A stretch of 64,000 nt of DNA from Acinetobacter sp. YWS30-1. Lineage in GTDB: Bacteria; Pseudomonadota; Gammaproteobacteria; Pseudomonadales; Moraxellaceae. The translations under genes and the position numbers were made by a program. This document shows, piece by piece, positions 1 through 64,000 of the stretch (its first letter is position 1; each line of letters opens with the position of its first letter). The notes under the pieces are model-generated. The model worked only from the letters and a program-made list of their open reading frames with translations. It searched no databases and had not been told where the DNA came from. The DNA is taken from positions 1,922,001-1,986,000 of the forward strand of contig NZ_CP114606.1 in NCBI RefSeq assembly GCF_033558715.1, given 5' to 3'.

Positions 1-1
1 C

Positions 2-1915
2 CACAATTTACATGCTGTCTGCATTCTTAAATCTATTCCAAATTCAGGTAAAAAAGACCATCAAACAACGATTATTAAAGTACTTGATCGATTTAGGTTA
101 GCAAATGAAGCTTATGCTGCATCGCAGCAAGCAACACAGCTCAGTAAGTCTCAACAAAAATATTTATGGCTATGGCAACAACTTCCTAGCGATAAAACAC
201 CATTAGCTGAGTTTGTAAAGAGCTTACGCAGCTTAGAAACCAATTCTAATCTGAACCGTTTTCAATATTTATTGATTCTTGATCTACGGCGTTTTTATGA
301 TTATGTGTTGGCACTGAAACCTAAAAAAAATTATTCAGCACCGCCCAAACACATAGATGAACCACATTATCTAGATGAGTACGGCGCAATTTTATGCTGC
401 CCACAAGACATACTACAAAAGGAAGATCCTGCTCTATATTACGAGAAATTACAGGATGAACAGCCAAATCAGCAATACTCAATCAATACAGCACAGGTAT
501 CGCCATTAACAAGCCAATCTAGTTTTTTACAACATAAAATTAGCCAGCTCACACAACAACACATTATTAGACAGCAGCATGATTTTATGTGTAGCAAGCA
601 TTATCCAGACTTCAATAGCCTGAGCTTACTTGTACAACATTGTCATCAACTCTATTTAAATCATCCAGAAAAAAACAAAGCATATCTTTTTATCTTACTC
701 AGTTTCTTGAGTGGTGTTCCTATTGAGCAATGGCTATATCTACAATCCAGACAACGCTATGCACTCAATAAACGACAGAAGGTCATTTTTGAAAACGATC
801 AATATTTTCTACGTTCCAAATTCACACTGTTTGAGGACTCTGCTTTTGAATACAAAGACCAATTGCTTAATCAGGTGACCCATTTCGATTTGCCTTTAGT
901 AAAAGAGCTGGTAGAGGGTTTAAGACAACCGCCAACAGTGAAGCAAGAACAGGTCGCACATGCATTAAAAAAATGCCGTGAAGAACTCTTCATTCCGTCG
1001 TTATCAACTAAAAAAATAAGTGTTTTATTACATCACTGTATTTACCATTACACTCAAAATGAACAACTAGCCGACATTCTTACAGGCATCGATGCAAATC
1101 GATCAGTTTCTATTTCATATTGTTCGTATCCAATCTACCGTTTGCAGCAAAGCTATCAGGGTACAGTACAACAACTATCAAATGATTTAGCAAAAGAAAT
1201 CCATGTCATTGATGATGATCGAGAAAGATTTGGTAGCTGTAAAGCGCCGAAACCTGCAACAGTGACGGCGATATTTGCATATTTACAACATCAGATTATT
1301 CAAGCTAAACACCATGGGCAAATGCTTGAGATGTTCAATCATTACAATGTCTGGCTGTGGCATATTTTATTATTGTTCAGTGCTGCTCGACCTGTCAGCG
1401 AGTTCCCGGGTTTCTTAAAAAATTTCGATTTAAAACAACAGTGGCTTTGGATTTCTGATAAAGAAATTCACTCAAGAACGGATGATGGGCGTTTAATCCC
1501 ATTATGTGATTTTGTTGTGAAGGAAATCCGCTTATTCATTACCTACTTAAATGAATTTAAACAACTACACCCAGAGCATCAACCGTATATTCAAGAAATT
1601 TTAAGCAGTAAAAGACCCCTTCTCAGTGTCTATCAACATGGTCAATGGCAAGCCCTCAGCCCTCATTTAGTCAACAGTTTCACTCGTATTATGCAACTTG
1701 ATCATGCCAATTGGCTTAGGCACACAGCTCGTGCATATCTCACCGAAAAAGCAGATGAAAACTTCATTCTGGCTTTGTTTGGGCATGAGCAAAACCAACA
1801 AGAAATGGGGCAAAAATTCTCAAGTCTTTCGCTTCAACAATATAAAGAACTCGCCAACTGCCTCAACGATATGCAGCACGCTTACCAAATTGATGGGATG
1901 TATGAACATGCTTAA
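2..1915 (+). CDS. Large tyrosine recombinase, 5' end outside window
   Basis: The frame is open from the window edge, so the gene begins upstream; 637 residues are visible. The TTG at 272 is only an internal codon. The C-terminal part carries a degenerate tyrosine recombinase catalytic core: an Arg motif SAARPVSE (near 1380), a WLRHTARAYL stretch supplying His and Arg (near 1710), LFGHEQ (near 1777), and a candidate nucleophile Tyr in SLQQYKEL near 1840. The several hundred residues before the core match nothing I recognise. The stop codon overlaps the start of the next gene, so the two are probably translationally coupled and may act together, as in Tn554-type or recombinase-trio elements. 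A third partner could lie upstream of the window. Confidence 0.75.
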   Translation, partial: HNLHAVCILKSIPNSGKKDHQTTIIKVLDRFRLANEAYAASQQATQLSKSQQKYLWLWQQLPSDKTPLAEFVKSLRSLETNSNLNRFQYLLILDLRRFYDYVLALKPKKNYSAPPKHIDEPHYLDEYGAILCCPQDILQKEDPALYYEKLQDEQPNQQYSINTAQVSPLTSQSSFLQHKISQLTQQHIIRQQHDFMCSKHYPDFNSLSLLVQHCHQLYLNHPEKNKAYLFILLSFLSGVPIEQWLYLQSRQRYALNKRQKVIFENDQYFLRSKFTLFEDSAFEYKDQLLNQVTHFDLPLVKELVEGLRQPPTVKQEQVAHALKKCREELFIPSLSTKKISVLLHHCIYHYTQNEQLADILTGIDANRSVSISYCSYPIYRLQQSYQGTVQQLSNDLAKEIHVIDDDRERFGSCKAPKPATVTAIFAYLQHQIIQAKHHGQMLEMFNHYNVWLWHILLLFSAARPVSEFPGFLKNFDLKQQWLWISDKEIHSRTDDGRLIPLCDFVVKEIRLFITYLNEFKQLHPEHQPYIQEILSSKRPLLSVYQHGQWQALSPHLVNSFTRIMQLDHANWLRHTARAYLTEKADENFILALFGHEQNQQEMGQKFSSLSLQQYKELANCLNDMQHAYQIDGMYEHA

Positions 1916-4900
1916 ACAAAAACATTATGCACATGAGCGCCGTGCTAAAGATAGAAATAAAAAACAAATGAAAGAGCGCTTACATATTCAATTGATTATT
2001 GAGGAGTTTCTCTCCCAAGAAAAATTACAACAGGCACAACAATCACAAAATTTCCCAGATCTCTATAACCAAGTGATTCAGCACTTAGAGCAACAAAAAG
2101 TAAGCTTTTCTTTAAAAAAGAGCTTTTATCAGCACTTTCGCAAACACATCATTCAATACAATCGCACCAATGATGCAGACTTACCACTGCCTACGCAGCA
2201 CCTCGCTTCTATTCAACGAGCCTCTTTACTCTTTAATGAATCTTGGTTAGAGAATTCGAAATATCTCACATATTTAAAAGAGCGACTCTGGCGTTATTGG
2301 CATACTGTAGAATATTTTTCGGATGATGAAATTGTTGGCAATCTTCTTATAAGTGCAATCCTGTACGGCGGACTTTCACATCATTCAAGCTTGAATGCTT
2401 TACTTGAACATCTCAAATCTGATGAAGCAATCTACCATCTTCAGACCTTACAACTTCCGCTTCTATTCTTAGAACCTCAATCGCCGCAATATGGTGATTT
2501 ATATGATCCTAAACAAACCTTAAGGAAATCTCGAAATTTTGTACCAGACCGGCTAACACAGCTCTGGATTACTCGATTTAAGACACAATTAATAGATATC
2601 CAACACGATTGTTACACTTATATCCGTTACGTTTTTAATGCCTTAGAGCTTTCTTTTAACCAGAAGAAATTTAATCAGCTTTTACAAACCTCCAGTCATT
2701 CATTTATGCAACTAGACAAGGTCAAATTAAGCCCTGCGCTTGCACAGTGTTTAACTGAAGAAATAGAAAGCTGTGGCTTAAGTCCAAGTGCTTTTAAACG
2801 CTATCTCTCACCTCAGCTAATACTTGACCACTCCGATCAAACTGAAGAACCACAGCCCCAAAATATCAACAACAGAGTAAAAGAGGAAAAATTACACACT
2901 GAAGATCCTCTTGAGGCACTTACTGCTTTGCATAAACAAATTTTGACGTTCTTTAAAAATAGGCATAAGACTACCTCGGATCTATGTAACCTGCTGCACA
3001 GCCAACATGCCTATCTTCCAGAAAATGCGAAACGGCTTGGGCTTTGGCTATTTAGCTTATTTCGTCCGACTACAGAAGATATTAAGCAAATCACAGAGCT
3101 TTATCAGCTCGATCAAAACAAGTACTTACTCTATATCAATCATCAGCAGAAGATTCGTCATTCTTCAATCTATAGTTATTACACCAAACTTGCCGAGTCA
3201 TGGTTATTACATAGCACCGATTTTATAGAAGAATGCAATCTCAATGATCACCTAGAAGTGATCTACAAGCGTATGTTAAACGGCGTCGGTAAATCTAAAT
3301 CACAAAAATTTGATCTCTTAAAACGTTTTCATCACTTTCAGCGTGTCATATTTGATGCTGATGTGTTCCCAATGCAGAATGAAAGGTTTCATTTAAGCTC
3401 ACCGAAAGCCGAAATCATCTCTGCAAAAATATTCCAACAGATGCTTGCGCGACTTGAATACTATAAAAGCCCAAGCTATACAGCCCATGATTTAGAAATG
3501 CTCAGTATCGTATATACGATAGCGTTTCGTACGGGCATGCGGATTAATGAAATACTCGGCATGCGAATCAAGGATGTTGAAGGTATTCAAGCCAGTTCAA
3601 TTTGGATACGTCCATATCGTGCAAAGCATCAACAACATTTACTTAAAACAGATAGTGCTGAACGCAATCTCAACGTTCAAATTCTACTAACTCAAGAGGA
3701 GCATCTTAAATTTCAACATTACTGTCAAGTACGGCGCCGTGCTTATAGGCCCAGTCAATACTTGTTCACGATGTGGAACAGTACTGAACGCCTTAAACCT
3801 AATATGGTGACACTTCCTTTTCAACGCATCCTAGATGCAATATTGCCTGGTCATCGTTATTCTTTTCATTCTTTACGGCATACTGCAGCGAATAACCTCG
3901 CTATAATTTTGACTATGGACTACGAGTTTGTAGTTGCATTCACGGACTATTCAAACGATCATTACAACCTCATCAGAAGTCATCTATTACGCTCTAAAGC
4001 ACCACAAGACAGCTGGTATTTAATTGCGCACCTGCTCGGTCATATTGAACCAAACGAGACCTTCCGAAGCTATATCCATCTCAGCTATGTGATGGCAGGT
4101 TTTCAATTACGTCAATTTGATCTGATGCTTTCCACCCAAATTATTCAAAAAATCTGTCCAACTTTAATAACGCCGTTGAAACATGCTCAAGAGATCCACC
4201 TCAGCAGTTTTGACACTCAAATGCTTCAAGCGACTCATGTAATACCATTAGGCATAGATAAACAATCAAGTATGCCAATCAATAAAAAAGAAATTCAGCA
4301 AAAACCTACTGATGATTGCATCTATGGTACTGCTCGATCAGAATATCCGTCTGCACTGATCATAAAAATACTCAAAGCATTAGATCAATCTTATACACCT
4401 GAGCTTCTGTCTCAAAAGTATGACTTTCCAATTAAGACACTCATGCTGTGGCAACAAAATATACTTAAGCTCAAACAACTCAAAAATCGCAAGAACCGAC
4501 CTCGCTTCATTATTGATGCTGATAAATCACAACGCATACTTCCACATATTGAAACCAAGGAAGAAAAAATAGTCTTAGAGTATTTTTTTAAACGGCTTAA
4601 TAAATTGAAAAGTGATGATGCAAACATCTTAAATGCACTACATATTTTTGAAATGAAAGCCAACATTTCACATGCTGGATTAATCTTTAATAGTGCTGAT
4701 ATAAGGCTAGCAAATCGATTTTTGACAGGAATTTATTCTTTATTTCCAGAAAAATATTGGCAGATTGCTATATCTTCTGAAATCTCTGAGGAAAAGCTCA
4801 TGGAACGACTGCAGTTTAAATTTCTATCTTGCAGCATGAACAGCAGTCTAAATAATTCTTTTAAGTTTGAGCTAGTATCCCAAAACAATGGAAAGGCACT

Positions 4901-4967
4901 AACCGTCTTACGCTATTGCATGTTGGTTTTACTGATCCTGTGTACGCCGTCGCAACCTAGATCATAG
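1908..4967 (+). CDS. Giant tyrosine recombinase (about 1019 aa)
   Basis: This second recombinase overlaps the first by eight bases. ATG 1908 is preferred because GGGA lies nine bases upstream; ATG 1893 or 1902 are alternatives. The catalytic core is in the middle: FRTGMRINEIL (first Arg, near 3525), FHSLRHTAANNL (His-x-x-Arg, near 3860), LLGHIEPNETF (near 4030) and a candidate Tyr in RSYIHLSY near 4070. About 530 residues precede this core and about 270 follow it, far longer than the usual 300-400 residue integrase. The C-terminal region includes a stretch (near 4335-4500) that could be a helix-turn-helix or homeodomain-like segment, but this is a guess. The last 20 residues are hydrophobic and may reflect a late frameshift. 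Confidence 0.75.
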   Translation: MLKQKHYAHERRAKDRNKKQMKERLHIQLIIEEFLSQEKLQQAQQSQNFPDLYNQVIQHLEQQKVSFSLKKSFYQHFRKHIIQYNRTNDADLPLPTQHLASIQRASLLFNESWLENSKYLTYLKERLWRYWHTVEYFSDDEIVGNLLISAILYGGLSHHSSLNALLEHLKSDEAIYHLQTLQLPLLFLEPQSPQYGDLYDPKQTLRKSRNFVPDRLTQLWITRFKTQLIDIQHDCYTYIRYVFNALELSFNQKKFNQLLQTSSHSFMQLDKVKLSPALAQCLTEEIESCGLSPSAFKRYLSPQLILDHSDQTEEPQPQNINNRVKEEKLHTEDPLEALTALHKQILTFFKNRHKTTSDLCNLLHSQHAYLPENAKRLGLWLFSLFRPTTEDIKQITELYQLDQNKYLLYINHQQKIRHSSIYSYYTKLAESWLLHSTDFIEECNLNDHLEVIYKRMLNGVGKSKSQKFDLLKRFHHFQRVIFDADVFPMQNERFHLSSPKAEIISAKIFQQMLARLEYYKSPSYTAHDLEMLSIVYTIAFRTGMRINEILGMRIKDVEGIQASSIWIRPYRAKHQQHLLKTDSAERNLNVQILLTQEEHLKFQHYCQVRRRAYRPSQYLFTMWNSTERLKPNMVTLPFQRILDAILPGHRYSFHSLRHTAANNLAIILTMDYEFVVAFTDYSNDHYNLIRSHLLRSKAPQDSWYLIAHLLGHIEPNETFRSYIHLSYVMAGFQLRQFDLMLSTQIIQKICPTLITPLKHAQEIHLSSFDTQMLQATHVIPLGIDKQSSMPINKKEIQQKPTDDCIYGTARSEYPSALIIKILKALDQSYTPELLSQKYDFPIKTLMLWQQNILKLKQLKNRKNRPRFIIDADKSQRILPHIETKEEKIVLEYFFKRLNKLKSDDANILNALHIFEMKANISHAGLIFNSADIRLANRFLTGIYSLFPEKYWQIAISSEISEEKLMERLQFKFLSCSMNSSLNNSFKFELVSQNNGKALTVLRYCMLVLLILCTPSQPRS

Positions 4968-5285
4968 CTGATCTGGCTGATAACCTGAAAACTCATAAAA
5001 GTCATGCAACAATTGAGCATAGACATCTGAAAAATTTATTAAGTTTTCTGGTTGTAAACCATAATGGTCAAAATAGCGATCATCAATGAAATAAGCTAAT
5101 CCTATGTGCGTGTTGAGATAAGTTGATACGCCCAGTTGCCTACAAAAATCAGGATTATATTGCAACTGTAATTGCGTATTACAAATAATTTTTGAGGCTA
5201 CAATTTTAGCTACATTGCGAATATTGAGATGGCGAATACTAGGATGCATCGATGTCAAAATTCGACTCGAAGAATAATTCATCAT
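4962..5285 (-). CDS. Hypothetical protein, 107 aa
   Basis: A compact ORF convergent with the giant recombinase, overlapping its last six bases. The protein has no signal peptide or membrane segment and is rich in Tyr, Asn and Asp, with normal-looking amino acid composition. I recognise no family. The start is one of two adjacent ATGs (5285 or 5282). AAGG lies about ten bases upstream of the first. Its place inside the island makes it likely island cargo or a small accessory of the recombinase pair. Confidence is limited because support rests on coding appearance alone. Confidence 0.5.
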   Translation of the reverse strand: MMNYSSSRILTSMHPSIRHLNIRNVAKIVASKIICNTQLQLQYNPDFCRQLGVSTYLNTHIGLAYFIDDRYFDHYGLQPENLINFSDVYAQLLHDFYEFSGYQPDQL

Positions 5286-5432
5286 GAGCGTTTGGCCTTC
5301 AATTGATTTAGATTTTTATCAAGTAATGATTTAGTTGCTTCTCGTTTCACAAGTAAGCATCTAAACTATGTCTATATTTATATAAAAACATGACTAAAAC
5401 GTCAAGTTTTTATTGTCTATTTGGCGGTAATA

Positions 5433-5759
5433 ATGACACTTGAATTAGACTCGAATGAATTTAAGATTCGATTGAAAGAAGTTAGAAAGATACGAAAGCT
5501 GACACAGCAAGAACTCGCTGAAAAAACGGGAATACCCGTAACCTCTATTGCGCATTTTGAGTCGGGCTCACGTAAACCTTCTTTAGAAAATTTTTATAAG
5601 CTCATTGTCGTACTTAATATATCAGCCGATTACATTTTAGGACGGAGTGAAGAGATGAGTGCATTAGGTGTTGATCCTATTATGAGCACTTTGCAAAAAT
5701 TACCTGAGGTTGAGCGAAGAATGATTGAGAAATTTATTGTTTCTTTAGATCATAACTAG
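5433..5759 (+). CDS. XRE-family helix-turn-helix regulator, 108 aa
   Basis: Residues of roughly 12-65 form a Cro/C1-type HTH with the typical pattern RKLTQQELAEKTGI followed by SIAHFESGSRKPSLENFYKL, then ISADYILGRSEE, the usual close of the domain. The C-terminal 40 residues are a short acidic helix that probably dimerises. ATG 5433 is chosen over the in-frame TTG 5421 because GGCGG sits just upstream of the ATG. It is divergent from the unknown gene at 4962-5285 and is followed by a terminator, so it is a single-gene unit. The likely role is a repressor controlling island genes; the target is unknown. Confidence 0.85.
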   Translation: MTLELDSNEFKIRLKEVRKIRKLTQQELAEKTGIPVTSIAHFESGSRKPSLENFYKLIVVLNISADYILGRSEEMSALGVDPIMSTLQKLPEVERRMIEKFIVSLDHN

Positions 5760-5797
5760 AGTCGACCCTGCATATAGAATCTGAAGACTAGAAAATT

Positions 5798-5823
5798 AAA
5801 AAACCACCTAACGTGGTTTTTTT
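5798..5823 (+). terminator. Rho-independent terminator after the XRE gene
   Basis: ACCAC and GTGGT flank a five-base loop, with an A-run before and seven T after, so it can work in both directions. It lies 40 bases after the XRE stop codon. Confidence 0.7.
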
Positions 5824-5943
5824 AAGGATCAAAATAGCTTTTTCCTCGTGAAGTACTTTATTTAAAGTAAATTTAAATCTTGGTTTTATAAAATCACCTC
5901 TCTAACCTTGCTCCATTATCTAAACGTTCCTATATAAACCACT

Positions 5944-6192
5944 TTATTTTTTATTACTAACAGAAGATCTATTATTTTTCTGTATTTCATACCAATTGAA
6001 CACCTCCATATAATCAAAGTAGTTATGCGCTTTTTCACCATCTGACAGCTTAAAAGGTCTTGGAAAATCGGGATTCTTTGCGATCAAAAAGTTTAGTCCC
6101 GTCCTCGATAATCCTAATTTTTTTGCTACATCATTAAACTTTAAAGCGAACGGTTCACTTGCTTGAATTACAGTTGATTGTGGTATATTCAT
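5944..6192 (-). CDS. AlpA-like HTH regulator (first of two), about 82 aa
   Basis: A small winged-helix protein of the AlpA/excisionase type. LKFNDVAKKLGLSRTGLNFL is the HTH, followed by NPDFPRPFKLSDGEKAHNYF and a C-terminal helix VFNWYEIQKNN, the normal pattern for prophage and P4-island regulators. AlpA proteins activate integrase or excision of P4-like islands. The start is uncertain: ATG 6192 is chosen because GGA precedes it and because it matches the start spacing of the neighbouring paralogue relative to a shared upstream octamer; ATG 6201 and ATG 6231 are in-frame alternatives. Confidence 0.75.
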   Translation of the reverse strand: MNIPQSTVIQASEPFALKFNDVAKKLGLSRTGLNFLIAKNPDFPRPFKLSDGEKAHNYFDYMEVFNWYEIQKNNRSSVSNKK

Positions 6193-6255
6193 TTCCAACA
6201 TAAGTATTTTTTCAAAAAAAGAAAAAATCATAGCAAACTAAAAAAAATATTTTTC

Positions 6256-6263
6256 CAACCGTC
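6256..6263 (-). promoter_or_regulatory. Octamer shared upstream of both AlpA-like genes (copy 1)
   Basis: CAACCGTC on the plus strand (GACGGTTG as read with the gene) lies 64 bases upstream of the chosen start of the first AlpA-like gene. The same octamer recurs at nearly the same distance from the second gene. It may be a common operator; this is inference from repetition only. Confidence 0.3.
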
Positions 6264-6282
6264 TCGATTCGTTCAATTTTGC

Positions 6283-6540
6283 TCAAAAATCAGAATGAAA
6301 TTCATTTATGCACCACTGAAAAATCTCATCAACATCAAAGTACATCACTGCTTGTCGAGTCTCTCGATCTCTCATGGGTTTTGGAAAATTAGGAAAGGCA
6401 TTTAGAAGTTTGATGAGTTGCTGACGATTAATTTCTAAAATTTCACATACTAAACTACTTGAACAACGCCATACATTTTCTTCACGAAGTTTGATTAAAG
6501 TTGGATTTATGTTCCTATGGGGATTTAGTAAAGGTTTCAT
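6283..6540 (-). CDS. AlpA-like HTH regulator (second of two), 85 aa
   Basis: A second small regulator of the same plan as its neighbour. SSSLVCEILEINRQQLIKLL is the HTH, followed by AFPNFPKPMRDRETRQAVMY and DVDEIFQWCINE. The Phe-Pro-x-Pro wing and final Trp helix correspond to those in the AlpA-like gene at 5944-6192. ATG 6540 is chosen over 6579 because AGGTG lies ten bases upstream of it. Having two AlpA-like genes behind one integrase suggests separate roles, for example one as excisionase and one as transcriptional activator. That is inference. Confidence 0.75.
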   Translation of the reverse strand: MKPLLNPHRNINPTLIKLREENVWRCSSSLVCEILEINRQQLIKLLNAFPNFPKPMRDRETRQAVMYFDVDEIFQWCINEFHSDF

Positions 6541-6598
6541 AAAGTTATTACACCTATCAAAACCAATTAATATACACACATTAGAAAAATGACATCTT

Positions 6599-6606
6599 CA
6601 ACCGTC
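6599..6606 (-). promoter_or_regulatory. Octamer shared upstream of both AlpA-like genes (copy 2)
   Basis: Second copy of CAACCGTC, 59 bases upstream of the second AlpA-like gene start, compared with 64 bases for copy 1. Confidence 0.3.
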
Positions 6607-6623
6607 CTATTTGGCAAAAAAAA

Positions 6624-6647
6624 AAGCCGAAAATAACGTTTCGGCTT
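6624..6647 (-). terminator. Terminator of the integrase gene
   Basis: AAGCCGAAA and TTTCGGCTT form a nine-pair stem. On the minus strand it is followed by a run of about ten T (plus-strand A 6616-6625). It lies 23 bases after the integrase stop and separates the integrase from the AlpA-like genes. Confidence 0.85.
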
Positions 6648-6669
6648 CTAAAATTATAACAAGAACACG

Positions 6670-7869
6670 CTAATCAAATATTCTTTCGCCGCAGATCGAA
6701 TCCAAGTGGTCAGCCCAAAATTGCATAATATCCACCCTTTCCCTTAAGTGAGCACCTTTATCATAGGCACCCTTCACACCTGACTTTTGATGAGACAATG
6801 CTGATTCAATCACTTGCTCTTTGTCGCTAAAAACATCATTCAAATAGGTACTCGCAATGTGGCGAAATCCATGAGGATCTTGCTTCCCCGCATACCCCAT
6901 TCGTTTCAATGCTGAATTGAAGGTCACGTCAGATATAAATTTTTCATTTGAATTACTTCTTGATGGAAACAAATATTCATTGCCATCCCCTGAAATCTCT
7001 TTTAATCGAAGCAATAATTTAATTGCTTGCTTCGGTAACGGTATCGCATGAGCTATTCTCCTTTTCATAATATCTGCAGGTCTAAGCCATACGCTTGTTT
7101 CAAAATCAAATTGATCCCAACGTGCGGCTCTTAACTCACCAGGCCTAGGAAATAGCACTACTAGCAATTCGAGTCCAATACTAGTAGTTTCAGAGCGATA
7201 ATTACGGATTGCATTAACAAGGTCTGGAAGTTCATCCATTACGACATGTTTCATTGAACCTGCAGTATGATTTGCTAGGCCTTTTCGTACTCTTGCAAGA
7301 GGGTTGTAGCTGATTAAATTATCATCAATTGCATAATCATACGCATTACGACAATACGAAATTAATTTTTCAAGACGATTAAATATCCCTTCATTTAATT
7401 GTTTTTTTCTGAAAAATTCTTTCCACTCAGACGCAGAAATTTCTTTAGATAGACGTTGACCAAATACTGGCAATATATGCCTTTCTATAGACTGATATTC
7501 TTTCTTAAAAGTTTTATCAGTCCATACACCTTTTTTCGTATTCATCCATTTAATCAGTAAATTACCAAACAACATATTCTCTTGTTGTTTCGCCTCCAAT
7601 AACTTCTCATTTTTAGTTTTTAAAATAATTTCACCATTTTGATATTTAATCGCCAATGATCGTGCTTCTTTGACTGAGATTACGGGGTAACTTCCTAACC
7701 CAAGCCATGTCCACTTACCAACTGTACTCTTAAATCTTAACTGCCATGACTTTTTACCTGTTACACCAACTTTTAAATACAGACCTGAAATATCGGAAAC
7801 TCTGTACTCAGATTCTTGTGCTTTTAACGCTGCATATTGGGTATCTGTGAGTAATTTAGATTTAGCCAT
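6670..7869 (-). CDS. P4-type tyrosine integrase of the island, 399 aa
   Basis: Full-length integrase of the P4/IntS family. Residues 1-90 are the DUF4102-like arm-binding domain (LTDTQYAALKAQ...YLKVG...WLGLGSYP). About 100-190 is the core-binding SAM-like domain. From about 205 the catalytic domain follows, with Arg242 in FPRPGELR, His333 and Arg336 in HGFRHIAS, His360 in ALSHQ and the probable nucleophile Tyr369 in GAYDKG. All key residues are present, so it should be active. It catalyses site-specific integration and excision at the adjacent tRNA gene. No clear Shine-Dalgarno sequence precedes ATG 7869. Three copies of AGGATACA between its start and the tRNA are candidate regulatory or arm sites. 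Confidence 0.93.
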   Translation of the reverse strand: MAKSKLLTDTQYAALKAQESEYRVSDISGLYLKVGVTGKKSWQLRFKSTVGKWTWLGLGSYPVISVKEARSLAIKYQNGEIILKTKNEKLLEAKQQENMLFGNLLIKWMNTKKGVWTDKTFKKEYQSIERHILPVFGQRLSKEISASEWKEFFRKKQLNEGIFNRLEKLISYCRNAYDYAIDDNLISYNPLARVRKGLANHTAGSMKHVVMDELPDLVNAIRNYRSETTSIGLELLVVLFPRPGELRAARWDQFDFETSVWLRPADIMKRRIAHAIPLPKQAIKLLLRLKEISGDGNEYLFPSRSNSNEKFISDVTFNSALKRMGYAGKQDPHGFRHIASTYLNDVFSDKEQVIESALSHQKSGVKGAYDKGAHLRERVDIMQFWADHLDSICGERIFD

Positions 7870-7883
7870 AAAATTTTGATTTT

Positions 7884-7949
7884 CCTAGATTAAACTAGGC
7901 TCCTGTATCCTGAGTTCTATTTTTTATACAGGATACAAGCTAGGATACA
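7884..7949. promoter_or_regulatory. Repeat cluster between integrase and tRNA (candidate integrase/AlpA sites)
   Basis: AGGATACA occurs three times in 46 bases: inverted at 7904-7911 and direct at 7930-7937 and 7942-7949, the direct copies being twelve bases apart. An inverted repeat CCTAG/CTAGG lies at 7884-7899. The position just upstream of int and inside the attachment end is where integrase arm sites or an integrase operator are expected. Function is inferred. Confidence 0.45.
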
Positions 7950-7997
7950 AATAGGGTGTTTTTATACGAGTACACCTGAGTATTCTTAAGACATTAA

Positions 7998-8029
7998 AAA
8001 ACCCTTAACTCTTTTAGAATTAAGGGTTT
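7998..8029 (-). terminator. Terminator downstream of the tRNA
   Basis: AAACCCTTAA and TTAAGGGTTT flank an 11-base loop. Read on the minus strand, the stem is followed by TTTTTT. It lies 34 bases past the tRNA 3' end, on the island side. Confidence 0.7.
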
Positions 8030-8062
8030 AAGTATGTATTTTACTATATAAACACATGAATT

Positions 8063-8139
<77 letters not shown>

Positions 8140-8185
8140 TATATAGACTGAATTTGTTATATTTCAACTAGTTCAGGCGCATTGA

Positions 8186-8214
8186 ATACTAGCCAAGATT
8201 AGATCAAAAAACAA
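8186..8214 (-). promoter_or_regulatory. Candidate promoter for the tRNA gene
   Basis: On the minus strand TTGTTT (8209-8214) and TAGTAT (8186-8191) are separated by 17 bases and lie about 50 bases upstream of the mature tRNA 5' end. Confidence 0.35.
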
Positions 8215-8899
8215 GTACTTTTCTTGCTGCTTGCACACTTAGCCAGCAACCATTTTTTATTCTTAATAACTGCCCTGTTTAGGATTTAAGACTTCAGTCT
8301 AATTTGAGTTAGCAAAGCCCTAATATGACATATATATTTTCTATCTAAAATAAAGAGAGCTACGCTAATTATTCGAATATCAAATCGATAAATTGATCGC
8401 TTTTACGTCTCAATATATCCATAATCAATAAAAATACCAACTATTATATATGGAAATATAATCACAGGAAATATTCTTTAAAAATCTATAAAGGCTAAAA
8501 TTCCGATTCCAATTTCTCGTCTTTACGCAAATCCATATAGATTTCGATTAAAGACCATACAATAACCAGTGCTAAAAGAAGCATTGAGAACATGAAAGCT
8601 GTAATATACGTCATAGGTTTCAATCTCAGAGAGAAAATGACCAGAAAATAGAAAAGACACTATTTCTTCTTTTCTTCGACAAAAGTCTAATAACTAAAAT
8701 TTGTGCTGGATAGTCATTTTTTCATCATTTTAAGACTTATTTTATATAAGATGATATTTCCTAAGGATTATTAAGTATTTATTTATATCTTTCAGGTCTT
8801 AAAAAACTATTTAATATACATTTTTAATTTTGGATTTTTTATATTATTAATGAATTTTAATTAAAGCCTATTGACTGTGAATAAGAACAGGAAGAAATT
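8215..8899. other. Long AT-rich intergenic stretch
   Basis: Between the tRNA promoter and the acyltransferase leader, only a 39-codon minus-strand ORF (8495-8614) has any coding look. The rest is AT-rich and shows no repeat, tRNA or strong hairpin that I can support. Confidence 0.5.
8495..8614 (-). CDS. Possible small membrane protein, 39 aa
   Basis: The ORF encodes one hydrophobic segment (about residues 8-26, ALVIVWSLIEIY at its end) followed by a charged tail DLRKDEKLESEF, the usual design of a single-span microprotein with its C terminus in the cytoplasm. A GAGA stretch lies about nine bases upstream of the ATG; an internal ATG at codon 8 is also possible. No family is recognised. Confidence 0.5.
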   Translation of the reverse strand: MTYITAFMFSMLLLALVIVWSLIEIYMDLRKDEKLESEF

Positions 8900-8944
8900 A
8901 TGCAGTTCATACCGTTAGCTCTTATTTCTTTCTACTTATGCTAA
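8900..8944 (+). CDS. 14-codon leader ORF overlapping the acyltransferase start
   Basis: ATG 8900 follows a good AGGAAG ribosome site and opens a 14-residue hydrophobic peptide (MQFIPLALISFYLC) whose TAA overlaps the next gene's ATG region (stop at 8942, start at 8938). The acyltransferase itself has no Shine-Dalgarno site near its start, so its translation probably depends on ribosomes ending this leader. The peptide may have no function of its own. Confidence 0.55.
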   Translation: MQFIPLALISFYLC

Positions 8945-9492
8945 ACAAATTTATTGGCGAATCTGCATTTAAACTTGCCGGTTGGCAATATCATGTCGAA
9001 CCCGATGTACTCGAAGATAAACAGGTCATTGTCGGATTTGAACATACATCCATGATGGATGCAGTTCTATCTTTGGCGCTCTTTAAGATGTATGACATCA
9101 AAATTCATACCCTGATCAAGAAAGAACTGTTCAAAGGCCCAATGAAACCAATTCTGGAAGCCATGGGTGGTATCGCGGTCGACCGTAAAGCCAATAAAGA
9201 TATTGTCAGTATAATGGTTGAACATTTTCAGAATAATGAAAAATTCAATCTGGTGATCGCACCTGAAGCCACCCGTGCCAAAAATGGTGAAGCACGTAAA
9301 CCGATCCGTACCGGTTTCTGGCATATTGCCAAAGCTGCCAATGTGCCAATTGTGCTGATGTACGCCAATTCCAAGACCAAGCAAGGCGGGATTTTTGGCA
9401 AAATCTACCCGACTGATCTCGCGCATGATCTGGCTTTAATCAAGCAGCTCTATAAAGAGAATGTTGGTCTGGATATCATTATCCCGGAATAA
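8938..9492 (+). CDS. PlsC-family acyltransferase (1-acylglycerol-3-phosphate acyltransferase-like), 184 aa
   Basis: The HX4D catalytic motif is HTSMMD (His36, Asp41). The second conserved block is APEATR at 108-113, equivalent to the EGTR motif with Ala for Gly, and a GGIAVDR block (77-83) matches the substrate-binding region. The family transfers acyl chains to lysophosphatidate or related lipids at the inner membrane. At 184 residues it is shorter than PlsC (about 240) and lacks an N-terminal membrane span, resembling the short PlsC-like proteins common in Acinetobacter; the substrate is not certain. Translation is probably coupled to the 14-codon leader. Confidence 0.85.
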   Translation: MLNKFIGESAFKLAGWQYHVEPDVLEDKQVIVGFEHTSMMDAVLSLALFKMYDIKIHTLIKKELFKGPMKPILEAMGGIAVDRKANKDIVSIMVEHFQNNEKFNLVIAPEATRAKNGEARKPIRTGFWHIAKAANVPIVLMYANSKTKQGGIFGKIYPTDLAHDLALIKQLYKENVGLDIIIPE

Positions 9493-9501
9493 ACTTTCCA
9501 T

Positions 9502-9537
9502 AAAAGGGCTTGAGAATAATGTTTCACCTGCCCTTTT
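9502..9537 (+). terminator. Possible terminator after the acyltransferase
   Basis: AAAAGGGC and GCCCTTTT pair across a 20-base loop and end in a T-run. The large loop makes it a weak call. Confidence 0.4.
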
Positions 9538-9658
9538 ATTATTTAGGCATTTTCTCAGCAAACATTTTCTTAAGTTTTTATTTACATTTATTGCTTTGCC
9601 TTTCTATTTTATTGCCTATTTTTTTGGCATTATCATTAAATCTCAAATCCAGACTCTT

Positions 9659-9686
9659 TTTTCAAAAAAAGAGCTTATGGTAGAAT
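9659..9686 (+). promoter_or_regulatory. Candidate yebC promoter
   Basis: TTTTCA and TAGAAT are 16 bases apart, with TGG directly before the -10 (extended -10). It lies 50 bases upstream of the yebC start. Confidence 0.45.
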
Positions 9687-9735
9687 CGGCGCAATTCGAT
9701 AGGCATACAGCCAATCTACAAGGAGCATATTTCGC

Positions 9736-10485
9736 ATGGCGGGTCATTCCAAGTGGGCCAATATTAAGCATCGTAAAGCAAAACAAGATGCCAGTCGTGG
9801 TAAGTTGTTTACCAAGTACATTCGTGAATTAACAACTGCTGCTAAACTCGGTGGCGCTGATGCGGGTAGTAATCCTCGTCTACGTGCTGTTGTAGAAAAA
9901 GCATTATCTGTAAACATGACACGTGATGTGATCAATCGCGCGATTCAGCGTGGTGCCGGTGGTGAAGATAACGACGATCTGAAAGAAGTAACCTATGAAG
10001 GTTATGGCGTAGGCGGCGTTGCGGTTATTGTTGAAACCATGACAGATAACCTGAACCGTACGGTTCCTGATGTACGTCACTGCTTTACTAAAACTGATGG
10101 TAACCTCGGTACCAACGGTTCAGTATCCTTCCTATTCACTAAACGTGGCGAAATTACTTTTGAAGATGTGTCTTTAGAAGATCAAATCATGGAAGTGGCG
10201 CTTGAAGCGGGTGCTGAAGACATCGAAGTGGATGAAGATGAAATCCTGGTGATCACTACGCCTGAAAGCTTCGGTACAGTACAAGATGCTTTAGCTGCTG
10301 CAGGTTTAAAATCTGATAACGCTGAAGTGGTGATGAGCCCGTCTACCAAAGCTGAAATCACAGATATCGACCAAGCGAAAAAAATCATGAAAATGATCGA
10401 TATGCTTGAAGACCTAGACGATGTTCAAAACGTTTATACCAACGTTGAATTCTCTGATGAAGTTTTAGCGCAACTCGATGCCTAA
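9736..10485 (+). CDS. yebC: YebC/PmpR family protein, 249 aa
   Basis: The protein opens with the family signature [18 protein letters not shown] and has the normal three-domain length. [13 protein letters not shown] and the FTKRGEITF block are typical. The family was described as DNA-binding regulators and, more recently, YebC proteins were shown to help ribosomes through proline-rich stretches; which role dominates here cannot be read from sequence. ATG 9736 has AAGGAG about ten bases upstream. The gene stands alone between a promoter and a terminator. Confidence 0.96.
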
Positions 10486-10500
10486 TCTTCTATGAGATCA

Positions 10501-10527
10501 AAACGCACCTTCGGGTGCGTTTTTTAT
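10501..10527 (+). terminator. yebC terminator
   Basis: AAACGCACC-TTCG-GGTGCGTTT, a nine-pair stem with a UUCG-type tetraloop and a T-run, 15 bases after the stop. Confidence 0.9.
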
Positions 10528-10551
10528 ATGTGTTAAAAAATGCCTGGAATT

Positions 10552-11022
10552 TTAAACCTTATTTAAAAGACCACTACAGTTAAAAACATTATATTCCTTG
10601 ATCACAAAGCTGGAATGCAGTGCTACGACATGCTCGATCTTGCCGATTCGGCTTAATAGAATCTGACTATAATTTTCCATATCACGTGCCACAACTTCGA
10701 CAATAAAATCCGCAGACTGTCCTGTCACCAGGAAAGCATTAATGACTTCCGGAATATTTTCTAATTCTTCTAAAAATTTGGCAAAAGTATCGCTATCATG
10801 CTTGCTTAAGGAAACCTGCAACAGCACATGCAGACTAAAGCCCAATTTTTGATAATTAATCTCGCGCTTCAAGCCACTGATAATATTATGATCGATCAAA
10901 TGCTTGATCCTGCGGTGTACCGAACTCACAGATAAATTTACTCTCTCCGAGAGTTCATTCAGATTGACATCTTCATGGGTCAAAATTTCAAGAATGTGCT
11001 TATCAAAACGATCTAATTCCAT
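10552..11022 (-). CDS. Lrp/AsnC family transcriptional regulator, 156 aa
   Basis: An N-terminal winged HTH (LDRFDKHILEILTHEDVNLN then LSERVNLSVSSVHRRIKHL) is followed by the RAM/AsnC ligand domain (about 65-150; the VTGQSADFIVEVVARDMENY block is typical). Such proteins form octamers that bind amino acids and control their metabolism or export. It faces the repeat-protein gene across a 363-base divergent spacer and could regulate it, but nothing in the sequence proves that. Confidence 0.9.
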   Translation of the reverse strand: MELDRFDKHILEILTHEDVNLNELSERVNLSVSSVHRRIKHLIDHNIISGLKREINYQKLGFSLHVLLQVSLSKHDSDTFAKFLEELENIPEVINAFLVTGQSADFIVEVVARDMENYSQILLSRIGKIEHVVALHSSFVIKEYNVFNCSGLLNKV

Positions 11023-11385
11023 CTTTAATCTCTTGCCATTTTATTCAAATACATCATTGTTTTGCTGATAGTATTGATAAATTTTTCATAAATTACCAGT
11101 TATTTGAAAAAAAATGCCAGACCCATCTCAATGACCAGTTTTAAACCATGTTTATGGTCATTCGTCGTATAAAACGAATTTTCGATAAACGTCTCTTTTT
11201 AAATAAATCATTCTTATTTATCACTAAACTATTTATGAATAAATACTATGACGCTGATAACTGGATTTTCAAAGCATGATTAATCCAACTTAGATTTACA
11301 CTTGTATAGAAATTGAATAAGAATTGAGCGGTTTATCTAAAACACACAACAAACATAACAAGATAAAAATTCGCAAGGAACGGTT
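11023..11385. other. Divergent regulatory spacer
   Basis: This 363-base AT-rich spacer lies between the divergent Lrp-type gene and the repeat-protein gene and must hold both promoters. No confident -35/-10 pair or operator could be chosen. Confidence 0.4.
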
Positions 11386-13059
11386 ATGGCTTTTAGTATT
11401 CTTAGTTCAATTAAAACTAAACTCAGTCCAGTGCTCACGACAGAGATACAAAATACGAGTTTACTTGGTGGTTTATTGGGTGGCAGTCTTTCTGGCATTA
11501 TTGGTTCTATTACAGGTTCTACCCCCTCTGCCCCTTCCCTGGATTCTCTCTTAAACAGCCTGCTTTCTGGCAAAAGTTTAAATTCCAGTTCCCTCACTGA
11601 TTTAATTAGCCAATTTACAGGCTCAAATGCTTCTCAACTAGATATCAACAGTTTAATTAGCCAATTAACGAAAGCCAATGGTGGCGGTTTTGACATAGGT
11701 TCAATCAGCAATCTGCTTGGCAGTTTAATGGGTGGTAATACATCAACCCTGGATTTAAATGCAGTTATCAAATTGGTCAGCGGATTGATGGGTGGCAGTG
11801 CTGGCAATGTAGACCTCGGTAAAATTGCTGAACTGGCTGGCAACTTATTGCAAGGTGGCGACCTTGATCTTACCCAAATCACTCAACTGCTGAGTGGCCT
11901 GATTGGAGGTACTGGTGGTCTTGGTGGAACAGACATTGGTGCCATCGTCGGTATCGTCAGTGGTCTCATTCAAGGTGGTGATATTGATATCGCACAAATT
12001 GCTGAACTGGTTAGTGGCTTAATTGGTGGTTCTGGCGGACTTGGCGATGTAGATATTGGTCAAATTGCCAATCTAGTCGGTGGTCTCATCAGTGGCAATG
12101 CCGCTAGTGATCTCGACATCGGTGCAATTGTTGACTTGATCAGCGGATTGATCGGTGGCTCAACAGGTAGTTTAGATACCAGTTCAGTCAATCTGTTAGC
12201 CAGTAACCTAATGAGCAATGCAAGCAGTGACCTTGATATCGGTGCTATTACCAATTTGCTCAGTGGTCTAATCAGCAATTCAGGCAATATCGATACGGGC
12301 ACCATTGCGCAAACTGTAACGCAAAGCCTGATGCCACTGCTTGCATCGATTGATACAGGTAACTCATCCATTGATATGGAGCAGCTTACCCAAGTTTTAC
12401 CAACAGTGGTTGGTAGTGTGACTACATTGGTATCTGCAATCAGTTCTGCAGGTTCAGGTAATGTGCCAGACACCATCGCAGATGTACTAAAAGGCATCAA
12501 TCCACTGTTGAATCTATTAGCGAATAGTGACGTTCTTGATGCTGATCAGGCAGAAATCGTGAATTCTCTTTACGATGTCTTGAATGGCGTACAAGTGGTG
12601 CTGGATTTTGTGAATAACCCATTACTGCTCACCTTATCCAGCGACCTCAACAATGTGATTACAGCACTAAAACCAGTGATTGCGCTGATTGATAGCGAAG
12701 GTCAATTCTCGGATCTTCTGGATGGTGTTCAGTTTCCTGAAATTGGCGACCTGCTCGGGTCACTCGGTTCTGGCGTGCCAAGCTTAGAGGGTTTAGGTCT
12801 GGATGCATTCACGGATAGTCTTGGCAATTTAGTCGGTAATAACTCGTCCCTACAACTGCCTGATCTGAGCGAATTGATTTCCGGCATTAGTAATACTGAT
12901 ACGGCTACGAATATCAGCATTACTGAAATCCTCCCAACCATTAAAGAAACTATTACCAATATCTCAAGTGGTAGTTCCCTGCCGAAGTTTGACTTTAGCT
13001 CACTGCTCAGTGGCTTCAGTAAAACAAGTGATATTGATCAAACCAGCCCTTGGAGTTAA
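11386..13059 (+). CDS. Gly/Leu/Asp-rich repeat protein of unknown function, 557 aa
   Basis: The N-terminal 84 residues are Ser/Leu/Gly-rich. From about residue 85 to 318 there are twelve degenerate units of 17-22 residues with the pattern hydrophobic-Asp-hydrophobic-Gly-x-Ile, then Leu-x-Ser-Gly-Leu-Ile-Gly-Gly. The remaining 240 residues are less regular but still rich in Leu, Asp, Asn and Ser. I see no signal peptide, lipobox, membrane span, Cys residue or RTX nonapeptide. GGAA precedes ATG 11386 and a terminator follows, so it is a one-gene unit. The regular design suggests a solenoid or fibre-like structural protein, perhaps exported without a classical signal. Function is unknown. Confidence 0.85.
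   Translation: MAFSILSSIKTKLSPVLTTEIQNTSLLGGLLGGSLSGIIGSITGSTPSAPSLDSLLNSLLSGKSLNSSSLTDLISQFTGSNASQLDINSLISQLTKANGGGFDIGSISNLLGSLMGGNTSTLDLNAVIKLVSGLMGGSAGNVDLGKIAELAGNLLQGGDLDLTQITQLLSGLIGGTGGLGGTDIGAIVGIVSGLIQGGDIDIAQIAELVSGLIGGSGGLGDVDIGQIANLVGGLISGNAASDLDIGAIVDLISGLIGGSTGSLDTSSVNLLASNLMSNASSDLDIGAITNLLSGLISNSGNIDTGTIAQTVTQSLMPLLASIDTGNSSIDMEQLTQVLPTVVGSVTTLVSAISSAGSGNVPDTIADVLKGINPLLNLLANSDVLDADQAEIVNSLYDVLNGVQVVLDFVNNPLLLTLSSDLNNVITALKPVIALIDSEGQFSDLLDGVQFPEIGDLLGSLGSGVPSLEGLGLDAFTDSLGNLVGNNSSLQLPDLSELISGISNTDTATNISITEILPTIKETITNISSGSSLPKFDFSSLLSGFSKTSDIDQTSPWS
11638..12300 (+). repeat. Twelve tandem 17-22 codon repeats inside the repeat protein
   Basis: Unit starts, marked by the conserved Asp, fall at residues 86, 103, 123, 143, 161, 183, 201, 223, 244, 264, 284 and 303. 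The best copies read like DIGAIVDLISGLIGG. The DNA copies have diverged, so this is old duplication kept by selection on the protein rather than recent slippage. Confidence 0.8.
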
Positions 13060-13071
13060 TTCTAATCTCAT

Positions 13072-13100
13072 AAAAAAAAGCGCTTTATGCGCGTTTTTTT
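13072..13100 (+). terminator. Terminator of the repeat-protein gene
   Basis: GCGC-TTTAT-GCGC preceded by A8 and followed by a T-run. It lies between convergent genes and can serve both strands. Confidence 0.75.
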
Positions 13101-13115
13101 ATTTCATTTTTAATT

Positions 13116-13880
13116 TTATACACCGCGCCAATCAACACGGGCATTGCGCTCATTACGATACATCTTTTGAATATATTGCCCTAATGGCAACTCAGCCAGA
13201 TGACTTTGATATTCCCGGTATTCATCCGACATCGATTCAAAGCTTTCCCTCTCCCACGGCGTTCCCGGAATAGCCAATAGAGGGGCCAGAATCGAACAAA
13301 CCGCAATATCGGCCAGAGAGAAACGCGAACCGACGAGATAAGGTCCTTCTTTTTCCATACGGATCTGATTAAGCTGCTCAACCGAATCCTTGATAAATTG
13401 TTTGGACTGTTCCAGTGTTTCTTCAGTCAAGGCATAACCCTTGGTCAAAATGGTTTTTAGCAATGGCTTGGAGAATTTTTCAAACTGGCGCAGATAGCCT
13501 TTTTCTCCAATCAGAATATCCATCGATTCATGGTCATGCGATAAAGCCTGAGCCAGCATCCAGCGACGCACATGGCGGCCTAATTCCTGGGTGATTTCAT
13601 CAATATCTAGTGCCTGCTGACGCAAGCTTGCTTCTGCAGGTAGCAGACGGTGTTCAGGATATTGCTCATCCAGATATAGAGCGATTTTGGTCGAATCCGC
13701 AATCCACCGTTCCTGATCACGCAGAATCGGTAAACGGTTTTGTCCAGTTTTCAGGCGGGCAAAGGCACGATGGGCACCCGGCATGAGGTTTTGCGCGACA
13801 TATTCCAGCTCTTTGTAATCCAGCATCCAGCGTGCCTTTTCACAAAAATGAGAAAGTGGAAACTGGTATAAGATGCGCAT
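13116..13880 (-). CDS. Glutathione S-transferase family protein, 254 aa
   Basis: Residues 1-77 form the thioredoxin-like GST N domain: YQFPLSHFCEKARWML gives the active-site loop (Ser/Cys near 9-13), and RLPILRD with IADSTKIALYLDEQYP supplies the cis-Pro and the glutathione-binding Ser. The C-terminal helical domain ends with the GSRFSLADIAVCSIL signature near 210-225. At 254 residues it is slightly longer than the usual 200-230. It is likely a cytosolic conjugation or reductase enzyme; the substrate is unknown. It stands alone, convergent with the repeat-protein gene. Confidence 0.9.
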   Translation of the reverse strand: MRILYQFPLSHFCEKARWMLDYKELEYVAQNLMPGAHRAFARLKTGQNRLPILRDQERWIADSTKIALYLDEQYPEHRLLPAEASLRQQALDIDEITQELGRHVRRWMLAQALSHDHESMDILIGEKGYLRQFEKFSKPLLKTILTKGYALTEETLEQSKQFIKDSVEQLNQIRMEKEGPYLVGSRFSLADIAVCSILAPLLAIPGTPWERESFESMSDEYREYQSHLAELPLGQYIQKMYRNERNARVDWRGV

Positions 13881-14261
13881 AAATTCTCCATGCTTGTTTT
13901 TAGGTTAGATCGCATTAAAACCATCTAATTTAGTCGGATACTTTAGTCACCCCAGACTGGAAATACAATGAACTTTTTATTCAAAATAAAGATGTTGCTT
14001 ATTCAACACGGCGATGAGTATTTTTATACATTTTTTTGTCTTGATTATCTATAAAGCAGATATGCACTGCTTTAAAAACATCTATTAAAATTAAGAAATT
14101 ATTCAAAATCTATTTAATTTTAATCAGTTACTATATTCCAAATTTATAAGAATCTAGCAGTTTTTATCTTAAAGAGCTTTTTTTATAAGCTTTGCAAAAG
14201 CAATTGCTTAATTACATAAAGCTTTCGCTGTAACGTTTTGGCATCGATTTAGGATGTCATT
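13881..14261. other. Spacer upstream of the sulfur operon
   Basis: This 381-base AT-rich divergent spacer must contain the promoter of the seven-gene operon that follows. A 28-codon ORF (13968-14054) is present but unconvincing. No CysB-type or other operator could be identified by eye. Confidence 0.4.
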
Positions 14262-15464
14262 ATGTCTCGTTTAACTTCTGAAAAAGTTCATATCATCGAA
14301 AATGATCTCGACGCGATTAATGCTGCTTATCAGGTTGCAGACTTTGCCCTGGAAGGCCGTAATCAGCGTGATCAGCAACGTCTATTACCTTTTGCTGAGA
14401 TTGACCTGTTCAGCCAGAAAGGCCTGGGCGGCATGCGTATTCCGAAACAGTACGGCGGTGCATTTGTTGCCAATAAAACCCTGGCTCATGTATTCCGGAT
14501 TATTAATAAGGCTGACTCAAGTGTCGGGCAAATTCCGCAGAACCAGATCGCATTACTCAACATGATCGAGATCATGGGCACAGAAGAACAAAAACAGTTT
14601 ATTTATAACGGAATTCTAAAAGGTAAGCGTCTGGCGAATGGCGGTCCAGAGCGCAATACCAAAGATACCAAGACGCTTGCCACCACTTTAACATTTGAAA
14701 ATGGCCGCTATTTTGTGGATGGCGAGAAATTCTATTCAACTGGTAGTAGCTTCGCGCACTGGTTAGCGATTAAAGCGATTCATCCAGAAGGCCATGTAGT
14801 ACTAACCATTGTCGACCGCAATGCTGAAGGTGTGGAAGTGATCGACAATTGGAATGGCTTTGGTCAACGCACGACTTCGAGTGGTACCGTCAAACTTCAG
14901 CATGTCGAAGTTGATCCGCTATTGATTTTTGATGAGCGTCTGTTAGGAAATCAACCAAGCTACCGCGGTGCCTATTCCCAATTGATGCAGGTCGCGATTG
15001 ATGTCGGCATTGCCGAAGCTGCTTTTGCCGATACGCTGACTGCCGTACAAAAAGCACGTCCAATTGTCGATGCTCAAGTCGAAAAAGCCAGCTTAGAACA
15101 TTATACCCTGCAGGAAGTTGGCAAATCTTCTGTGCTGCTCGATGCCGCGATTTTGCTGCTGGATGAAGCCGCTGAATATCTGGATGAACTGGATCAGCTG
15201 GAATCTGTGACTGATGAGCAGGCAGCCAAAGCCTCAATTCTAGTGGCTGAAGCCAAGGTCTATGCCAACGATGCTGCGCTACATATCTCGGAAAAATTAC
15301 TGGAATTGGGTGGAAGTCGCTCCAGCCTCAGTCAGCACAATCTGGATCAGCATTGGCGTAATGCCCGTGTGCATACCTTGCATGACCCGATCCGCTGGAA
15401 GCTGCATGCACTTGGGGATTATTACCTAAATCATAAACTCCCTGCCCGCCACGCCTGGATTTAA
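14262..15464 (+). CDS. SfnB-like flavin-dependent sulfur-acquisition oxidoreductase (paralogue 1), 400 aa
   Basis: The protein has the acyl-CoA dehydrogenase fold shared by DszC/SfnB-type monooxygenases: an N-terminal helical domain with LGGMRIPKQYGGAFV (about 50-65), a middle beta domain with DGEKFYSTGSSFAHW (about 160-175) and FGQRTTSSGTV, and a C-terminal helical domain ending WRNARVHTLHDPIRWK. These enzymes use reduced flavin and oxygen to cleave sulfur from organic compounds, or desaturate a related substrate. It is the first gene of an operon and pairs with a close paralogue 11 bases downstream. The organosulfur substrate is not deducible. Confidence 0.85.
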   Translation: MSRLTSEKVHIIENDLDAINAAYQVADFALEGRNQRDQQRLLPFAEIDLFSQKGLGGMRIPKQYGGAFVANKTLAHVFRIINKADSSVGQIPQNQIALLNMIEIMGTEEQKQFIYNGILKGKRLANGGPERNTKDTKTLATTLTFENGRYFVDGEKFYSTGSSFAHWLAIKAIHPEGHVVLTIVDRNAEGVEVIDNWNGFGQRTTSSGTVKLQHVEVDPLLIFDERLLGNQPSYRGAYSQLMQVAIDVGIAEAAFADTLTAVQKARPIVDAQVEKASLEHYTLQEVGKSSVLLDAAILLLDEAAEYLDELDQLESVTDEQAAKASILVAEAKVYANDAALHISEKLLELGGSRSSLSQHNLDQHWRNARVHTLHDPIRWKLHALGDYYLNHKLPARHAWI

Positions 15465-15475
15465 GGATATTTGCC

Positions 15476-16699
15476 ATGACTTCATTTCAAAACATTAGTC
15501 CATTGCAGTCAGAACAGCTGGCACATGCGCACATCATCAAATCTGATGAAGAAGCACTAGAAATTGCCCATAATCTGGCAGAGCAGTTCAAGATTAATTC
15601 AGTACAACGTGATGCTGAACGTATTCTGCCTTTCGAAGAAATCGAGGCTTATAGCCAGTCCGGACTCTGGGCGATTACTGTACCTAAAGAATATGGTGGT
15701 GCAGAAGTGTCTAGCTATACGGTGGCACAAGTCATTGCCCTAATGAGCGGTGTGGATGGATCAATCGGTCAGATTCCGCAAAACCATTTCTATGGTCTGG
15801 AAATCCTGCGCAATAACGGCACGGAGGAACAAAAACAGAAACTCTATGCCGAAGTCTTAAAAGGTGCTCGTTTTGGTAATGCCCTAGCTGAATTCAAGAC
15901 CAAGACTGCTGCACAGCGCCAAACTGCGATTCGCAAAACCGAGCAAGGTTATGTCATTAACGGCGAAAAATTCTATTGCACCGGCAGCCTGTTTGCGCAC
16001 CGCATTCCGACACTGGTCGTGGATGAAAGCGAGCAGCAATTCTTGGCCTTTGTCCCACGTGACAGTGAAGGTCTCACCTTGATTGATGACTGGAGCGGTT
16101 TTGGCCAGCGTACCACTGGCAGCGGCACGGTGAAATTCGACAACGTGCAGGTGCTTGAGGAAGATGTGGTACGTTTTGATACGGCCTATTCCCGCCCAAC
16201 CATTTCCGGTCCTTTCGCACAATTGCTACATGCCTCCATTGAAACCGGCATTGCCCGTGCTGCATTTGAGGAAACCTTGGACCGTGTACGTCAGGCGCGT
16301 CCGTGGATTGATTCTGGTGTGGACAAGGCCACCGATGATCCGCTGACCAAACTTGAACTGGGCCGTGTGGTAGCTGATGTGCGTGCTTCTGAAGTGTTAC
16401 TCAAACAGGCCGCACGTTCTGTTGATGCCGCCAAGGTTGCTCCGACTGAGGTCAGTGTTGCCAAAGCCTCTCTAGATGTAGCCAAAGTGCGTGCACACAG
16501 TTCTGAAACCGCATTAAAAGCATCATCGAAGCTGATTGAACTGGCTGGCAGTCGTGGTAGCCAGCGCGAAGATGGCTTAGACCGCTTCTGGCGTAATGCC
16601 CGCGTGCATACCCTGCATGATGCTTCACGATGGAAATACTATTTTATCGCCAATTATTTGCTGAATGGTGTTCTGCCTCCACGCCGGGGGACATTGTAA
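15476..16699 (+). CDS. SfnB-family sulfur-acquisition oxidoreductase (paralogue 2), 407 aa
   Basis: It shares all landmarks of its upstream paralogue: LWAITVPKEYGGAEVS, GSIGQIPQNHFYGLEIL, NGEKFYCTGSLFAHRIP, GFGQRTTGSGTV and the closing WRNARVHTLHDASRWKY. Two adjacent but diverged copies suggest different substrates or a hetero-oligomer. The stop codon overlaps the next gene's ATG (TAATG), so the three oxidoreductases are probably made together. Flavin reduced by a separate reductase would be needed; no reductase gene is in this operon. Confidence 0.87.
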   Translation: MTSFQNISPLQSEQLAHAHIIKSDEEALEIAHNLAEQFKINSVQRDAERILPFEEIEAYSQSGLWAITVPKEYGGAEVSSYTVAQVIALMSGVDGSIGQIPQNHFYGLEILRNNGTEEQKQKLYAEVLKGARFGNALAEFKTKTAAQRQTAIRKTEQGYVINGEKFYCTGSLFAHRIPTLVVDESEQQFLAFVPRDSEGLTLIDDWSGFGQRTTGSGTVKFDNVQVLEEDVVRFDTAYSRPTISGPFAQLLHASIETGIARAAFEETLDRVRQARPWIDSGVDKATDDPLTKLELGRVVADVRASEVLLKQAARSVDAAKVAPTEVSVAKASLDVAKVRAHSSETALKASSKLIELAGSRGSQREDGLDRFWRNARVHTLHDASRWKYYFIANYLLNGVLPPRRGTL

Positions 16700-18123
16700 T
16701 GACAAAGACTACAACAAACTCGAAAACTAAAAAAATCCTGCTGAACGCTTTTGATATGAACTGCGTGGGTCATATCAATCATGGCTTGTGGGCTCATCCG
16801 CGGGATGAATCACACCGTTTTAATGAACTGAGCTACTGGACTGATCTGGCGAAAACGCTGGAAAAAGGTCTGTTTGACGGCCTGTTCATTGCCGACATTA
16901 CCGGAGTCTATGATGTCTATCAGAACGGCATTGACCTGACTCTAAGAGAATCCATTCAGTTACCCAGCCATGACCCAAGCACGTTGGTATCTGCCATGGC
17001 AGCAGTCACTGAGAATCTCGGTTTTGGTGTCACGGTGAATCTCAGCTATGAGTCACCGTACCAGTTCGCCCGTCGTTTTGCCAGTCTGGATCACCTGACC
17101 CATGGCCGTATCGGCTGGAATATTGTCACCGGTTATCTGGACAGTGCACAACGTCTGATTGGCGAAAATGGCCTGAAAGACCATGACCTGCGCTATGAAC
17201 AGGCCGAGGAGTTTTTACAGCTGTGCTACAAATTCTGGGAAGACTCCTGGGAAGATAATGCAGTTTTAAAAGATAAGCAAAATCGAATTTTTACTGATCC
17301 CACCAAGGTTCATCAGATCAATCATCAGGGCCAGTTCTACCGCAGCCAAGGTGTATTCCAGGTTTCCCCTTCTGTTCAGCGTACACCTGTATTGTTCCAA
17401 GCCGGTGCTTCTCCACGTGGCATGGCTTTTGCCACTCAGCATGCAGAAGGCATGTTTATTGGTGGTGATCACCCGGACAAGATCAAGAAACAGGTCGATC
17501 AGATCCGTCGTCAAGCGGTTGAACAAGGTCGTGATCCTGAAGCGATCAAGATTTTTGTCGGCATTACCGTGGTCACTGCAGCAACGGATGAAATAGCACA
17601 GCAAAAGCTGGATGAATATCGCGCCTATGCCAGCCCTGAAGCAGGTCTTGCACATTATTCCAGCTCAGTTGGCATTGACCTGTCCAAATTTGCTGATGAT
17701 GAACCGATCCCGTACAAGAAAACCAATAGTATCGCAACGGTCAATCAAAAATTTAAAGAGCAGCAGATCACGCCAAATGACCTAAAAGCTCAGCATGTGT
17801 TAGGTGGGCGTTATCCACTAATTGTTGGCAGCGGTGCCACGATAGCAGAAAAACTGATTCAGCTGATTGATGAAACCGGTATTGATGGCTTCAACCTGAC
17901 TCGCACGGTTGCACCTGAATCGCATCAGGATTTTATCCAATTAGTGATTCCTGAATTACAGCAGCGCGGACGCTATAAAACTGAATATGAACAAGGCAGT
18001 TTCAGACACAAGCTGTTTCAGCAAGGAGACCGCTTACCTAGTGCGCATCCAGTGCAGCAATTCCGATGTCAAAGCTCCGCCTCAACAGCGAACACGAACC
18101 TAAAGCAAAAACAATCAGCATAA
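16699..18123 (+). CDS. LLM-class flavin monooxygenase, NtaA/SnaA/DszA family, 474 aa
   Basis: A luciferase-like TIM-barrel protein. The family blocks are NHGLWAHPRDESHRFNEL near the N terminus, LGFGVTVNLSYESPYQFARR, HLTHGRIGWNIVTGYLDSA and FQAGASPRGMAFATQHAEGM. The DszA/SnaA/NtaA group oxidises sulfones or N- and S-containing heterocycles using FMNH2 and oxygen. ATG 16699 overlaps the upstream stop and follows a GGGGG stretch. The length is in the family range; the last 25 residues are low-complexity. With the SfnB-like pair and a MetNI-type importer this indicates organosulfur or sulfone scavenging. Confidence 0.9.
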   Translation: MTKTTTNSKTKKILLNAFDMNCVGHINHGLWAHPRDESHRFNELSYWTDLAKTLEKGLFDGLFIADITGVYDVYQNGIDLTLRESIQLPSHDPSTLVSAMAAVTENLGFGVTVNLSYESPYQFARRFASLDHLTHGRIGWNIVTGYLDSAQRLIGENGLKDHDLRYEQAEEFLQLCYKFWEDSWEDNAVLKDKQNRIFTDPTKVHQINHQGQFYRSQGVFQVSPSVQRTPVLFQAGASPRGMAFATQHAEGMFIGGDHPDKIKKQVDQIRRQAVEQGRDPEAIKIFVGITVVTAATDEIAQQKLDEYRAYASPEAGLAHYSSSVGIDLSKFADDEPIPYKKTNSIATVNQKFKEQQITPNDLKAQHVLGGRYPLIVGSGATIAEKLIQLIDETGIDGFNLTRTVAPESHQDFIQLVIPELQQRGRYKTEYEQGSFRHKLFQQGDRLPSAHPVQQFRCQSSASTANTNLKQKQSA

Positions 18124-18142
18124 ATTTATTTTGAGGTGCAAC

Positions 18143-18973
18143 ATGGCACAAACCGTTAAAACAAAATTCACCGTTATTGGGGTGATTATTGCCGCCGTCA
18201 TTATCGGACTAGTGGTGTGGAACCAGCAAAAGAAATCTGGTTCGGATGAACTGGTGATTGGGATCAGCCCATCTTTTGCTAAACCTTTACAGGTGGCAGC
18301 AATTGAGGCCAAACAACAAGGTGTAAATGTCAAACTGGTCGAGTTCTCGGACTGGAATACTCCAAACATTACCCTGAATCATGGCGATATTGATGCTAAC
18401 TTTTTCCAGCATCAGCCATTTTTGGACAATGCTAAAAAAGAAACTGATTTCAAGATCAAAGCCTTTGCTAAAGGCGCAGCCACACATGTGGGCCTGTATT
18501 CCAAGAAAATTAACAGTCTGGATAAGCTAAAAGACGGCGCGAAAGTTGTGGTGCCAAACGATCCAGTCAACCAAGGCCGTGCTCTATTGTTATTACAACA
18601 GGCTAAACTGGTGACTTTAAAAGATCCGAATAACCATCTTTCCAGCCTGAAAGATATTGCAGTGAATCCGAAAAATCTGCAATTCGTTGAGGTTGAAGGT
18701 CCGCAAACTGCACGAGCCATTGATGATGTTGATTTAGCATTTGGCTATCCACACTACCTACGTCTGGCTAAAACAGCTGATCCAGAACAAGCGTTGTTAT
18801 TTGACTCTAACAAAGACAACCGTTATGCGATCCTATTTGCGGTACGTGAGAACTATCAGGATAAAAATGACAAGCTGAAAAAATTTGTGGAAATCTATCA
18901 GAACTCACCTCGCGTGAAGGAAGCCCTAGATGCTGACTTTGGTGCGAAGCTCTGGTTCCCAGGTTGGAAATAA
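18143..18973 (+). CDS. MetQ/NlpA-family substrate-binding protein (paralogue 1), 276 aa
   Basis: A single hydrophobic segment (about residues 9-25) is followed by the NlpA binding domain: DELVIGISPSFAKPLQVA, VKLVEFSDWNTPNI, DIDANFFQHQPFLDNA and VEGPQTARAIDDVDLAFGYP. There is no lipobox Cys, so the protein seems held by an N-terminal membrane anchor rather than lipid, unlike E. coli MetQ. It delivers substrate to the MetNI-type transporter encoded downstream. GAGG lies upstream of ATG 18143. In this operon the ligand may be an organosulfur compound rather than methionine; that is inference from context. Confidence 0.88.
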   Translation: MAQTVKTKFTVIGVIIAAVIIGLVVWNQQKKSGSDELVIGISPSFAKPLQVAAIEAKQQGVNVKLVEFSDWNTPNITLNHGDIDANFFQHQPFLDNAKKETDFKIKAFAKGAATHVGLYSKKINSLDKLKDGAKVVVPNDPVNQGRALLLLQQAKLVTLKDPNNHLSSLKDIAVNPKNLQFVEVEGPQTARAIDDVDLAFGYPHYLRLAKTADPEQALLFDSNKDNRYAILFAVRENYQDKNDKLKKFVEIYQNSPRVKEALDADFGAKLWFPGWK

Positions 18974-18982
18974 GGTGTAGTT

Positions 18983-19825
18983 ATGACACAAGTAAATTCG
19001 TCAAATTCGAATGCAAAGAAGTGGATCATTGGCGGCGTCATCCTGGCGCTCATTCTTGGTCTGGCGGCTTACCGTTGGACCAAGGGTCAGCAGCAGGAAG
19101 ATGTACTGACCATTGGCATTAGCCTACCTTATGCAGACTTATTGCAAAGTGTGGCTGATGAACTGAAACCGCAAGGTATTAATGTGAAACTGGTTGAATT
19201 TTCCGACTGGCATGCACCCAATGTCGCGGTACAAAATGATGATATTGATGCCAACTTTTTTCAGCAAAGTGTGTACTTAAGAAATGCCATTCGCGAAACC
19301 AACTTCAATCTACATAGCTTCGCGCCCGGTACGGGTAGTCACGTCGGTTTATATTCCAAAAAATATAAATCGCTGGATGAACTACCTCACAACGCCCGTG
19401 TGGTGATTCCAAATGATCCGGTGAATCTGGCACGTGCCTTGATCCTTCTTAACCGTACAAAACTGATTGAACTGAAAGATATCAACAATGAATTATCAAC
19501 CGTTAAGGACATCAAGAATAATCCTAAACAGTTACAGTTTATTGAAGTTGAAGGCCCGCAAACAGCGCATGCCTTGAATGAAGCTGATCTGATCTTTGGT
19601 TATCCGCATTATCTAAAACTGGCTAAAGCGGCTGATCCGCATGATGCTCTGTTCCTGGATCCAATCGACAAAAAATACGCCATTTTGTTTGTGACACGCA
19701 AAGACTACGAAGATAAAAATCAGAAACTGGCGACTTTTGTAAAAGCCTTCCAGAGCTCTGCAAAAGTCAAAGCAATTCTGGATCAGGATTTTGGTACTGG
19801 CATGTGGTTTGAAGGCTGGAAATAA
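18983..19825 (+). CDS. MetQ/NlpA-family substrate-binding protein (paralogue 2), 280 aa
   Basis: A tandem paralogue of the preceding gene, nine bases downstream. It has the same design: an N-terminal span (KKWIIGGVILALILGLAA), no lipobox, then DVLTIGISLPYADLLQSVAD, NVKLVEFSDWHAPNV, DDIDANFFQQSVYLRNA and the VEGPQTAHALNEADLIFGYP block. Two binding proteins sharing one ATPase and one permease would widen the substrate range. Confidence 0.88.
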   Translation: MTQVNSSNSNAKKWIIGGVILALILGLAAYRWTKGQQQEDVLTIGISLPYADLLQSVADELKPQGINVKLVEFSDWHAPNVAVQNDDIDANFFQQSVYLRNAIRETNFNLHSFAPGTGSHVGLYSKKYKSLDELPHNARVVIPNDPVNLARALILLNRTKLIELKDINNELSTVKDIKNNPKQLQFIEVEGPQTAHALNEADLIFGYPHYLKLAKAADPHDALFLDPIDKKYAILFVTRKDYEDKNQKLATFVKAFQSSAKVKAILDQDFGTGMWFEGWK

Positions 19826-19835
19826 GGAGAATACT

Positions 19836-20906
19836 ATGGTGAGTTTTGGTTCTCAGGTGGCGTTTTCCGTCCCGCATATCAAAATCCGCAACCTGAACAA
19901 ATACTATGAGGTACAAGGCAAATCGGTACATGCCTTAAAGGACATCAATCTGGATATTCCTGAAGGAAAGATCTTCGGGATTATCGGAAAAAGTGGCGCG
20001 GGGAAATCTTCGCTGCTACGTACTTTGAATGGTCTGGAACAGATCAGTGAAGGTCATATCCATATCCATCAGCAGGATTTGGCTGGCTTAACCCATGCTG
20101 AACTGATCCAGTTACGTCAGCGCATTGGCATGATCTTCCAGCACTTCAACCTGATGTCTGCCAAAACCGTATGGGAAAATGTGGCATTACCTTTAAAAGT
20201 CGCGAATTATAAAAAATCAGACATTGATGCGCGTGTAAACGAAGTGCTGCAACTGGTCGGCTTAAGCGATAAGGCTCAGAACTACCCTTCTCAGCTATCC
20301 GGTGGCCAAAAACAGCGTGTCGGTATTGCCCGCGCGCTGGTGCATCACCCGGAAATTCTACTCTGTGATGAAGCCACTTCTGCACTGGATCCGGAAAGCA
20401 CTTCCGTGGTGTTATCACTGTTAAAAGAAATCAATCAGAAACTTGGTATTACCATTGTGCTGATCACCCATGAAATGCAAGTGATCCGTGAAATTTGCGA
20501 TCAAGTCGTCGTGATTGAGAAAGGTGAAATTGTCGAATCCGGTGAAGTCTGGTCTGTATTCTCTAACCCACAGCAACAGATCACCCAGGAACTGCTGAAT
20601 CTGGAACAACTGGAATTACCATTTGCGATTAGTCCTGAAGTCACAGCTGATACCACGCATAGCATTATCAAACTGCGCTATGCCTCTAGTGTTCAGCATT
20701 CACCAGATTTGAAAGTGATTTTCGAACAGTTCGAGCATCCGGTGCATCTCTATCAAAGTCATATCGACAGCATCCAGAATCATCTGGTCGGTAGCCTGAT
20801 TGTCGCAGTTGCCGATCTAAATCTGGATACTGACTTACTTCAGCAAAAACTAAAACAACACATTGCACAGATTGAGGTGATTGGCTATGCACGACCAACT
20901 CATTGA
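19836..20906 (+). CDS. metN: MetN-type ABC transporter ATPase, 356 aa
   Basis: The ATPase carries Walker A GKSGAGKSS (51-59), the signature LSGGQKQRVGIARAL, Walker B ILLCDEATSALD and the switch His in ITHEMQVI. About 100 residues after the nucleotide domain form a regulatory region like the NIL domain of MetN, which senses substrate. ATG 19836 has AAGGAGA upstream; the in-frame codon at 19791 lies inside the previous gene. Its end overlaps metI by 20 bases. It powers import through the MetI-type permease, probably of sulfur compounds. Confidence 0.92.
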   Translation: MVSFGSQVAFSVPHIKIRNLNKYYEVQGKSVHALKDINLDIPEGKIFGIIGKSGAGKSSLLRTLNGLEQISEGHIHIHQQDLAGLTHAELIQLRQRIGMIFQHFNLMSAKTVWENVALPLKVANYKKSDIDARVNEVLQLVGLSDKAQNYPSQLSGGQKQRVGIARALVHHPEILLCDEATSALDPESTSVVLSLLKEINQKLGITIVLITHEMQVIREICDQVVVIEKGEIVESGEVWSVFSNPQQQITQELLNLEQLELPFAISPEVTADTTHSIIKLRYASSVQHSPDLKVIFEQFEHPVHLYQSHIDSIQNHLVGSLIVAVADLNLDTDLLQQKLKQHIAQIEVIGYARPTH

Positions 20907-21546
20907 TTTATTACTAACAGGAACCACCGATACCCTCATCATGGTTGGTGTATCCGCAATCGTTGCCTTTCTGATTGGTTTACCGATGGCAGTAGTACTG
21001 GTCAGTACATCTGAACACGGGATCTATCCATCCAAACCCATTAATCAGGCTCTGGGCTGGATTGTAAATATTACCCGTTCGGTGCCTTTCCTGATTTTAA
21101 TGGTCGCTTTAATTCCCCTTACCCGCTGGATTGTAGGCACCAGCTATGGCGTCTGGGCAGCAGTTGTACCTTTAACGTTGGCCGCGACTCCTTTCTTTGC
21201 GCGTATTGCTGAAGTGAGTTTACGTGAAGTCGATCAGGGTCTGATTGAAGCGGCTCAAGCGATTGGCTGTAACCGTAAGCAAATTATCTGGCATGTGCTG
21301 TTGCCTGAAGCTTTACCGGGGATTGTGGCAGGCTTTACCGTCACTTTAGTCACTATGATTAACTCATCAGCCATTGCCGGTGCGATTGGTGCCGGTGGTC
21401 TGGGCGATATTGCCTACCGTTATGGCTATCAGCGTTTTGATATGCAGATCATGCTGGCGGTGATTGTAGTGCTGGTGATTCTGGTCATGCTGGTGCAGGC
21501 CACTGGTGACACCCTGTCAAATCAGCTCGACAAGCGTAAAATCTAA
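20887..21546 (+). CDS. metI: MetI-type ABC transporter permease, 219 aa
   Basis: Five or so membrane segments and the permease signature EAAQAIGCNRKQIIWHVLLP with PGIVAGFTVTLVTMINSSA, which are characteristic of MetI. The start ATG 20887 lies inside the end of metN; GAGGTGATTGG just upstream gives the ribosome site. It forms the homodimeric membrane channel of the importer with MetN. It is the last gene of the operon. Confidence 0.93.
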   Translation: MHDQLIDLLLTGTTDTLIMVGVSAIVAFLIGLPMAVVLVSTSEHGIYPSKPINQALGWIVNITRSVPFLILMVALIPLTRWIVGTSYGVWAAVVPLTLAATPFFARIAEVSLREVDQGLIEAAQAIGCNRKQIIWHVLLPEALPGIVAGFTVTLVTMINSSAIAGAIGAGGLGDIAYRYGYQRFDMQIMLAVIVVLVILVMLVQATGDTLSNQLDKRKI

Positions 21547-21581
21547 AAACATCTATTTCATAAGTTTTCAACAAAGCACCT

Positions 21582-21607
21582 AGCCATGACCTGACTTTGT
21601 CATGGCT
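21582..21607 (+). terminator. Hairpin ending the sulfur operon
   Basis: AGCCATGAC and GTCATGGCT form a perfect nine-pair stem across an eight-base loop, 35 bases after metI. The tail is only partly T-rich, so termination strength is uncertain. Confidence 0.5.
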
Positions 21608-21657
21608 TTCATGTAAAATCACTGGCAATTTTTATATAACGCTTTGTGAGTTATTTC

Positions 21658-22749
21658 ATGGGTTTTAATTGTGGTATTGTAGGCCTGCCTAACGTCGGTA
21701 AATCTACGCTTTTCAATGCATTAACTAAAGCTGCAATTGCTGCGGAAAACTTCCCATTCTGTACGATTGAACCAAACACCGGTATTGTGCCTGTGCCTGA
21801 TCCACGCCTGGACAAACTTGCTGAAATCGTAAATCCACAACGCGTGGTACCAACTACCATGGAATTCGTGGACATCGCAGGTCTGGTTGCTGGTGCATCT
21901 AAAGGTGAAGGTCTGGGTAACCAGTTCCTTGCAAACATCCGTGAAACTGATGCAATTGCTCATGTTGTCCGTTGTTTCGAAGATGAAAACGTGATTCACG
22001 TCAACGGCAAAATTGATCCGCTTGATGACATCGCAACCATTAACACTGAACTTGCTCTGGCTGACCTTGAAACTGTGACTAAAGCAGTGACTCGTCTGGC
22101 GAAGTCTGCAAAAGGTGGCGATAAAGAAGCTGTAGCCACTAAAGCCGTTCTTGAAAAAATCCTACCTTTGCTTGATGAAGGCAAACCTGCCCGTGCAGCA
22201 AATCTGGATGATGACGAACGTAAACTGGTACGTGGCTTTGGTCTGTTAACGCTTAAACCAACGATGTACATCGCTAACGTGGCAGAAGACGGTTTTGAAA
22301 ATAACCCGCACCTCGATGCGGTACGTGAACTGGCAGCTGCTGAAAATGCAATCGTGGTTCCGCTTTGCAACCAGATCGAAGCTGAAATTTCATTGCTTGA
22401 AGATGAAGACCGTGCTGAGTTCCTGGAAGCAATGGGTATGGAAGAGCCAGGTCTGAACGTGGTGATCCGCGCAGGTTATTCACTGCTTGGCCTACAAACT
22501 TACTTCACTGCCGGTGTACAGGAAGTTCGCGCCTGGACGGTTAAAGTCGGCGCTACTGCGCCTCAAGCAGCGGGTGTCATTCACACTGACTTCGAAAAAG
22601 GCTTCATCCGTGCAGAATGTATTGCTTATGATGATTTTGTACAGTATAACGGCGAAGCTGGCGCTAAAGAAGCAGGTAAATGGCGTCTAGAGGGTAAAAC
22701 TTATATCGTTCAGGACGGTGACGTTCTGCACTTCCGTTTCAACGTATAA
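21658..22749 (+). CDS. ychF: YchF/OLA1 family ATPase, 363 aa
   Basis: It begins with the invariant [18 protein letters not shown] (P-loop at residues 9-17); then [31 protein letters not shown] and a C-terminal TGS domain ([14 protein letters not shown], ending DVLHFRFNV). The length equals the E. coli protein. ATG 21658 is used rather than the GTG 12 bases upstream because the family always starts MGF. YchF binds ATP rather than GTP, associates with ribosomes and moderates the oxidative stress response. It is a single-gene unit with its own terminator. Confidence 0.97.
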
Positions 22750-22762
22750 GTTGAAGCCAAAG

Positions 22763-22788
22763 AAAAGCCCCAAATCTGGGGCTTTTTT
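22763..22788 (+). terminator. ychF terminator
   Basis: AAGCCCC-AAATCT-GGGGCTT followed by a T-run, about 14 bases after the stop. Confidence 0.9.
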
Positions 22789-22866
22789 GTTACTAAATTT
22801 GGCTTCTTGCTATTCTCATACGCATCTTTACATCCTATTTATAAAAATCTCTTCCCATAACATAAA

Positions 22867-22881
22867 TGATAATAATTCTCA
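22867..22881 (+). promoter_or_regulatory. Fur box upstream of superoxide dismutase
   Basis: TGATAATAATTCTCA matches the 7-1-7 Fur core TGATAATnATTATCA at 14 of 15 positions (counting the free centre). It lies 82 bases upstream of the sodA start, in a promoter position. Fur repression of Mn-SOD under iron-replete conditions is known in E. coli; here it is inferred from the site. Confidence 0.7.
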
Positions 22882-22962
22882 TTGTATTTAATATAGCTCA
22901 AGCGTATTTTAAAATTTAGTCGAAAATTCCACTCACTCAATCACGCTTAAGGACAATTAAAA

Positions 22963-23577
22963 ATGAGCTATACCCTTCCCGAACTCCCTTATGCTTATGA
23001 TGCATTGGAACCGCATATTGATGCTAAAACCATGGAAATCCACCATGCCAAGCACCATCAAACTTATATCAACAACATCAATGCAGGTATTGAAGGCACA
23101 GAATGGGAAGATCTTTCTGTAGAAGAACTGGTGAGCAAAGCCAATCAGGTACCTGAAGATTTGAAAAATAATGTGATTAATAATGGCGGCGGTCATGCAA
23201 ACCATTCCCTGTTCTGGACAGTAATGAGTCCAAGTGGAGGTGGCAATCCTGAAGGTGAAATTGCACAGGCGATCGACAAGGAGCTTGGCGGCTTTGAAGC
23301 CTTTAAAGAAGCTTTTACCAAGGCAGCCCTGACCCGTTTTGGTAGCGGATGGGCCTGGCTCAGCGTGGCACCTGATCAAACCATTATCATAGAAAGCAGC
23401 GCCAATCAGGACTCACCACTCATGCATGGCAATACCCCGATTCTAGGTCTGGATGTCTGGGAACATGCCTACTACTTGAAATACCAGAACCGTCGTCCTG
23501 AATATATTGCCGCTTTCTTTAATGTTGTGAACTGGAAGGAAGTGAATCGCCGTTATCTAGAAGCACTTTCAACATAA
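22963..23577 (+). CDS. sodA: Superoxide dismutase, Mn-type by signature, 204 aa
   Basis: The metal ligands are His27, His81, Asp164 and His168 (in LDVWEHAYY). The region [11 protein letters not shown] and SANQDSPLM with Gln149 are hallmarks of Mn-SOD rather than Fe-SOD (which has a Gln in the first region). The length is the same as E. coli SodA. It converts superoxide to peroxide and oxygen in the cytosol; there is no signal peptide. The upstream Fur box fits Mn-SOD being induced when iron is short. Cambialistic use of iron cannot be excluded from sequence. Confidence 0.92.
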
Positions 23578-23601
23578 ATGAATACAGTAGGACGAAATCT
23601 C

Positions 23602-23694
23602 ATGTCTTGGCACTCTTTACGTTTGCTCTGTGGTCTCAGTATTCTTTTGGGCGGAGCAGTGTTGTATCTAGAACGTCTGTTCATGTTGCTTTAA
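23602..23694 (+). CDS. Microprotein with one membrane span, 30 aa
   Basis: AGGA lies about ten bases upstream of ATG 23602. The peptide has a hydrophobic core (LLCGLSILLGGAVLYL) flanked by Arg on each side and ends ERLFMLL. It starts 25 bases after sodA and is followed by a good terminator, so it probably shares the sodA transcript. No family recognised. Confidence 0.5.
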   Translation: MSWHSLRLLCGLSILLGGAVLYLERLFMLL

Positions 23695-23716
23695 GACATG
23701 ATCGTCTACTGTATGG

Positions 23717-23742
23717 GAAGCCTTATTCTGAGGCTTCTTTTA
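23717..23742 (+). terminator. Terminator after sodA and the microprotein
   Basis: GAAGCCT-TATTCTG-AGGCTTC with TTTTAATTTTT after it. Confidence 0.85.
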
Positions 23743-23785
23743 ATTTTTGCTGTTTAAATTTTCTATAGGGAGATGGATTTAAAAT

Positions 23786-23920
23786 TTAAGAACGCAATTC
23801 ACAGACATTGACGCTATCAAAGCCATTGGTACATGGTGCCACTTCACACGCATGAGAAGCTTGTACTCCACTTACTAAAATAGTACTTAGACTTATCGCT
23901 AAAAACAATTTATTTAACAT
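23786..23920 (-). CDS. Small secreted Cys-containing protein, 44 aa
   Basis: A clear signal peptide (MLNKLFLAISLSTILVSGVQA, cleavage after about residue 21) leaves a mature peptide of only about 23 residues with three Cys (25, 30, 40), including CEVAPC. GGAG lies nine bases upstream of the ATG. The mature peptide could form a disulfide or bind metal. Nothing links it to a known family. It is divergent from no gene and ends near the terminator of the sodA unit. Confidence 0.65.
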   Translation of the reverse strand: MLNKLFLAISLSTILVSGVQASHACEVAPCTNGFDSVNVCELRS

Positions 23921-24059
23921 TTAAAATGACTCCAAAAATTAACTTTTATCTCTAAATCGCTTGATTATGAGTCAATTATAGGACTTTTTTAATGATTCAG
24001 GGCAATCTTTCTTAATTTTAATTATTGTTTATTTATATAAATAGAATCGTTTTTTATAA

Positions 24060-24084
24060 CAAAAAAGCGGAACCGAAGTCCCGC
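24060..24084 (-). terminator. Terminator of the lipoprotein gene
   Basis: Read on the minus strand, GCGGGAC-TTCG-GTTCCGC ends in T6, 20 bases after the stop of the lipoprotein at 24105-24599. Confidence 0.8.
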
Positions 24085-24104
24085 CTGAAGATTATAAAAC
24101 CCGA

Positions 24105-24599
24105 TTAAGACTGTTCAGCTACTGCATTACCTTTCTGCTTTGGATCAGTATTTCCCAGTTCAGGATGAGCAATAGCTCCCTGACATTGCTGTTTATCACG
24201 CTCATAGTCGGCCTGTTTCTGTGCCACGCTACTGCTATTTTCAACGGTGCTACGTGCCCAGATTTCCAGACTGGTTAACGCCTTGCGACATAAGGCATAT
24301 TTTCCTTCCGTCACTGAGTCAGTCATTTTCACATTAATGCGCCAGTCAGTACTCAATTTACGGGCCGGTTGACGTACCTGAGCATCTATCTGTTCCATTT
24401 CCTTGTTATAAACCAGCGGATCGACTTCATTCATGAATTGCCATGCAGCATTGGCATAAGTGGTCGCATCATTAGAGAGTTTAGGTGCCGCTTTAATTTC
24501 GGCTTTTGGCGCTTGACTGTCATTTCCACAAGCTTGAAGAAATAAGGTGCTGCCGATTAAAACACCGACCAGCATTGCACGTGTCTTGAACATCAACAT
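24105..24599 (-). CDS. Predicted lipoprotein of unknown function, 164 aa
   Basis: ATG 24599 opens a signal peptide with lipobox LFLQAC (Cys about residue 24), so the protein should be lipid-anchored in the envelope. The upstream in-frame ATG at 24695 would put 32 charged residues before the signal and is rejected. The mature part is Ala/Gln/Lys-rich, with two further Cys (in YALCRKAL and KQQCQGAI) that may form a disulfide. No domain recognised. It is divergent from azlC across about 100 bases. Confidence 0.75.
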   Translation of the reverse strand: MLMFKTRAMLVGVLIGSTLFLQACGNDSQAPKAEIKAAPKLSNDATTYANAAWQFMNEVDPLVYNKEMEQIDAQVRQPARKLSTDWRINVKMTDSVTEGKYALCRKALTSLEIWARSTVENSSSVAQKQADYERDKQQCQGAIAHPELGNTDPKQKGNAVAEQS

Positions 24600-24703
24600 A
24601 TCAGAATCGCCAGTTAAACATTTCGGCACTATGCTAGTAAATTCGCGTACAATACACAATCTTGATTTAATCCCTGTTTTAACTCTCTCCCTCAAGGTGT
24701 TTT

Positions 24704-25456
24704 GTGTCTGACCACAATCCAGTAGCGATGCAACCTGCCGGTTTCTGGCAAGGTGCCAAAGATAGCCAGGCCATTATATTTACTTACCTTCCGGTCTCCT
24801 TTGCCTTTGGCGTTTCTGCCACCCAGTTCGGCTTTACTGCCTGGGAAGCCTTATTTCTGTCCTGCTCCATGTATGCCGGTGCCAGTCAGTTTTTAGTTGT
24901 AGCGTTACTTGGTAGCGGTACTTCGATCTGGATGACTGCCTTGACCGTGATTGCCTTGGACATTCGTCATCTTTTATACGGCCCAGCTTTACAAAACCTG
25001 ATTCAAGATCGTTTAAACCTGAAGAAAACCGCAGTCTGGGCTTGGGGTCTTACTGATGAAGTCTTTGCTTCAGGTATGATCAAGCTGTCACAACGGCGTC
25101 AGGAATGGTCAGAATCATGGATGTTAGGTCTAAGTCTGTTTAGCTGGCTGTCTTGGGCGACAGGTTCATTTTTAGGTGGATTATTTGCTGATCAGGTCAG
25201 TAATTTGCCACAATTCTTGCAGGCGGCTTTAGATTTCCTGCTACCTGCCCTGTTCTTAAGTTTCTTATTGGCAGCCTTTGAAAAGAAACACACCTTTGTG
25301 GTGACCATCACGATTATTGTCTCAGCAGTTGCCTGTTATTTTATCGATCTGTCCGCTGCGATCTTTATCGGCATCAGTTCCGGCATTTTGGCCGGCCTGT
25401 TCAAGCACTATGTGCTGAAAAAACCAGATCCTGAATATGCAGGAGATCAATCATGA
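24704..25456 (+). CDS. azlC: AzlC family branched-chain amino acid exporter, large subunit, 250 aa
   Basis: A membrane protein with the AzlC hallmarks: ITYLPVSFAFGV-type first span, MYAGASQFLVVALLGSG and ALDIRHLLYGPAL. With AzlD it exports branched-chain amino acids or analogues. GTG 24704 with AAGGTGT six bases upstream is taken as the start. It overlaps azlD by four bases. A second azlCD copy at 56540-57583 has a frameshifted azlC, so this is the only intact pair in the window. Confidence 0.9.
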   Translation: MSDHNPVAMQPAGFWQGAKDSQAIIFTYLPVSFAFGVSATQFGFTAWEALFLSCSMYAGASQFLVVALLGSGTSIWMTALTVIALDIRHLLYGPALQNLIQDRLNLKKTAVWAWGLTDEVFASGMIKLSQRRQEWSESWMLGLSLFSWLSWATGSFLGGLFADQVSNLPQFLQAALDFLLPALFLSFLLAAFEKKHTFVVTITIIVSAVACYFIDLSAAIFIGISSGILAGLFKHYVLKKPDPEYAGDQS

Positions 25457-25800
25457 ATCTTGAAATTATCTTGGTCGGAATTATTGTCGGGATTGCCAAT
25501 TTTGCCTCACGTTTTGGCCCTTTCTATGTAATTCAAAAATTTCAGCAGGGTTCGCAAAAACGTGGTGCGCTATGGCTGAAAATTGCTTTGGGTTCAATTG
25601 GGATTGCTGCTATCAGTTCCATGCTGGTTGTGGCGACCTTACCGCCCTTATTGGAAACGCCAGATAAAAGCTTTGCCATGCTGATCGGTTTTATTGTACT
25701 CGCTGGACTGTATTTCAAGTTTAAGAAAATTGTCATGGCGACCTTAACTGCAGCTTTAACTTATGGCCTGATCTATACCTATATCTCTGTACCTTTTTAA
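25453..25800 (+). CDS. azlD: AzlD family branched-chain amino acid exporter, small subunit, 115 aa
   Basis: Three to four hydrophobic spans and AzlD-like length and position, with ATGA overlap to azlC. The first span carries GIANFASRFGPFYVI, equivalent to the ATRFLPF-type motif of the family. It works as partner of AzlC in the inner membrane. Confidence 0.85.
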   Translation: MNLEIILVGIIVGIANFASRFGPFYVIQKFQQGSQKRGALWLKIALGSIGIAAISSMLVVATLPPLLETPDKSFAMLIGFIVLAGLYFKFKKIVMATLTAALTYGLIYTYISVPF

Positions 25801-25895
25801 GCCTTTTAGAAAATTAAAAATCTCATTCAAGACTTATGCTAAATTAATTGCATAAGTCTTTTTTATATAAGAAAAAAAGTAAGGAAAATATTGGC

Positions 25896-26518
25896 ATGTT
25901 CGAGCCAAAGCAAATAATTGAAGGTAAAATATTTATTCATTATCGACGTGATGAGATGTTAGCTATTTTTAGCCAATATGAATTACCCGGCTGCTATTTT
26001 GAATGCCTTATTAATACACAGAATTTTACTGGTCATTTTGTAGAAGTGGTTGCTGACCCGCAGATCATATCTGTATCATTTATATTCAGAAGCATGGCAA
26101 AAATAAAATCATTGCCCTCTACAATCAGACTCAACAGGTAATCCATCTGCATCCCAAACAAATCATTTTTAGCCGATGGAGCCTGCTACATAAAGGCATT
26201 CCAAATCTCATTTATGTATTTTGCTTTAGTATAATTTTACTGTTTCTATTTTTTGCACTTGTCGCAGTGTCAAATCATCAATTCCAATTTTTCACTGTAT
26301 TCTTAGATGCACTGCGATTTTCAGGATTTGGTTTATTGCTATGGATGTTTGGTTTTATCTGTCCTTTTGTCATTCCCTTTTATGCCTTTAAGAGTATACA
26401 GAGTCTGAAACTTCTCCATCGACTTCAGCTCAATGACATGCAAATTCTGCATATGGAAAAACTCAATCCGCAAAACCGGATTTATCATTTAAACCCTGTG
26501 AAAAATACAGTAAAGTGA
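25896..26518 (+). pseudogene. Frameshifted membrane protein gene, about 207 aa if restored
   Basis: ATG 25896 (AAGGAAAA upstream) opens 81 residues in one frame. From about 26055 another frame takes over without a ribosome site and stays open to 26518, encoding a soluble stretch (KHGKNKIIALYNQTQQVIHL) and two membrane spans. One missing base near GACCCGCAG (26050-26060) would join them into one 207-residue product. The GTG at 26267 lies mid-frame and is not a convincing start. No family recognised. It could be a true pseudogene, programmed frameshift or sequencing error. Confidence 0.6.
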
Positions 26519-26663
26519 ACTGACTGATTTCAGATGCGATTCTCTATAAACTTTTATAAATAAAACTGCTGGCTAATATCACAATTTTGTATGAAACTCG
26601 GCTTATCTCGGCATTGAGTTCTGTTATGCTAAAAGTCCATAAAATCAAGCATGGATAATACAC

Positions 26664-27869
26664 ATGAACGTGACTATTGGTACTCCTCTTCAATCTTCAG
26701 CTTTTAAAGTTCTATTGCTAGGTTCAGGAGAACTAGGTAAGGAAGTGGTGATTTCCTTGCAACGTTTAGGTGTAGAAGTTCATGCTGCAGATCGTTATGC
26801 AGATGCTCCTGCCATGCAGGTGGCACATTTTTCTTATGCCTTAAATATGGCAGATGCAGCAGAACTCAAACAGCTCATTCAAAAAATTCAGCCGCATCTC
26901 ATTGTTCCTGAAATTGAAGCGATTGCGACAGAAGTACTGGTTGAAATCGAAGAACAGAATATTGCAACTATAATTCCTTCTGCTAAAGCGGTTAACCTGA
27001 CCATGAATCGTGAAGGCATTCGTCGTCTGGCAGCTGAAGAACTAGGCTTACCGACGTCTGCTTATCGCTTTGCCGCTTCTCTGGAATCTTTCCGCGCAGC
27101 CTGTGATGACATTGGTTATCCAAACTTTGTGAAGCCGGTGATGTCTTCTTCAGGTAAAGGCCAATCTCGCGTGAAAAGTTTTGAAGAAGTCGATGCTGCC
27201 TGGGAATATGCGCAAACAGGTGGTCGAGTTAATCAGGGCAAAGTAATTGTCGAATCACAGATTGATTTTGATTTTGAAATTACCCTGCTTACTGTGCGGG
27301 CTAAAAATCCTCAAACTGGCGAAATCGAAACCTCTTACTGTGATCCAATCGGACATCGTCAGGACTCAGGCGACTATGTAGAAAGCTGGCAGCCTCAGCC
27401 AATGAGTCCCGCTGCTCTGGAAGAATCAAAACGTATCGCGAATAAAGTCACCACGGCATTGGGCGGTTGCGGCATTTTTGGTGTAGAACTCTTTGTCAAA
27501 GGCGACAAAGTATGGTTTAGTGAGGTTTCACCTCGCCCGCATGACACTGGTCTGGTCACTTTGGCTTCCCAGTTCCAGAGTGAATTTGAACTGCATGCCC
27601 GTGCTATTTTAGGCTTACCAGTCAATACAGCTCGCCATAGTGTGGCTGCCAGTGCCGTGATTTACGCAGGTGTCGATGATCGCAACCTTTCATTTTCTGG
27701 CCTGAATCTTGCTTTAGCCCATGCCGATACCGATTTACGCCTGTTTGGTAAACCTGAAGGTTTTAAACGCCGCCGTATGGGTGTCGCGACTGCGCGTGCA
27801 GAAAGCATTGAACAGGCTCGCGAGCTGGCTCAACAGGTTGCTGACCAAGTTAATGTTCATCAAAATTAA
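26664..27869 (+). CDS. purT: Formate-dependent phosphoribosylglycinamide formyltransferase, 401 aa
   Basis: ATP-grasp enzyme: an N-terminal pre-ATP domain ([15 protein letters not shown]), the central ATP-grasp with [20 protein letters not shown], and the metal-binding [16 protein letters not shown] block. PurT uses formate and ATP to make formyl-GAR in purine synthesis, an alternative to folate-dependent PurN. Length as in E. coli (392). It is 23 bases upstream of glnD. Confidence 0.97.
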
Positions 27870-27892
27870 GTAAATACAACGGACCACTGTTC

Positions 27893-30559
27893 ATGATCAA
27901 TACCTCCCCGCTGCTGAATTACATTAAAAGTCACAATGACATCAAAGCGATCAATCAATGGCGTAGCGATGTAGAAAATCAGCTTCAGGAATGTTTTGAA
28001 AATGGACAGTCCATCCGTGACATCATTCAGGCTCGTTCTAACCTGATTGATGAAGCCCTGCAATTTCTGTGGAATCATGCTGAACTTGATCAGACCGATT
28101 TGGCGCTTTTCGCAGTCGGCGGTTATGGCCGCCGCGAAATGCTGCCATATTCAGATGTCGATATCATGATCCTCTCAGAAGATGATTTCACTTCAGAGCA
28201 GGAAAAGCTGATCTCCAGCTTTATTTCTTCGCTTTGGGATGTGGGCAATTTCAAACCGGGCATCAGTGTTCGTACCATCAATGAATGTGTCAATCAGGCC
28301 AGCAGCGACCTTACTGTAGCGACGTCTTTGATCGAGGCACGTCTGATCATTGGCAATGAAAATTTGACCAAATGGCCACGCCGGATCGTGTCACAGACCT
28401 GGACCGATAAAACCTTTTTTGATGCGAAAATGGATGAGCAGCACAAACGCTATGCTCAGCACAATAATACTGAAAGCAATCTGGAACCGGATATTAAAAA
28501 TGCACCGGGCGGTATCCGTGATATTAACCAGATTGGCTGGATTGCCAAACGTCATTTCCGCGTCAACCGTATTTATGACCTGGTGCATCTGGGCTTTATT
28601 TCAGAATTTGAACTTGCCGTACTCGAAGAAGCTGAAAGCTTCCTCTGGGAAATTCGTCATCATTTACACCGCCTGACCAAGCGCGATGAAAACCGCCTGC
28701 TGTTCGATTATCAACGGGATATTGCGGCGATGTTTGGCTATACCCGTGAAGAAGGTCAGCCACCGAACTATCCAATCGAACAGTTCATGAAGCGCTATTA
28801 TCGTAGCGCGCAGCAGGTTTCAACTCTGAATGAAATGCTGCTGGCTTATTTCAATGAATCAGTGATTACTCCGCGTTTACCTCAATATGAACGCCAGATT
28901 GAAGAAATCAATGAAAATTTCAAACTGGTCGATGGCAAGTTAGCAGTTCAACATCACAAGATTTTCTCGGAAAAGCCAAGTGCCATTCTGGAAATCTTCT
29001 ATTTGCTGGCCAATCGTCCTGAAATTGAAGGTATACGTGCCCGTACTTTACGTCTGCTTACACTGGCAGCTAAACGTATTGATCAGGATTTCCGTGATAA
29101 TCCGGTACACCAAGCCCTGTTTATGGCCATCATTCGTTCACCGCATCGCCTATACGAAACGCTAGTTGCGATGAAACGTTATGGTGTTCTGGGCAAATAT
29201 ATTCCGGCTTTCGGACAGATTACCGGCCTGATGCAATATGACCTGTTCCATATCTATACCGTGGATGCACATACCCTGCTCTTGATCCGCAATCTGAACC
29301 GCTTCAAAGAACCCGAATTTGCCAAAGAATTCCCAGTGGTCAGCTCCGTGTTCCAGCGCCTAGCACGTCGTGACATTGTTTATCTAGCGGCTATTTTTCA
29401 TGACATTGCCAAAGGTCGTGGTGGCGATCATAGTGAGCTTGGTGCAGCCGATGCGATTCAGTTCTGCCGTACCCATGGCTTTACCGAACGTGAATGCAAT
29501 CTGGTTGCCTGGCTGATTGAAAACCATTTGTCCATGTCGGTGACTTCACAGAAAAAAGACATTTCCGATCCGGATGTAGTCAAAGAATTTGCTGAAAAAA
29601 TGGGCGATATGGAGCATCTGGATTATCTGTACACGCTGACAGTGGCAGATATTAATGCGACCAATCCAAAACTCTGGAATACCTGGCGTTCTTCTTTAAT
29701 GCGTCAGCTTTATACGCATGCACGTGATGTGATCCGTTCTGGCTTGGGCCGTCCGGTTGATTACCAGATGCTGATTGAAGATACCAAATTTGAAGCCAGT
29801 GAACGGTTGGTGGAACATTTCTCGCTTTATGATGTCGAAAAAGTCTGGCAGGAATTGGGCGATGATTACTTCCTGAAAGAATCTGCCGATGAAATCGCCT
29901 GGCATACCCGTGCCATTCTGGAACATGGGGATAATCCTGCACCATTGGTATTAATGCGTGCGCATCGTAAATATGCGCAGGATGCCGTGCAGATCTTCAT
30001 CTATACCCAAGACAAGCCAAATCTGTTCGCTACCACGGTTGCTGTTCTGGATCGCATGAATCTGGACGTTCAGGATGCCCGAATTATTACCGCAACCAAA
30101 GCCTTTAGTCTGGATACCTATGTCGTACTTGACCGTTTTGGCACGCTGCTGACTGACCCAGAACGTGAAGCGACTGTGATTGAAGCCTTACAGGATGCCT
30201 TAAGTCATTCTGATGAATATCCAGGTCTGATGCAGCGCCGCATTCCGCGTCAGTTACGTCATTTTGATATTGAAAATACTGTCGATATCACTCTCAATGA
30301 GGCTTTAAATCAGAATATGGTGGAAATTGCGACACTTGACCATCCTGGTTTACTTGCGAAAATTGGCGGTTTATTTATGATGCAGGGTCTGGATATTCAC
30401 TCTGCCAAAATTGCTACGCTTGGCGAACGTGCTGAAGATATTTTCTTTGTCACCAAAAAAGATGGCAGCCCAATGACCCAAATAGAGTCTGACAATTTTG
30501 CAGCGGCATTAAAAGCTGCTCTGGATGAAGCCTCACATCAGGTCAATGCTCAACACTAA
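27893..30559 (+). CDS. glnD: PII uridylyltransferase / uridylyl-removing enzyme, 888 aa
   Basis: Domains in order: the nucleotidyltransferase with [20 protein letters not shown] (about 76-96), GlnD-specific region with [13 protein letters not shown], the HD phosphodiesterase with [16 protein letters not shown] (about 502-517), and two C-terminal ACT domains (from about 700 and 815). GlnD modifies PII proteins with UMP when glutamine is low and removes it when glutamine is high. All catalytic motifs are intact, and the length is normal. Confidence 0.97.
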
Positions 30560-30581
30560 CACACTGCTCGGTAACACATTC

Positions 30582-31751
30582 ATGAACTCTAGCTTGTCTT
30601 TATTGCATCCATATCCGTTTGAAAAGTTAAATAAACTTTTCGCGGATATCCAGCCTGCGAATATGCCTTTGATTCCCCTTTCAATTGGTGAACCAAAGCA
30701 TCCAGCACCCGAGTTCGTGAAACAGGCGATTATTGATAATTTTCAGCATCTATCGACTTATCCGAACAGCAAAGGCTTACCTGAATTACGTGAAAGCATT
30801 GCCAACTGGCTGACTCGCCGTTTTAAACTGAATAGCATCAGTGCAGACAGCAATGTATTACCGGTTTCCGGTACACGCGAAGCTATCTTTTCTTTTGTCC
30901 AAGCTTTGATCAATCGTGAAGATGCGCCTTATGTGGTGATGCCAAACCCTTTCTACCAGATTTATGAAGGTGCTACCCTGCTTGCAGGTGCAAAACCTTA
31001 TTTCATTAACTGTACTGAAGAAAATGATTACTTAGGTGATTTTGATTCAGTTCCGGCTGAAGTCTGGGAAAAAACTGCCCTGTTATTTGTGTGTACACCG
31101 GGCAACCCAACAGGTGCTGTTCTTTCTAAAGAACAGTTTAAAAAGCTGATTGCACTGTCAGACAAATATGATTTTGTCATTGCTTCTGATGAATGCTATT
31201 CAGAACTCTGGTTTGATGAAGCACCGACAGGTTTACTGGAAGTGTGTGCAGAAATTGGCCGAGATGACTATAAAAACTGTGTCGTTTTCCATTCTCTATC
31301 TAAACGTTCTAATCTACCAGGCATGCGTTCAGGCTTTGTTGCAGGTGATGCAGCTTTACTCAAACCTTATCTGCAATACCGTACTTATCACGGTGCAGCG
31401 ATGCCGGTGCAACACCAGTTAGCATCAATTGCTGCCTGGAATGATGAAGCCCATGTAGAAGAAAACCGGGTACAGTATCGTGCCAAATTTGATCTGTTCC
31501 AGAAAGAATTAGGTCACTTGCTTTCGCTGAAAAAACCGGATGCCGGTTTCTACTATTGGCTTAAAGTGGACAATGATGAAACTTTTGCCAAAATGCTAAT
31601 GGAAAAAGCGCATATCAAAGTGCTACCAGGCCGTTACCTGTCTCGTGAAACTACGCAAGGCAACCCGGGTGAAAACCATGTACGGTTGGCATTAGTCGCT
31701 GATCTGGCACAATGTGAACAGGTAATTCAACGTTTAAAAGCGATTCTTTAA
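30582..31751 (+). CDS. dapC: Succinyldiaminopimelate transaminase, 389 aa
   Basis: A class I/II PLP aminotransferase with the DapC-type start MNSSLSLLHPYPFEKLNKLF, SIGEPKHPAPEFV, CTPGNPTGAVL and the PLP lysine in FHSLSKRSNLPGMRSGF. It makes the succinyl-aminated intermediate of lysine and diaminopimelate synthesis. ATG 30582 is chosen by the family N terminus; ATG 30546 overlaps glnD. The glnD-dapC order is common in gammaproteobacteria. Confidence 0.92.
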   Translation: MNSSLSLLHPYPFEKLNKLFADIQPANMPLIPLSIGEPKHPAPEFVKQAIIDNFQHLSTYPNSKGLPELRESIANWLTRRFKLNSISADSNVLPVSGTREAIFSFVQALINREDAPYVVMPNPFYQIYEGATLLAGAKPYFINCTEENDYLGDFDSVPAEVWEKTALLFVCTPGNPTGAVLSKEQFKKLIALSDKYDFVIASDECYSELWFDEAPTGLLEVCAEIGRDDYKNCVVFHSLSKRSNLPGMRSGFVAGDAALLKPYLQYRTYHGAAMPVQHQLASIAAWNDEAHVEENRVQYRAKFDLFQKELGHLLSLKKPDAGFYYWLKVDNDETFAKMLMEKAHIKVLPGRYLSRETTQGNPGENHVRLALVADLAQCEQVIQRLKAIL

Positions 31752-31778
31752 TCTTTTAAGAGCTAAACACAAATAAAA

Positions 31779-31807
31779 AAACCCACTTTCCAGAAGTGGG
31801 TTTTTTA
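31779..31807 (+). terminator. dapC terminator
   Basis: AAACCCACTT-TCCAG-AAGTGGGTTT, ten pairs, followed by T. The A-run upstream lets it act on both strands. Confidence 0.9.
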
Positions 31808-31881
31808 TGGATATTGGCTACAAATTATTCTTCTATTTAACGTATTTTCTGTTCATTAGAAATTAGACATTTCAAATAAAC

Positions 31882-32358
31882 TTATAAAACCTTTTCAATT
31901 TCTGTTTCGATATCTTCAGGTTTGGTGGTAGGTGCAAAACGGTTTAATACCTTGCCATCACGACCAATCAGGAATTTGGTGAAATTCCACTTAATGCCAT
32001 TTCCTAGAATTCCTTTAGAATTATTGGTCAAGTAACGGAAGATCGCATGCGCTTCCGGGCCTTTAACATCCACCTTGGAAAACATTGGGAAAGAAACCCC
32101 ATAATTTTTCTGGCAAAATTCCCCGATCTGTTCATTTGAACCTGGATCCTGTCCGCCAAACTGATTGCATGGAAAACCTAAAACTTCCAGTCCCTGCTCT
32201 TTATATTTCTGGTAAAGCTTTTCAAGACCTGCAAATTGTGGAGTGAAACCACATTTACTCGCGGTATTTACGATTAAAAGTACTTTTCCTTCATAATCTG
32301 CAAGTCGTTTGTTTTTCCCATCTAACAACTCAGCTTCAAACTGATAAATGCTGGTCAT
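31882..32358 (-). CDS. Glutathione peroxidase family (thiol peroxidase type), 158 aa
   Basis: The peroxidatic Cys36 sits in [11 protein letters not shown]; the second Cys64 is in [10 protein letters not shown] with Gln70, and the Trp in IKWNFTKFL completes the catalytic tetrad. The presence of the resolving-type second Cys points to thioredoxin- rather than glutathione-dependent turnover, as in bacterial BtuE/Gpx. No signal peptide, so it is cytosolic. Its ATG overlaps the msrB stop (ATGA), forming a two-gene oxidative repair unit. Confidence 0.93.
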
Positions 32359-32774
32359 GGATAAGTTTCCTCGTCAGTTTTTTCTTGTGTTTGTAATTCT
32401 AAAGAGGCCGAGTTTACACAATAACGTAAGCCAGTCGGTTCCGGACCATCCGGGAAAACGTGTCCCAAATGTGCATCACAATGATGACAAACAATTTCTG
32501 TTCTCACCATACCATGTGAAGTATCAGGTAATTCCTCTACAACTGAGCTGCTCACAGGACGATAGAAGCTTGGCCAGCCGCAACCGCTGTCATATTTGGT
32601 GGTTGAAGAAAACAGTGGTGTACCACAGCAACGGCAGACATAAGTCCCTTCCTGTTTTGTATTCCAGTACTTGCCTGTGAATGCCGGTTCAGTTCCTTTT
32701 TCACGCGTAATGCGAAACTCTTCTGGTGATAACTCTCTTTGCCATTCCCGGTCTGTTTTATTGAGTTTTCCCAT
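32355..32774 (-). CDS. msrB: Peptide-methionine (R)-S-oxide reductase, 139 aa
   Basis: Zn ligands Cys47, Cys50, Cys96 and Cys99 (CRCC and CHHCD), and the catalytic Cys119 in [20 protein letters not shown] is the substrate pocket. It reduces methionine-R-sulfoxide. ATG 32774 has AAAGGAG seven bases upstream and is preferred over the earlier in-frame ATG at 32810. It is the first gene of msrB-gpx. Confidence 0.96.
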
Positions 32775-32926
32775 CACTAACTCCTTTAAATCTTTGACAT
32801 TCAATGTCATGCTTCAGTACTTCCATATTTACGCTAGAGATGAAAAAATTTCTAGCGAAATTTCAGCATAGATTGTGATATTTGCGTAATCTATAGGTTT
32901 AACTTAAAAATTAATTGGATGGAATT

Positions 32927-34162
32927 ATGTCCGGTATTGGTAACACCCCCCCTCGCGAGATCAAGAAATCGTCTAAGCTTGAGCATGTTTGCTACGACAT
33001 TCGCGGACCAGTGTTACGAGCGGCCAACGAGATGGAAGAAGCCGGACATAAAATTATCAAACTGAATATCGGAAATCCCGCCCCATTCGGCTTTGAAGCC
33101 CCGCAAGAAATCATTAATGATGTTGCACTGAACCTGCCAAATGCGATTGGTTATACGGATTCCAAAGGGATTTTCCCGGCACGTAAAGCGATCTGCCAGT
33201 ATTACCAGCAAAAAGGCATTCTGGATATGCACGTGAACGACGTGTATGTCGGCAATGGCGTATCTGAACTGATCGTGATGGCGATGCAAGGCCTGCTGGA
33301 TGACGGCGATGAAATGCTGATTCCAATGCCGGATTATCCATTATGGACTGCGGCAGTGAACCTGTCTGGCGGTACTGCGATTCACTATAAATGTGATGAA
33401 GAAGATCACTGGTATCCTGATATTGCGGATATGGAAAGCAAAATCACGCCAAATACCCGCGGGATCGTGATTATCAACCCGAATAATCCAACTGGGTCGG
33501 TTTATCCGCGTCATGTATTACAGCAAATCGTTGATTTGGCGAAGAAATATGACTTAATCCTGTTTGCAGACGAAATCTATGACAAGATCGTTTACGATGG
33601 CATTGAACATGTGTCAGTAGCTTCACTCGCAGGCAAGCAATTATGTGTATCGTTCAACGGTTTATCTAAGGCCTATCGTATTGCTGGCTATCGCTCAGGC
33701 TGGATGGCGATTACTGGTGATAAATCACGGGCAATGGACTACATTGAAGGCCTAGATATGCTGGCTTCAATGCGTCTTTGCGCGAATCACCAAGCACAAT
33801 ATGCAATTCAGACTGCACTCGGTGGCTATCAGTCTATTAATGACCTGATCCGCCCAGGTGGCCGTCTATATGAACAGCGCAATATTGCCTGGGAAATGCT
33901 GAACGAGATTCCAGGGGTATCTTGTGTAAAACCTGAAGGTGCGATGTACTGTTTCCCTCGTCTTGATCCTGAAATCTATCCAGTTGAGGATGACGAGAAA
34001 CTGATGCTTGATCTGTTACGTGCCGAAAAAGTTCTATTGGTTCAAGGTACTGGCTTCAACTGGCCAACACCGGATCACTTCCGTGTGGTATTCCTGCCAG
34101 CAGAAAATGAACTGCGTGAAGCGATTACCCGTTTAGGCCGTTTCTTGGCAAAAATGCGTTAA
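32927..34162 (+). CDS. alaA: Alanine-forming PLP aminotransferase (AlaA type), 411 aa
   Basis: Fold type I aminotransferase: KLNIGNPAPFGFEAPQEI, the NPNNPTGSVYP block, the PLP lysine in SFNGLSKAYRIAGYRSGW and the C-terminal FRVVFLPAENEL arginine. The opening EIKKSSKLEHVCYDIRGPV is typical of E. coli AlaA (YfbQ), which makes alanine from pyruvate and glutamate. ATG 32927 is preferred over the TTG at 32915. Confidence 0.93.
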   Translation: MSGIGNTPPREIKKSSKLEHVCYDIRGPVLRAANEMEEAGHKIIKLNIGNPAPFGFEAPQEIINDVALNLPNAIGYTDSKGIFPARKAICQYYQQKGILDMHVNDVYVGNGVSELIVMAMQGLLDDGDEMLIPMPDYPLWTAAVNLSGGTAIHYKCDEEDHWYPDIADMESKITPNTRGIVIINPNNPTGSVYPRHVLQQIVDLAKKYDLILFADEIYDKIVYDGIEHVSVASLAGKQLCVSFNGLSKAYRIAGYRSGWMAITGDKSRAMDYIEGLDMLASMRLCANHQAQYAIQTALGGYQSINDLIRPGGRLYEQRNIAWEMLNEIPGVSCVKPEGAMYCFPRLDPEIYPVEDDEKLMLDLLRAEKVLLVQGTGFNWPTPDHFRVVFLPAENELREAITRLGRFLAKMR

Positions 34163-34179
34163 TTTATAAAATTAATTCC

Positions 34180-34209
34180 AAAAAACCGCATTCATGAATG
34201 CGGTTTTTT
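34180..34209 (+). terminator. alaA terminator
   Basis: AAAAAACCGCATTC and its complement GAATGCGGTTTTTT form a nearly loop-free palindrome, 17 bases after the stop; it can act on both strands. Confidence 0.9.
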
Positions 34210-34371
34210 ATTGTCTAAAAAGTTCCGCGATAAGCTTTACAGATATTTACAATAGAAGCATGCTGTTAATCTAGAGTTTCTTTTTTTAATAAAATCTATT
34301 CAGCCTTTTCTCCTTTAGCTTGATGATTCATGCTATTTTTTGAACAAATATAAAAATCCAAGAGTACATGG

Positions 34372-35574
34372 ATGTCCTCAAATACGGTCAAGCTTAGCCT
34401 TTTTCTCTGCCTGAGTATGTGCTTAGGCATCGGCATTCTGCGTTTTTCCTATACTGCCCTGTTACCTGGTACACGTGAAGCCTTTGCCTGGAGCGCGAGT
34501 TTTGCCAGTCTTTTAGGTAGTGCCAATCTGCTGGGCTATTTAATGGGTGCTTTTGCAGCGATGCGCTTGCCCCAAGACCGAAGCATGAGTACTTATATCC
34601 AGCTTGCTGCAATAGCTGGAATGGTTAGCCTATTCTGTTGCGCTTTTTCAGGGTTTTCTGAAATCTGGTATATCAGCTGGCGCGTGATTTCCGGTATTAG
34701 TGGTGGCCTGCTCATGATTTTGTCACCAAGTGTCGTGGCTCAGTGCTGTGATTTAAAAGACCGTTTTAAAATCAATTTTATTGGTTTTAGCGGGATTGGA
34801 TTAGGGGTTTTATTAGCTACCCTGTTTTTGCCTTATCTTGACCAGATTTCCATACGTACGGCCTGGCTGATCTTATGTGGGTTTGCCCTGATGATTTGTA
34901 TCTGCTTAAGCCTACTGATACCACAATTTAAACCCTATCTAGCTAAACAATCTGTTTCTCATCCTGCGCAAGCACCTTTAAATACAGTCTTTTATAGTTT
35001 ACTGGCGGTTTATGCCTGTAGTGCATTTGCCTATATTCCGCATTCCCTGTTCTGGATTGACTATCTCAGCCATGAACTAGGATTAAGCTTGTTCTGGATT
35101 AACTTTAACTGGATTCTATATGGATTGGGCAGTGCCTTAGGTGCTTTTTCTGCTTATGTTCTTGCAAGAAAATTTGGCAATTTTACTGCCCTGAAGATTC
35201 TTTATAGTGTATATATTCTGGCGATTTTCATTGCGACTCTAAATGCTAATCCGTTTCTCACTTTCAGTTCTTCTTTTTTTACCGGAATGTTGAATCCCGC
35301 TGTGGTTTTCCTCACTTCTTATACCATTTTGCAGCTGTATGGACTGGCCTATAAAAAGCTTTGGAGCATTGCGACTCTATGTTTTGCTGCTGTTCAGCTG
35401 ATTGGAGGATTGAGTTTTAGCTCCCTGCAATATCTAGGATTGAACTACCATCAACAGTTTATGCTGGCAGCTTTAGTTTTATTAGCCGGAACTTTGCAAC
35501 TGTTCTGGAATACACGTTCTTCCAAATATAAGACGAATGAGCAACCGATTTCTGTTCAAGAAGAAAAGAATTAA
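34372..35574 (+). CDS. YbfB/YjiJ-family MFS transporter, 400 aa
   Basis: About twelve hydrophobic spans. The first span carries GIGILRFSYTALLPGTREAF, the signature of the YbfB/YjiJ group (usually GxxRFxYTPLLP), and the second LLGSANLLGYLMGAFAA. Substrates of this group are unknown. ATG 34372 has only a weak ribosome site. It is a single-gene unit ending in a strong bidirectional terminator. Confidence 0.85.
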   Translation: MSSNTVKLSLFLCLSMCLGIGILRFSYTALLPGTREAFAWSASFASLLGSANLLGYLMGAFAAMRLPQDRSMSTYIQLAAIAGMVSLFCCAFSGFSEIWYISWRVISGISGGLLMILSPSVVAQCCDLKDRFKINFIGFSGIGLGVLLATLFLPYLDQISIRTAWLILCGFALMICICLSLLIPQFKPYLAKQSVSHPAQAPLNTVFYSLLAVYACSAFAYIPHSLFWIDYLSHELGLSLFWINFNWILYGLGSALGAFSAYVLARKFGNFTALKILYSVYILAIFIATLNANPFLTFSSSFFTGMLNPAVVFLTSYTILQLYGLAYKKLWSIATLCFAAVQLIGGLSFSSLQYLGLNYHQQFMLAALVLLAGTLQLFWNTRSSKYKTNEQPISVQEEKN

Positions 35575-35610
35575 ATAAAGATTAAAATCGGTCAATGCCC
35601 CAAATCCCAG

Positions 35611-35646
35611 GGAATAAAACCACGTCATTAAACGTGGTTTTATTCC
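35611..35646. terminator. Bidirectional terminator between convergent genes
   Basis: A perfect 15-pair inverted repeat: GGAATAAAACCACGT and its complement flank CATTAA. It ends two bases before the stop codon of the acyltransferase, whose transcript also uses it. Confidence 0.85.
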
Positions 35647-35648
35647 AT

Positions 35649-37637
35649 TTAATCTTTCTTCAAATCTTTAAGCGGGTTACCAAACTGTTTTAGATATTCA
35701 ACGCCTAATTGCCGTGAACCCTGATCATTAAGATGATTATCATCCTTAAAACGATACAAAGGCACATCATTCAGCATCGTTTTACATGCCTGCTGATCAC
35801 AGATGACTTTGGTTGGATCAACGATTTTCAATTGCGGATATTTCAGTTTTGCTTCTGCCAAAATCTGATTGAATTGCTTTAAATGTGCTTCATAACTTTT
35901 TCGAGAAACTGTACATGAAGCGTCTCGATGAAGAATCTCTTTACGAATATTACAATCAGATGGAATCCCTTCCCAGTCTAGATGTGGTACATCATTAATT
36001 AGCACCACCTGATCACTAGATTGATGGGCAATTTCTAAGGCTTTTATCAAACCTGCTTTAAATATCTCTTCCTCAGTATGATGGACACTATCTTTAAGTT
36101 TTACATCATCGTCAAAATACTGCGCATAAGATCCCGCCAGAATAATCATTGGATAATGGGTTTCTTTAAGATGTGCAGTAATAGCATCATTACGTTTTTG
36201 GAATTTGGTCAGTTCTTTCCATTGATTCAGCTTTAACTCAAATCGCTGCACACCTGGCAGATAAAAAGTTGAACTTTGCGTTGCATCATAACCACGTAAA
36301 TCAGCATCCTTTGCCCATTCGTCCAGCATTGCTGTATAGGCATTGGCATGCGAATCGCCAATCAACAGGAAATCAATATCTTCTTTAGATTGTCCTAAGA
36401 CACAATCTTGAGCATTGGGTAAAACATTTGGATCCGCGGTATCCATGCAGTTACTACGAATCACATGTGCATACGTGTATAATGCTTCCTGTTTGTCATG
36501 CACCGATTTTGGAAAACGCTCCGGGAAACCTTCATGTGTTTTGATGGTTTGGGCGATCGCAATAAAACTGACTGCAGGTAACAGAAATCCAAGAATAATC
36601 ACTTTATAATTTGCAGCCATCACAAAGCGTTTCAGGGGTGTTTCAGCCAGTTTATAAGTCAGAAATGCACATATAAGTGATAGGAAAACAATAATAATCT
36701 GATTTTCCAGATTCAAGGGCAGCATATAAATGCCAAAGAACACGATTATCGGCCAGTGCCATAGATACAGAGGATATGAAATTTTACCAATCCATGTACT
36801 AAGACGATTACTCAATAATAAATTACTTGAAGATATGGATTGCCCCAAATAAATAATCAGTGCCGTTGCAATACATGGGATCAATGCCATCAGTCCTGGG
36901 AATGGGGTTTGCTGATCAAAATAAATTGCAGTTGCAAATAGAACACTTACCCCAGCCCAGACCAATCCCTGTAATAGTTTTTTTGGCAGATTCAGTTTTG
37001 GCAAGCAGCTAATCAATGCACCAATCAACAACTCAAATGCTCGTACCGGCATACTATAATAAGCTTTGGCCGGATTATGAGTCAATTGCTGCTGGGCGTA
37101 TATAACTAAAGCGACAATGAATACACTAATGACAAGCCAAAGATATTTACGCGAGGTCTTACTCAAGAATAGCCATAGCAAGAGCGGCCAGAAAATATAA
37201 AACTGCTCTTCTACGCCCAATGACCATAAATGTAATAACGGCACATTTTCTACATTCGGGCTGAAATAATCTCCTACTTCATTCCGCATATACAGATTGG
37301 CAATAAGCACAGTCGCATACATGACGCTTTTGAAATATTCTGTCAGCTCACCCGGCAACATCACCTGCCAGGCAATCAGACTGACTATTGTCAGTACGGT
37401 AAAATATGCAGGTGCCAGACGAATCACACGTTTCTTATAAAACCGTGCAATTGAAAATTGCTGCAACTCAATATCGCGCGTCAGAATGGTCGTAATGAGA
37501 TAACCGGAAATGACAAAGAAAATATCAACACCAATATAGCCGCCAGAAAATAATGACCAGCCGAGATGATTGAAAATGACCAATGATACTGCAATAGCTC
37601 TCAGGCCATCGATATCTGGTCGATAAGCAAAACTCAT
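35649..37637 (-). CDS. OafA-type acyltransferase with SGNH domain, 662 aa
   Basis: Residues 1 to about 340 form the multi-span acyltransferase-3 domain (start FAYRPDIDGLRAIAVSLVIF; HLWSLGVEEQFYIFWPLLLW). From about 400 a periplasmic SGNH-hydrolase-like domain follows, with FLLIGDSHANAYTAM and the closing DDNHLNDQGSRQLG supplying Ser and Asp/His. OafA-family proteins O-acetylate lipopolysaccharide, capsule or peptidoglycan sugars. The acceptor is unknown; no polysaccharide locus is nearby. A 20-base stretch between its stop and the MFS terminator is all that separates convergent genes. Confidence 0.9.
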   Translation of the reverse strand: MSFAYRPDIDGLRAIAVSLVIFNHLGWSLFSGGYIGVDIFFVISGYLITTILTRDIELQQFSIARFYKKRVIRLAPAYFTVLTIVSLIAWQVMLPGELTEYFKSVMYATVLIANLYMRNEVGDYFSPNVENVPLLHLWSLGVEEQFYIFWPLLLWLFLSKTSRKYLWLVISVFIVALVIYAQQQLTHNPAKAYYSMPVRAFELLIGALISCLPKLNLPKKLLQGLVWAGVSVLFATAIYFDQQTPFPGLMALIPCIATALIIYLGQSISSSNLLLSNRLSTWIGKISYPLYLWHWPIIVFFGIYMLPLNLENQIIIVFLSLICAFLTYKLAETPLKRFVMAANYKVIILGFLLPAVSFIAIAQTIKTHEGFPERFPKSVHDKQEALYTYAHVIRSNCMDTADPNVLPNAQDCVLGQSKEDIDFLLIGDSHANAYTAMLDEWAKDADLRGYDATQSSTFYLPGVQRFELKLNQWKELTKFQKRNDAITAHLKETHYPMIILAGSYAQYFDDDVKLKDSVHHTEEEIFKAGLIKALEIAHQSSDQVVLINDVPHLDWEGIPSDCNIRKEILHRDASCTVSRKSYEAHLKQFNQILAEAKLKYPQLKIVDPTKVICDQQACKTMLNDVPLYRFKDDNHLNDQGSRQLGVEYLKQFGNPLKDLKKD

Positions 37638-37725
37638 AAAAACAGGAAAAGCGGGAGATACGCTATTTTATGCTTTTCAATCTTTAGATGGCGATCTTTT
37701 ACATTTTTTTTACATTCACCTGCGC

Positions 37726-38289
37726 TTATTCCAATTCTTCTACCTTTAAATAAGGATAAGGATTAGTCGCACCTTCTCCACTGAGATAAATCCCATAATG
37801 CAAATGTGGTGGTGTATTTTTCGCATTACCGGTATTACCGACATAGGCAATGATTTCACCTGCTTCTACCCAGTCTCCTTCCTGAATATGTTCAGCATAA
37901 TCCTCCAGATGTGCATAATAATGTTGGCTTAAATTCGGACCAGTAATCCAGATAACTTTACCTCCTAAATTATTGGTTCCAATCTTGCGGACGATCCCTT
38001 GGGTCGCACTGACTACCGGTGTACCTCGTTGAGCAAAAATATCGGTTCCTTCGTGTTTACGTCCCTCACTGCGCGCTCCACCCCAAGTATCCTGAATCTG
38101 GCGAGGTTTTACTCCTTGTACAGGAATTTCTACCGGTCTAATCAGCTCAGATTTTTTTAATTGCCAGTACAGATACGGGCTTTTCCAGCCCGCTGGCTCA
38201 CCTGATGGCGGTGGCTGACAGGCAGTAAGTAATATGCTTAAGGAAAATATTAAAAGCAGGATTTTGGGAATTTTCACAATAGCTCGCAT
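37726..38289 (-). CDS. M23-family (LytM-like) lipoprotein, 187 aa
   Basis: A signal peptide with lipobox LLTAC (Cys24) is followed by a LytM domain. The zinc ligands appear intact: His79 and Asp83 in KHEGTD, His162 and His164 in PHLHYG, and His127 in YYAHL. It may be a true peptidoglycan endopeptidase at the outer membrane rather than an inactive NlpD/EnvC-like activator. At 187 residues it has no LysM domain. It is followed by a terminator-like gap from the acyltransferase. Confidence 0.9.
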   Translation of the reverse strand: MRAIVKIPKILLLIFSLSILLTACQPPPSGEPAGWKSPYLYWQLKKSELIRPVEIPVQGVKPRQIQDTWGGARSEGRKHEGTDIFAQRGTPVVSATQGIVRKIGTNNLGGKVIWITGPNLSQHYYAHLEDYAEHIQEGDWVEAGEIIAYVGNTGNAKNTPPHLHYGIYLSGEGATNPYPYLKVEELE

Positions 38290-38406
38290 AGCCGTTTAAT
38301 GAGTGGTTCGTTTTATCTTAAGGAATACAGAAAAATTTAAAGTCAAAATCCTGTTATTTTTAGTGATGCTTTTTCCAGATTATTTGTCGGAAACAGTCTT
38401 AAAAAT

Positions 38407-38434
38407 AACAAAACCCTCAGCTGAGGGTTTTGTT
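38407..38434. terminator. Perfect palindromic terminator
   Basis: A 28-base perfect inverted repeat (AACAAAACCCTCAG and its complement) serves the small minus-strand gene at 38451-38579, whose stop is 17 bases away. Confidence 0.75.
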
Positions 38435-38450
38435 GAATCAGGTCTAAATT

Positions 38451-38579
38451 TTATTTACGCTTTTTCGCACGGGATGGTTTAGAGGGCTGCTGTTGCTGTT
38501 GTTGCTGCTCTTCATTCTGAGCGCTGTCCTTTTTATCCTTTTGCTGGACTTGCTTGTGTTTTGCTCTTGATTTAGCCAT
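38451..38579 (-). CDS. Small basic, Gln-rich protein, 42 aa
   Basis: AAGGAG lies ten bases upstream of ATG 38579. The peptide is basic at both ends (MAKSRAKHK and SRAKKRK) with seven consecutive Gln in the middle. It is probably disordered and could bind nucleic acid. The good ribosome site and the terminator just downstream support a real gene. No family recognised. Confidence 0.65.
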   Translation of the reverse strand: MAKSRAKHKQVQQKDKKDSAQNEEQQQQQQQPSKPSRAKKRK

Positions 38580-38640
38580 AGCATAAACTCCTTTGGAGAA
38601 CTGTCTCTATCACTGGAAGTTGCATTAATCACTCTAACCT

Positions 38641-38766
38641 TTATATAAAATAAGCCAATCGCTGAGCTGTATCCAAATACGTCAATGTAACAGCATCTTT
38701 ATTAAGTGATTCAATTCTAACTAGATCTATATTCGAGATATTTACATCGCTTACATAGCGTTGCAT
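38641..38766 (-). CDS. Small protein, possibly KTSC-like, 41 aa
   Basis: ATG 38766 has AGG seven bases upstream. The peptide starts MQRYVSDVNISNIDLVRIES and ends TAQRLAYFI, vaguely like the start of a KTSC domain, but it is too short to be sure. It lies 61 bases upstream of the Gln-rich gene on the same strand. The longer ORF to 38850 has no ribosome site. Confidence 0.4.
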   Translation of the reverse strand: MQRYVSDVNISNIDLVRIESLNKDAVTLTYLDTAQRLAYFI

Positions 38767-39456
38767 GTTGATACCTATTTTAACTCTGAGTATAAATATG
38801 GTTTTCTGAATAAAACCCTTCAAAAAATCTAACAATAGATGTGGATCCAACGTGATGATCCAAATTTAGCATTGATGTATCAACGTTCACAAAGTTTCCA
38901 ATTCAGAATCGAACTAACGCAGTAATAGTATATTTAGTACGAGAGGCTATAAAATGTATGCCACAGTTTTCGCAGTCAAGGAATAACTGGATGATAAGGT
39001 AGATTGAATATTAGATCTGTATTCAGAGTCATCTTGTCACAATTTTGAAGTTTAACAATTTATTAATTTTGATTGTGCTACTACTTGCATAGAATCTGCT
39101 AAGGTTCAAATATTCTTAGCTCTATAATATTTTTATTGTTCCTATTTGAACAATTTTTTAATCCACATTATTTTATTCAATAAATAGTTATATTTTCTTT
39201 AAAGGAATTAAATTCTAAGGTTATAAAATTTATATCTTCCAAGTTATAAATTTAAGAACATTTAATATTTTCAATTTCTAAAACATTTCTTTAATTAATT
39301 CTACAAAATAATTCATAAGATAATTGTTCTTACATAAGGTGAAAGGGTTTTCACGCTAAGCCCGAATATCTTACATAAGCAGACACCGCTCATACATATC
39401 CAGAGAGTTTTATCCCCTACACTGAAATCAAGTTTTAGAAAATTAGAGGATTTCAT
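38767..39456. other. AT-rich intergenic desert
   Basis: No ORF with a ribosome site is seen over 690 bases. The plus strand at about 38936-38947 contains TAGTACGAGAGG, identical to the 23S sarcin-ricin loop, but the flanks do not match rRNA. Confidence 0.4.
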
Positions 39457-39621
39457 ATGAAACAGTTTTCGAAAATTCTAATACTCATTATGATAGGCCT
39501 TTATGGTACTTCTACTATTGCAGCAGATGCTATTCCTTTGGAAGCTAAAGCCGCCGCAGAAGCACAAAAAGCTGCACTAGAATATTCTGAAAATCAGAAG
39601 AGTGATTCAGACTCAGACTAA
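39457..39621 (+). CDS. Small secreted Ala-rich protein, 54 aa
   Basis: AGAGGA lies six bases upstream of ATG 39457. A signal peptide (MKQFSKILILIMIGLYGTST then IAA) should leave a mature peptide of about 31 residues, Ala/Glu/Lys-rich and helical (AKAAAEAQKAALEY) with an acidic Ser-Asp tail SDSDSD. A strong terminator follows at once. No family recognised; it is likely periplasmic. Confidence 0.7.
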   Translation: MKQFSKILILIMIGLYGTSTIAADAIPLEAKAAAEAQKAALEYSENQKSDSDSD

Positions 39622-39626
39622 AAACA

Positions 39627-39653
39627 AAATAAAGCCCACGAAGGGCTTTATTT
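39627..39653. terminator. Terminator after the secreted microprotein
   Basis: AAATAAAGCCC and GGGCTTTATTT pair across five bases; usable by the convergent gene at 39684-39773 as well. Confidence 0.8.
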
Positions 39654-39683
39654 ACATACGGGAATCATTAGAAAAAAGTTATT

Positions 39684-39773
39684 TTAATAACTCAATGATT
39701 GTCCTACTCCATAAACCATCAAGGTAATAAGGAATACGACCAATGCGGAGACAGCTAATTCTGCTTTAGTCAT
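39684..39773 (-). CDS. Single-span membrane microprotein, 29 aa
   Basis: GAGGG lies eight bases upstream of ATG 39773. The peptide is MTKAELAVSALVVFLITLMV followed by YGVGQSLSY: one membrane span with a charged N terminus. It ends next to the terminator shared with the secreted microprotein. Confidence 0.6.
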   Translation of the reverse strand: MTKAELAVSALVVFLITLMVYGVGQSLSY

Positions 39774-40263
39774 GTGTTTTACCCTCATGGAGAGCTGTAC
39801 ATTATTTATACACTACATAAGCATGAAACCAAATAACAAAATATTACATAATCTTGAATATTTAAACTAAATTAAAACACAAAATAAGAGAGTAAAACTA
39901 TAAATTAAACCTTAATTATCAATAAATATATTTCTAATTATCAATTACTTAATGAATTTTATTTAAAAAATTAATAGATTATTTCTTTGAAATCATAAAA
40001 TAATCTTTGTTTATAAAAAATTTTTCTATGTAATATATTGCCATTCCAAAATTTAAGCTTCTGAACTTAATGTCTTTTTAAGTCATTTCATAGGTCTTAA
40101 TTTACTATTTCATAATTTATTTTCCTTATTTGATATCAAATTAAAACTAAACACCTGATATGTATTTTTAATTAATCAACAACTGCTAATTTATTTTCAA
40201 TAAAATTCTCTTTTTTCCATAAAGATCATTTTTTATTATTTTTAAAACCTCAATATATAAATT
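39774..40263. other. AT-rich intergenic desert
   Basis: About 490 bases of very AT-rich sequence with no supported ORF, hairpin or repeat. Confidence 0.4.
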
Positions 40264-40291
40264 TAAAGATCCTAAATAGAAGGATCTTTAA
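40264..40291 (-). terminator. Terminator of the 61-codon gene
   Basis: AAAGATCCT and AGGATCTTT flank a seven-base loop, 11 bases after the stop codon of the gene at 40303-40488. The T-run is short. Confidence 0.6.
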
Positions 40292-40302
40292 GTTTTAAAT
40301 TA

Positions 40303-40488
40303 CTACATAGATTTGAGTACTTCTAACTCGAAATCAAGCTCCATCATCTTTTCCAGATTTGGTACAATCGCATTCACCCAAGTGCCACTATTCCAGACTT
40401 TCAGAATTTCATTTTCTTCCTTATAGAATGCACAGTCCTGAGCTGATATATGATGAATAACCTGGGTTCCTTCTGGTATATTTCTCAT
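40303..40488 (-). CDS. Hypothetical soluble protein, 61 aa
   Basis: GGAGG lies five bases upstream of ATG 40488, which is better placed than the GTG at 40500. The protein (MRNIPEGTQVIHHISAQDCA and so on) is compact, acidic and lacks a signal. EKMMELDFELEVLKSM closes it. No family recognised. Confidence 0.65.
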   Translation of the reverse strand: MRNIPEGTQVIHHISAQDCAFYKEENEILKVWNSGTWVNAIVPNLEKMMELDFELEVLKSM

Positions 40489-40661
40489 ACAGACCTCCAC
40501 ACATTTGGTTTATTTTTAATTTAGCAGAAGATTTGAATTTTTCGTTTACATTGCTTTATAGAGTTGTATTAATTGACTATTTAATAGATTAATCATGTAA
40601 CTTTCATTTTGATACAACTTTTCTTACTCATCTTATCTAAAAATATTTAAATGATAAAAAT

Positions 40662-40693
40662 AAAAAATCCCAACAATATATGTTGAGATTTTC
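40662..40693 (-). terminator. Terminator of the 46-codon gene
   Basis: On the minus strand AAAATCTCAACA pairs with TGTTGGGATTTT (one G-T pair), followed by T, 43 bases past the stop of the gene at 40736-40876. Confidence 0.7.
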
Positions 40694-40735
40694 TATTTAT
40701 AATCAAATTAAACTAGCAGTAAATATAAGTAATGC

Positions 40736-40876
40736 TCAGGCTATAAAATCTCGTAAAATGTGTTGATTGATCACTTCATCAAAACTTAGATTTGAAAGAT
40801 TTTGCTTGTTATGTTTGATGCTTTTATAACAATAACTCGCTGCAATACCCATACTAATTAAAGTCAACAATTTCAT
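40736..40876 (-). CDS. Small protein with N-terminal hydrophobic segment, 46 aa
   Basis: GAGGTG lies four bases upstream of ATG 40876. Residues 1-16 (MKLLTLISMGIAASYC) form a short hydrophobic anchor; the remainder is polar (YKSIKHNKQNLSNLSF...). It may be a membrane-attached microprotein or a very short secreted one. Confidence 0.55.
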   Translation of the reverse strand: MKLLTLISMGIAASYCYKSIKHNKQNLSNLSFDEVINQHILRDFIA

Positions 40877-41291
40877 TGTTCACCTCAAAATTAAAAATAT
40901 TAGAAACTGTGAAATTAAAATATCAGCTTGCTTTGTAGTGGTCTAAGCCAGTTTGGAAAGCTTTTTGTATGGTATGTAAATTCATCAAAACTATTTCAGC
41001 TCTATAAAAATCATTATCAATTTTTTGCTTAGCCTTGAATTGTCTTATTTTCCCTTAACTGGCTCAACGAATGCAGTAGAAAATAAGGATCATTGATGAT
41101 TAACATTCTTAAACGGAAGATCATATTTGAATACAAAAAGTACATCATTTTAAAGCGGCATGGCCGCAATCAAATGAGATGCAAAACATAAATTCGAGGA
41201 AGATAAATCAGAATCTGCTATGATAGCTTCCACTTAGTGGACTCTTTTATGTCTTCCCTTATCTCCTATTTATAAGTAAAGGAGTATCACA
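40877..41291. other. Intergenic region upstream of the rluE leader
   Basis: An AT-rich stretch of about 415 bases. It has a small hairpin GCGGC-ATG-GCCGC at 41154-41167 and must hold the rluE promoter. Nothing else could be supported. Confidence 0.4.
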
Positions 41292-41336
41292 ATGGGCAAC
41301 ATGACTGCCACATCAGAATTATTTTATATATTTTAG
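41292..41336 (+). CDS. 14-codon leader ORF upstream of rluE
   Basis: AAAGGAG lies seven bases upstream of ATG 41292, a much better ribosome site than that of rluE. The 14-residue peptide MGNMTATSELFYIF ends nine bases before the rluE GTG. It may feed ribosomes to rluE (translational coupling), or be a control peptide. Confidence 0.5.
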   Translation: MGNMTATSELFYIF

Positions 41337-41345
41337 TAGGTTAAA

Positions 41346-42128
41346 GTGAAAATTGTCATTCTTAACAAGCCTTATGACGTCCTCTCCCAATTTCGTCCAG
41401 ATGAAAAACATCAGACTATGGCAGATTTCGTAGACGATCCGGATCTGCGTATTGCCGGTCGTCTGGATATGGATTCTGAAGGTTTGATGTTCCTGACCGA
41501 TCATGGTGGTTTAAACCAATATATTACCAATCCAGCCAGCAAAAAATTCAAAACTTATCTGGTTCAGGTCGATGGTGATATAACTGAAGAAGCTTTGGAA
41601 CAGCTTCGTAAGGGCGTTGAACTGAATGACGGTATTACGCTGCCAGCCAAAGCAATCAAAGTCACTGAACCGGAATGGTTATGGGAACGTAATCCCCCGG
41701 TACGTTTCCGTGCTTCTGTTCCAACTTCATGGGTTGAAATTTCAATCTGTGAAGGCCGTAACCGTCAGGTACGTCGTATGACTGCAGCAGTCGGCTTTCC
41801 TACCTTACGTTTGATCCGCACCAAAATCGGTTCGATTGATCTGGTACAGTTGGGTCTGCAACCAGGTGAAACCAAAGAAATCGAACCGTTGCTCTATCCA
41901 GACTTTAAAGATGTGCCTGCACAGGAACCGTATCGTTCGCGCTCTTATGTGAAAAAGCCGGGTGGTACCGGTGGTAAACCGATTAACAAGAAAGTAACGA
42001 AAGACGGCACCAAGAAAAAAACCGGTACACCACGTATCTGGCAAATGGAAGAAGGTGAAAAACCACGTCGCAAGACCAATGGTACCACCCGTCCAAATAC
42101 CAAGAGTCGTGGCCGTCGTACACGTTAA
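41346..42128 (+). CDS. rluE: 23S rRNA pseudouridine synthase RluE family with basic tail, 260 aa
   Basis: Residues 1-180 align by eye with E. coli RluE: VILNKPYDVLSQF, GRLDMDSEGLMFLTDHG (catalytic Asp in GRLDMDSEG), LPAKAIKVTEPEWLWERNPP, EGRNRQVRRMTAAVGFPTL. RluE makes pseudouridine 2457 in 23S rRNA. Unlike the E. coli enzyme, about 75 C-terminal residues form a Lys/Arg/Gly/Thr-rich tail (PGGTGGKPINKKVTKDGTKK), probably an RNA-binding extension. The GTG 41346 start has only a weak ribosome site and follows a 14-codon leader ORF. Confidence 0.92.
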   Translation: MKIVILNKPYDVLSQFRPDEKHQTMADFVDDPDLRIAGRLDMDSEGLMFLTDHGGLNQYITNPASKKFKTYLVQVDGDITEEALEQLRKGVELNDGITLPAKAIKVTEPEWLWERNPPVRFRASVPTSWVEISICEGRNRQVRRMTAAVGFPTLRLIRTKIGSIDLVQLGLQPGETKEIEPLLYPDFKDVPAQEPYRSRSYVKKPGGTGGKPINKKVTKDGTKKKTGTPRIWQMEEGEKPRRKTNGTTRPNTKSRGRRTR

Positions 42129-42136
42129 GCCACTGC

Positions 42137-43495
42137 TCAGGTCGGGAAGATCAAACTAAAAACCACACCTTGAGGATGGTTATTCACCTGAACTTCCCCC
42201 TGATGCAACTGCATAATCGACTGCACAATCGCCAAGCCCAAACCACCCGTTTGGGCTTTTTGATGCCGGCTGCTATCAATCTGATAAAAACGTTCAAACA
42301 GATGGGCTAAATGCTGCTCGGGGATCTGTACACCTGCTGTCAGCACATCAATTCGACAGCTATTTTCTGTAGTCGTCGCCGTGATTCTGATCTCGCCATT
42401 TTCCTTGCCATATTGCACGGCATTGCTGAGCAAATTGGCAAGCGCACGTTGCAGATGTTCCGGATGCGCAGATAGATTCAGTTGAGCCGGAATATCCGCA
42501 TAAATAGACATATTTTTTTCTTCTGCCAGAAACTCAAAATATGCCAGCAAATCCTCTATGATCTGGCTCAGTTCTAGTGTCTGTTTTTCTATCTGATAGT
42601 GGCCATGTTCCACCCGGGCAATAAACAGCATGTTTTCAATCATCTGGGTCAGACGTTCATACTCTTCCAGATGGGAATACAGCAAGTTTTCTAATTCATC
42701 ACGACTACGTGACTTCGACAAGGCAATCTGGGTTTGCCCCATCAAGTTATTCAGGGGCGTTCGTAATTCATGAGAAATATCTTCAGAAAATCGGGCCAGC
42801 TGTTCATAGCCTTGCTGGATTCGGTCCAGCATGGCATTCATGGCCTCTGTTAATTGCTGTACCTCAATAGTCCGGGATGGCAACTCGATACGCTGATCCA
42901 GCTGCTGCACATTAATTTGCTGAGTGGCGTAAATTAATTGGCGCATGGATCGCAGTAGATAGTGTCCCATCAGCCAGACTAACAAAGTGGATAAAATAAT
43001 ACCGAGCAGAGTGTATATCACTAATTTTGTCAGGTAATGCTTTAAAACCTGTTGCCCTGCCACGAGCTGCTTACCGGCAATCAGTTGATAAGTCTGTCCA
43101 TTAAAGCTCACTTGCTTAAATGCCAAACGGGTCGTAGCTTGTTCAAGCTTATTATTTTGATAATTCAGTCTACTGTGATAATCCAATAGAGGAATAGTAA
43201 TATCTAAAGGATTAATATCAATTAATGTATTCTGCGCGTTTTTAAGGATCAGTAAGTTGTCTTCCTGTCCAAGCATATTCTCATAAAGCTCCGGATGTTC
43301 GATCAGCACTTGAAAACTTTGCTGATCAGCCAGAAATATTTCTATTCTGGAAATCCGCAAGGCCAAAGCTTCATCCTGCTGTTGTAGCACCATCTGCTGC
43401 ATATTGTGATAGGACAATCCGCCGATGCTTAAAAAAACGATACAAGAAATGAGGCCAAAAGCGATGCCGAGACGTGTGCCCAAATGCATTTTCAT
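42137..43495 (-). CDS. Sensor histidine kinase of the CusS/HprS group, 452 aa
   Basis: TM1 at 9-27, a periplasmic domain, TM2 at about 157-178, a HAMP region, HisKA with phospho-accepting His242 in SEDISHELRTPLNN, and HATPase with LANLLSNAVQYG and GGLGLAIVQSIM. The length equals E. coli HprS (YedV, 452). It overlaps the response regulator by four bases. Gene order (regulator and kinase divergent from hiuH) suggests the HprRS system, which responds to hydrogen peroxide through Cys; the only Cys visible near the membrane is Cys18. CusS-like copper sensing is the alternative. Confidence 0.88.
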   Translation of the reverse strand: MKMHLGTRLGIAFGLISCIVFLSIGGLSYHNMQQMVLQQQDEALALRISRIEIFLADQQSFQVLIEHPELYENMLGQEDNLLILKNAQNTLIDINPLDITIPLLDYHSRLNYQNNKLEQATTRLAFKQVSFNGQTYQLIAGKQLVAGQQVLKHYLTKLVIYTLLGIILSTLLVWLMGHYLLRSMRQLIYATQQINVQQLDQRIELPSRTIEVQQLTEAMNAMLDRIQQGYEQLARFSEDISHELRTPLNNLMGQTQIALSKSRSRDELENLLYSHLEEYERLTQMIENMLFIARVEHGHYQIEKQTLELSQIIEDLLAYFEFLAEEKNMSIYADIPAQLNLSAHPEHLQRALANLLSNAVQYGKENGEIRITATTTENSCRIDVLTAGVQIPEQHLAHLFERFYQIDSSRHQKAQTGGLGLAIVQSIMQLHQGEVQVNNHPQGVVFSLIFPT

Positions 43496-44163
43496 GCTTG
43501 CACATCCATTTTATAGCCCATACCGCGTACAGTATGAATAAGTTTTGGACTGAAGTGATCATCAATTTTAGAACGTAATCGGCGTACAGCAACATCAACG
43601 ACATTGGTATCAGTATTAAAATTAATATTCCAGACCAGTGAAGCAATTTGTGTCCGGGTTAACACTTCGGACTGGTGTTCCATCAGCAATTGTAAAAGCG
43701 CAAACTCTTTTTGGGTAAGCTCAATTTTTTGCTGGTCTCGAAATACTTCCCGAGTTAAACGATTCAGTTCTAAATTGGCTACCTGATACATTTCATGTTC
43801 AACTTTTGGTACACGGCGCAGCAGACTTTTAATTCGAGCCAAGAGTTCGATATAAGAGAAAGGCTTGGTTAAATAGTCATCTGCACCCAGTTCCAATCCT
43901 TTGACCCGGTCAAGCACATGATCTTTGGCCGTCAGCATAAGTACCGGGACTTTAGAGAAAGTACGCAAGGTTTTGAGGACTTGCCAGCCGTCCAGGTCGG
44001 GCAGCATCACATCCAGCAATACCAGATCAATTTGTTGCTGTTCCAGCACCGATAAAGCATGTAGGCCATCACCCACCTGGGTAGTCTGGTAGCCGGATTC
44101 ATTTAAGCCTGTGGCCAAGAAGCCGGCAATTTTGGTTTCATCTTCTACAATTAAAATATGCAT
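43492..44163 (-). CDS. OmpR-family response regulator of the CusR/HprR group, 223 aa
   Basis: Receiver domain with Asp51 as phosphorylation site in LVLLDVMLPDLDGW, switch Thr78 and Lys100 in DYLTKPFSY, followed by a winged-helix DNA-binding domain (ELTQKEFALLQLLMEHQSEV, ending HTVRGMGYKMDV). The length equals E. coli HprR (YedW, 223). It is divergent from the GlcG-like/hiuH pair, with a dyad GATTAC-GTAATC in the spacer that resembles the CusR/HprR operator. Confidence 0.9.
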   Translation of the reverse strand: MHILIVEDETKIAGFLATGLNESGYQTTQVGDGLHALSVLEQQQIDLVLLDVMLPDLDGWQVLKTLRTFSKVPVLMLTAKDHVLDRVKGLELGADDYLTKPFSYIELLARIKSLLRRVPKVEHEMYQVANLELNRLTREVFRDQQKIELTQKEFALLQLLMEHQSEVLTRTQIASLVWNINFNTDTNVVDVAVRRLRSKIDDHFSPKLIHTVRGMGYKMDVQA

Positions 44164-44196
44164 GGGCTGAGTTTAATCAATTTCATACAGCGCAAA

Positions 44197-44214
44197 GATT
44201 ACAAATTGGTAATC
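44197..44214. promoter_or_regulatory. Candidate operator of the HprR/CusR-like regulator
   Basis: GATTACAAATTGGTAATC is a perfect six-base inverted repeat GATTAC/GTAATC with a six-base spacer, lying between the regulator and the GlcG-like gene. It resembles the known E. coli HprR/CusR box CATTACAAAATTGTAATG, sharing ATTACAAA and GTAAT. Confidence 0.65.
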
Positions 44215-44283
44215 TGATTGTCATCCATGAGCTTCAATTCTTTGATTATGATCTTCTCAATTTCTATATGACTGAACATTATC

Positions 44284-44781
44284 ATGAGAAGCAGATTGAA
44301 TCAGAGAAAAATATTGATATATCTAGCGAGTTTGGCGATGGCCAGCTTAAGTCATGCTGAATTAAAAACAGCCTATACTATGGACTTAAGCACAGCAAAC
44401 CAACTTGCTGAGAACGTCATGCAGGCTTGTCAGAAAGCCAGCAAACCCGCTGCAGTCACAGTACTGGATCAAGGCGGCAATGTCCTGACCAGCCAACGGC
44501 ATGAATCTGTCGGAATTCACAATTTAACTGCATCACAGCGTAAAGCCTTTACTGCATACTCGACTAAGACAAATACATTAGATTTTATGCGTCATGCACA
44601 AAAGAACCCGGATGCACAGAATTTAAATACCTTGGATGAATTGTTATTACTGGGCGGCGGGGTGCCTGTAGTTTATAAAAACCAACTCATTGGCGCTGTT
44701 GGTGTCGCAGGCTCTGGTGGCTCTGAACAGGATCATCAGTGTGCCGTACAAGGCATTCAACATACTTTAAAACAACTTTAA
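44284..44781 (+). CDS. GlcG/HbpS-family heme-binding-like protein, periplasmic, 165 aa
   Basis: A signal peptide (KILIYLASLAMASLSHA) precedes a GlcG/HbpS domain: LSTANQLAENVMQACQK, AVTVLDQGGNVLTSQRH, ASQRKAFTAYSTKTNTLDF and the GGGVPVVYKNQLIGAVGVAG loop. Streptomyces HbpS binds heme and modulates a redox two-component sensor; GlcG-type proteins are otherwise poorly understood. Here it sits opposite a two-component system and just before hiuH, so it may report redox or heme state to the sensor. That is inference. Confidence 0.85.
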   Translation: MRSRLNQRKILIYLASLAMASLSHAELKTAYTMDLSTANQLAENVMQACQKASKPAAVTVLDQGGNVLTSQRHESVGIHNLTASQRKAFTAYSTKTNTLDFMRHAQKNPDAQNLNTLDELLLLGGGVPVVYKNQLIGAVGVAGSGGSEQDHQCAVQGIQHTLKQL

Positions 44782-44812
44782 TTTTATCCATCTCTAGAGT
44801 AGGAACAGACAA

Positions 44813-45211
44813 ATGAAAAAAATTATTTTTGGTGCTCTTCTAGCGGCGACAGCAAGCTTTTCTTTTGCACAGAATCCTTTAAGTGTGCATGTGCTGAATC
44901 AGGAAACTGGTCTGCCTTCCGCCAATGTCGCGGTGATTCTGGAAGCTCAGCAAGGTGACAAGTGGATAAAACTGAATGAGTTAAAAACAGATGCCAATGG
45001 CCGTATCAAAGAGTTTTATCCTAAAGATACAGCTTTACAGAAAGGCATCTATAAAGTGACCTTCAAAACCGGTGACTGGTTTAAGGCCAATAATCAACGC
45101 ACTTTCTTCCCTGAAGTACCTGTGGTATTTACGATTGACGGTGCTTTGGAGCACTATCATATTCCCTTATTACTGAGCTCTTATGGTTATTCAACCTATC
45201 GTGGTAACTAA
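44813..45211 (+). CDS. hiuH: Periplasmic 5-hydroxyisourate hydrolase (transthyretin-like), 132 aa
   Basis: A signal peptide of 19 residues (cleavage FSFA-Q) precedes a transthyretin-like domain close to E. coli HiuH (YedX). Catalytic residues are His26 in LSVHVLN, Arg64 in ANGRIKEF and His116 in EHYHIP. The C-terminal signature is YRGN (129-132) where the family has YRGS. The enzyme hydrolyses 5-hydroxyisourate formed from urate. The HprRS system in E. coli controls its hiuH, matching the context here. Confidence 0.93.
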   Translation: MKKIIFGALLAATASFSFAQNPLSVHVLNQETGLPSANVAVILEAQQGDKWIKLNELKTDANGRIKEFYPKDTALQKGIYKVTFKTGDWFKANNQRTFFPEVPVVFTIDGALEHYHIPLLLSSYGYSTYRGN

Positions 45212-45224
45212 TTCTTAATCCCTA

Positions 45225-45248
45225 AAAGCGTCATTTTCATGGCGCTTT
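45225..45248 (+). terminator. hiuH terminator
   Basis: AAAGCGTCAT and ATGGCGCTTT pair (one G-T) around TTTC and are followed by ATTTT. Confidence 0.75.
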
Positions 45249-45380
45249 ATTTTGATAAGTAAAATGGCTGCATTTCATCATTCATCTGGCTTTCGCTTGT
45301 TATTTATCTCCTAGAGTGCTATTTATGATTCATATAATTAATATTTTTAAAATAAGTGTATCTAAAAAAGGAGTTTTGCA

Positions 45381-45773
45381 ATGGATCAGCAAGTGAACCA
45401 GATGTTTAATCAGGACCGGTTAATTCAGTATCTCGGTGCGCATCTAATTTCTTATAACCACAATCATGCGAAGATTGAACTTAAAGTGTCTGAACAACAT
45501 TTACAGGGGCATCAGACCTGTAACGGCGCTGTGATTTTTGCATTAGCTGATGCTGCATTTGCCATTGCCTGCAATACCGGCGAATACCCAGCAGTCGGCC
45601 AACATTGTGGTATTCATTATCTGAAACCGGCACTGCTCGGTGATACCCTTACCGCCATAGCTGAACATAAAGCCAGTAGCGGTCGCAGTGGGATTTACGA
45701 TATTCAGATCCTGAATCAGGAAGATCAAATCGTGGCTGAATTCCGTGGAACCTCACGACTGATCGTTAAATAA
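45381..45773 (+). CDS. PaaI-type hotdog thioesterase, 130 aa
   Basis: Hotdog fold with the PaaI block NGAVIFALADAAFAIACN and the HCGIHYLKPALLGDTL strand, ending IVAEFRGTSRLI. PaaI hydrolyses hydroxylated phenylacetyl-CoA esters to prevent CoA trapping. In Acinetobacter paaI normally lies in the paa cluster; here it stands alone, so it might act on other acyl-CoAs. AAGGAG sits upstream of ATG 45381. Confidence 0.88.
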   Translation: MDQQVNQMFNQDRLIQYLGAHLISYNHNHAKIELKVSEQHLQGHQTCNGAVIFALADAAFAIACNTGEYPAVGQHCGIHYLKPALLGDTLTAIAEHKASSGRSGIYDIQILNQEDQIVAEFRGTSRLIVK

Positions 45774-45795
45774 TTATTCTAAAACTTAATGCAAT

Positions 45796-45827
45796 AAAAA
45801 AAACCGGTGCATCAACACCGGTTTTTT
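45796..45827. terminator. Bidirectional terminator
   Basis: ACCGGTG-CATCAA-CACCGGT flanked by an A-run and a T-run, between convergent genes. Confidence 0.85.
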
Positions 45828-45845
45828 AAAACAGCAAATGCTAAA

Positions 45846-47549
45846 TTAAGCTTTCAACCATTTCTCAGCTTTAGTTTGATCTTCAACTTTCAATTCAACT
45901 TCAGTCAGTTCAGAACCACCATTTTGAACGTCAAAAGTCATCAGCTCATCACGACGGAATGCATGGACAGTATAAGTACCTTCCTGTTTCGCATATTTCT
46001 CGACAAGTTTCGTCGTTGCTTTAAGTCCATCAATCGCCACAATCACATCATTCGCTGAAAGGCCCGCTTTCACCCCTGCTCCATCACGACGTGCAGACTG
46101 AACCAGCACACCTTCAGGCTTATCTACAAGTTTCAAACCAAATGGTAATGACTTGTCATTTTTCAGCGTATAGCTCACGCCAAATTCAGGTAATAACTGA
46201 TCTAATGGCAATTCATCAGTAGTATTGATCAGGTGATTAATCTGTTCTAACCAGTTATCACCAGTCAATTCCTGACACAATTCGAAAATAGTGCGTTCAT
46301 TGACCTGAATGCCATTTTGCGTATTTTCATATAGCTTACGCATCAAAGCGTCCAGACTTGAGCCACGCAGACGTAAACCTAGATCCAGACAAAGTGCAAC
46401 TAAACAGCCTTTATTGTAGTAGCTGGTACCGGCATTATTTGAGTTTTCATCCTGACGATAGAATTTTACCCAGGCATCAAAGCTAGACTCAGATACTGAC
46501 TGAATAAAACGTCCCGGGTTTTGCAAATAACGGTCAATCTGCGCTTTGAGCAATGCAATATAAGATTCCTGATTAATCACGCCACTACGGAGCAGAATCA
46601 GGTCATCATAATACGACGTAAACCCTTCAAAGATCCAAAGCAAAGAGGTATAGCCTTCTTTATTTAGATCATAATTCACGAAGTTTTCTGGACGAATAAA
46701 TTTCACTAACCATGAATGGAAATACTCATGACTACATAGGCCAAGGAAACGCTGATAATCTTTCGATGGCTCTTCAGGCTCATCTACTTTAGGGAAATCA
46801 TCACGCGGTGTAATCAGACTGGTTGAGTTTGGATGCTCCAAACCGCCATAGCTGTTCCCGGTGGCTATGGTCATAAAGGTATAATCATTGAATGGCGCAG
46901 AACCGAACATGGAAATTTCTGTCGCACAGATTTTTTCAATGTCCTGCTTCATACGCTGTTCATTCATCGCATGCTTGCCTGACACCACAAACTCATGCGG
47001 AATGCCATTGGCTTCAAAGCTGAAACGGGTCTGCTCTGCCAGTTCAAACGGCGCATCAATCAGTTCAGCATAGTTTTTAGCTTTTAAGGTATAACGACCT
47101 TTGACCAGACTTTTAGCCTGCATACCTGTCGCAAGCTGGAAATGTTTTAGCTCATCCGGCAGGAATACTTCTACTTCAATTTCTTTATGTTCCTGACCTT
47201 CCAGCCCTAAACATGCACAAGCCGGGTTCACATAAAGACGGTTTTGATCCACATATGCACCACGAACAGACAGGTCATACGCATAGACATCATATTCCAC
47301 CGTAATCAGTTCATGATCCGTATTGAATAAACGCCATTTATTCTTTTCAAACTTCTGGATTTGTAGCTGGCGTCCATCCTCATCATAAGCCTTGACTGCT
47401 TCAATATGCTTGGAGAACTCGCGAATCAGGTAACTGCCCGGAATCCAGGTCGGTAAAGAAAGGACTTGCGTTGGGTCTGCTAAAAAGCGAAGAGTTACGT
47501 GAATAAGGTGCTGACGATAATCGTCAAATTCGATTTGATAATGCAACAT
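45846..47549 (-). CDS. M61 family glycyl aminopeptidase with PDZ domain, 567 aa
   Basis: An N-terminal beta domain (LSLPTWIPGSYLIREFSKHI is the M61 signature), the zinc motif His274-Glu275-x-x-His278 in SHEYFHSW with third ligand Glu308 in WIFEGFTSYY, and a C-terminal PDZ domain with DGAGVKAGLSANDVIVAIDG. M61 enzymes remove N-terminal Gly or Ala. No signal peptide is visible. ATG 47549 fits the family start (MLHYQIEF); the upstream ATG adds seven residues. Confidence 0.92.
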   Translation of the reverse strand: MLHYQIEFDDYRQHLIHVTLRFLADPTQVLSLPTWIPGSYLIREFSKHIEAVKAYDEDGRQLQIQKFEKNKWRLFNTDHELITVEYDVYAYDLSVRGAYVDQNRLYVNPACACLGLEGQEHKEIEVEVFLPDELKHFQLATGMQAKSLVKGRYTLKAKNYAELIDAPFELAEQTRFSFEANGIPHEFVVSGKHAMNEQRMKQDIEKICATEISMFGSAPFNDYTFMTIATGNSYGGLEHPNSTSLITPRDDFPKVDEPEEPSKDYQRFLGLCSHEYFHSWLVKFIRPENFVNYDLNKEGYTSLLWIFEGFTSYYDDLILLRSGVINQESYIALLKAQIDRYLQNPGRFIQSVSESSFDAWVKFYRQDENSNNAGTSYYNKGCLVALCLDLGLRLRGSSLDALMRKLYENTQNGIQVNERTIFELCQELTGDNWLEQINHLINTTDELPLDQLLPEFGVSYTLKNDKSLPFGLKLVDKPEGVLVQSARRDGAGVKAGLSANDVIVAIDGLKATTKLVEKYAKQEGTYTVHAFRRDELMTFDVQNGGSELTEVELKVEDQTKAEKWLKA

Positions 47550-47724
47550 AATGGGCGATATAAAATACAAATAAATGAGTTATAGCTTAGCTTAGCATTT
47601 TTTAGGCCAGTATTGCTTAGCTGTCGCATTTGTCTACATTTCTGACTAGCTATCCTTAAAAAAAAGGCATAGCATGCGTGAAAATTAAATCGTTCATCGA
47701 CCGGTTGGTTATTAAGGAACACCT

Positions 47725-49038
47725 TTGAAATACATCATCTCACTGCTTGCAGTTCTCAGCCTGTTTGTGCCTGCAATTTCATATGCTGCCCTTCTGAATA
47801 TTTTGCCTGAAAGCGTTGAAGCAGAAGCATGGACCATTCTTGATTCACAGTCAGGCCAGGTCATTGCCGAACACAATGCCGACGTTCAACGTGCTCCAGC
47901 TTCCCTCACCAAAATGATGGTCGCTTATATTGCATTGAAAGAAATTCAGGCGGGTAAATTAGATAAAAGTGAAGTATTAACTGCAACACCGATTGTGAAA
48001 ACAGTGATGTGGGATGAGTCACAAATGTACCTGAAAGAAGGTGAGCAGATTTCGATTGATCAACTTCTGGCAGGTCTGATTATCATGTCGGCGAATGATG
48101 CTGCTGTGACATTGGCAGAAAAAATTTCAGGTGATATTCCGAGCTTTGTCGAGCGAATGAATCGGGAAGCAAAAGCTTTAGGTATGGTTCATACCCATTT
48201 CCAGAATCCGGCCGGTATTACCATGCCTGAGCACTATTCTACTGCAGCGGATCTGGCGCGTTTGTCGGCAGCTGTAGTCAATCAAACTCCGGACTATCTA
48301 TATTATTCCAAACAGCCAAGTTTTACCTATAACAACTATTTCCACCGTGCCACTAACCGTGTGTTGCAAGTGGACTCAAGCGTCGATGGTTTAAAAACTG
48401 GCTTTACTCGTGCAGCCGGCTATAACCTGGCGCTCACCGCCAATCGTCCAACTTATGATATGGAACTGCCCCACCGTCGTTTGATCGTGGTTGTTCTAGG
48501 TACCAAAAGTGCTGCCAAACGCGCTGAAGTGTCGCATAAGTTGATGAATCTGGCGTATACCTATACCCGTAATGAAGTCGCCATTAAAGACAAACAGCTA
48601 CTCGCTGAATTACCGGTGATCAAATCGACTTTGAAAATGTTTAAGGTTCAGACTAAACAGCCGCAGATTATTACGACATCTTTATATGATCAGAATTATG
48701 CCATTGACCTGAACCAGTTCGATCAAAACCATCAACGGGTAATGTTAAATACAGGTGATGGTGTAATGCAAAGCATTGAACCGCTCCATGAAACCCAAAC
48801 TCATATCAATGTAGAAATGACTGCTTCTGAGTTAATTGCACCTATGGCCAAAGTGATGCCATTAGCGACGATTCATGTCTATCAGAATAATCAGCTTATT
48901 CGTACCATCCAGATTGAAGATATGGTGGAACTTGAAGAAGCCAGTTTCTTCCAGAAATTTCTGAGCTGGTTATCCAGCTTCTTTAGCATCTTTGCAGAAA
49001 GTGCACCAAGTGCCAAACTCTATCCAATCCAGAAATAA
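47725..49038 (+). CDS. dacC: D-alanyl-D-alanine carboxypeptidase, PBP5/6 type, 437 aa
   Basis: A signal peptide (KYIISLLAVLSLFVPAISYA), then the serine DD-peptidase motifs Ser60-x-x-Lys63 (ASLTKM), Ser122-Ala-Asn124 (MSANDAA) and Lys224-Thr-Gly226 (LKTGFTRAAGYN). The C-terminal PBP5 domain ends in an amphipathic stretch (FFQKFLSWLSSFFSIF) for membrane attachment. It trims the stem peptide of peptidoglycan in the periplasm. The start is TTG with AAGGAA six bases upstream; no ATG is available without losing the signal peptide. Confidence 0.95.
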   Translation: MKYIISLLAVLSLFVPAISYAALLNILPESVEAEAWTILDSQSGQVIAEHNADVQRAPASLTKMMVAYIALKEIQAGKLDKSEVLTATPIVKTVMWDESQMYLKEGEQISIDQLLAGLIIMSANDAAVTLAEKISGDIPSFVERMNREAKALGMVHTHFQNPAGITMPEHYSTAADLARLSAAVVNQTPDYLYYSKQPSFTYNNYFHRATNRVLQVDSSVDGLKTGFTRAAGYNLALTANRPTYDMELPHRRLIVVVLGTKSAAKRAEVSHKLMNLAYTYTRNEVAIKDKQLLAELPVIKSTLKMFKVQTKQPQIITTSLYDQNYAIDLNQFDQNHQRVMLNTGDGVMQSIEPLHETQTHINVEMTASELIAPMAKVMPLATIHVYQNNQLIRTIQIEDMVELEEASFFQKFLSWLSSFFSIFAESAPSAKLYPIQK

Positions 49039-49050
49039 ACACTGAATACA

Positions 49051-49079
49051 GTTAGAAGGCCTCTCATTTGCCTTCTAAC
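49051..49079 (+). terminator. Hairpin after dacC
   Basis: GTTAGAAGGC and GCCTTCTAAC form a perfect ten-pair stem, but it is followed by C6 rather than T, so termination is doubtful. Confidence 0.45.
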
Positions 49080-49251
49080 CCCCCCTTAAATTTCTCCCTT
49101 TTCTCTCGTCAATTTTACCTCCCCTGACATAATTGCTACGTTTTGTAATTTGTATAACAATTCTAATCAAGACGGCCTGCTGCCCATGCCATAGTATATT
49201 TGGTCTAAATTTCTCTTATTTTTATTAGAAAAATAAATAGGTTAATAATAT

Positions 49252-50538
49252 ATGACAGCACATCTAATCGTAATTGTAGGTGGCGGCGCAGGTGGATTGG
49301 AGCTGGCTACTCAACTGGGCGAAACCTTAGGCAAAAGTGGTAAAGCGCATATTACGCTGGTAGATCAGAAACTGACGCATATCTGGAAACCCTTATTGCA
49401 TGAAATTGCTGCAGGTACGCTTAATCCGCATGCAGAAGAAACCAATTATTTTAGTCATGCTGCAGCTCATAATTATCACTTTGTGCTGGGAACATTTGTT
49501 GATCTGGATCGTGAAGCTAAGGAAATTATTCTGGAAACAGATTACTTTTCTAAAAAATCCCAGCCTAAACAGAAGAAACACATCAGCTATGACACGCTAG
49601 TGCTAGCATTAGGTTCTACTTCCAATGATTTTAATACGGAAGGTGTTGCCCAATACTGTCATTTTCTCGACAGCCGCCAGCAGGCCGATGTCTTCCAGCA
49701 GGATCTGCTACATCTTTATCTCAATGCTCAAAATCAAACCTCTTCCCGTGAGCTTAAAATTGCCATTATTGGAGCCGGTGCAACTGGTGTAGAACTGGCT
49801 GCCGAGCTGGTGATCGCCAAACAAAACTTTTTTAAATATGGTCTGAACAAGATTGATCCAAATAAAGTCAAAATCACTTTGATTGAAGCCGCTGATCGGA
49901 TCTTACCTGCACTGTCTGAGAAAATGGCTGAACACACCATGGAGCAACTCGATCGTCTAGGTATTGAGGTATTAACCAGTCATAGGGTCGCTAAAGTCGA
50001 TGAAGACCAGATTTATTTTGCTGATGGTTCAAGCCTCGAAGCAGAAATTAAAGTCTGGGCTGCTGGAATTAAAGCACCTGAAGTTCTGGCAAAACTTAAA
50101 GAGCTGGAAAAAGACAATATTAATCGCCTAAAAGTTTATGCAACTCTGCAAACTTTATCAGACCCGGATATTTTCGTTTTTGGTGATTGTGCGCACTGTC
50201 AGCCTGAAGCAGATCAACCGGTTTTAGGCCCACGTGCGCAGGTTGCCAGCCAGCAGGCTGCTTTTCTGGTCAGAGCCTTAAAAGCACGCATTAATGGCGA
50301 AAGCTATTTACCGATGTTCAAGTTTTCTGACAAAGGTTCATTAGTGTCTTTAAGTCAAAACAGCGCTGTCGGTGAATTATTGGGTCAGGTCAATGTTCAA
50401 GGCTTTGTCGCGAAATCCATGTATGTATCCCTATACCGGATTCATCAGGCCACCATTCATGGCTATACCCATGCTGGCCTATTAACTGCCAAAGACTTTG
50501 TTACACGAAAAATTGCACCCAAGCTGAAATTGCATTGA
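49252..50538 (+). CDS. ndh: Type II NADH:quinone oxidoreductase, 428 aa
   Basis: Two Rossmann dinucleotide motifs: VIVGGGAGGLELATQLGE (FAD) at the N terminus and IAIIGAGATGVELAAELV (NADH) near 170. The FAD-contact DIFVFGDCAHCQP and the C-terminal HQATIHGYTHAGLL membrane-binding region complete the family. It oxidises NADH without proton pumping at the inner membrane. It is a single gene with its own upstream region. Confidence 0.94.
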   Translation: MTAHLIVIVGGGAGGLELATQLGETLGKSGKAHITLVDQKLTHIWKPLLHEIAAGTLNPHAEETNYFSHAAAHNYHFVLGTFVDLDREAKEIILETDYFSKKSQPKQKKHISYDTLVLALGSTSNDFNTEGVAQYCHFLDSRQQADVFQQDLLHLYLNAQNQTSSRELKIAIIGAGATGVELAAELVIAKQNFFKYGLNKIDPNKVKITLIEAADRILPALSEKMAEHTMEQLDRLGIEVLTSHRVAKVDEDQIYFADGSSLEAEIKVWAAGIKAPEVLAKLKELEKDNINRLKVYATLQTLSDPDIFVFGDCAHCQPEADQPVLGPRAQVASQQAAFLVRALKARINGESYLPMFKFSDKGSLVSLSQNSAVGELLGQVNVQGFVAKSMYVSLYRIHQATIHGYTHAGLLTAKDFVTRKIAPKLKLH

Positions 50539-50674
50539 AATTGTAAATATTGTCCTCATATATGAAAAAATCGTCATTAAACATGTCAAATTGCATTTTT
50601 TTGCTATTTTTAGTCTACAAAAATACAATTTCACTTTATGATGTACCCTTAAAAAATTGAATGGATCAATTAAT

Positions 50675-51157
50675 ATGACTGCTATTGCAAATAACCTCGT
50701 GGTTTCTTTCCACTACACATTGACTAACGCAGAGGGTGAAACTCTCGACAAATCTCAAGGTGAACCACTTGCCTATTTGCACGGTGCAGGTAACATCATC
50801 CCTGGTTTAGAAAAAGCTTTAGAAGGCAAAACTGTTGGTGAAAAATTCACTGTAAATGTTCCTGCTGCTGAAGGCTATGGCGAATATAACCCAGAGCTAG
50901 TGCAAGAAGTGCCTAAACAAATGTTCCAAGGTGTAGACAACATCCAAGCAGGCATGCAATTCCAAGCACAAACTGATGACGGCGTTCAAATCGTAACTGT
51001 TAAAGCAGTTGAAGGTGACAACGTAGTTGTTGATGCTAACTTCCCGCTTGCTGGTCAAGATTTAACTTTCGAAGTTGAAATCGTGTCTATCCGTGAACCT
51101 TCTCAAGAAGAACTTGATCACGGTCACGTACACGGTGCAGGTGGTCACCACCACTAA
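50675..51157 (+). CDS. slyD: SlyD-type FKBP peptidyl-prolyl isomerase, 160 aa
   Basis: The FKBP domain starts VVSFHYTLTNAEGETLDKS, with GAGNIIPGLEKALEGK and the inserted-flap region GYGEYNPELVQEVPKQMF typical of SlyD. The C terminus is a short His-rich tail (HGHVHGAGGHHH), suited to binding nickel or other metals. It is a cytosolic folding helper and metallochaperone. ATG 50675 is chosen because the family starts near MTAIANN; the upstream codon at 50657 adds six residues. Confidence 0.94.
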   Translation: MTAIANNLVVSFHYTLTNAEGETLDKSQGEPLAYLHGAGNIIPGLEKALEGKTVGEKFTVNVPAAEGYGEYNPELVQEVPKQMFQGVDNIQAGMQFQAQTDDGVQIVTVKAVEGDNVVVDANFPLAGQDLTFEVEIVSIREPSQEELDHGHVHGAGGHHH

Positions 51158-51177
51158 GACTTCCCGGTCTTTAGCAC

Positions 51178-51208
51178 AAAAAGGCAAAGTGAAAACTTTG
51201 CCTTTTTT
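51178..51208 (+). terminator. slyD terminator
   Basis: AAGGCAAAGT-GAAA-ACTTTGCCTT followed by T, 20 bases after the stop. Confidence 0.9.
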
Positions 51209-51230
51209 ATTGCCTTAAGATTTTAAATAT

Positions 51231-51259
51231 AAAAAAGCAGGACTACTGCCCTGCTTTTC
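51231..51259 (-). terminator. Terminator of the M48 gene
   Basis: On the minus strand AAAAGCAGG and CCTGCTTTT pair around an eight-base loop and end in T6, 38 bases after the stop of the gene at 51297. Confidence 0.8.
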
Positions 51260-51296
51260 ATCATTAAAATCGCGAATCACTCAAATTACGCAATCA

Positions 51297-52070
51297 TTAA
51301 CGTTTGTTATAGATCTGCATTGCTGCTGGCAGATTTTGACGCATTGCTGCGATACGCTGACTGTTCGATGGGTGAGTAGACAGGAAAGTCGCGCCAGTGC
51401 TACCACCTTCAAGCTTGTTCATTTTTTCCCAAAGAGTAATCGCTGCATTCGGGTTATAGCCAGCACGCGCCATGAGAGTTAAACCGCCCTGATCAGCACG
51501 GCTTTCTAGGTTACGTGAGTAAGGCAAGCCGATACCAATCTGGCTACCCAATTGTGCTACTGCAGCACCACCTTGTCCTACGCCCGCTGCATTTAAACCA
51601 ATACCCAATGCCAGATCAGTCAGGGCTTGTGCACCAAGTTTCTGTTTCGCGTGCTCTTCCAGGGCATGGACCATTTCATGACCCATAATGGCTGCGATCT
51701 CAGCATCGGTCAGATTCAACTTATTCACGATACCGGTATAGAACACCACTTTACCACCAGGTGCGACAAAAGCGTTGACCTGATCAGATTTTAGTACGGC
51801 TAACTGCCATTGGAATGCAGTACCCGTCTGGTTCAGCTGGTTGGCATAAGGTTTTAAACGGTTAAAAACAGCATTAATACGACTATATGTCGCTGAACTG
51901 GTATCCAGCTGGCCTTTCGCTTTAGCGTCTGCCACCATGGCATTGTAGCTTTGGCTGGCTGAAGCATTTAAAGTCGCAGTATCTGCACCTGCAATATCGG
52001 CAATAGTTGTACAACCAGACAAAGTAATGGCTGCGGCTGCACCCATACCTAACAAGAATTTATTTTTCAT
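51297..52070 (-). CDS. M48 family metalloprotease lipoprotein (paralogue A), 257 aa
   Basis: A signal peptide with lipobox LSGC (Cys20) and zinc motif His131-Glu132-x-x-His135 in MGHEMVHALEEH; the third ligand is in NLESRADQGGLTLMARAGY. NAFVAPGGKVVFYTGIV is the family substrate-cleft block. Such LoiP/BepA-like proteases act on outer-membrane proteins in the periplasm. A close paralogue lies 515 bases upstream on the same strand with a small membrane gene between. Confidence 0.92.
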   Translation of the reverse strand: MKNKFLLGMGAAAAITLSGCTTIADIAGADTATLNASASQSYNAMVADAKAKGQLDTSSATYSRINAVFNRLKPYANQLNQTGTAFQWQLAVLKSDQVNAFVAPGGKVVFYTGIVNKLNLTDAEIAAIMGHEMVHALEEHAKQKLGAQALTDLALGIGLNAAGVGQGGAAVAQLGSQIGIGLPYSRNLESRADQGGLTLMARAGYNPNAAITLWEKMNKLEGGSTGATFLSTHPSNSQRIAAMRQNLPAAMQIYNKR

Positions 52071-52182
52071 TATAGTGACTCCACCATAAGCAAAAGGTTA
52101 ATTTACATTGTAAAAAATTATAAGTTAAAGGCCGGATCAACTAAATGTACAATTACTTCATCTTGTTATATTTTATGTAATT

Positions 52183-52491
52183 TTAACCCCAATACTGTAT
52201 CGTAAGCCAATAAATCAGACAGACAATATTTAAACCTAAATATAAATAACACAAAGGTTTAATTTTTTCTTCTAAAATTTCACTTTTACGCTTAAAAAAT
52301 AGAAAAGCATTCTGTAACAAGATGACCGGTACCAATACACAGGCAATGATCACACTCAAGCCAATGAATGCCCCATAAATAATGTCAGGATCCTGAGTTT
52401 GGGCACGGATAATCAGCATCGCAATGGTCGGTGCGCCGCCCATCGCGAATAACAAGGAATAGAACATCGTTCCCGAGATATTTTTATGCAT
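52183..52491 (-). CDS. Small integral membrane protein, 102 aa
   Basis: Three hydrophobic spans: MFYSLLFAMGGAPTIAMLII, GAFIGLSVIIACVLVPVILL and LYLGLNIVCLIYWLTI. No family recognised. It sits between two M48 paralogues on the same strand, so it may be co-expressed with them, although no ribosome site stands out. Confidence 0.65.
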   Translation of the reverse strand: MHKNISGTMFYSLLFAMGGAPTIAMLIIRAQTQDPDIIYGAFIGLSVIIACVLVPVILLQNAFLFFKRKSEILEEKIKPLCYLYLGLNIVCLIYWLTIQYWG

Positions 52492-52584
52492 CCTGCATAC
52501 TCATATTTTATTTTGTTTTATTCTAACAAGCGCCATGCCACTGCACAGCACTTGCTGTTAAGACTTTAGTCCTGAATTTCCAAA

Positions 52585-53370
52585 TTATTTCTTAGCCTTA
52601 TATACCGTCATCGCTTCAGGCATCAGCTGTTGCAAGGCTGCAATTCGGTCATCATTTGTTGGATGCGTAGATGTAAATTTATTCAGGACGCTATTGCCAC
52701 GGCTGTCTTGCGCATTCATTTTTTGCCACAACGTAATCGCTGCATTCGGGTTATAGCCCGCTCGTGCCATTAGCATGAGCCCGCCTTTATCGGCACGGCT
52801 TTCCAGATTACGTGAGAATGGCAAGCCCACACCAAATTGAGCACCCATATCCAGCAGTAGCCCACCATAACCACCAGCGGACTGCCCGACATACTTGCTA
52901 CCGATACTTACTGCCAAATCGGTAAGTGCTTGCGCTCCTACCTTATTTTTAGAATGTTCCTCAAGCGCGTGCACCATTTCATGTCCCATGATGGCAGCAA
53001 CTTCATCGTCTGTAAGTTTTAGTGTGTCGACAATACCCGTATAGAAAACCACCTTGCCACCTGGTGCGACATAGGCATTAATCTCGTTAGATTTGATCAC
53101 AGCCACTTGCCAGTCAAACTTCTGCCCAGTCTGATTCAGTTGATCCGCATACGGCTTCATTTTCAGGAAAACCCGATTTACTTTTTTATAGGTGGCAGAA
53201 GTCGTATCCAGAATCTGTTTCTGCTTGGCCTCTGTCAGCATCTGATTATAGCTTTGTGCTGCACTCAGATTTAATGTAGCTGAATCAGCTCCCATCAAAT
53301 CTGCAACCGTAGTACACCCCGTTAATGTGGTCGCAATGACCATCCCCGCCAATAAATTTTTATATTTCAT
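52585..53370 (-). CDS. M48 family metalloprotease lipoprotein (paralogue B), 261 aa
   Basis: Lipobox LTGC (Cys19), zinc motif His130-Glu131-x-x-His134 in MGHEMVHALEEH and SRNLESRADKGGLMLM for the third ligand. It is clearly duplicated from paralogue A; most blocks are the same (NAYVAPGGKVVFYTGIV), but the middle loop with SAGGYGGLLLDMGAQFG differs. Both keep all catalytic residues, so both are likely active and perhaps differ in substrate or stress response. Confidence 0.92.
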   Translation of the reverse strand: MKYKNLLAGMVIATTLTGCTTVADLMGADSATLNLSAAQSYNQMLTEAKQKQILDTTSATYKKVNRVFLKMKPYADQLNQTGQKFDWQVAVIKSNEINAYVAPGGKVVFYTGIVDTLKLTDDEVAAIMGHEMVHALEEHSKNKVGAQALTDLAVSIGSKYVGQSAGGYGGLLLDMGAQFGVGLPFSRNLESRADKGGLMLMARAGYNPNAAITLWQKMNAQDSRGNSVLNKFTSTHPTNDDRIAALQQLMPEAMTVYKAKK

Positions 53371-53450
53371 GACCTTCTCAAATATATAAGGTCAAAACAT
53401 CATAAAGAATCCGAACAGGTTTTCAATCATTTTTATAAGCTCGCTCAAAT

Positions 53451-53480
53451 AAAAAACCCTGTGAAATCACAGGGTTTTTT
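53451..53480 (-). terminator. purA terminator
   Basis: AAAAAACCCTGTG-AAAT-CACAGGGTTTTTT, symmetrical, 20 bases after the purA stop. Confidence 0.9.
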
Positions 53481-53500
53481 ATCATTTTCAGCTTAAAGAA

Positions 53501-54835
<1,335 letters not shown>

Positions 54836-54899
54836 TCATGCTGTTAAAGTTGAAAGTCCCACTCAGCGACATGAACACTGAGTAAAACAATTAAAGCGA

Positions 54900-56066
54900 T
54901 TAAATCGTTTTGATGGTCCACTCACCGTCCACATTCACCAGCTGGTGAGTTGCATACGGTACCGAGTTTAAATCATCATTACCTAATAACTGAATTACAC
55001 TTAAGCCTTGTGCACGGGTTGCCTGAATCGCATTTAACAGCGCAGCATCTGTACCCTTAGGTGCTACCACAACTTTAGCTGTAGCAAACTTGCCTGCACT
55101 TAAAGCATATAAGTCACAAGAGAAACCGGTTGCCGGACGTGCACGACCAAAATGCTCACCAATGCCATCATAACGGCCACCTTGTGCTAAAGCAGCAGCA
55201 CGGTTCGGTGCATAAACTGCATACATCAAACCTGTATGATAATGGTATGAACGTAACTCGACGACATCAATCCCAATATGCAGATTCGGCCAGCGTGCCT
55301 GAACTTCATTTTTGGTGGTTTGCAGTGCATCAAATGCCTGTTTGAAGGCTGGATTTTCTAATACTTCAGCACTTAAATTCGTTTTTAAGGCATCCAGGTC
55401 ACTTGCAAAGCGACCAAGCGTATAGAAGTCTGAACCAAACTTAAGATTTGCAGTAAATTCAGCCAGTTCCGGCAATGCTTTACGTTGATACAGATCAGAC
55501 AGTTGGCGTTCGGTTGCTTTACTTAAACCCGCTTGTGCAATCAGACTACGGAACAGACCAACATGACCTAAGTCAAGGTGGACGCCGTCGGCCAGACCCG
55601 CTTCCTGAATCAGGCTGATCATCAGGTCAACCATTTCCACGTCAGCATCAATGCTGTCTGAACCAAATAATTCTGCACCTAATTGCAATGGTGCACGTGT
55701 GGTATTAAATCCTTGAGGTTTCGTATGTAAAACCGTACCCGCATAGCAATAACGAGCCACACCTTCCACTGGATGTACATGCGCATCGATACGAGCCACT
55801 TGTGGTGTCATATCGGCACGCACACCAAGCAAGCGGCCAGACAGCTGGTCGATCACTTTAAAAGTGGCTAAGTCTAAATCCTGATTCGATTCTGAGAGAG
55901 AAGATAGAGATTCAATGTATTCAATAAATGGCGTGTACACCAGCTGATAACCTCGAGATGCGAGGAAATCCAGTGATTGACGGCGCAGGCTTTCGATGAC
56001 TTGCGCTTGTTCTGGTAATACATCAGCTACACCATCAGGTAATAACCATGTCTCTGAAATGGGCAT
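54900..56066 (-). CDS. hisZ: ATP phosphoribosyltransferase regulatory subunit, 388 aa
   Basis: A catalytically inactive class II histidyl-tRNA synthetase-like protein: WLLPDGVADVLPEQAQ start, RADMTPQVARIDAH, and RYDGIGEHFGRARPATGFS corresponding to motif 3. HisZ forms an octamer with short-form HisG and is needed for histidine synthesis. It lacks an anticodon-binding domain, as expected. A leader hairpin with a T-run lies 42 bases upstream of ATG 56066. Confidence 0.95.
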   Translation of the reverse strand: MPISETWLLPDGVADVLPEQAQVIESLRRQSLDFLASRGYQLVYTPFIEYIESLSSLSESNQDLDLATFKVIDQLSGRLLGVRADMTPQVARIDAHVHPVEGVARYCYAGTVLHTKPQGFNTTRAPLQLGAELFGSDSIDADVEMVDLMISLIQEAGLADGVHLDLGHVGLFRSLIAQAGLSKATERQLSDLYQRKALPELAEFTANLKFGSDFYTLGRFASDLDALKTNLSAEVLENPAFKQAFDALQTTKNEVQARWPNLHIGIDVVELRSYHYHTGLMYAVYAPNRAAALAQGGRYDGIGEHFGRARPATGFSCDLYALSAGKFATAKVVVAPKGTDAALLNAIQATRAQGLSVIQLLGNDDLNSVPYATHQLVNVDGEWTIKTI

Positions 56067-56107
56067 GTTGTAAACCTAAATTCTTGTCAGCGCGGAATAA
56101 ACCGCAT

Positions 56108-56133
56108 AAAAAAATCGGGAGCACACCCGATTT
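56108..56133 (-). terminator. Leader hairpin upstream of hisZ (possible attenuator)
   Basis: On the minus strand AAATCGGG-TGTGCT-CCCGATTT is followed by a run of T ending 42 bases before hisZ. No other minus-strand gene lies upstream, so this terminator-like element sits in the hisZ leader. It may attenuate hisZ-purA or stabilise the 5' end. Confidence 0.6.
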
Positions 56134-56138
56134 CTCCT

Positions 56139-56147
56139 AGTCTAGCA
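56139..56147 (-). promoter_or_regulatory. Candidate hisZ promoter (extended -10)
   Basis: TGCTAGACT on the minus strand is an extended -10. The start point would be about base 56132, right at the leader hairpin. No -35 at normal spacing is seen. Confidence 0.35.
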
Positions 56148-56539
56148 CGATCGTTTAGGCTGTGCATCGCAATTTTGATAATTTTCTCTGACTGAACAAA
56201 GGACTTAGATAGATAAACCAAATCATCTCTTTCTTATTAAGAGAAAATAGGCTGAATAAAATTTAATAACCAACATATCAACTTGATTTTCTAATATATT
56301 TCCCTAACCAAAACAATGACGAAAAACTTATTCTTGATTCAATCCTCATCTATCTAAGAGTAAAAATTTATAAAATATCAGTACTAGATGCTTAAAAATA
56401 ATCCTATACAAAAACTCAATGTGGGAACTTAAATGACCAAGAAAACAGCATCATTCTGGTAGAGTTTAAAGGCACTGCAAAGACTCCTATATTTCTTATA
56501 AACTTTCTTTCTCCTTCTAGAATAAAACCCGATCATCTC
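56148..56539. other. AT-rich spacer between hisZ and the second azl locus
   Basis: About 390 bases with no supported gene. It must hold the plus-strand promoter for the azl locus; no clear site could be chosen. Confidence 0.4.
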
Positions 56540-57287
56540 ATGCCTCCCTTCCAGCCACGTATTACGCCTTCTGATGCTACTCCTCTGAGTGATTTTCAGC
56601 GTGGTGTGAAAGACTGCCTACCTTTATTATTAGGTGTAATTCCTCTGGCGCTGGTCTTGGGCGCAACAGCAGCACAAAAAGATTTTAGCCTGCTTGAGGT
56701 TCCCTTGCTGACCGGGCTGAACTTTGCTGGCGGTTCCGAGTTTGCAGTTTTAGAAGCCTGGACTGATCCACCGCATCTGCTTACCTTAATCTTTATTATC
56801 TTTTCTCATTAACAGCCGCTATATTCTGCTCGGTGCCAGTTTAGTACCTTATTTAAGACATCTTCCAAATCGAAAAGTCTTTCCGGCATTATTTTTTATG
56901 GTGGATGAGAGCTGGGCCTTAAGCCTGACAGATGCACAGCGTCGACTGGCACAGTTTGGTTATCGATATGCTTTTAGTCTGCCTTATTATGCCGGGCTAT
57001 GTATTGTTCTTTATCTGGCTTGGGTCGGCTTTACGACACTCGGTGCCCTGCTTGGACCCGTGCTAGGAGACATTAACCGTTTTGGTTTTGATATGGCTTT
57101 CCCCGCCATTATGCTGGTCTTACTGAAAAGTATGTGGAAAGGCTTTACTGAAGCCAGACCTTGGCTAATCAGTTTTATTTGTGCTGCTCTGGCTTATAGC
57201 TATCTACCAGGTAACTGGTACGTACTAATCGGTGCACTTGCAGGCATTGCCTCTGCCTTCTGGCTCATTCAGGAGAATGAAGCATGA
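56540..57287 (+). pseudogene. azlC: Frameshifted azlC (second copy)
   Basis: The AzlC reading starts at ATG 56540 (FQRGVKDCLPLLLGVIPLAL, FAGGSEFAVLEAW) and stops at 56812. The rest of the protein continues in another frame from just before that: NSRYILLGASLVPYLRHLPN then FPALFFMVDESWALSL. Removing one T from TTTT at 56801-56804 restores FIIFLINSRYILL and a 248-residue protein of normal AzlC length. This is a single-base insertion in an otherwise sound gene, hence a recent mutation, a phase-variable tract (only four T, so unlikely) or a sequencing error. Confidence 0.8.
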
Positions 57288-57583
57288 TCCAGATAAGCAC
57301 TTTTATCGCAATCTTATTGGTGGCGCTAACGACTTATGCTACCCGCCTGCTCGGATATGTCCTACTCAAAAATAAAACTTTGAGCAAACGTCAGCGTAAA
57401 ATTCTGGAAGTGATTCCAGGCTGTGTACTGATTTCGATGATCACCCCATATTTTTTACGAGATGATCCGGCTGATCTGATCGCTATAATAGTGACACTAT
57501 TCGTTGCATCACGCTTTGGCATGCTGCCGACCATTTTAATTAGCATGGCGTCGGCAGCTATTTTAAGAATGTTACTGGTTTAA
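57284..57583 (+). CDS. azlD: AzlD family protein (second copy), 99 aa
   Basis: Three to four spans with TTYATRLLGYVLLKN near the start, the AzlD motif, and IPGCVLISMITPYFL. It overlaps the broken azlC by four bases (ATGA). It cannot function as an exporter subunit unless the azlC frameshift is suppressed or it pairs with the other AzlC. Confidence 0.85.
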   Translation: MIQISTFIAILLVALTTYATRLLGYVLLKNKTLSKRQRKILEVIPGCVLISMITPYFLRDDPADLIAIIVTLFVASRFGMLPTILISMASAAILRMLLV

Positions 57584-57619
57584 ATCCTTTATATAAGGCT
57601 AAGCCAGCATGAAAAGGTC

Positions 57620-57916
57620 TTATGACTTTGGTTCTACTACTTTAGCGAGCAGATTTACCAATTCTGCATTTTGCAGCTCAACTTTTTGCAGTTTGGCTGT
57701 AGTCTGATCCAGTACTTCCTGCTGTACATGCATCTTTTTCGCCAGATCCTGCATAATTTCCAAGGTCTTTTTTAAATTTTCTTCCAGATGTGCCACTTTT
57801 TCCTCAACTGGCACGCCTTCCACATTTTGTGAACTCTCATTATTATTAAATTGCAGCCAGATCAAAAAAATCACAGCCAAGGTCAGTAATATAATAAATC
57901 CCCAGATCAACATCAT
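57620..57916 (-). CDS. Small membrane-anchored coiled-coil protein, 98 aa
   Basis: One N-terminal membrane span (IWGFIILLTLAVIFLIWLQF) and a C-terminal heptad-rich helix (about 38-93; EEKVAHLEENLKKTLEIMQD then LQKVELQNAELVNLLAKVVE). The layout resembles small inner-membrane scaffold or phage-shock-like proteins, but no family is recognised. It is convergent with azlD. Confidence 0.75.
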   Translation of the reverse strand: MMLIWGFIILLTLAVIFLIWLQFNNNESSQNVEGVPVEEKVAHLEENLKKTLEIMQDLAKKMHVQQEVLDQTTAKLQKVELQNAELVNLLAKVVEPKS

Positions 57917-58060
57917 GTGCTTGCTCTTATTCCATTTAATTATCTTTATCTTAACGAAAAAATATCCAGATCACAGAAATATTCGGCATAAATCCAGAGC
58001 TTTTCGATCAATTACGTTCAACTTCTTATTCATTTTCTTCTAATTTTTTAATCTTGCATA

Positions 58061-58086
58061 AAAAAGCACCCCATTTGGGATGCTTT
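58061..58086 (-). terminator. Terminator of the GAPDH-family gene
   Basis: On the minus strand AAAGCATCCC-AAAT-GGGGTGCTTTTTT, ten bases after the stop. Confidence 0.85.
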
Positions 58087-58095
58087 CAAAATAGC

Positions 58096-59124
58096 TTAAT
58101 CTGTATAAAAGGATTCACAGAGATCCAGCAAACGGTTGGCATAACCCCATTCATTATCATACCAGGCAAATACTTTAGCCTGATGCCCCACTACCATGGT
58201 CTGGGTCAGATCCACAATCAATGAGTAAGGCGAATGATTAAAATCGCTAGAGACCAAAGGCTCATCTGTCACAGACATGATTTCAGCAAAATCCTGACGT
58301 GCAGCGTTAATTAATACTTCATTTAACTGATGATCAGTAATGGGTGACTGAGAAATAAAAGTCAGATCAATTGCTGCGACATTAATGGTTGGCACGCGAA
58401 TCGAATAACCATCAATCCGGTTCTCCATCTTCGGCATTACGCGTTTTAAAGCACCCAAAGCTGAAGATGTGGTTGGAATAATATTTTGCCCGGAAGCACG
58501 GGCACGTCTTAAATCACGATGGGCATGATCCAGTACTGACTGATCCGCAGTCACCGCATGAATTTCAGTCATCAGTGCAGTCTCAATCCCAAAGGCATCA
58601 TCAATGATTTTGACTAGCGGTACCAATGCCTGCGTAGTACAAGACACGCTAGAAATAATCTGGTCACTTTCTTTGACATCACGATGGTTGACGCCATAGA
58701 CAATTGCAGCATCCACCGTATCAAACGGTGCAGCGCCGATAATCACCCGTTTTGCCCCGGCAGTAATATGCTGAGTCGCAGCCTCACGCGAACGGAATAA
58801 GCCGGTACATTCCAATACCACATCAATATTCAGTTCATGCCATGGCATTTCCACCGGATTCGCCTGTCTTAACACCTGAACTTTCTGATAAGCATCGCGA
58901 TAAGTGACATGCAGGTAGGCATACTCATCTTCATACGTCAGATCAACCTGCCCCGGGAAACGGCCATGAGTAGAATCATATTTAAATAAATGCAATAAGG
59001 TTTCAACGTCGGCAACGTCATTAATGGCAACGATGTCAAAATTAAAATCTTTCGGATTTTCAAACCATGCACGCAACACATTGCGTCCGATTCGTCCAAA
59101 ACCATTAATTGCGATACGTTGCAT
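58096..59124 (-). CDS. GAPDH/erythrose-4-phosphate dehydrogenase family enzyme, 342 aa
   Basis: The NAD-binding start is RIAINGFGRIGRNVLRAW. The catalytic Cys162 is in SVSCTTQAL, where classical GAPDH and Epd have SCTTN, so the Asn is replaced by Gln. The second half has YSIRVPTINVAAIDLTF and SSDFNHSPYSLIVDLTQT, which is closer to E. coli Epd than to GapA. It may make 4-phosphoerythronate for vitamin B6 synthesis, or act as a gluconeogenic GAPDH, since Acinetobacter lacks normal glycolysis. The exact substrate is undecided. Confidence 0.85.
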   Translation of the reverse strand: MQRIAINGFGRIGRNVLRAWFENPKDFNFDIVAINDVADVETLLHLFKYDSTHGRFPGQVDLTYEDEYAYLHVTYRDAYQKVQVLRQANPVEMPWHELNIDVVLECTGLFRSREAATQHITAGAKRVIIGAAPFDTVDAAIVYGVNHRDVKESDQIISSVSCTTQALVPLVKIIDDAFGIETALMTEIHAVTADQSVLDHAHRDLRRARASGQNIIPTTSSALGALKRVMPKMENRIDGYSIRVPTINVAAIDLTFISQSPITDHQLNEVLINAARQDFAEIMSVTDEPLVSSDFNHSPYSLIVDLTQTMVVGHQAKVFAWYDNEWGYANRLLDLCESFYTD

Positions 59125-59400
59125 CGACGTTCCCTACTGCGGCATAAAACTTTATGCGCCTATATTAATGGAATTATCCAGCTGACTGATAACTATTCAG
59201 CTAAATCCACTAAAAATTACACAGAATGTCCAATATTTCATCGAAAAATTCATGCTTTACTTGAAGCAATCCAGTCTTTCTATCAGCGAGAATGAAGATA
59301 AATTGCTGTAATGACAATAGCTTTTGATTTTGCAGGGCATTTTTCTGATTTTTCTAATATTCATTCCTTATAGTTTTATGATCTATAAATATGAAAATCA
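59125..59400. other. Divergent spacer upstream of alaS
   Basis: An AT-rich spacer between the GAPDH-family gene and the alaS promoter. No gene or strong structure seen. Confidence 0.4.
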
Positions 59401-59429
59401 TTGGTTGAACAGGCATTTTCCGTTATAAT
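59401..59429 (+). promoter_or_regulatory. alaS promoter
   Basis: TTGGTT and a perfect TATAAT are separated by exactly 17 bases, about 120 bases upstream of the alaS start. Confidence 0.7.
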
Positions 59430-59548
59430 TTGGCGTTTTTAAATATTTAAGCCCCGCATTGCAGCAGAGAACCAACCTTCTTGTCAGACTGTGATGTTTT
59501 TAGCCAAATCGGAAATTATGGAGTGACTTGGTTGTGAGTACTCGTTTT

Positions 59549-62227
59549 ATGACATCAGCTGAAATTCGCGAAGCTTTTTTAAGCTACTTTGAATCGCAAG
59601 GGCATACACGTGTCGCGTCGAGTTCTCTGGTTCCTGCCAACGACCCAACATTATTGTTTACCAATGCTGGTATGAACCAGTTTAAAGACTGCTTCCTGGG
59701 TCTGGAAAAACGTGACTACGTTCGTGCAACATCTTCACAAAAATGTGTACGTGCAGGTGGTAAACACAACGACTTAGATAACGTTGGCTACACAGCTCGT
59801 CACCACACATTCTTTGAAATGCTGGGTAACTTCTCGTTTGGTGATTACTTCAAACGTGATGCGATTAAATTTGCTTGGGAATTTCTGACCGGCGACAAAT
59901 GGCTGGCACTGCCTAAAGACAAATTGTACGTAACTGTGTATCACACTGATGACGAAGCGTTTGATATCTGGAATAAAGAAGTTGGTCTAGATGCCAGCCG
60001 TATTATCCGCATTGGTGATAACAAAGGCGAAAAATACGCATCAGACAATTTCTGGGCAATGGGCGATACTGGTCCTTGTGGTCCATGTTCTGAAATCTTC
60101 TATGATCACGGTGAGCACATTTGGGGTGGCCTGCCTGGTACACCTGAAGAAGATGGCGACCGTTTCATCGAAATCTGGAACAACGTATTCATGCAGTTCA
60201 ACCGTACTGCGGATGGCGTCCTGCACCCTCTTCCAGCACCTTCTGTTGATACCGGTATGGGCCTTGAGCGTATTTCTGCGGTTCTGCAACATGTCAACTC
60301 TAACTATGAAATCGACCTGTTCCAAAACCTGTTAAAAGCTGCTGCTGAAATTATCGGTCTAGATACTTCAGATATTGAAGCGAAAGCACAAGCTGAAAAC
60401 AAACCGGTTGAATACCCTGCTTCACTTAAAGTTGTGGCTGACCATGCACGTTCATGCTGCTTCCTGATTGCGGATGGTGTGAACCCTTCGAATGAAGGTC
60501 GTGGTTATGTACTGCGTCGTATCATCCGCCGTGCAGTTCGTCACGGTAACAAACTGGGTGCGACTGGTTCATTCTTCCACAAAATGCTTCAGCCTTTAAT
60601 TGATGTAATGGGTGCTGCTTATCCAGAGCTTGAAGCAAACAAAACACGTATCGAAGCTGCATTGCTGAAAGAAGAAGAACAATTCGCGAAAACACTTGAG
60701 CAAGGTCTGAAATTGCTTGAAGGCGAATTGGCAAACCTGAAAGGTTCTGTGATTCCAGGTGAAATCGTATTCAAACTTTATGATACTTACGGCTTCCCAA
60801 CTGACCTTACAGCAGATATCGCACGTGAACGTGATTTAACGATTGACGAAGCTGGCTTTGAAAAAGAAATGGCTGCACAACGTCAACGCGCACGTGATGC
60901 CGGTAAATTCGCAATCGACTATAACAGCGTTGTTAAAGTTGAAGGCGAAACTCAGTTTGAAGGTTATGACGCGACCGCAGGTCAAGGTCAAATCATCGCA
61001 ATCTACAAAGATGGCGAACAGGTTGACGAAGTGGTTGAAGGCGACGACGCATTAATCGTTCTTAACCAGACTCCTTTCTATGCAGAAAGCGGTGGTCAAA
61101 TCGGTGATACAGGACTCTTCAAAAACGATACCGGTATTTTCGAAGTTCAAGATACCAAAAAATCTGGTGGTGCATTCGTTCACCAAGGTATCGTGACTAT
61201 GGGTAACTTGAAAGTTACTCAAAACGTGGAAGCAACGGTTAAAGCCGACATTCGTGCCGCAACTGCACGTAACCACTCTGCAACTCACTTGCTACACGCT
61301 GCCCTACGTCAAATCCTGGGTTCACACGTACAACAAAAAGGTTCATTGGTTGCGTCTGACGTATTACGTTTCGACTTTGCCAACGATCAGCCTGTAACGT
61401 TTGAGCAACTGCAAGAAATTGAACGTCTGGTAAATGCCGAAGTGATTGCCAACACGCCTGTTACCACTGAACTGCTCGACATCGAATCTGCGAAAGCCAA
61501 AGGTGCGATGATGCTGTTCGGTGAGAAATACGGTGAAGAAGTTCGCGTATTGTCTATGGGTTCAGTGATTGACGAAAAAAACTTCTCTATCGAGCTGTGT
61601 GGCGGTATTCACGTGAAACGTACAGGTGACATCGGTCTGTTCAAAATCACTTCTGAAGGTGGTGTCGCAGCAGGTGTACGTCGTATTGAAGCCGTAACCG
61701 GTACTAAAGCGGTTGAAGCCGTACAGAAAGTCGATCGTGATGTTCAATATATCAATGGTTTGTTAAAAGCACAGAACCATCAAACAGTCGAAAAAGTTGA
61801 AGCTGTGGTGGACACTGCGCATCAATTGCAAAAACAGATTGAACAGCTGAATCAAAAATTGGCAAGCCTACAAGCCGGTGAACTTTTAAGCCAGGTTCAA
61901 GAGCTTGCTGGTCGTAAAACATTAATCACGACTGTTCAGGGTATGGATGCGAAAGCACTACGTAACCTGCACGATGGTGTGAAATCAAAATTAGAAAATG
62001 CAGTCATTGTTCTTGCAGGTGTAGAGGGTGACAAGGTTAGCTTGATTGCATCTGTAGCTAAAGACTTTACTGCTTCTATTAAAGCGGGTGACATCATCAA
62101 ACACTTGGCAACTGAGCTAGGTGGTAAAGGTGGTGGTAAACCTGACTTGGCACAAGGTGGCGCGCCACTTAACGAGAAGTTTGCTCCAGTGATGGCTGAT
62201 TTAGCAGCTTGGCTTGAAGCAAAATAA
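59549..62227 (+). CDS. alaS: Alanyl-tRNA synthetase, 892 aa
   Basis: Class II catalytic domain ([59 protein letters not shown]), the editing domain with [12 protein letters not shown] and [11 protein letters not shown] zinc ligands, and the C-Ala domain ending [17 protein letters not shown]. Length is normal. ATG 59549 gives the family N terminus [13 protein letters not shown] 59534 has the GGAG ribosome site better placed and would add five residues, so the start is not settled. alaS-lysC-csrA order follows. Confidence 0.96.
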
Positions 62228-62291
62228 AAACTTCATTTTGTGTAACTGACCCTGATCGGAAAATCAGGGTCATGGTTTATATGGAACAACT

Positions 62292-63572
62292 ATGGCATTA
62301 ATCGTTCAAAAATATGGTGGTACCTCAATGGGTACTCCCGAGCGCATTCTCAATGTTGCTCGTCGTGTGAAGCGCTGGCATGACCATGGCCACAAGATGG
62401 TTGTAGTCGTATCTGCTATGAGTGGTGAAACCAACCGCTTGCTTGCTCTCGCGAAAGCCATTACCGAAACCCCTGACCCACGTGAACTTGACCAAATGGT
62501 TTCTACGGGTGAACAGGTAACGATTTCCATGTTAGCTATGGCGCTGAATTCAATTGGCGTTGAAGCTAAATCTTTAACTGGTCGCCAGGTTGGTATTAAA
62601 ACTGACAGTGCATTCACCAAAGCACGTATCGAATCTATTGATACCGATGTATTGACTGAAAACCTGGACGCAGGCCGCGTGATTGTGGTTGCAGGTTTCC
62701 AAGGCTTTGATGCTAATGGCAATACCACAACTTTAGGTCGTGGTGGTTCTGATACTTCAGGTGTTGCCCTTGCTGCAGCGCTAAAAGCGGATGAATGTCA
62801 GATTTACACAGACGTTGATGGCGTATATACGACTGACCCTCGTGTTGCTCCTAAAGCGAAAAAAGTAGACCGTATCTCTTTCGAAGAAATGCTGGAAATG
62901 GCATCTTTAGGTTCTAAAGTTCTTCAAATTCGCTCTGTAGAATTTGCAGGCAAGTACCAAGTGCCTTTACGGGTACTCTCAAGCTTCGATAATGACAATG
63001 ATGGCGCATTTGACGAAGACTTCAAAAACAACGTCGGAACTCTTATTACTACTGAACTGGAAGACAACATGGAACAGCCAATTATCTCTGGTATCGCGTT
63101 CAACCGCGACGAAGCTAAACTGACTATTCTGGGTGTTCCAGATGAGCCAGGTATTGCATCTAAAATTCTTAAACCAATTGGTGATGCCAATATCGAAGTG
63201 GATATGATTATCCAGAACGTTGAAGAAGATGGTACAACTGATTTCACGTTTACTGTAAACCGCGGTGAACTCGCTAAAGCCAAAAAAATCCTTGAAGAAA
63301 CTGCTCAAGCGATTGGCGCACGTGAAGTTGCAACTCGTGATGACATCGTAAAAGTGTCTATCGTAGGTGTAGGTATGCGTTCTCACGCTGGTGTAGCGAG
63401 CAAAATGTTCACTGCCCTTGCTGATGAAGGCATCAACATCCTGATGATTTCTACTTCTGAAATCAAGATTTCAGTAATTATCGAAGAGAATTATCTTGAG
63501 CTTGCAGTTCGCTCACTTCACACTGCGTTTGGTTTAGACCGTGAACATGGTGAATCTAGCGCACGCGCTTAA
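62292..63572 (+). CDS. lysC: Aspartate kinase, 426 aa
   Basis: The kinase signature KYGGTSMG is at 7-14, then VVVVSAMSGETNRLL and FQGFDANGNTTTLGRGGSDT. Two C-terminal ACT domains (from about 265; TILGVPDEPGIASKIL and SIVGVGMRSHAGVASKMF) give feedback control by lysine and/or threonine. It phosphorylates aspartate for Lys, Met and Thr synthesis. It starts 64 bases after alaS. Confidence 0.97.
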   Translation: MALIVQKYGGTSMGTPERILNVARRVKRWHDHGHKMVVVVSAMSGETNRLLALAKAITETPDPRELDQMVSTGEQVTISMLAMALNSIGVEAKSLTGRQVGIKTDSAFTKARIESIDTDVLTENLDAGRVIVVAGFQGFDANGNTTTLGRGGSDTSGVALAAALKADECQIYTDVDGVYTTDPRVAPKAKKVDRISFEEMLEMASLGSKVLQIRSVEFAGKYQVPLRVLSSFDNDNDGAFDEDFKNNVGTLITTELEDNMEQPIISGIAFNRDEAKLTILGVPDEPGIASKILKPIGDANIEVDMIIQNVEEDGTTDFTFTVNRGELAKAKKILEETAQAIGAREVATRDDIVKVSIVGVGMRSHAGVASKMFTALADEGINILMISTSEIKISVIIEENYLELAVRSLHTAFGLDREHGESSARA

Positions 63573-63630
63573 GAGAACTACAAAATACCGTCATTGTCTG
63601 ACAGTATTTCATTAAATCTCTACAAAAATG

Positions 63631-63664
63631 CAGGGCCACTATAGTTTTTTTTATAGTGGCTCTG
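63631..63664 (+). terminator. Long hairpin between lysC and csrA
   Basis: CAGGGCCACTATA and TATAGTGGCTCTG pair over 13 positions (one G-T) around a loop containing T7. The T-run is in the loop and not after the stem, so it may be a processing or regulatory structure rather than a simple terminator. Confidence 0.5.
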
Positions 63665-63820
63665 TTATATTAAGCCTAAGGATTTTCAACAGCCTGGATA
63701 GTTAACCTCTTCATTTCATGGACAGGACTTTCTATTCAAACTTTAACTATATAATTTTAGGTTGTGTTTTTTTATTACATTCAATAGATTGCAGGTTTTG
63801 CATTTTGCAAGGAGAGAAAC

Positions 63821-64000
63821 ATGCTGATTTTGACTCGACGCGTCGGGGAAACTTTAATGATCGGAGACCAAGTCAGCGTGACTGTACTTGGCGTAAAAGG
63901 CAACCAGGTTCGTATTGGGGTAAATGCTCCGAAAGAAGTCTCTGTACACCGTGAAGAGATTTACCAGCGTATCCAGCATGAACGTGCAATGCATGAACAT
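63821..64000 (+). CDS. csrA: CsrA/RsmA carbon storage regulator, 3' end outside window
   Basis: AAGGAGAG lies seven bases upstream of ATG 63821. The visible 60 residues, [20 protein letters not shown] through [20 protein letters not shown], cover the whole RNA-binding core (Leu4, Arg7 and Arg44 are present). CsrA binds GGA motifs in mRNA leaders and controls carbon storage, biofilm and motility. The frame is still open at the window end. Confidence 0.97.

Follow-up and report, generated by a model that had tools for sequence, protein, structure and literature searches.

A giant tyrosine recombinase, a recombinase-like partner and a small protein form a widespread gene set and candidate mobile module in Acinetobacter

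What do two very long, overlapping reading frames at the edge of an Acinetobacter tRNA island encode, and could they move DNA by themselves? The window analysed here is a 64,000-nucleotide stretch (C1:1922001-1986000) of the 3.3-Mb genome of Acinetobacter sp. YWS30-1, and a sequence-only reading of it had proposed a coupled pair of giant recombinases overlapping by eight bases, with a third partner perhaps just upstream. The overlapping pair was confirmed on the plus strand: the 3' part of the first gene, A, occupies window positions 2-1915 (the full gene encodes 725 aa and starts at C1:1921738, 263 bases before the window), and the second, B, spans positions 1908-4967 and encodes 1019 aa. Extending the sequence upstream also brought the expected partner to light, a 215-aa gene S on the plus strand (L013:3101-3748) that lies directly upstream of A and overlaps it by 11 bases. 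S, A and B form a three-gene operon, all on one strand, that begins upstream of the window.

Searches with S, A and B of YWS30-1 returned nothing in NCBIfam (hmmscan, E 0.1) or PADLOC, and the only Pfam family above cut-off among them was Phage_integrase in B (PF00589, residues 534-665, preceded by an N-terminal part of about 500 residues), other matches falling below cut-off. S carries neither a recombinase signal nor a domain above cut-off, and single-sequence searches of A or B against solved structures gave no match. None of the titles and abstracts listed by the literature searches named the gene set. The S-A-B set is real and widespread, and it is unnamed as far as searched: the earlier view that parts of this pair lie beyond recognised families was borne out, and within the comparisons made the proteins did not turn out to be ordinary members of a named transposon family.

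The catalytic motif of a tyrosine recombinase is complete in B (R545, K580, H654, R657, H712 and Y722). Five of these residues are invariant in all 43 B relatives compared, and H654 is present in 42 of the 43. A profile of 46 B relatives found XerA among solved structures at E 2e-4, over the catalytic part, and 32 of the 46 matched XerA- or XerC-type models (best E 1e-9), though B of YWS30-1 itself matched none. B has a complete tyrosine-recombinase site and is predicted to be active.

A presents a different picture. Its pocket residues (R551, K575, N658, R661, H662 and H683) are invariant in 39 of 39 relatives, and its box II reads N-W-L-R-H, but the column in which the catalytic tyrosine is expected is variable, with phenylalanine in 14 relatives, tyrosine in 12, histidine in seven, methionine in five and one gap. 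When residues 543-695 of A were compared with an ordinary-integrase profile, they aligned at probability 92.6% (E 4.6e-7) and placed N658 against the box II histidine. Together, the invariant pocket, the variable nucleophile column and this alignment make it very probable that A has a recombinase fold in which the nucleophile is not conserved. PF00589 matched one of 37 A relatives, a protein from Vibrio, below cut-off (E 3.7e-4); a profile of A did not find a recombinase among solved structures, and profile comparison detected no relationship between A and B. A tyrosine eight residues beyond the nucleophile column occurs in 28 of the 39 relatives. A might still catalyse through another residue. 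Since A lacks a conserved catalytic tyrosine, the assertion that both ORFs carry the R...HxxR...LGH...Y core was half right, holding for B and failing for A, and the catalytic residues are lost among relatives of A and kept among those of B. Neither two catalytic recombinases nor a trio of recombinases is supported; the operon holds one active-type protein (B), one nucleophile-less recombinase-like protein (A) and one small protein (S).

The gene set is common in Acinetobacter. At E 1e-10, 55 of 119 Acinetobacter genomes had a B match, so that nearly half of the sampled species genomes hold a giant recombinase annotated as an integrase and a partner annotated as hypothetical; a class-wide sample gave seven of 369 genomes, YWS30-1 included. 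Protein searches placed B relatives on 258 of 72,556 PLSDB plasmid records (257 of the 258 from Acinetobacter) and A relatives on 250, and S, which diverges fast, was found on 15 plasmid records only. A genome scan recovered at least 79 loci, mostly from Acinetobacter and Psychrobacter, with further hosts in Vibrio, Pseudidiomarina, Malonomonas and MAGs of Pseudomonadaceae and Thiotrichaceae. A and B keep constant company: A stands directly upstream of B in 73 of the 79 loci listed, and the two overlap in 45 of these 73 when B is taken from its first start codon. The remaining loci comprise one fusion (L110, in which both the A and the B parts are clear), three in which A lies apart or was not found (L038, L086 and L102) and two in which the B ORF is not intact. 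A small ORF terminates close to the start of A in 67 of the 72 loci that allowed a judgement.

Fused forms of A and B add to this association. An A-B fusion of 1963 aa occurs in Pseudidiomarina, and YWS30-1 itself carries, on contig C2, a 1683-aa A-B fusion that follows a 240-aa ORF (L015:5431-11201, equivalent to C2:105431-111201). The protein of the Malonomonas locus (L102) is 1905 aa long; its B part is clear and its match to A is very weak. In 12 of the 119 Acinetobacter genomes, YWS30-1 included, the B profile matched frames of 1682-1760 aa, with A-like and B-like parts demonstrated for the C2 frame of YWS30-1 only. Such natural fusions, evident in two lineages and faint in a third, support the idea that A and B act in a physical complex.

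The tRNA island that the sequence-only reading had named as the setting is present. Downstream of B lie a convergent 107-aa ORF (4962-5285, minus strand) with a WbqC match below cut-off, a 112-aa helix-turn-helix regulator (5421-5759, plus strand) scoring 78 bits against an RstR cut-off of 80, two small ORFs and then an ordinary 399-aa island integrase (6670-7869, minus strand), which lies outside the trio and adjoins the island's target, a tRNA-Met gene (8063-8139, minus strand). The 46-base 3' part of this tRNA (8063-8108, minus strand), also found on related plasmids, is the likely attachment core. Judging by the integrase beside the tRNA and the core common to plasmids, the host element is an integrase-tRNA island; the ordinary integrase would explain how the island entered the tRNA, leaving the trio nested inside. 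A second copy of the core was not found in the genome. Near the far end of the island lies an element with 94% identity to DNA annotated as IS3 family, and the second copy may for that reason have been lost. Close relatives of the trio occupy the same tRNA-Met island in two other Acinetobacter. The 107-aa ORF, among the loci compared, occurs only in relatives of the YWS30-1 type (L016, L017, L036 and L037); the idea that it and a 106-aa Psychrobacter ORF are circularly permuted partners was rejected, as they are not homologous.

A second tRNA raised the possibility that the trio is itself the integrase of its tRNA islands, a reading we regard as very unlikely. Its appeal comes from a split tRNA-Gly near trio loci in three genera (Acinetobacter, Psychrobacter and Vibrio) and from a 252-base island end (L126:8143-8395 and 16752-17006) present twice in eight of eight A. 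towneri-type plasmids with the trio and once in eight of eight other records. In two Psychrobacter loci (L072 and L078), moreover, the start of S lies about 250 and 340 bases away from the split tRNA-Gly, and no other recombinase was found in 20 and 7 kb on that side, the other island ends lying beyond the stretch read; the trio thus stays a possible integrase there. However, four tRNA-Gly islands could be read to the tRNA (28.9, 30.7, 33.7 and 58.2 kb; three from Acinetobacter, one from Vibrio), and in all four an ordinary integrase of about 390 aa sits beside the intact tRNA-Gly with the trio inside the island, as in the window. These islands, therefore, probably integrate by their own integrase and hold the trio as a nested passenger, and the tRNA-Gly anticodon-loop core TTGCCAAGGTTGGGG, which occurs close to many trio loci, was rejected as the trio's target. 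Three other Psychrobacter loci (L063, L066 and L068) likewise have an integrase match and a tRNA-Met downstream of the trio. The same island end also occurs in YWS30-1 where both the trio and any PF00589 match are absent, in a stretch (L132, C1:2927001-2946000) whose roughly 11 kb with HipBA-type and SNF2-type genes, by ORF reading, terminates where the island end meets the 3' half of a tRNA-Gly (core C1:2941174), next to two intact tRNA-Gly genes. Relative to L126, L058 has 937 bases inserted immediately behind the tRNA-Gly core.

Evidence bearing on movement of the trio itself comes from its left side. A block of about 6.94 kb (C1:1920887-1927823, or 38887-45823 in the locus's own numbering) that starts about 1.1 kb before the window and covers window positions 1-5823 is 99.2% identical on an A. 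johnsonii plasmid (NZ_CP140004), where the cargo to the left differs. Similarity of the YWS30-1 locus to two other left flanks ends at positions 38880 and 38887 of that numbering. Depending on the type, the border lies about 165-245 bases before S. In the commonest plasmid type this distance is about 166 bases, and across 20 loci of this type the border ATAACAGAAAACT (or one base off) meets six different flanks. The first junction examined falls inside repM: among the 40 of 223 matches listed for a query across it, 17 covered the flank side only, up to base 784, five matched from base 783 and five matched both sides. A second flank query gave 30 of 30 listed matches (of 197) starting at base 607 or 608, within one base of the border. 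Because junctions recur at one base with several flanks, we count the left end as a real border, and it is sharp in several contexts.

The counterpart junction is missing. Twenty-six records hold at least 80% of the repM query, and five records with the border hold just 74 bases of repM, ending at the border; the rest of repM was absent from those five, and the comparisons turned up no full empty site showing both junctions. Two of the five records matching both sides were inspected: one carries complete annotated S, A and B, and in the other a transposase and metal genes come after S. On the right the border is not fixed: the distance behind B at which pairs of loci diverge ranges between 7 and some hundreds of bases, and one group of breaks clusters at 30-35 bases. 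The left-border junctions could reflect a few events followed by homologous recombination. Two candidate sites were discarded: trio-less plasmid DNA starting exactly after the B stop codon represents one shared junction at an apparently truncated gene rather than an empty site, and a pdif module was rejected because no dif-like site adjoins the trio in 31 loci scanned for XerC/XerD sites (one plasmid, L032, has good dif-like sites at a distance, 7 kb away on the left and 14 kb away on the right). The sequence-only reading had ranked the pair as the window's best candidate for an undescribed mobile system; the gene set is indeed unnamed as searched, and movement by itself is plausible from one sharp, recurrent border.

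Such a border also has to be weighed against a resident role, in which the trio would resolve multimers, for example, or exchange cargo at a fixed site without transposing, and would spread on its carriers. The trio's position fits this reading in several places: it sits near one end of tRNA islands, next to the integrase and tRNA-Met in the window, and in the Vibrio tRNA-Gly island (L111) with only about 180 bases between the start of S and the far end; B ends 2.3 kb from repB on an A. towneri and an A. baumannii plasmid; and behind the trio of the A. johnsonii plasmid come an integrase, the attachment core and repB. Yet the same left border abuts unrelated sequences, one of them within repM, and the stretches examined of the YWS30-1 locus and of chromosome-size contigs such as L040 and L082 contain no RepB, ParA or ParB match. 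We treat a resident module as a possible explanation, at well below even likelihood.

The genes around the trio are of varied kinds. Divergent genes upstream of it in YWS30-1 encode a type I restriction system, AbiD and proteins of the Druantia type. In this stretch (L012:1-9724) DruE matches a Druantia type II model over nearly its full length and its two neighbours match DruF and DruG only weakly; these are possibly a divergent Druantia. Other copies of the trio lie beside CRISPR I-Fv, Qat or BREX genes (BrxA, BrxB and BrxC), and still others adjoin metal-efflux or metabolic genes. Looking for cargo across relatives, as had been advised, did show that many relatives have neighbours of different kinds, frequently linked to defence. 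Flanks so frequently occupied by restriction-modification, Druantia-like, BREX, Qat, CRISPR or other defence genes could suggest that the trio is one more defence or anti-mobile-element system. We think this unlikely: S, A and B have no PADLOC model, the recombinase site of B is complete, the neighbours of some copies are metal-efflux or metabolic genes, and four of ten Psychrobacter neighbours tested matched no PADLOC model at E 1e-10.

Weighing these observations, we give roughly even chances to S-A-B being a site-specific recombination module that moves itself, maybe with cargo, between plasmids and islands. In such a module B would cut and rejoin DNA through its tyrosine at the border upstream of S, an activity we infer from the intact active site. 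A would take part in the synapse within the same complex, binding DNA without cutting it and retaining the pocket for the DNA phosphate, and S may serve as an accessory or as a directing or stabilising factor. The module would transfer itself, perhaps with adjoining cargo, among plasmids and islands, and islands like the tRNA-Met one would travel by means of their own tRNA integrases. If the set is mobile, it would be an overlooked path along which Acinetobacter plasmids and islands exchange cargo for defence, metals and other functions. With its invariant, nucleophile-less pocket, A would also allow a direct test of why a partner that does not cut is retained in several recombinase elements.

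How does S-A-B relate to recombinase elements already described? Tn554 encodes TnpA (about 360 aa) and TnpB (about 630 aa), both catalytic, and the small TnpC. The pairing of two recombinase-type genes with a small one resembles S-A-B, whereas Tn554 has two catalytic recombinases and S-A-B has the full residue set in B alone. The RIT (recombinase in trio) elements consist of three recombinases of about 400-500 aa each; they share with S-A-B three adjacent genes, but all three are recombinases, in place of one active-type, one degenerate and one small protein. The Gamma-Mobile-Trio (GMT) is a mobile element with rich defence cargo and three conserved genes in Gammaproteobacteria. Its GmtY model (NF040693, cut-off 340 bits) had no match to the trio in YWS30-1 and seven other genomes, which sets GMT apart from S-A-B: none of seven trio genomes had a match above cut-off, and the sole match in YWS30-1 lies elsewhere than the trio, at 33.4 bits. 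No GMT model was among the seven NCBIfam families matched by the 46 B relatives. The recomb_assoc model NF040692, which we take to be the GMT small protein, likewise had no match in the seven trio genomes, control genomes being equally without one.

Closer parallels are found in SE and GInt. The SE are strand-biased circularizing integrative elements with an intA-tfp-intB-srap operon encoding two RHRY recombinases, a protein with the recombinase fold but without the RHRY residues (Tfp) and a small protein (Srap); their ends are given as imperfect inverted repeats of 13-19 bases with a 6-base footprint, and SE in Acinetobacter are described as embedded in plasticity regions, the authors suggesting that they hitchhike with other elements (PMC10214605). 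SE share with S-A-B a recombinase operon with a degenerate recombinase-fold protein and a small protein, but differ in having four genes and two catalytic recombinases, the S-A-B order being small, degenerate, active. BLAST at E 0.05 or better did not match the pAQU1 SE proteins, assigned by gene order and size (545, 614, 671 and 161 aa), to any of the representative S, A and B sequences, and a profile comparison of SE with S-A-B gave no match, though its integrase control was equally negative. In GInt, ginA and ginB have a recombinase core, ginC lacks some catalytic residues and ginD is small; the cargo begins at the last stop codon, and both island ends carry att repeats of 10-11 bases (PMC5385486). 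GInt thus resemble S-A-B in their recombinase operon, one degenerate member (GinC) and small protein (GinD), and depart from it in having two recombinase-core genes and the small gene last instead of first, a judgement made on gene content and order.

By analogy, S-A-B would work most like SE and GInt. Our best reading is that it represents an unnamed variant of the multi-protein tyrosine-recombinase class that includes Tn554, GInt, SE and GMT, with the caveat that for GInt, Tn554 and RIT the comparison covers gene content as described. A stronger proposal would make it a distinct class of element, in which a single active giant recombinase, a dedicated and conserved nucleophile-less partner (separate or fused) and a small factor nest in tRNA islands and plasmids and build defence islands around themselves; we consider this rather doubtful and put it forward tentatively.

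Two further features of individual loci were noted. A 9-base tandem repeat, TTTTGTCAG, follows B in up to nine copies in four Psychrobacter loci (L063:13218-13300, L064, L066 and L074); tandem repeats after B were rejected as a general site, being seen in these four loci. On the A. nosocomialis plasmid CP033563 (L017), A and B are fragmented, and a second S-like stretch lies about 14 kb away.
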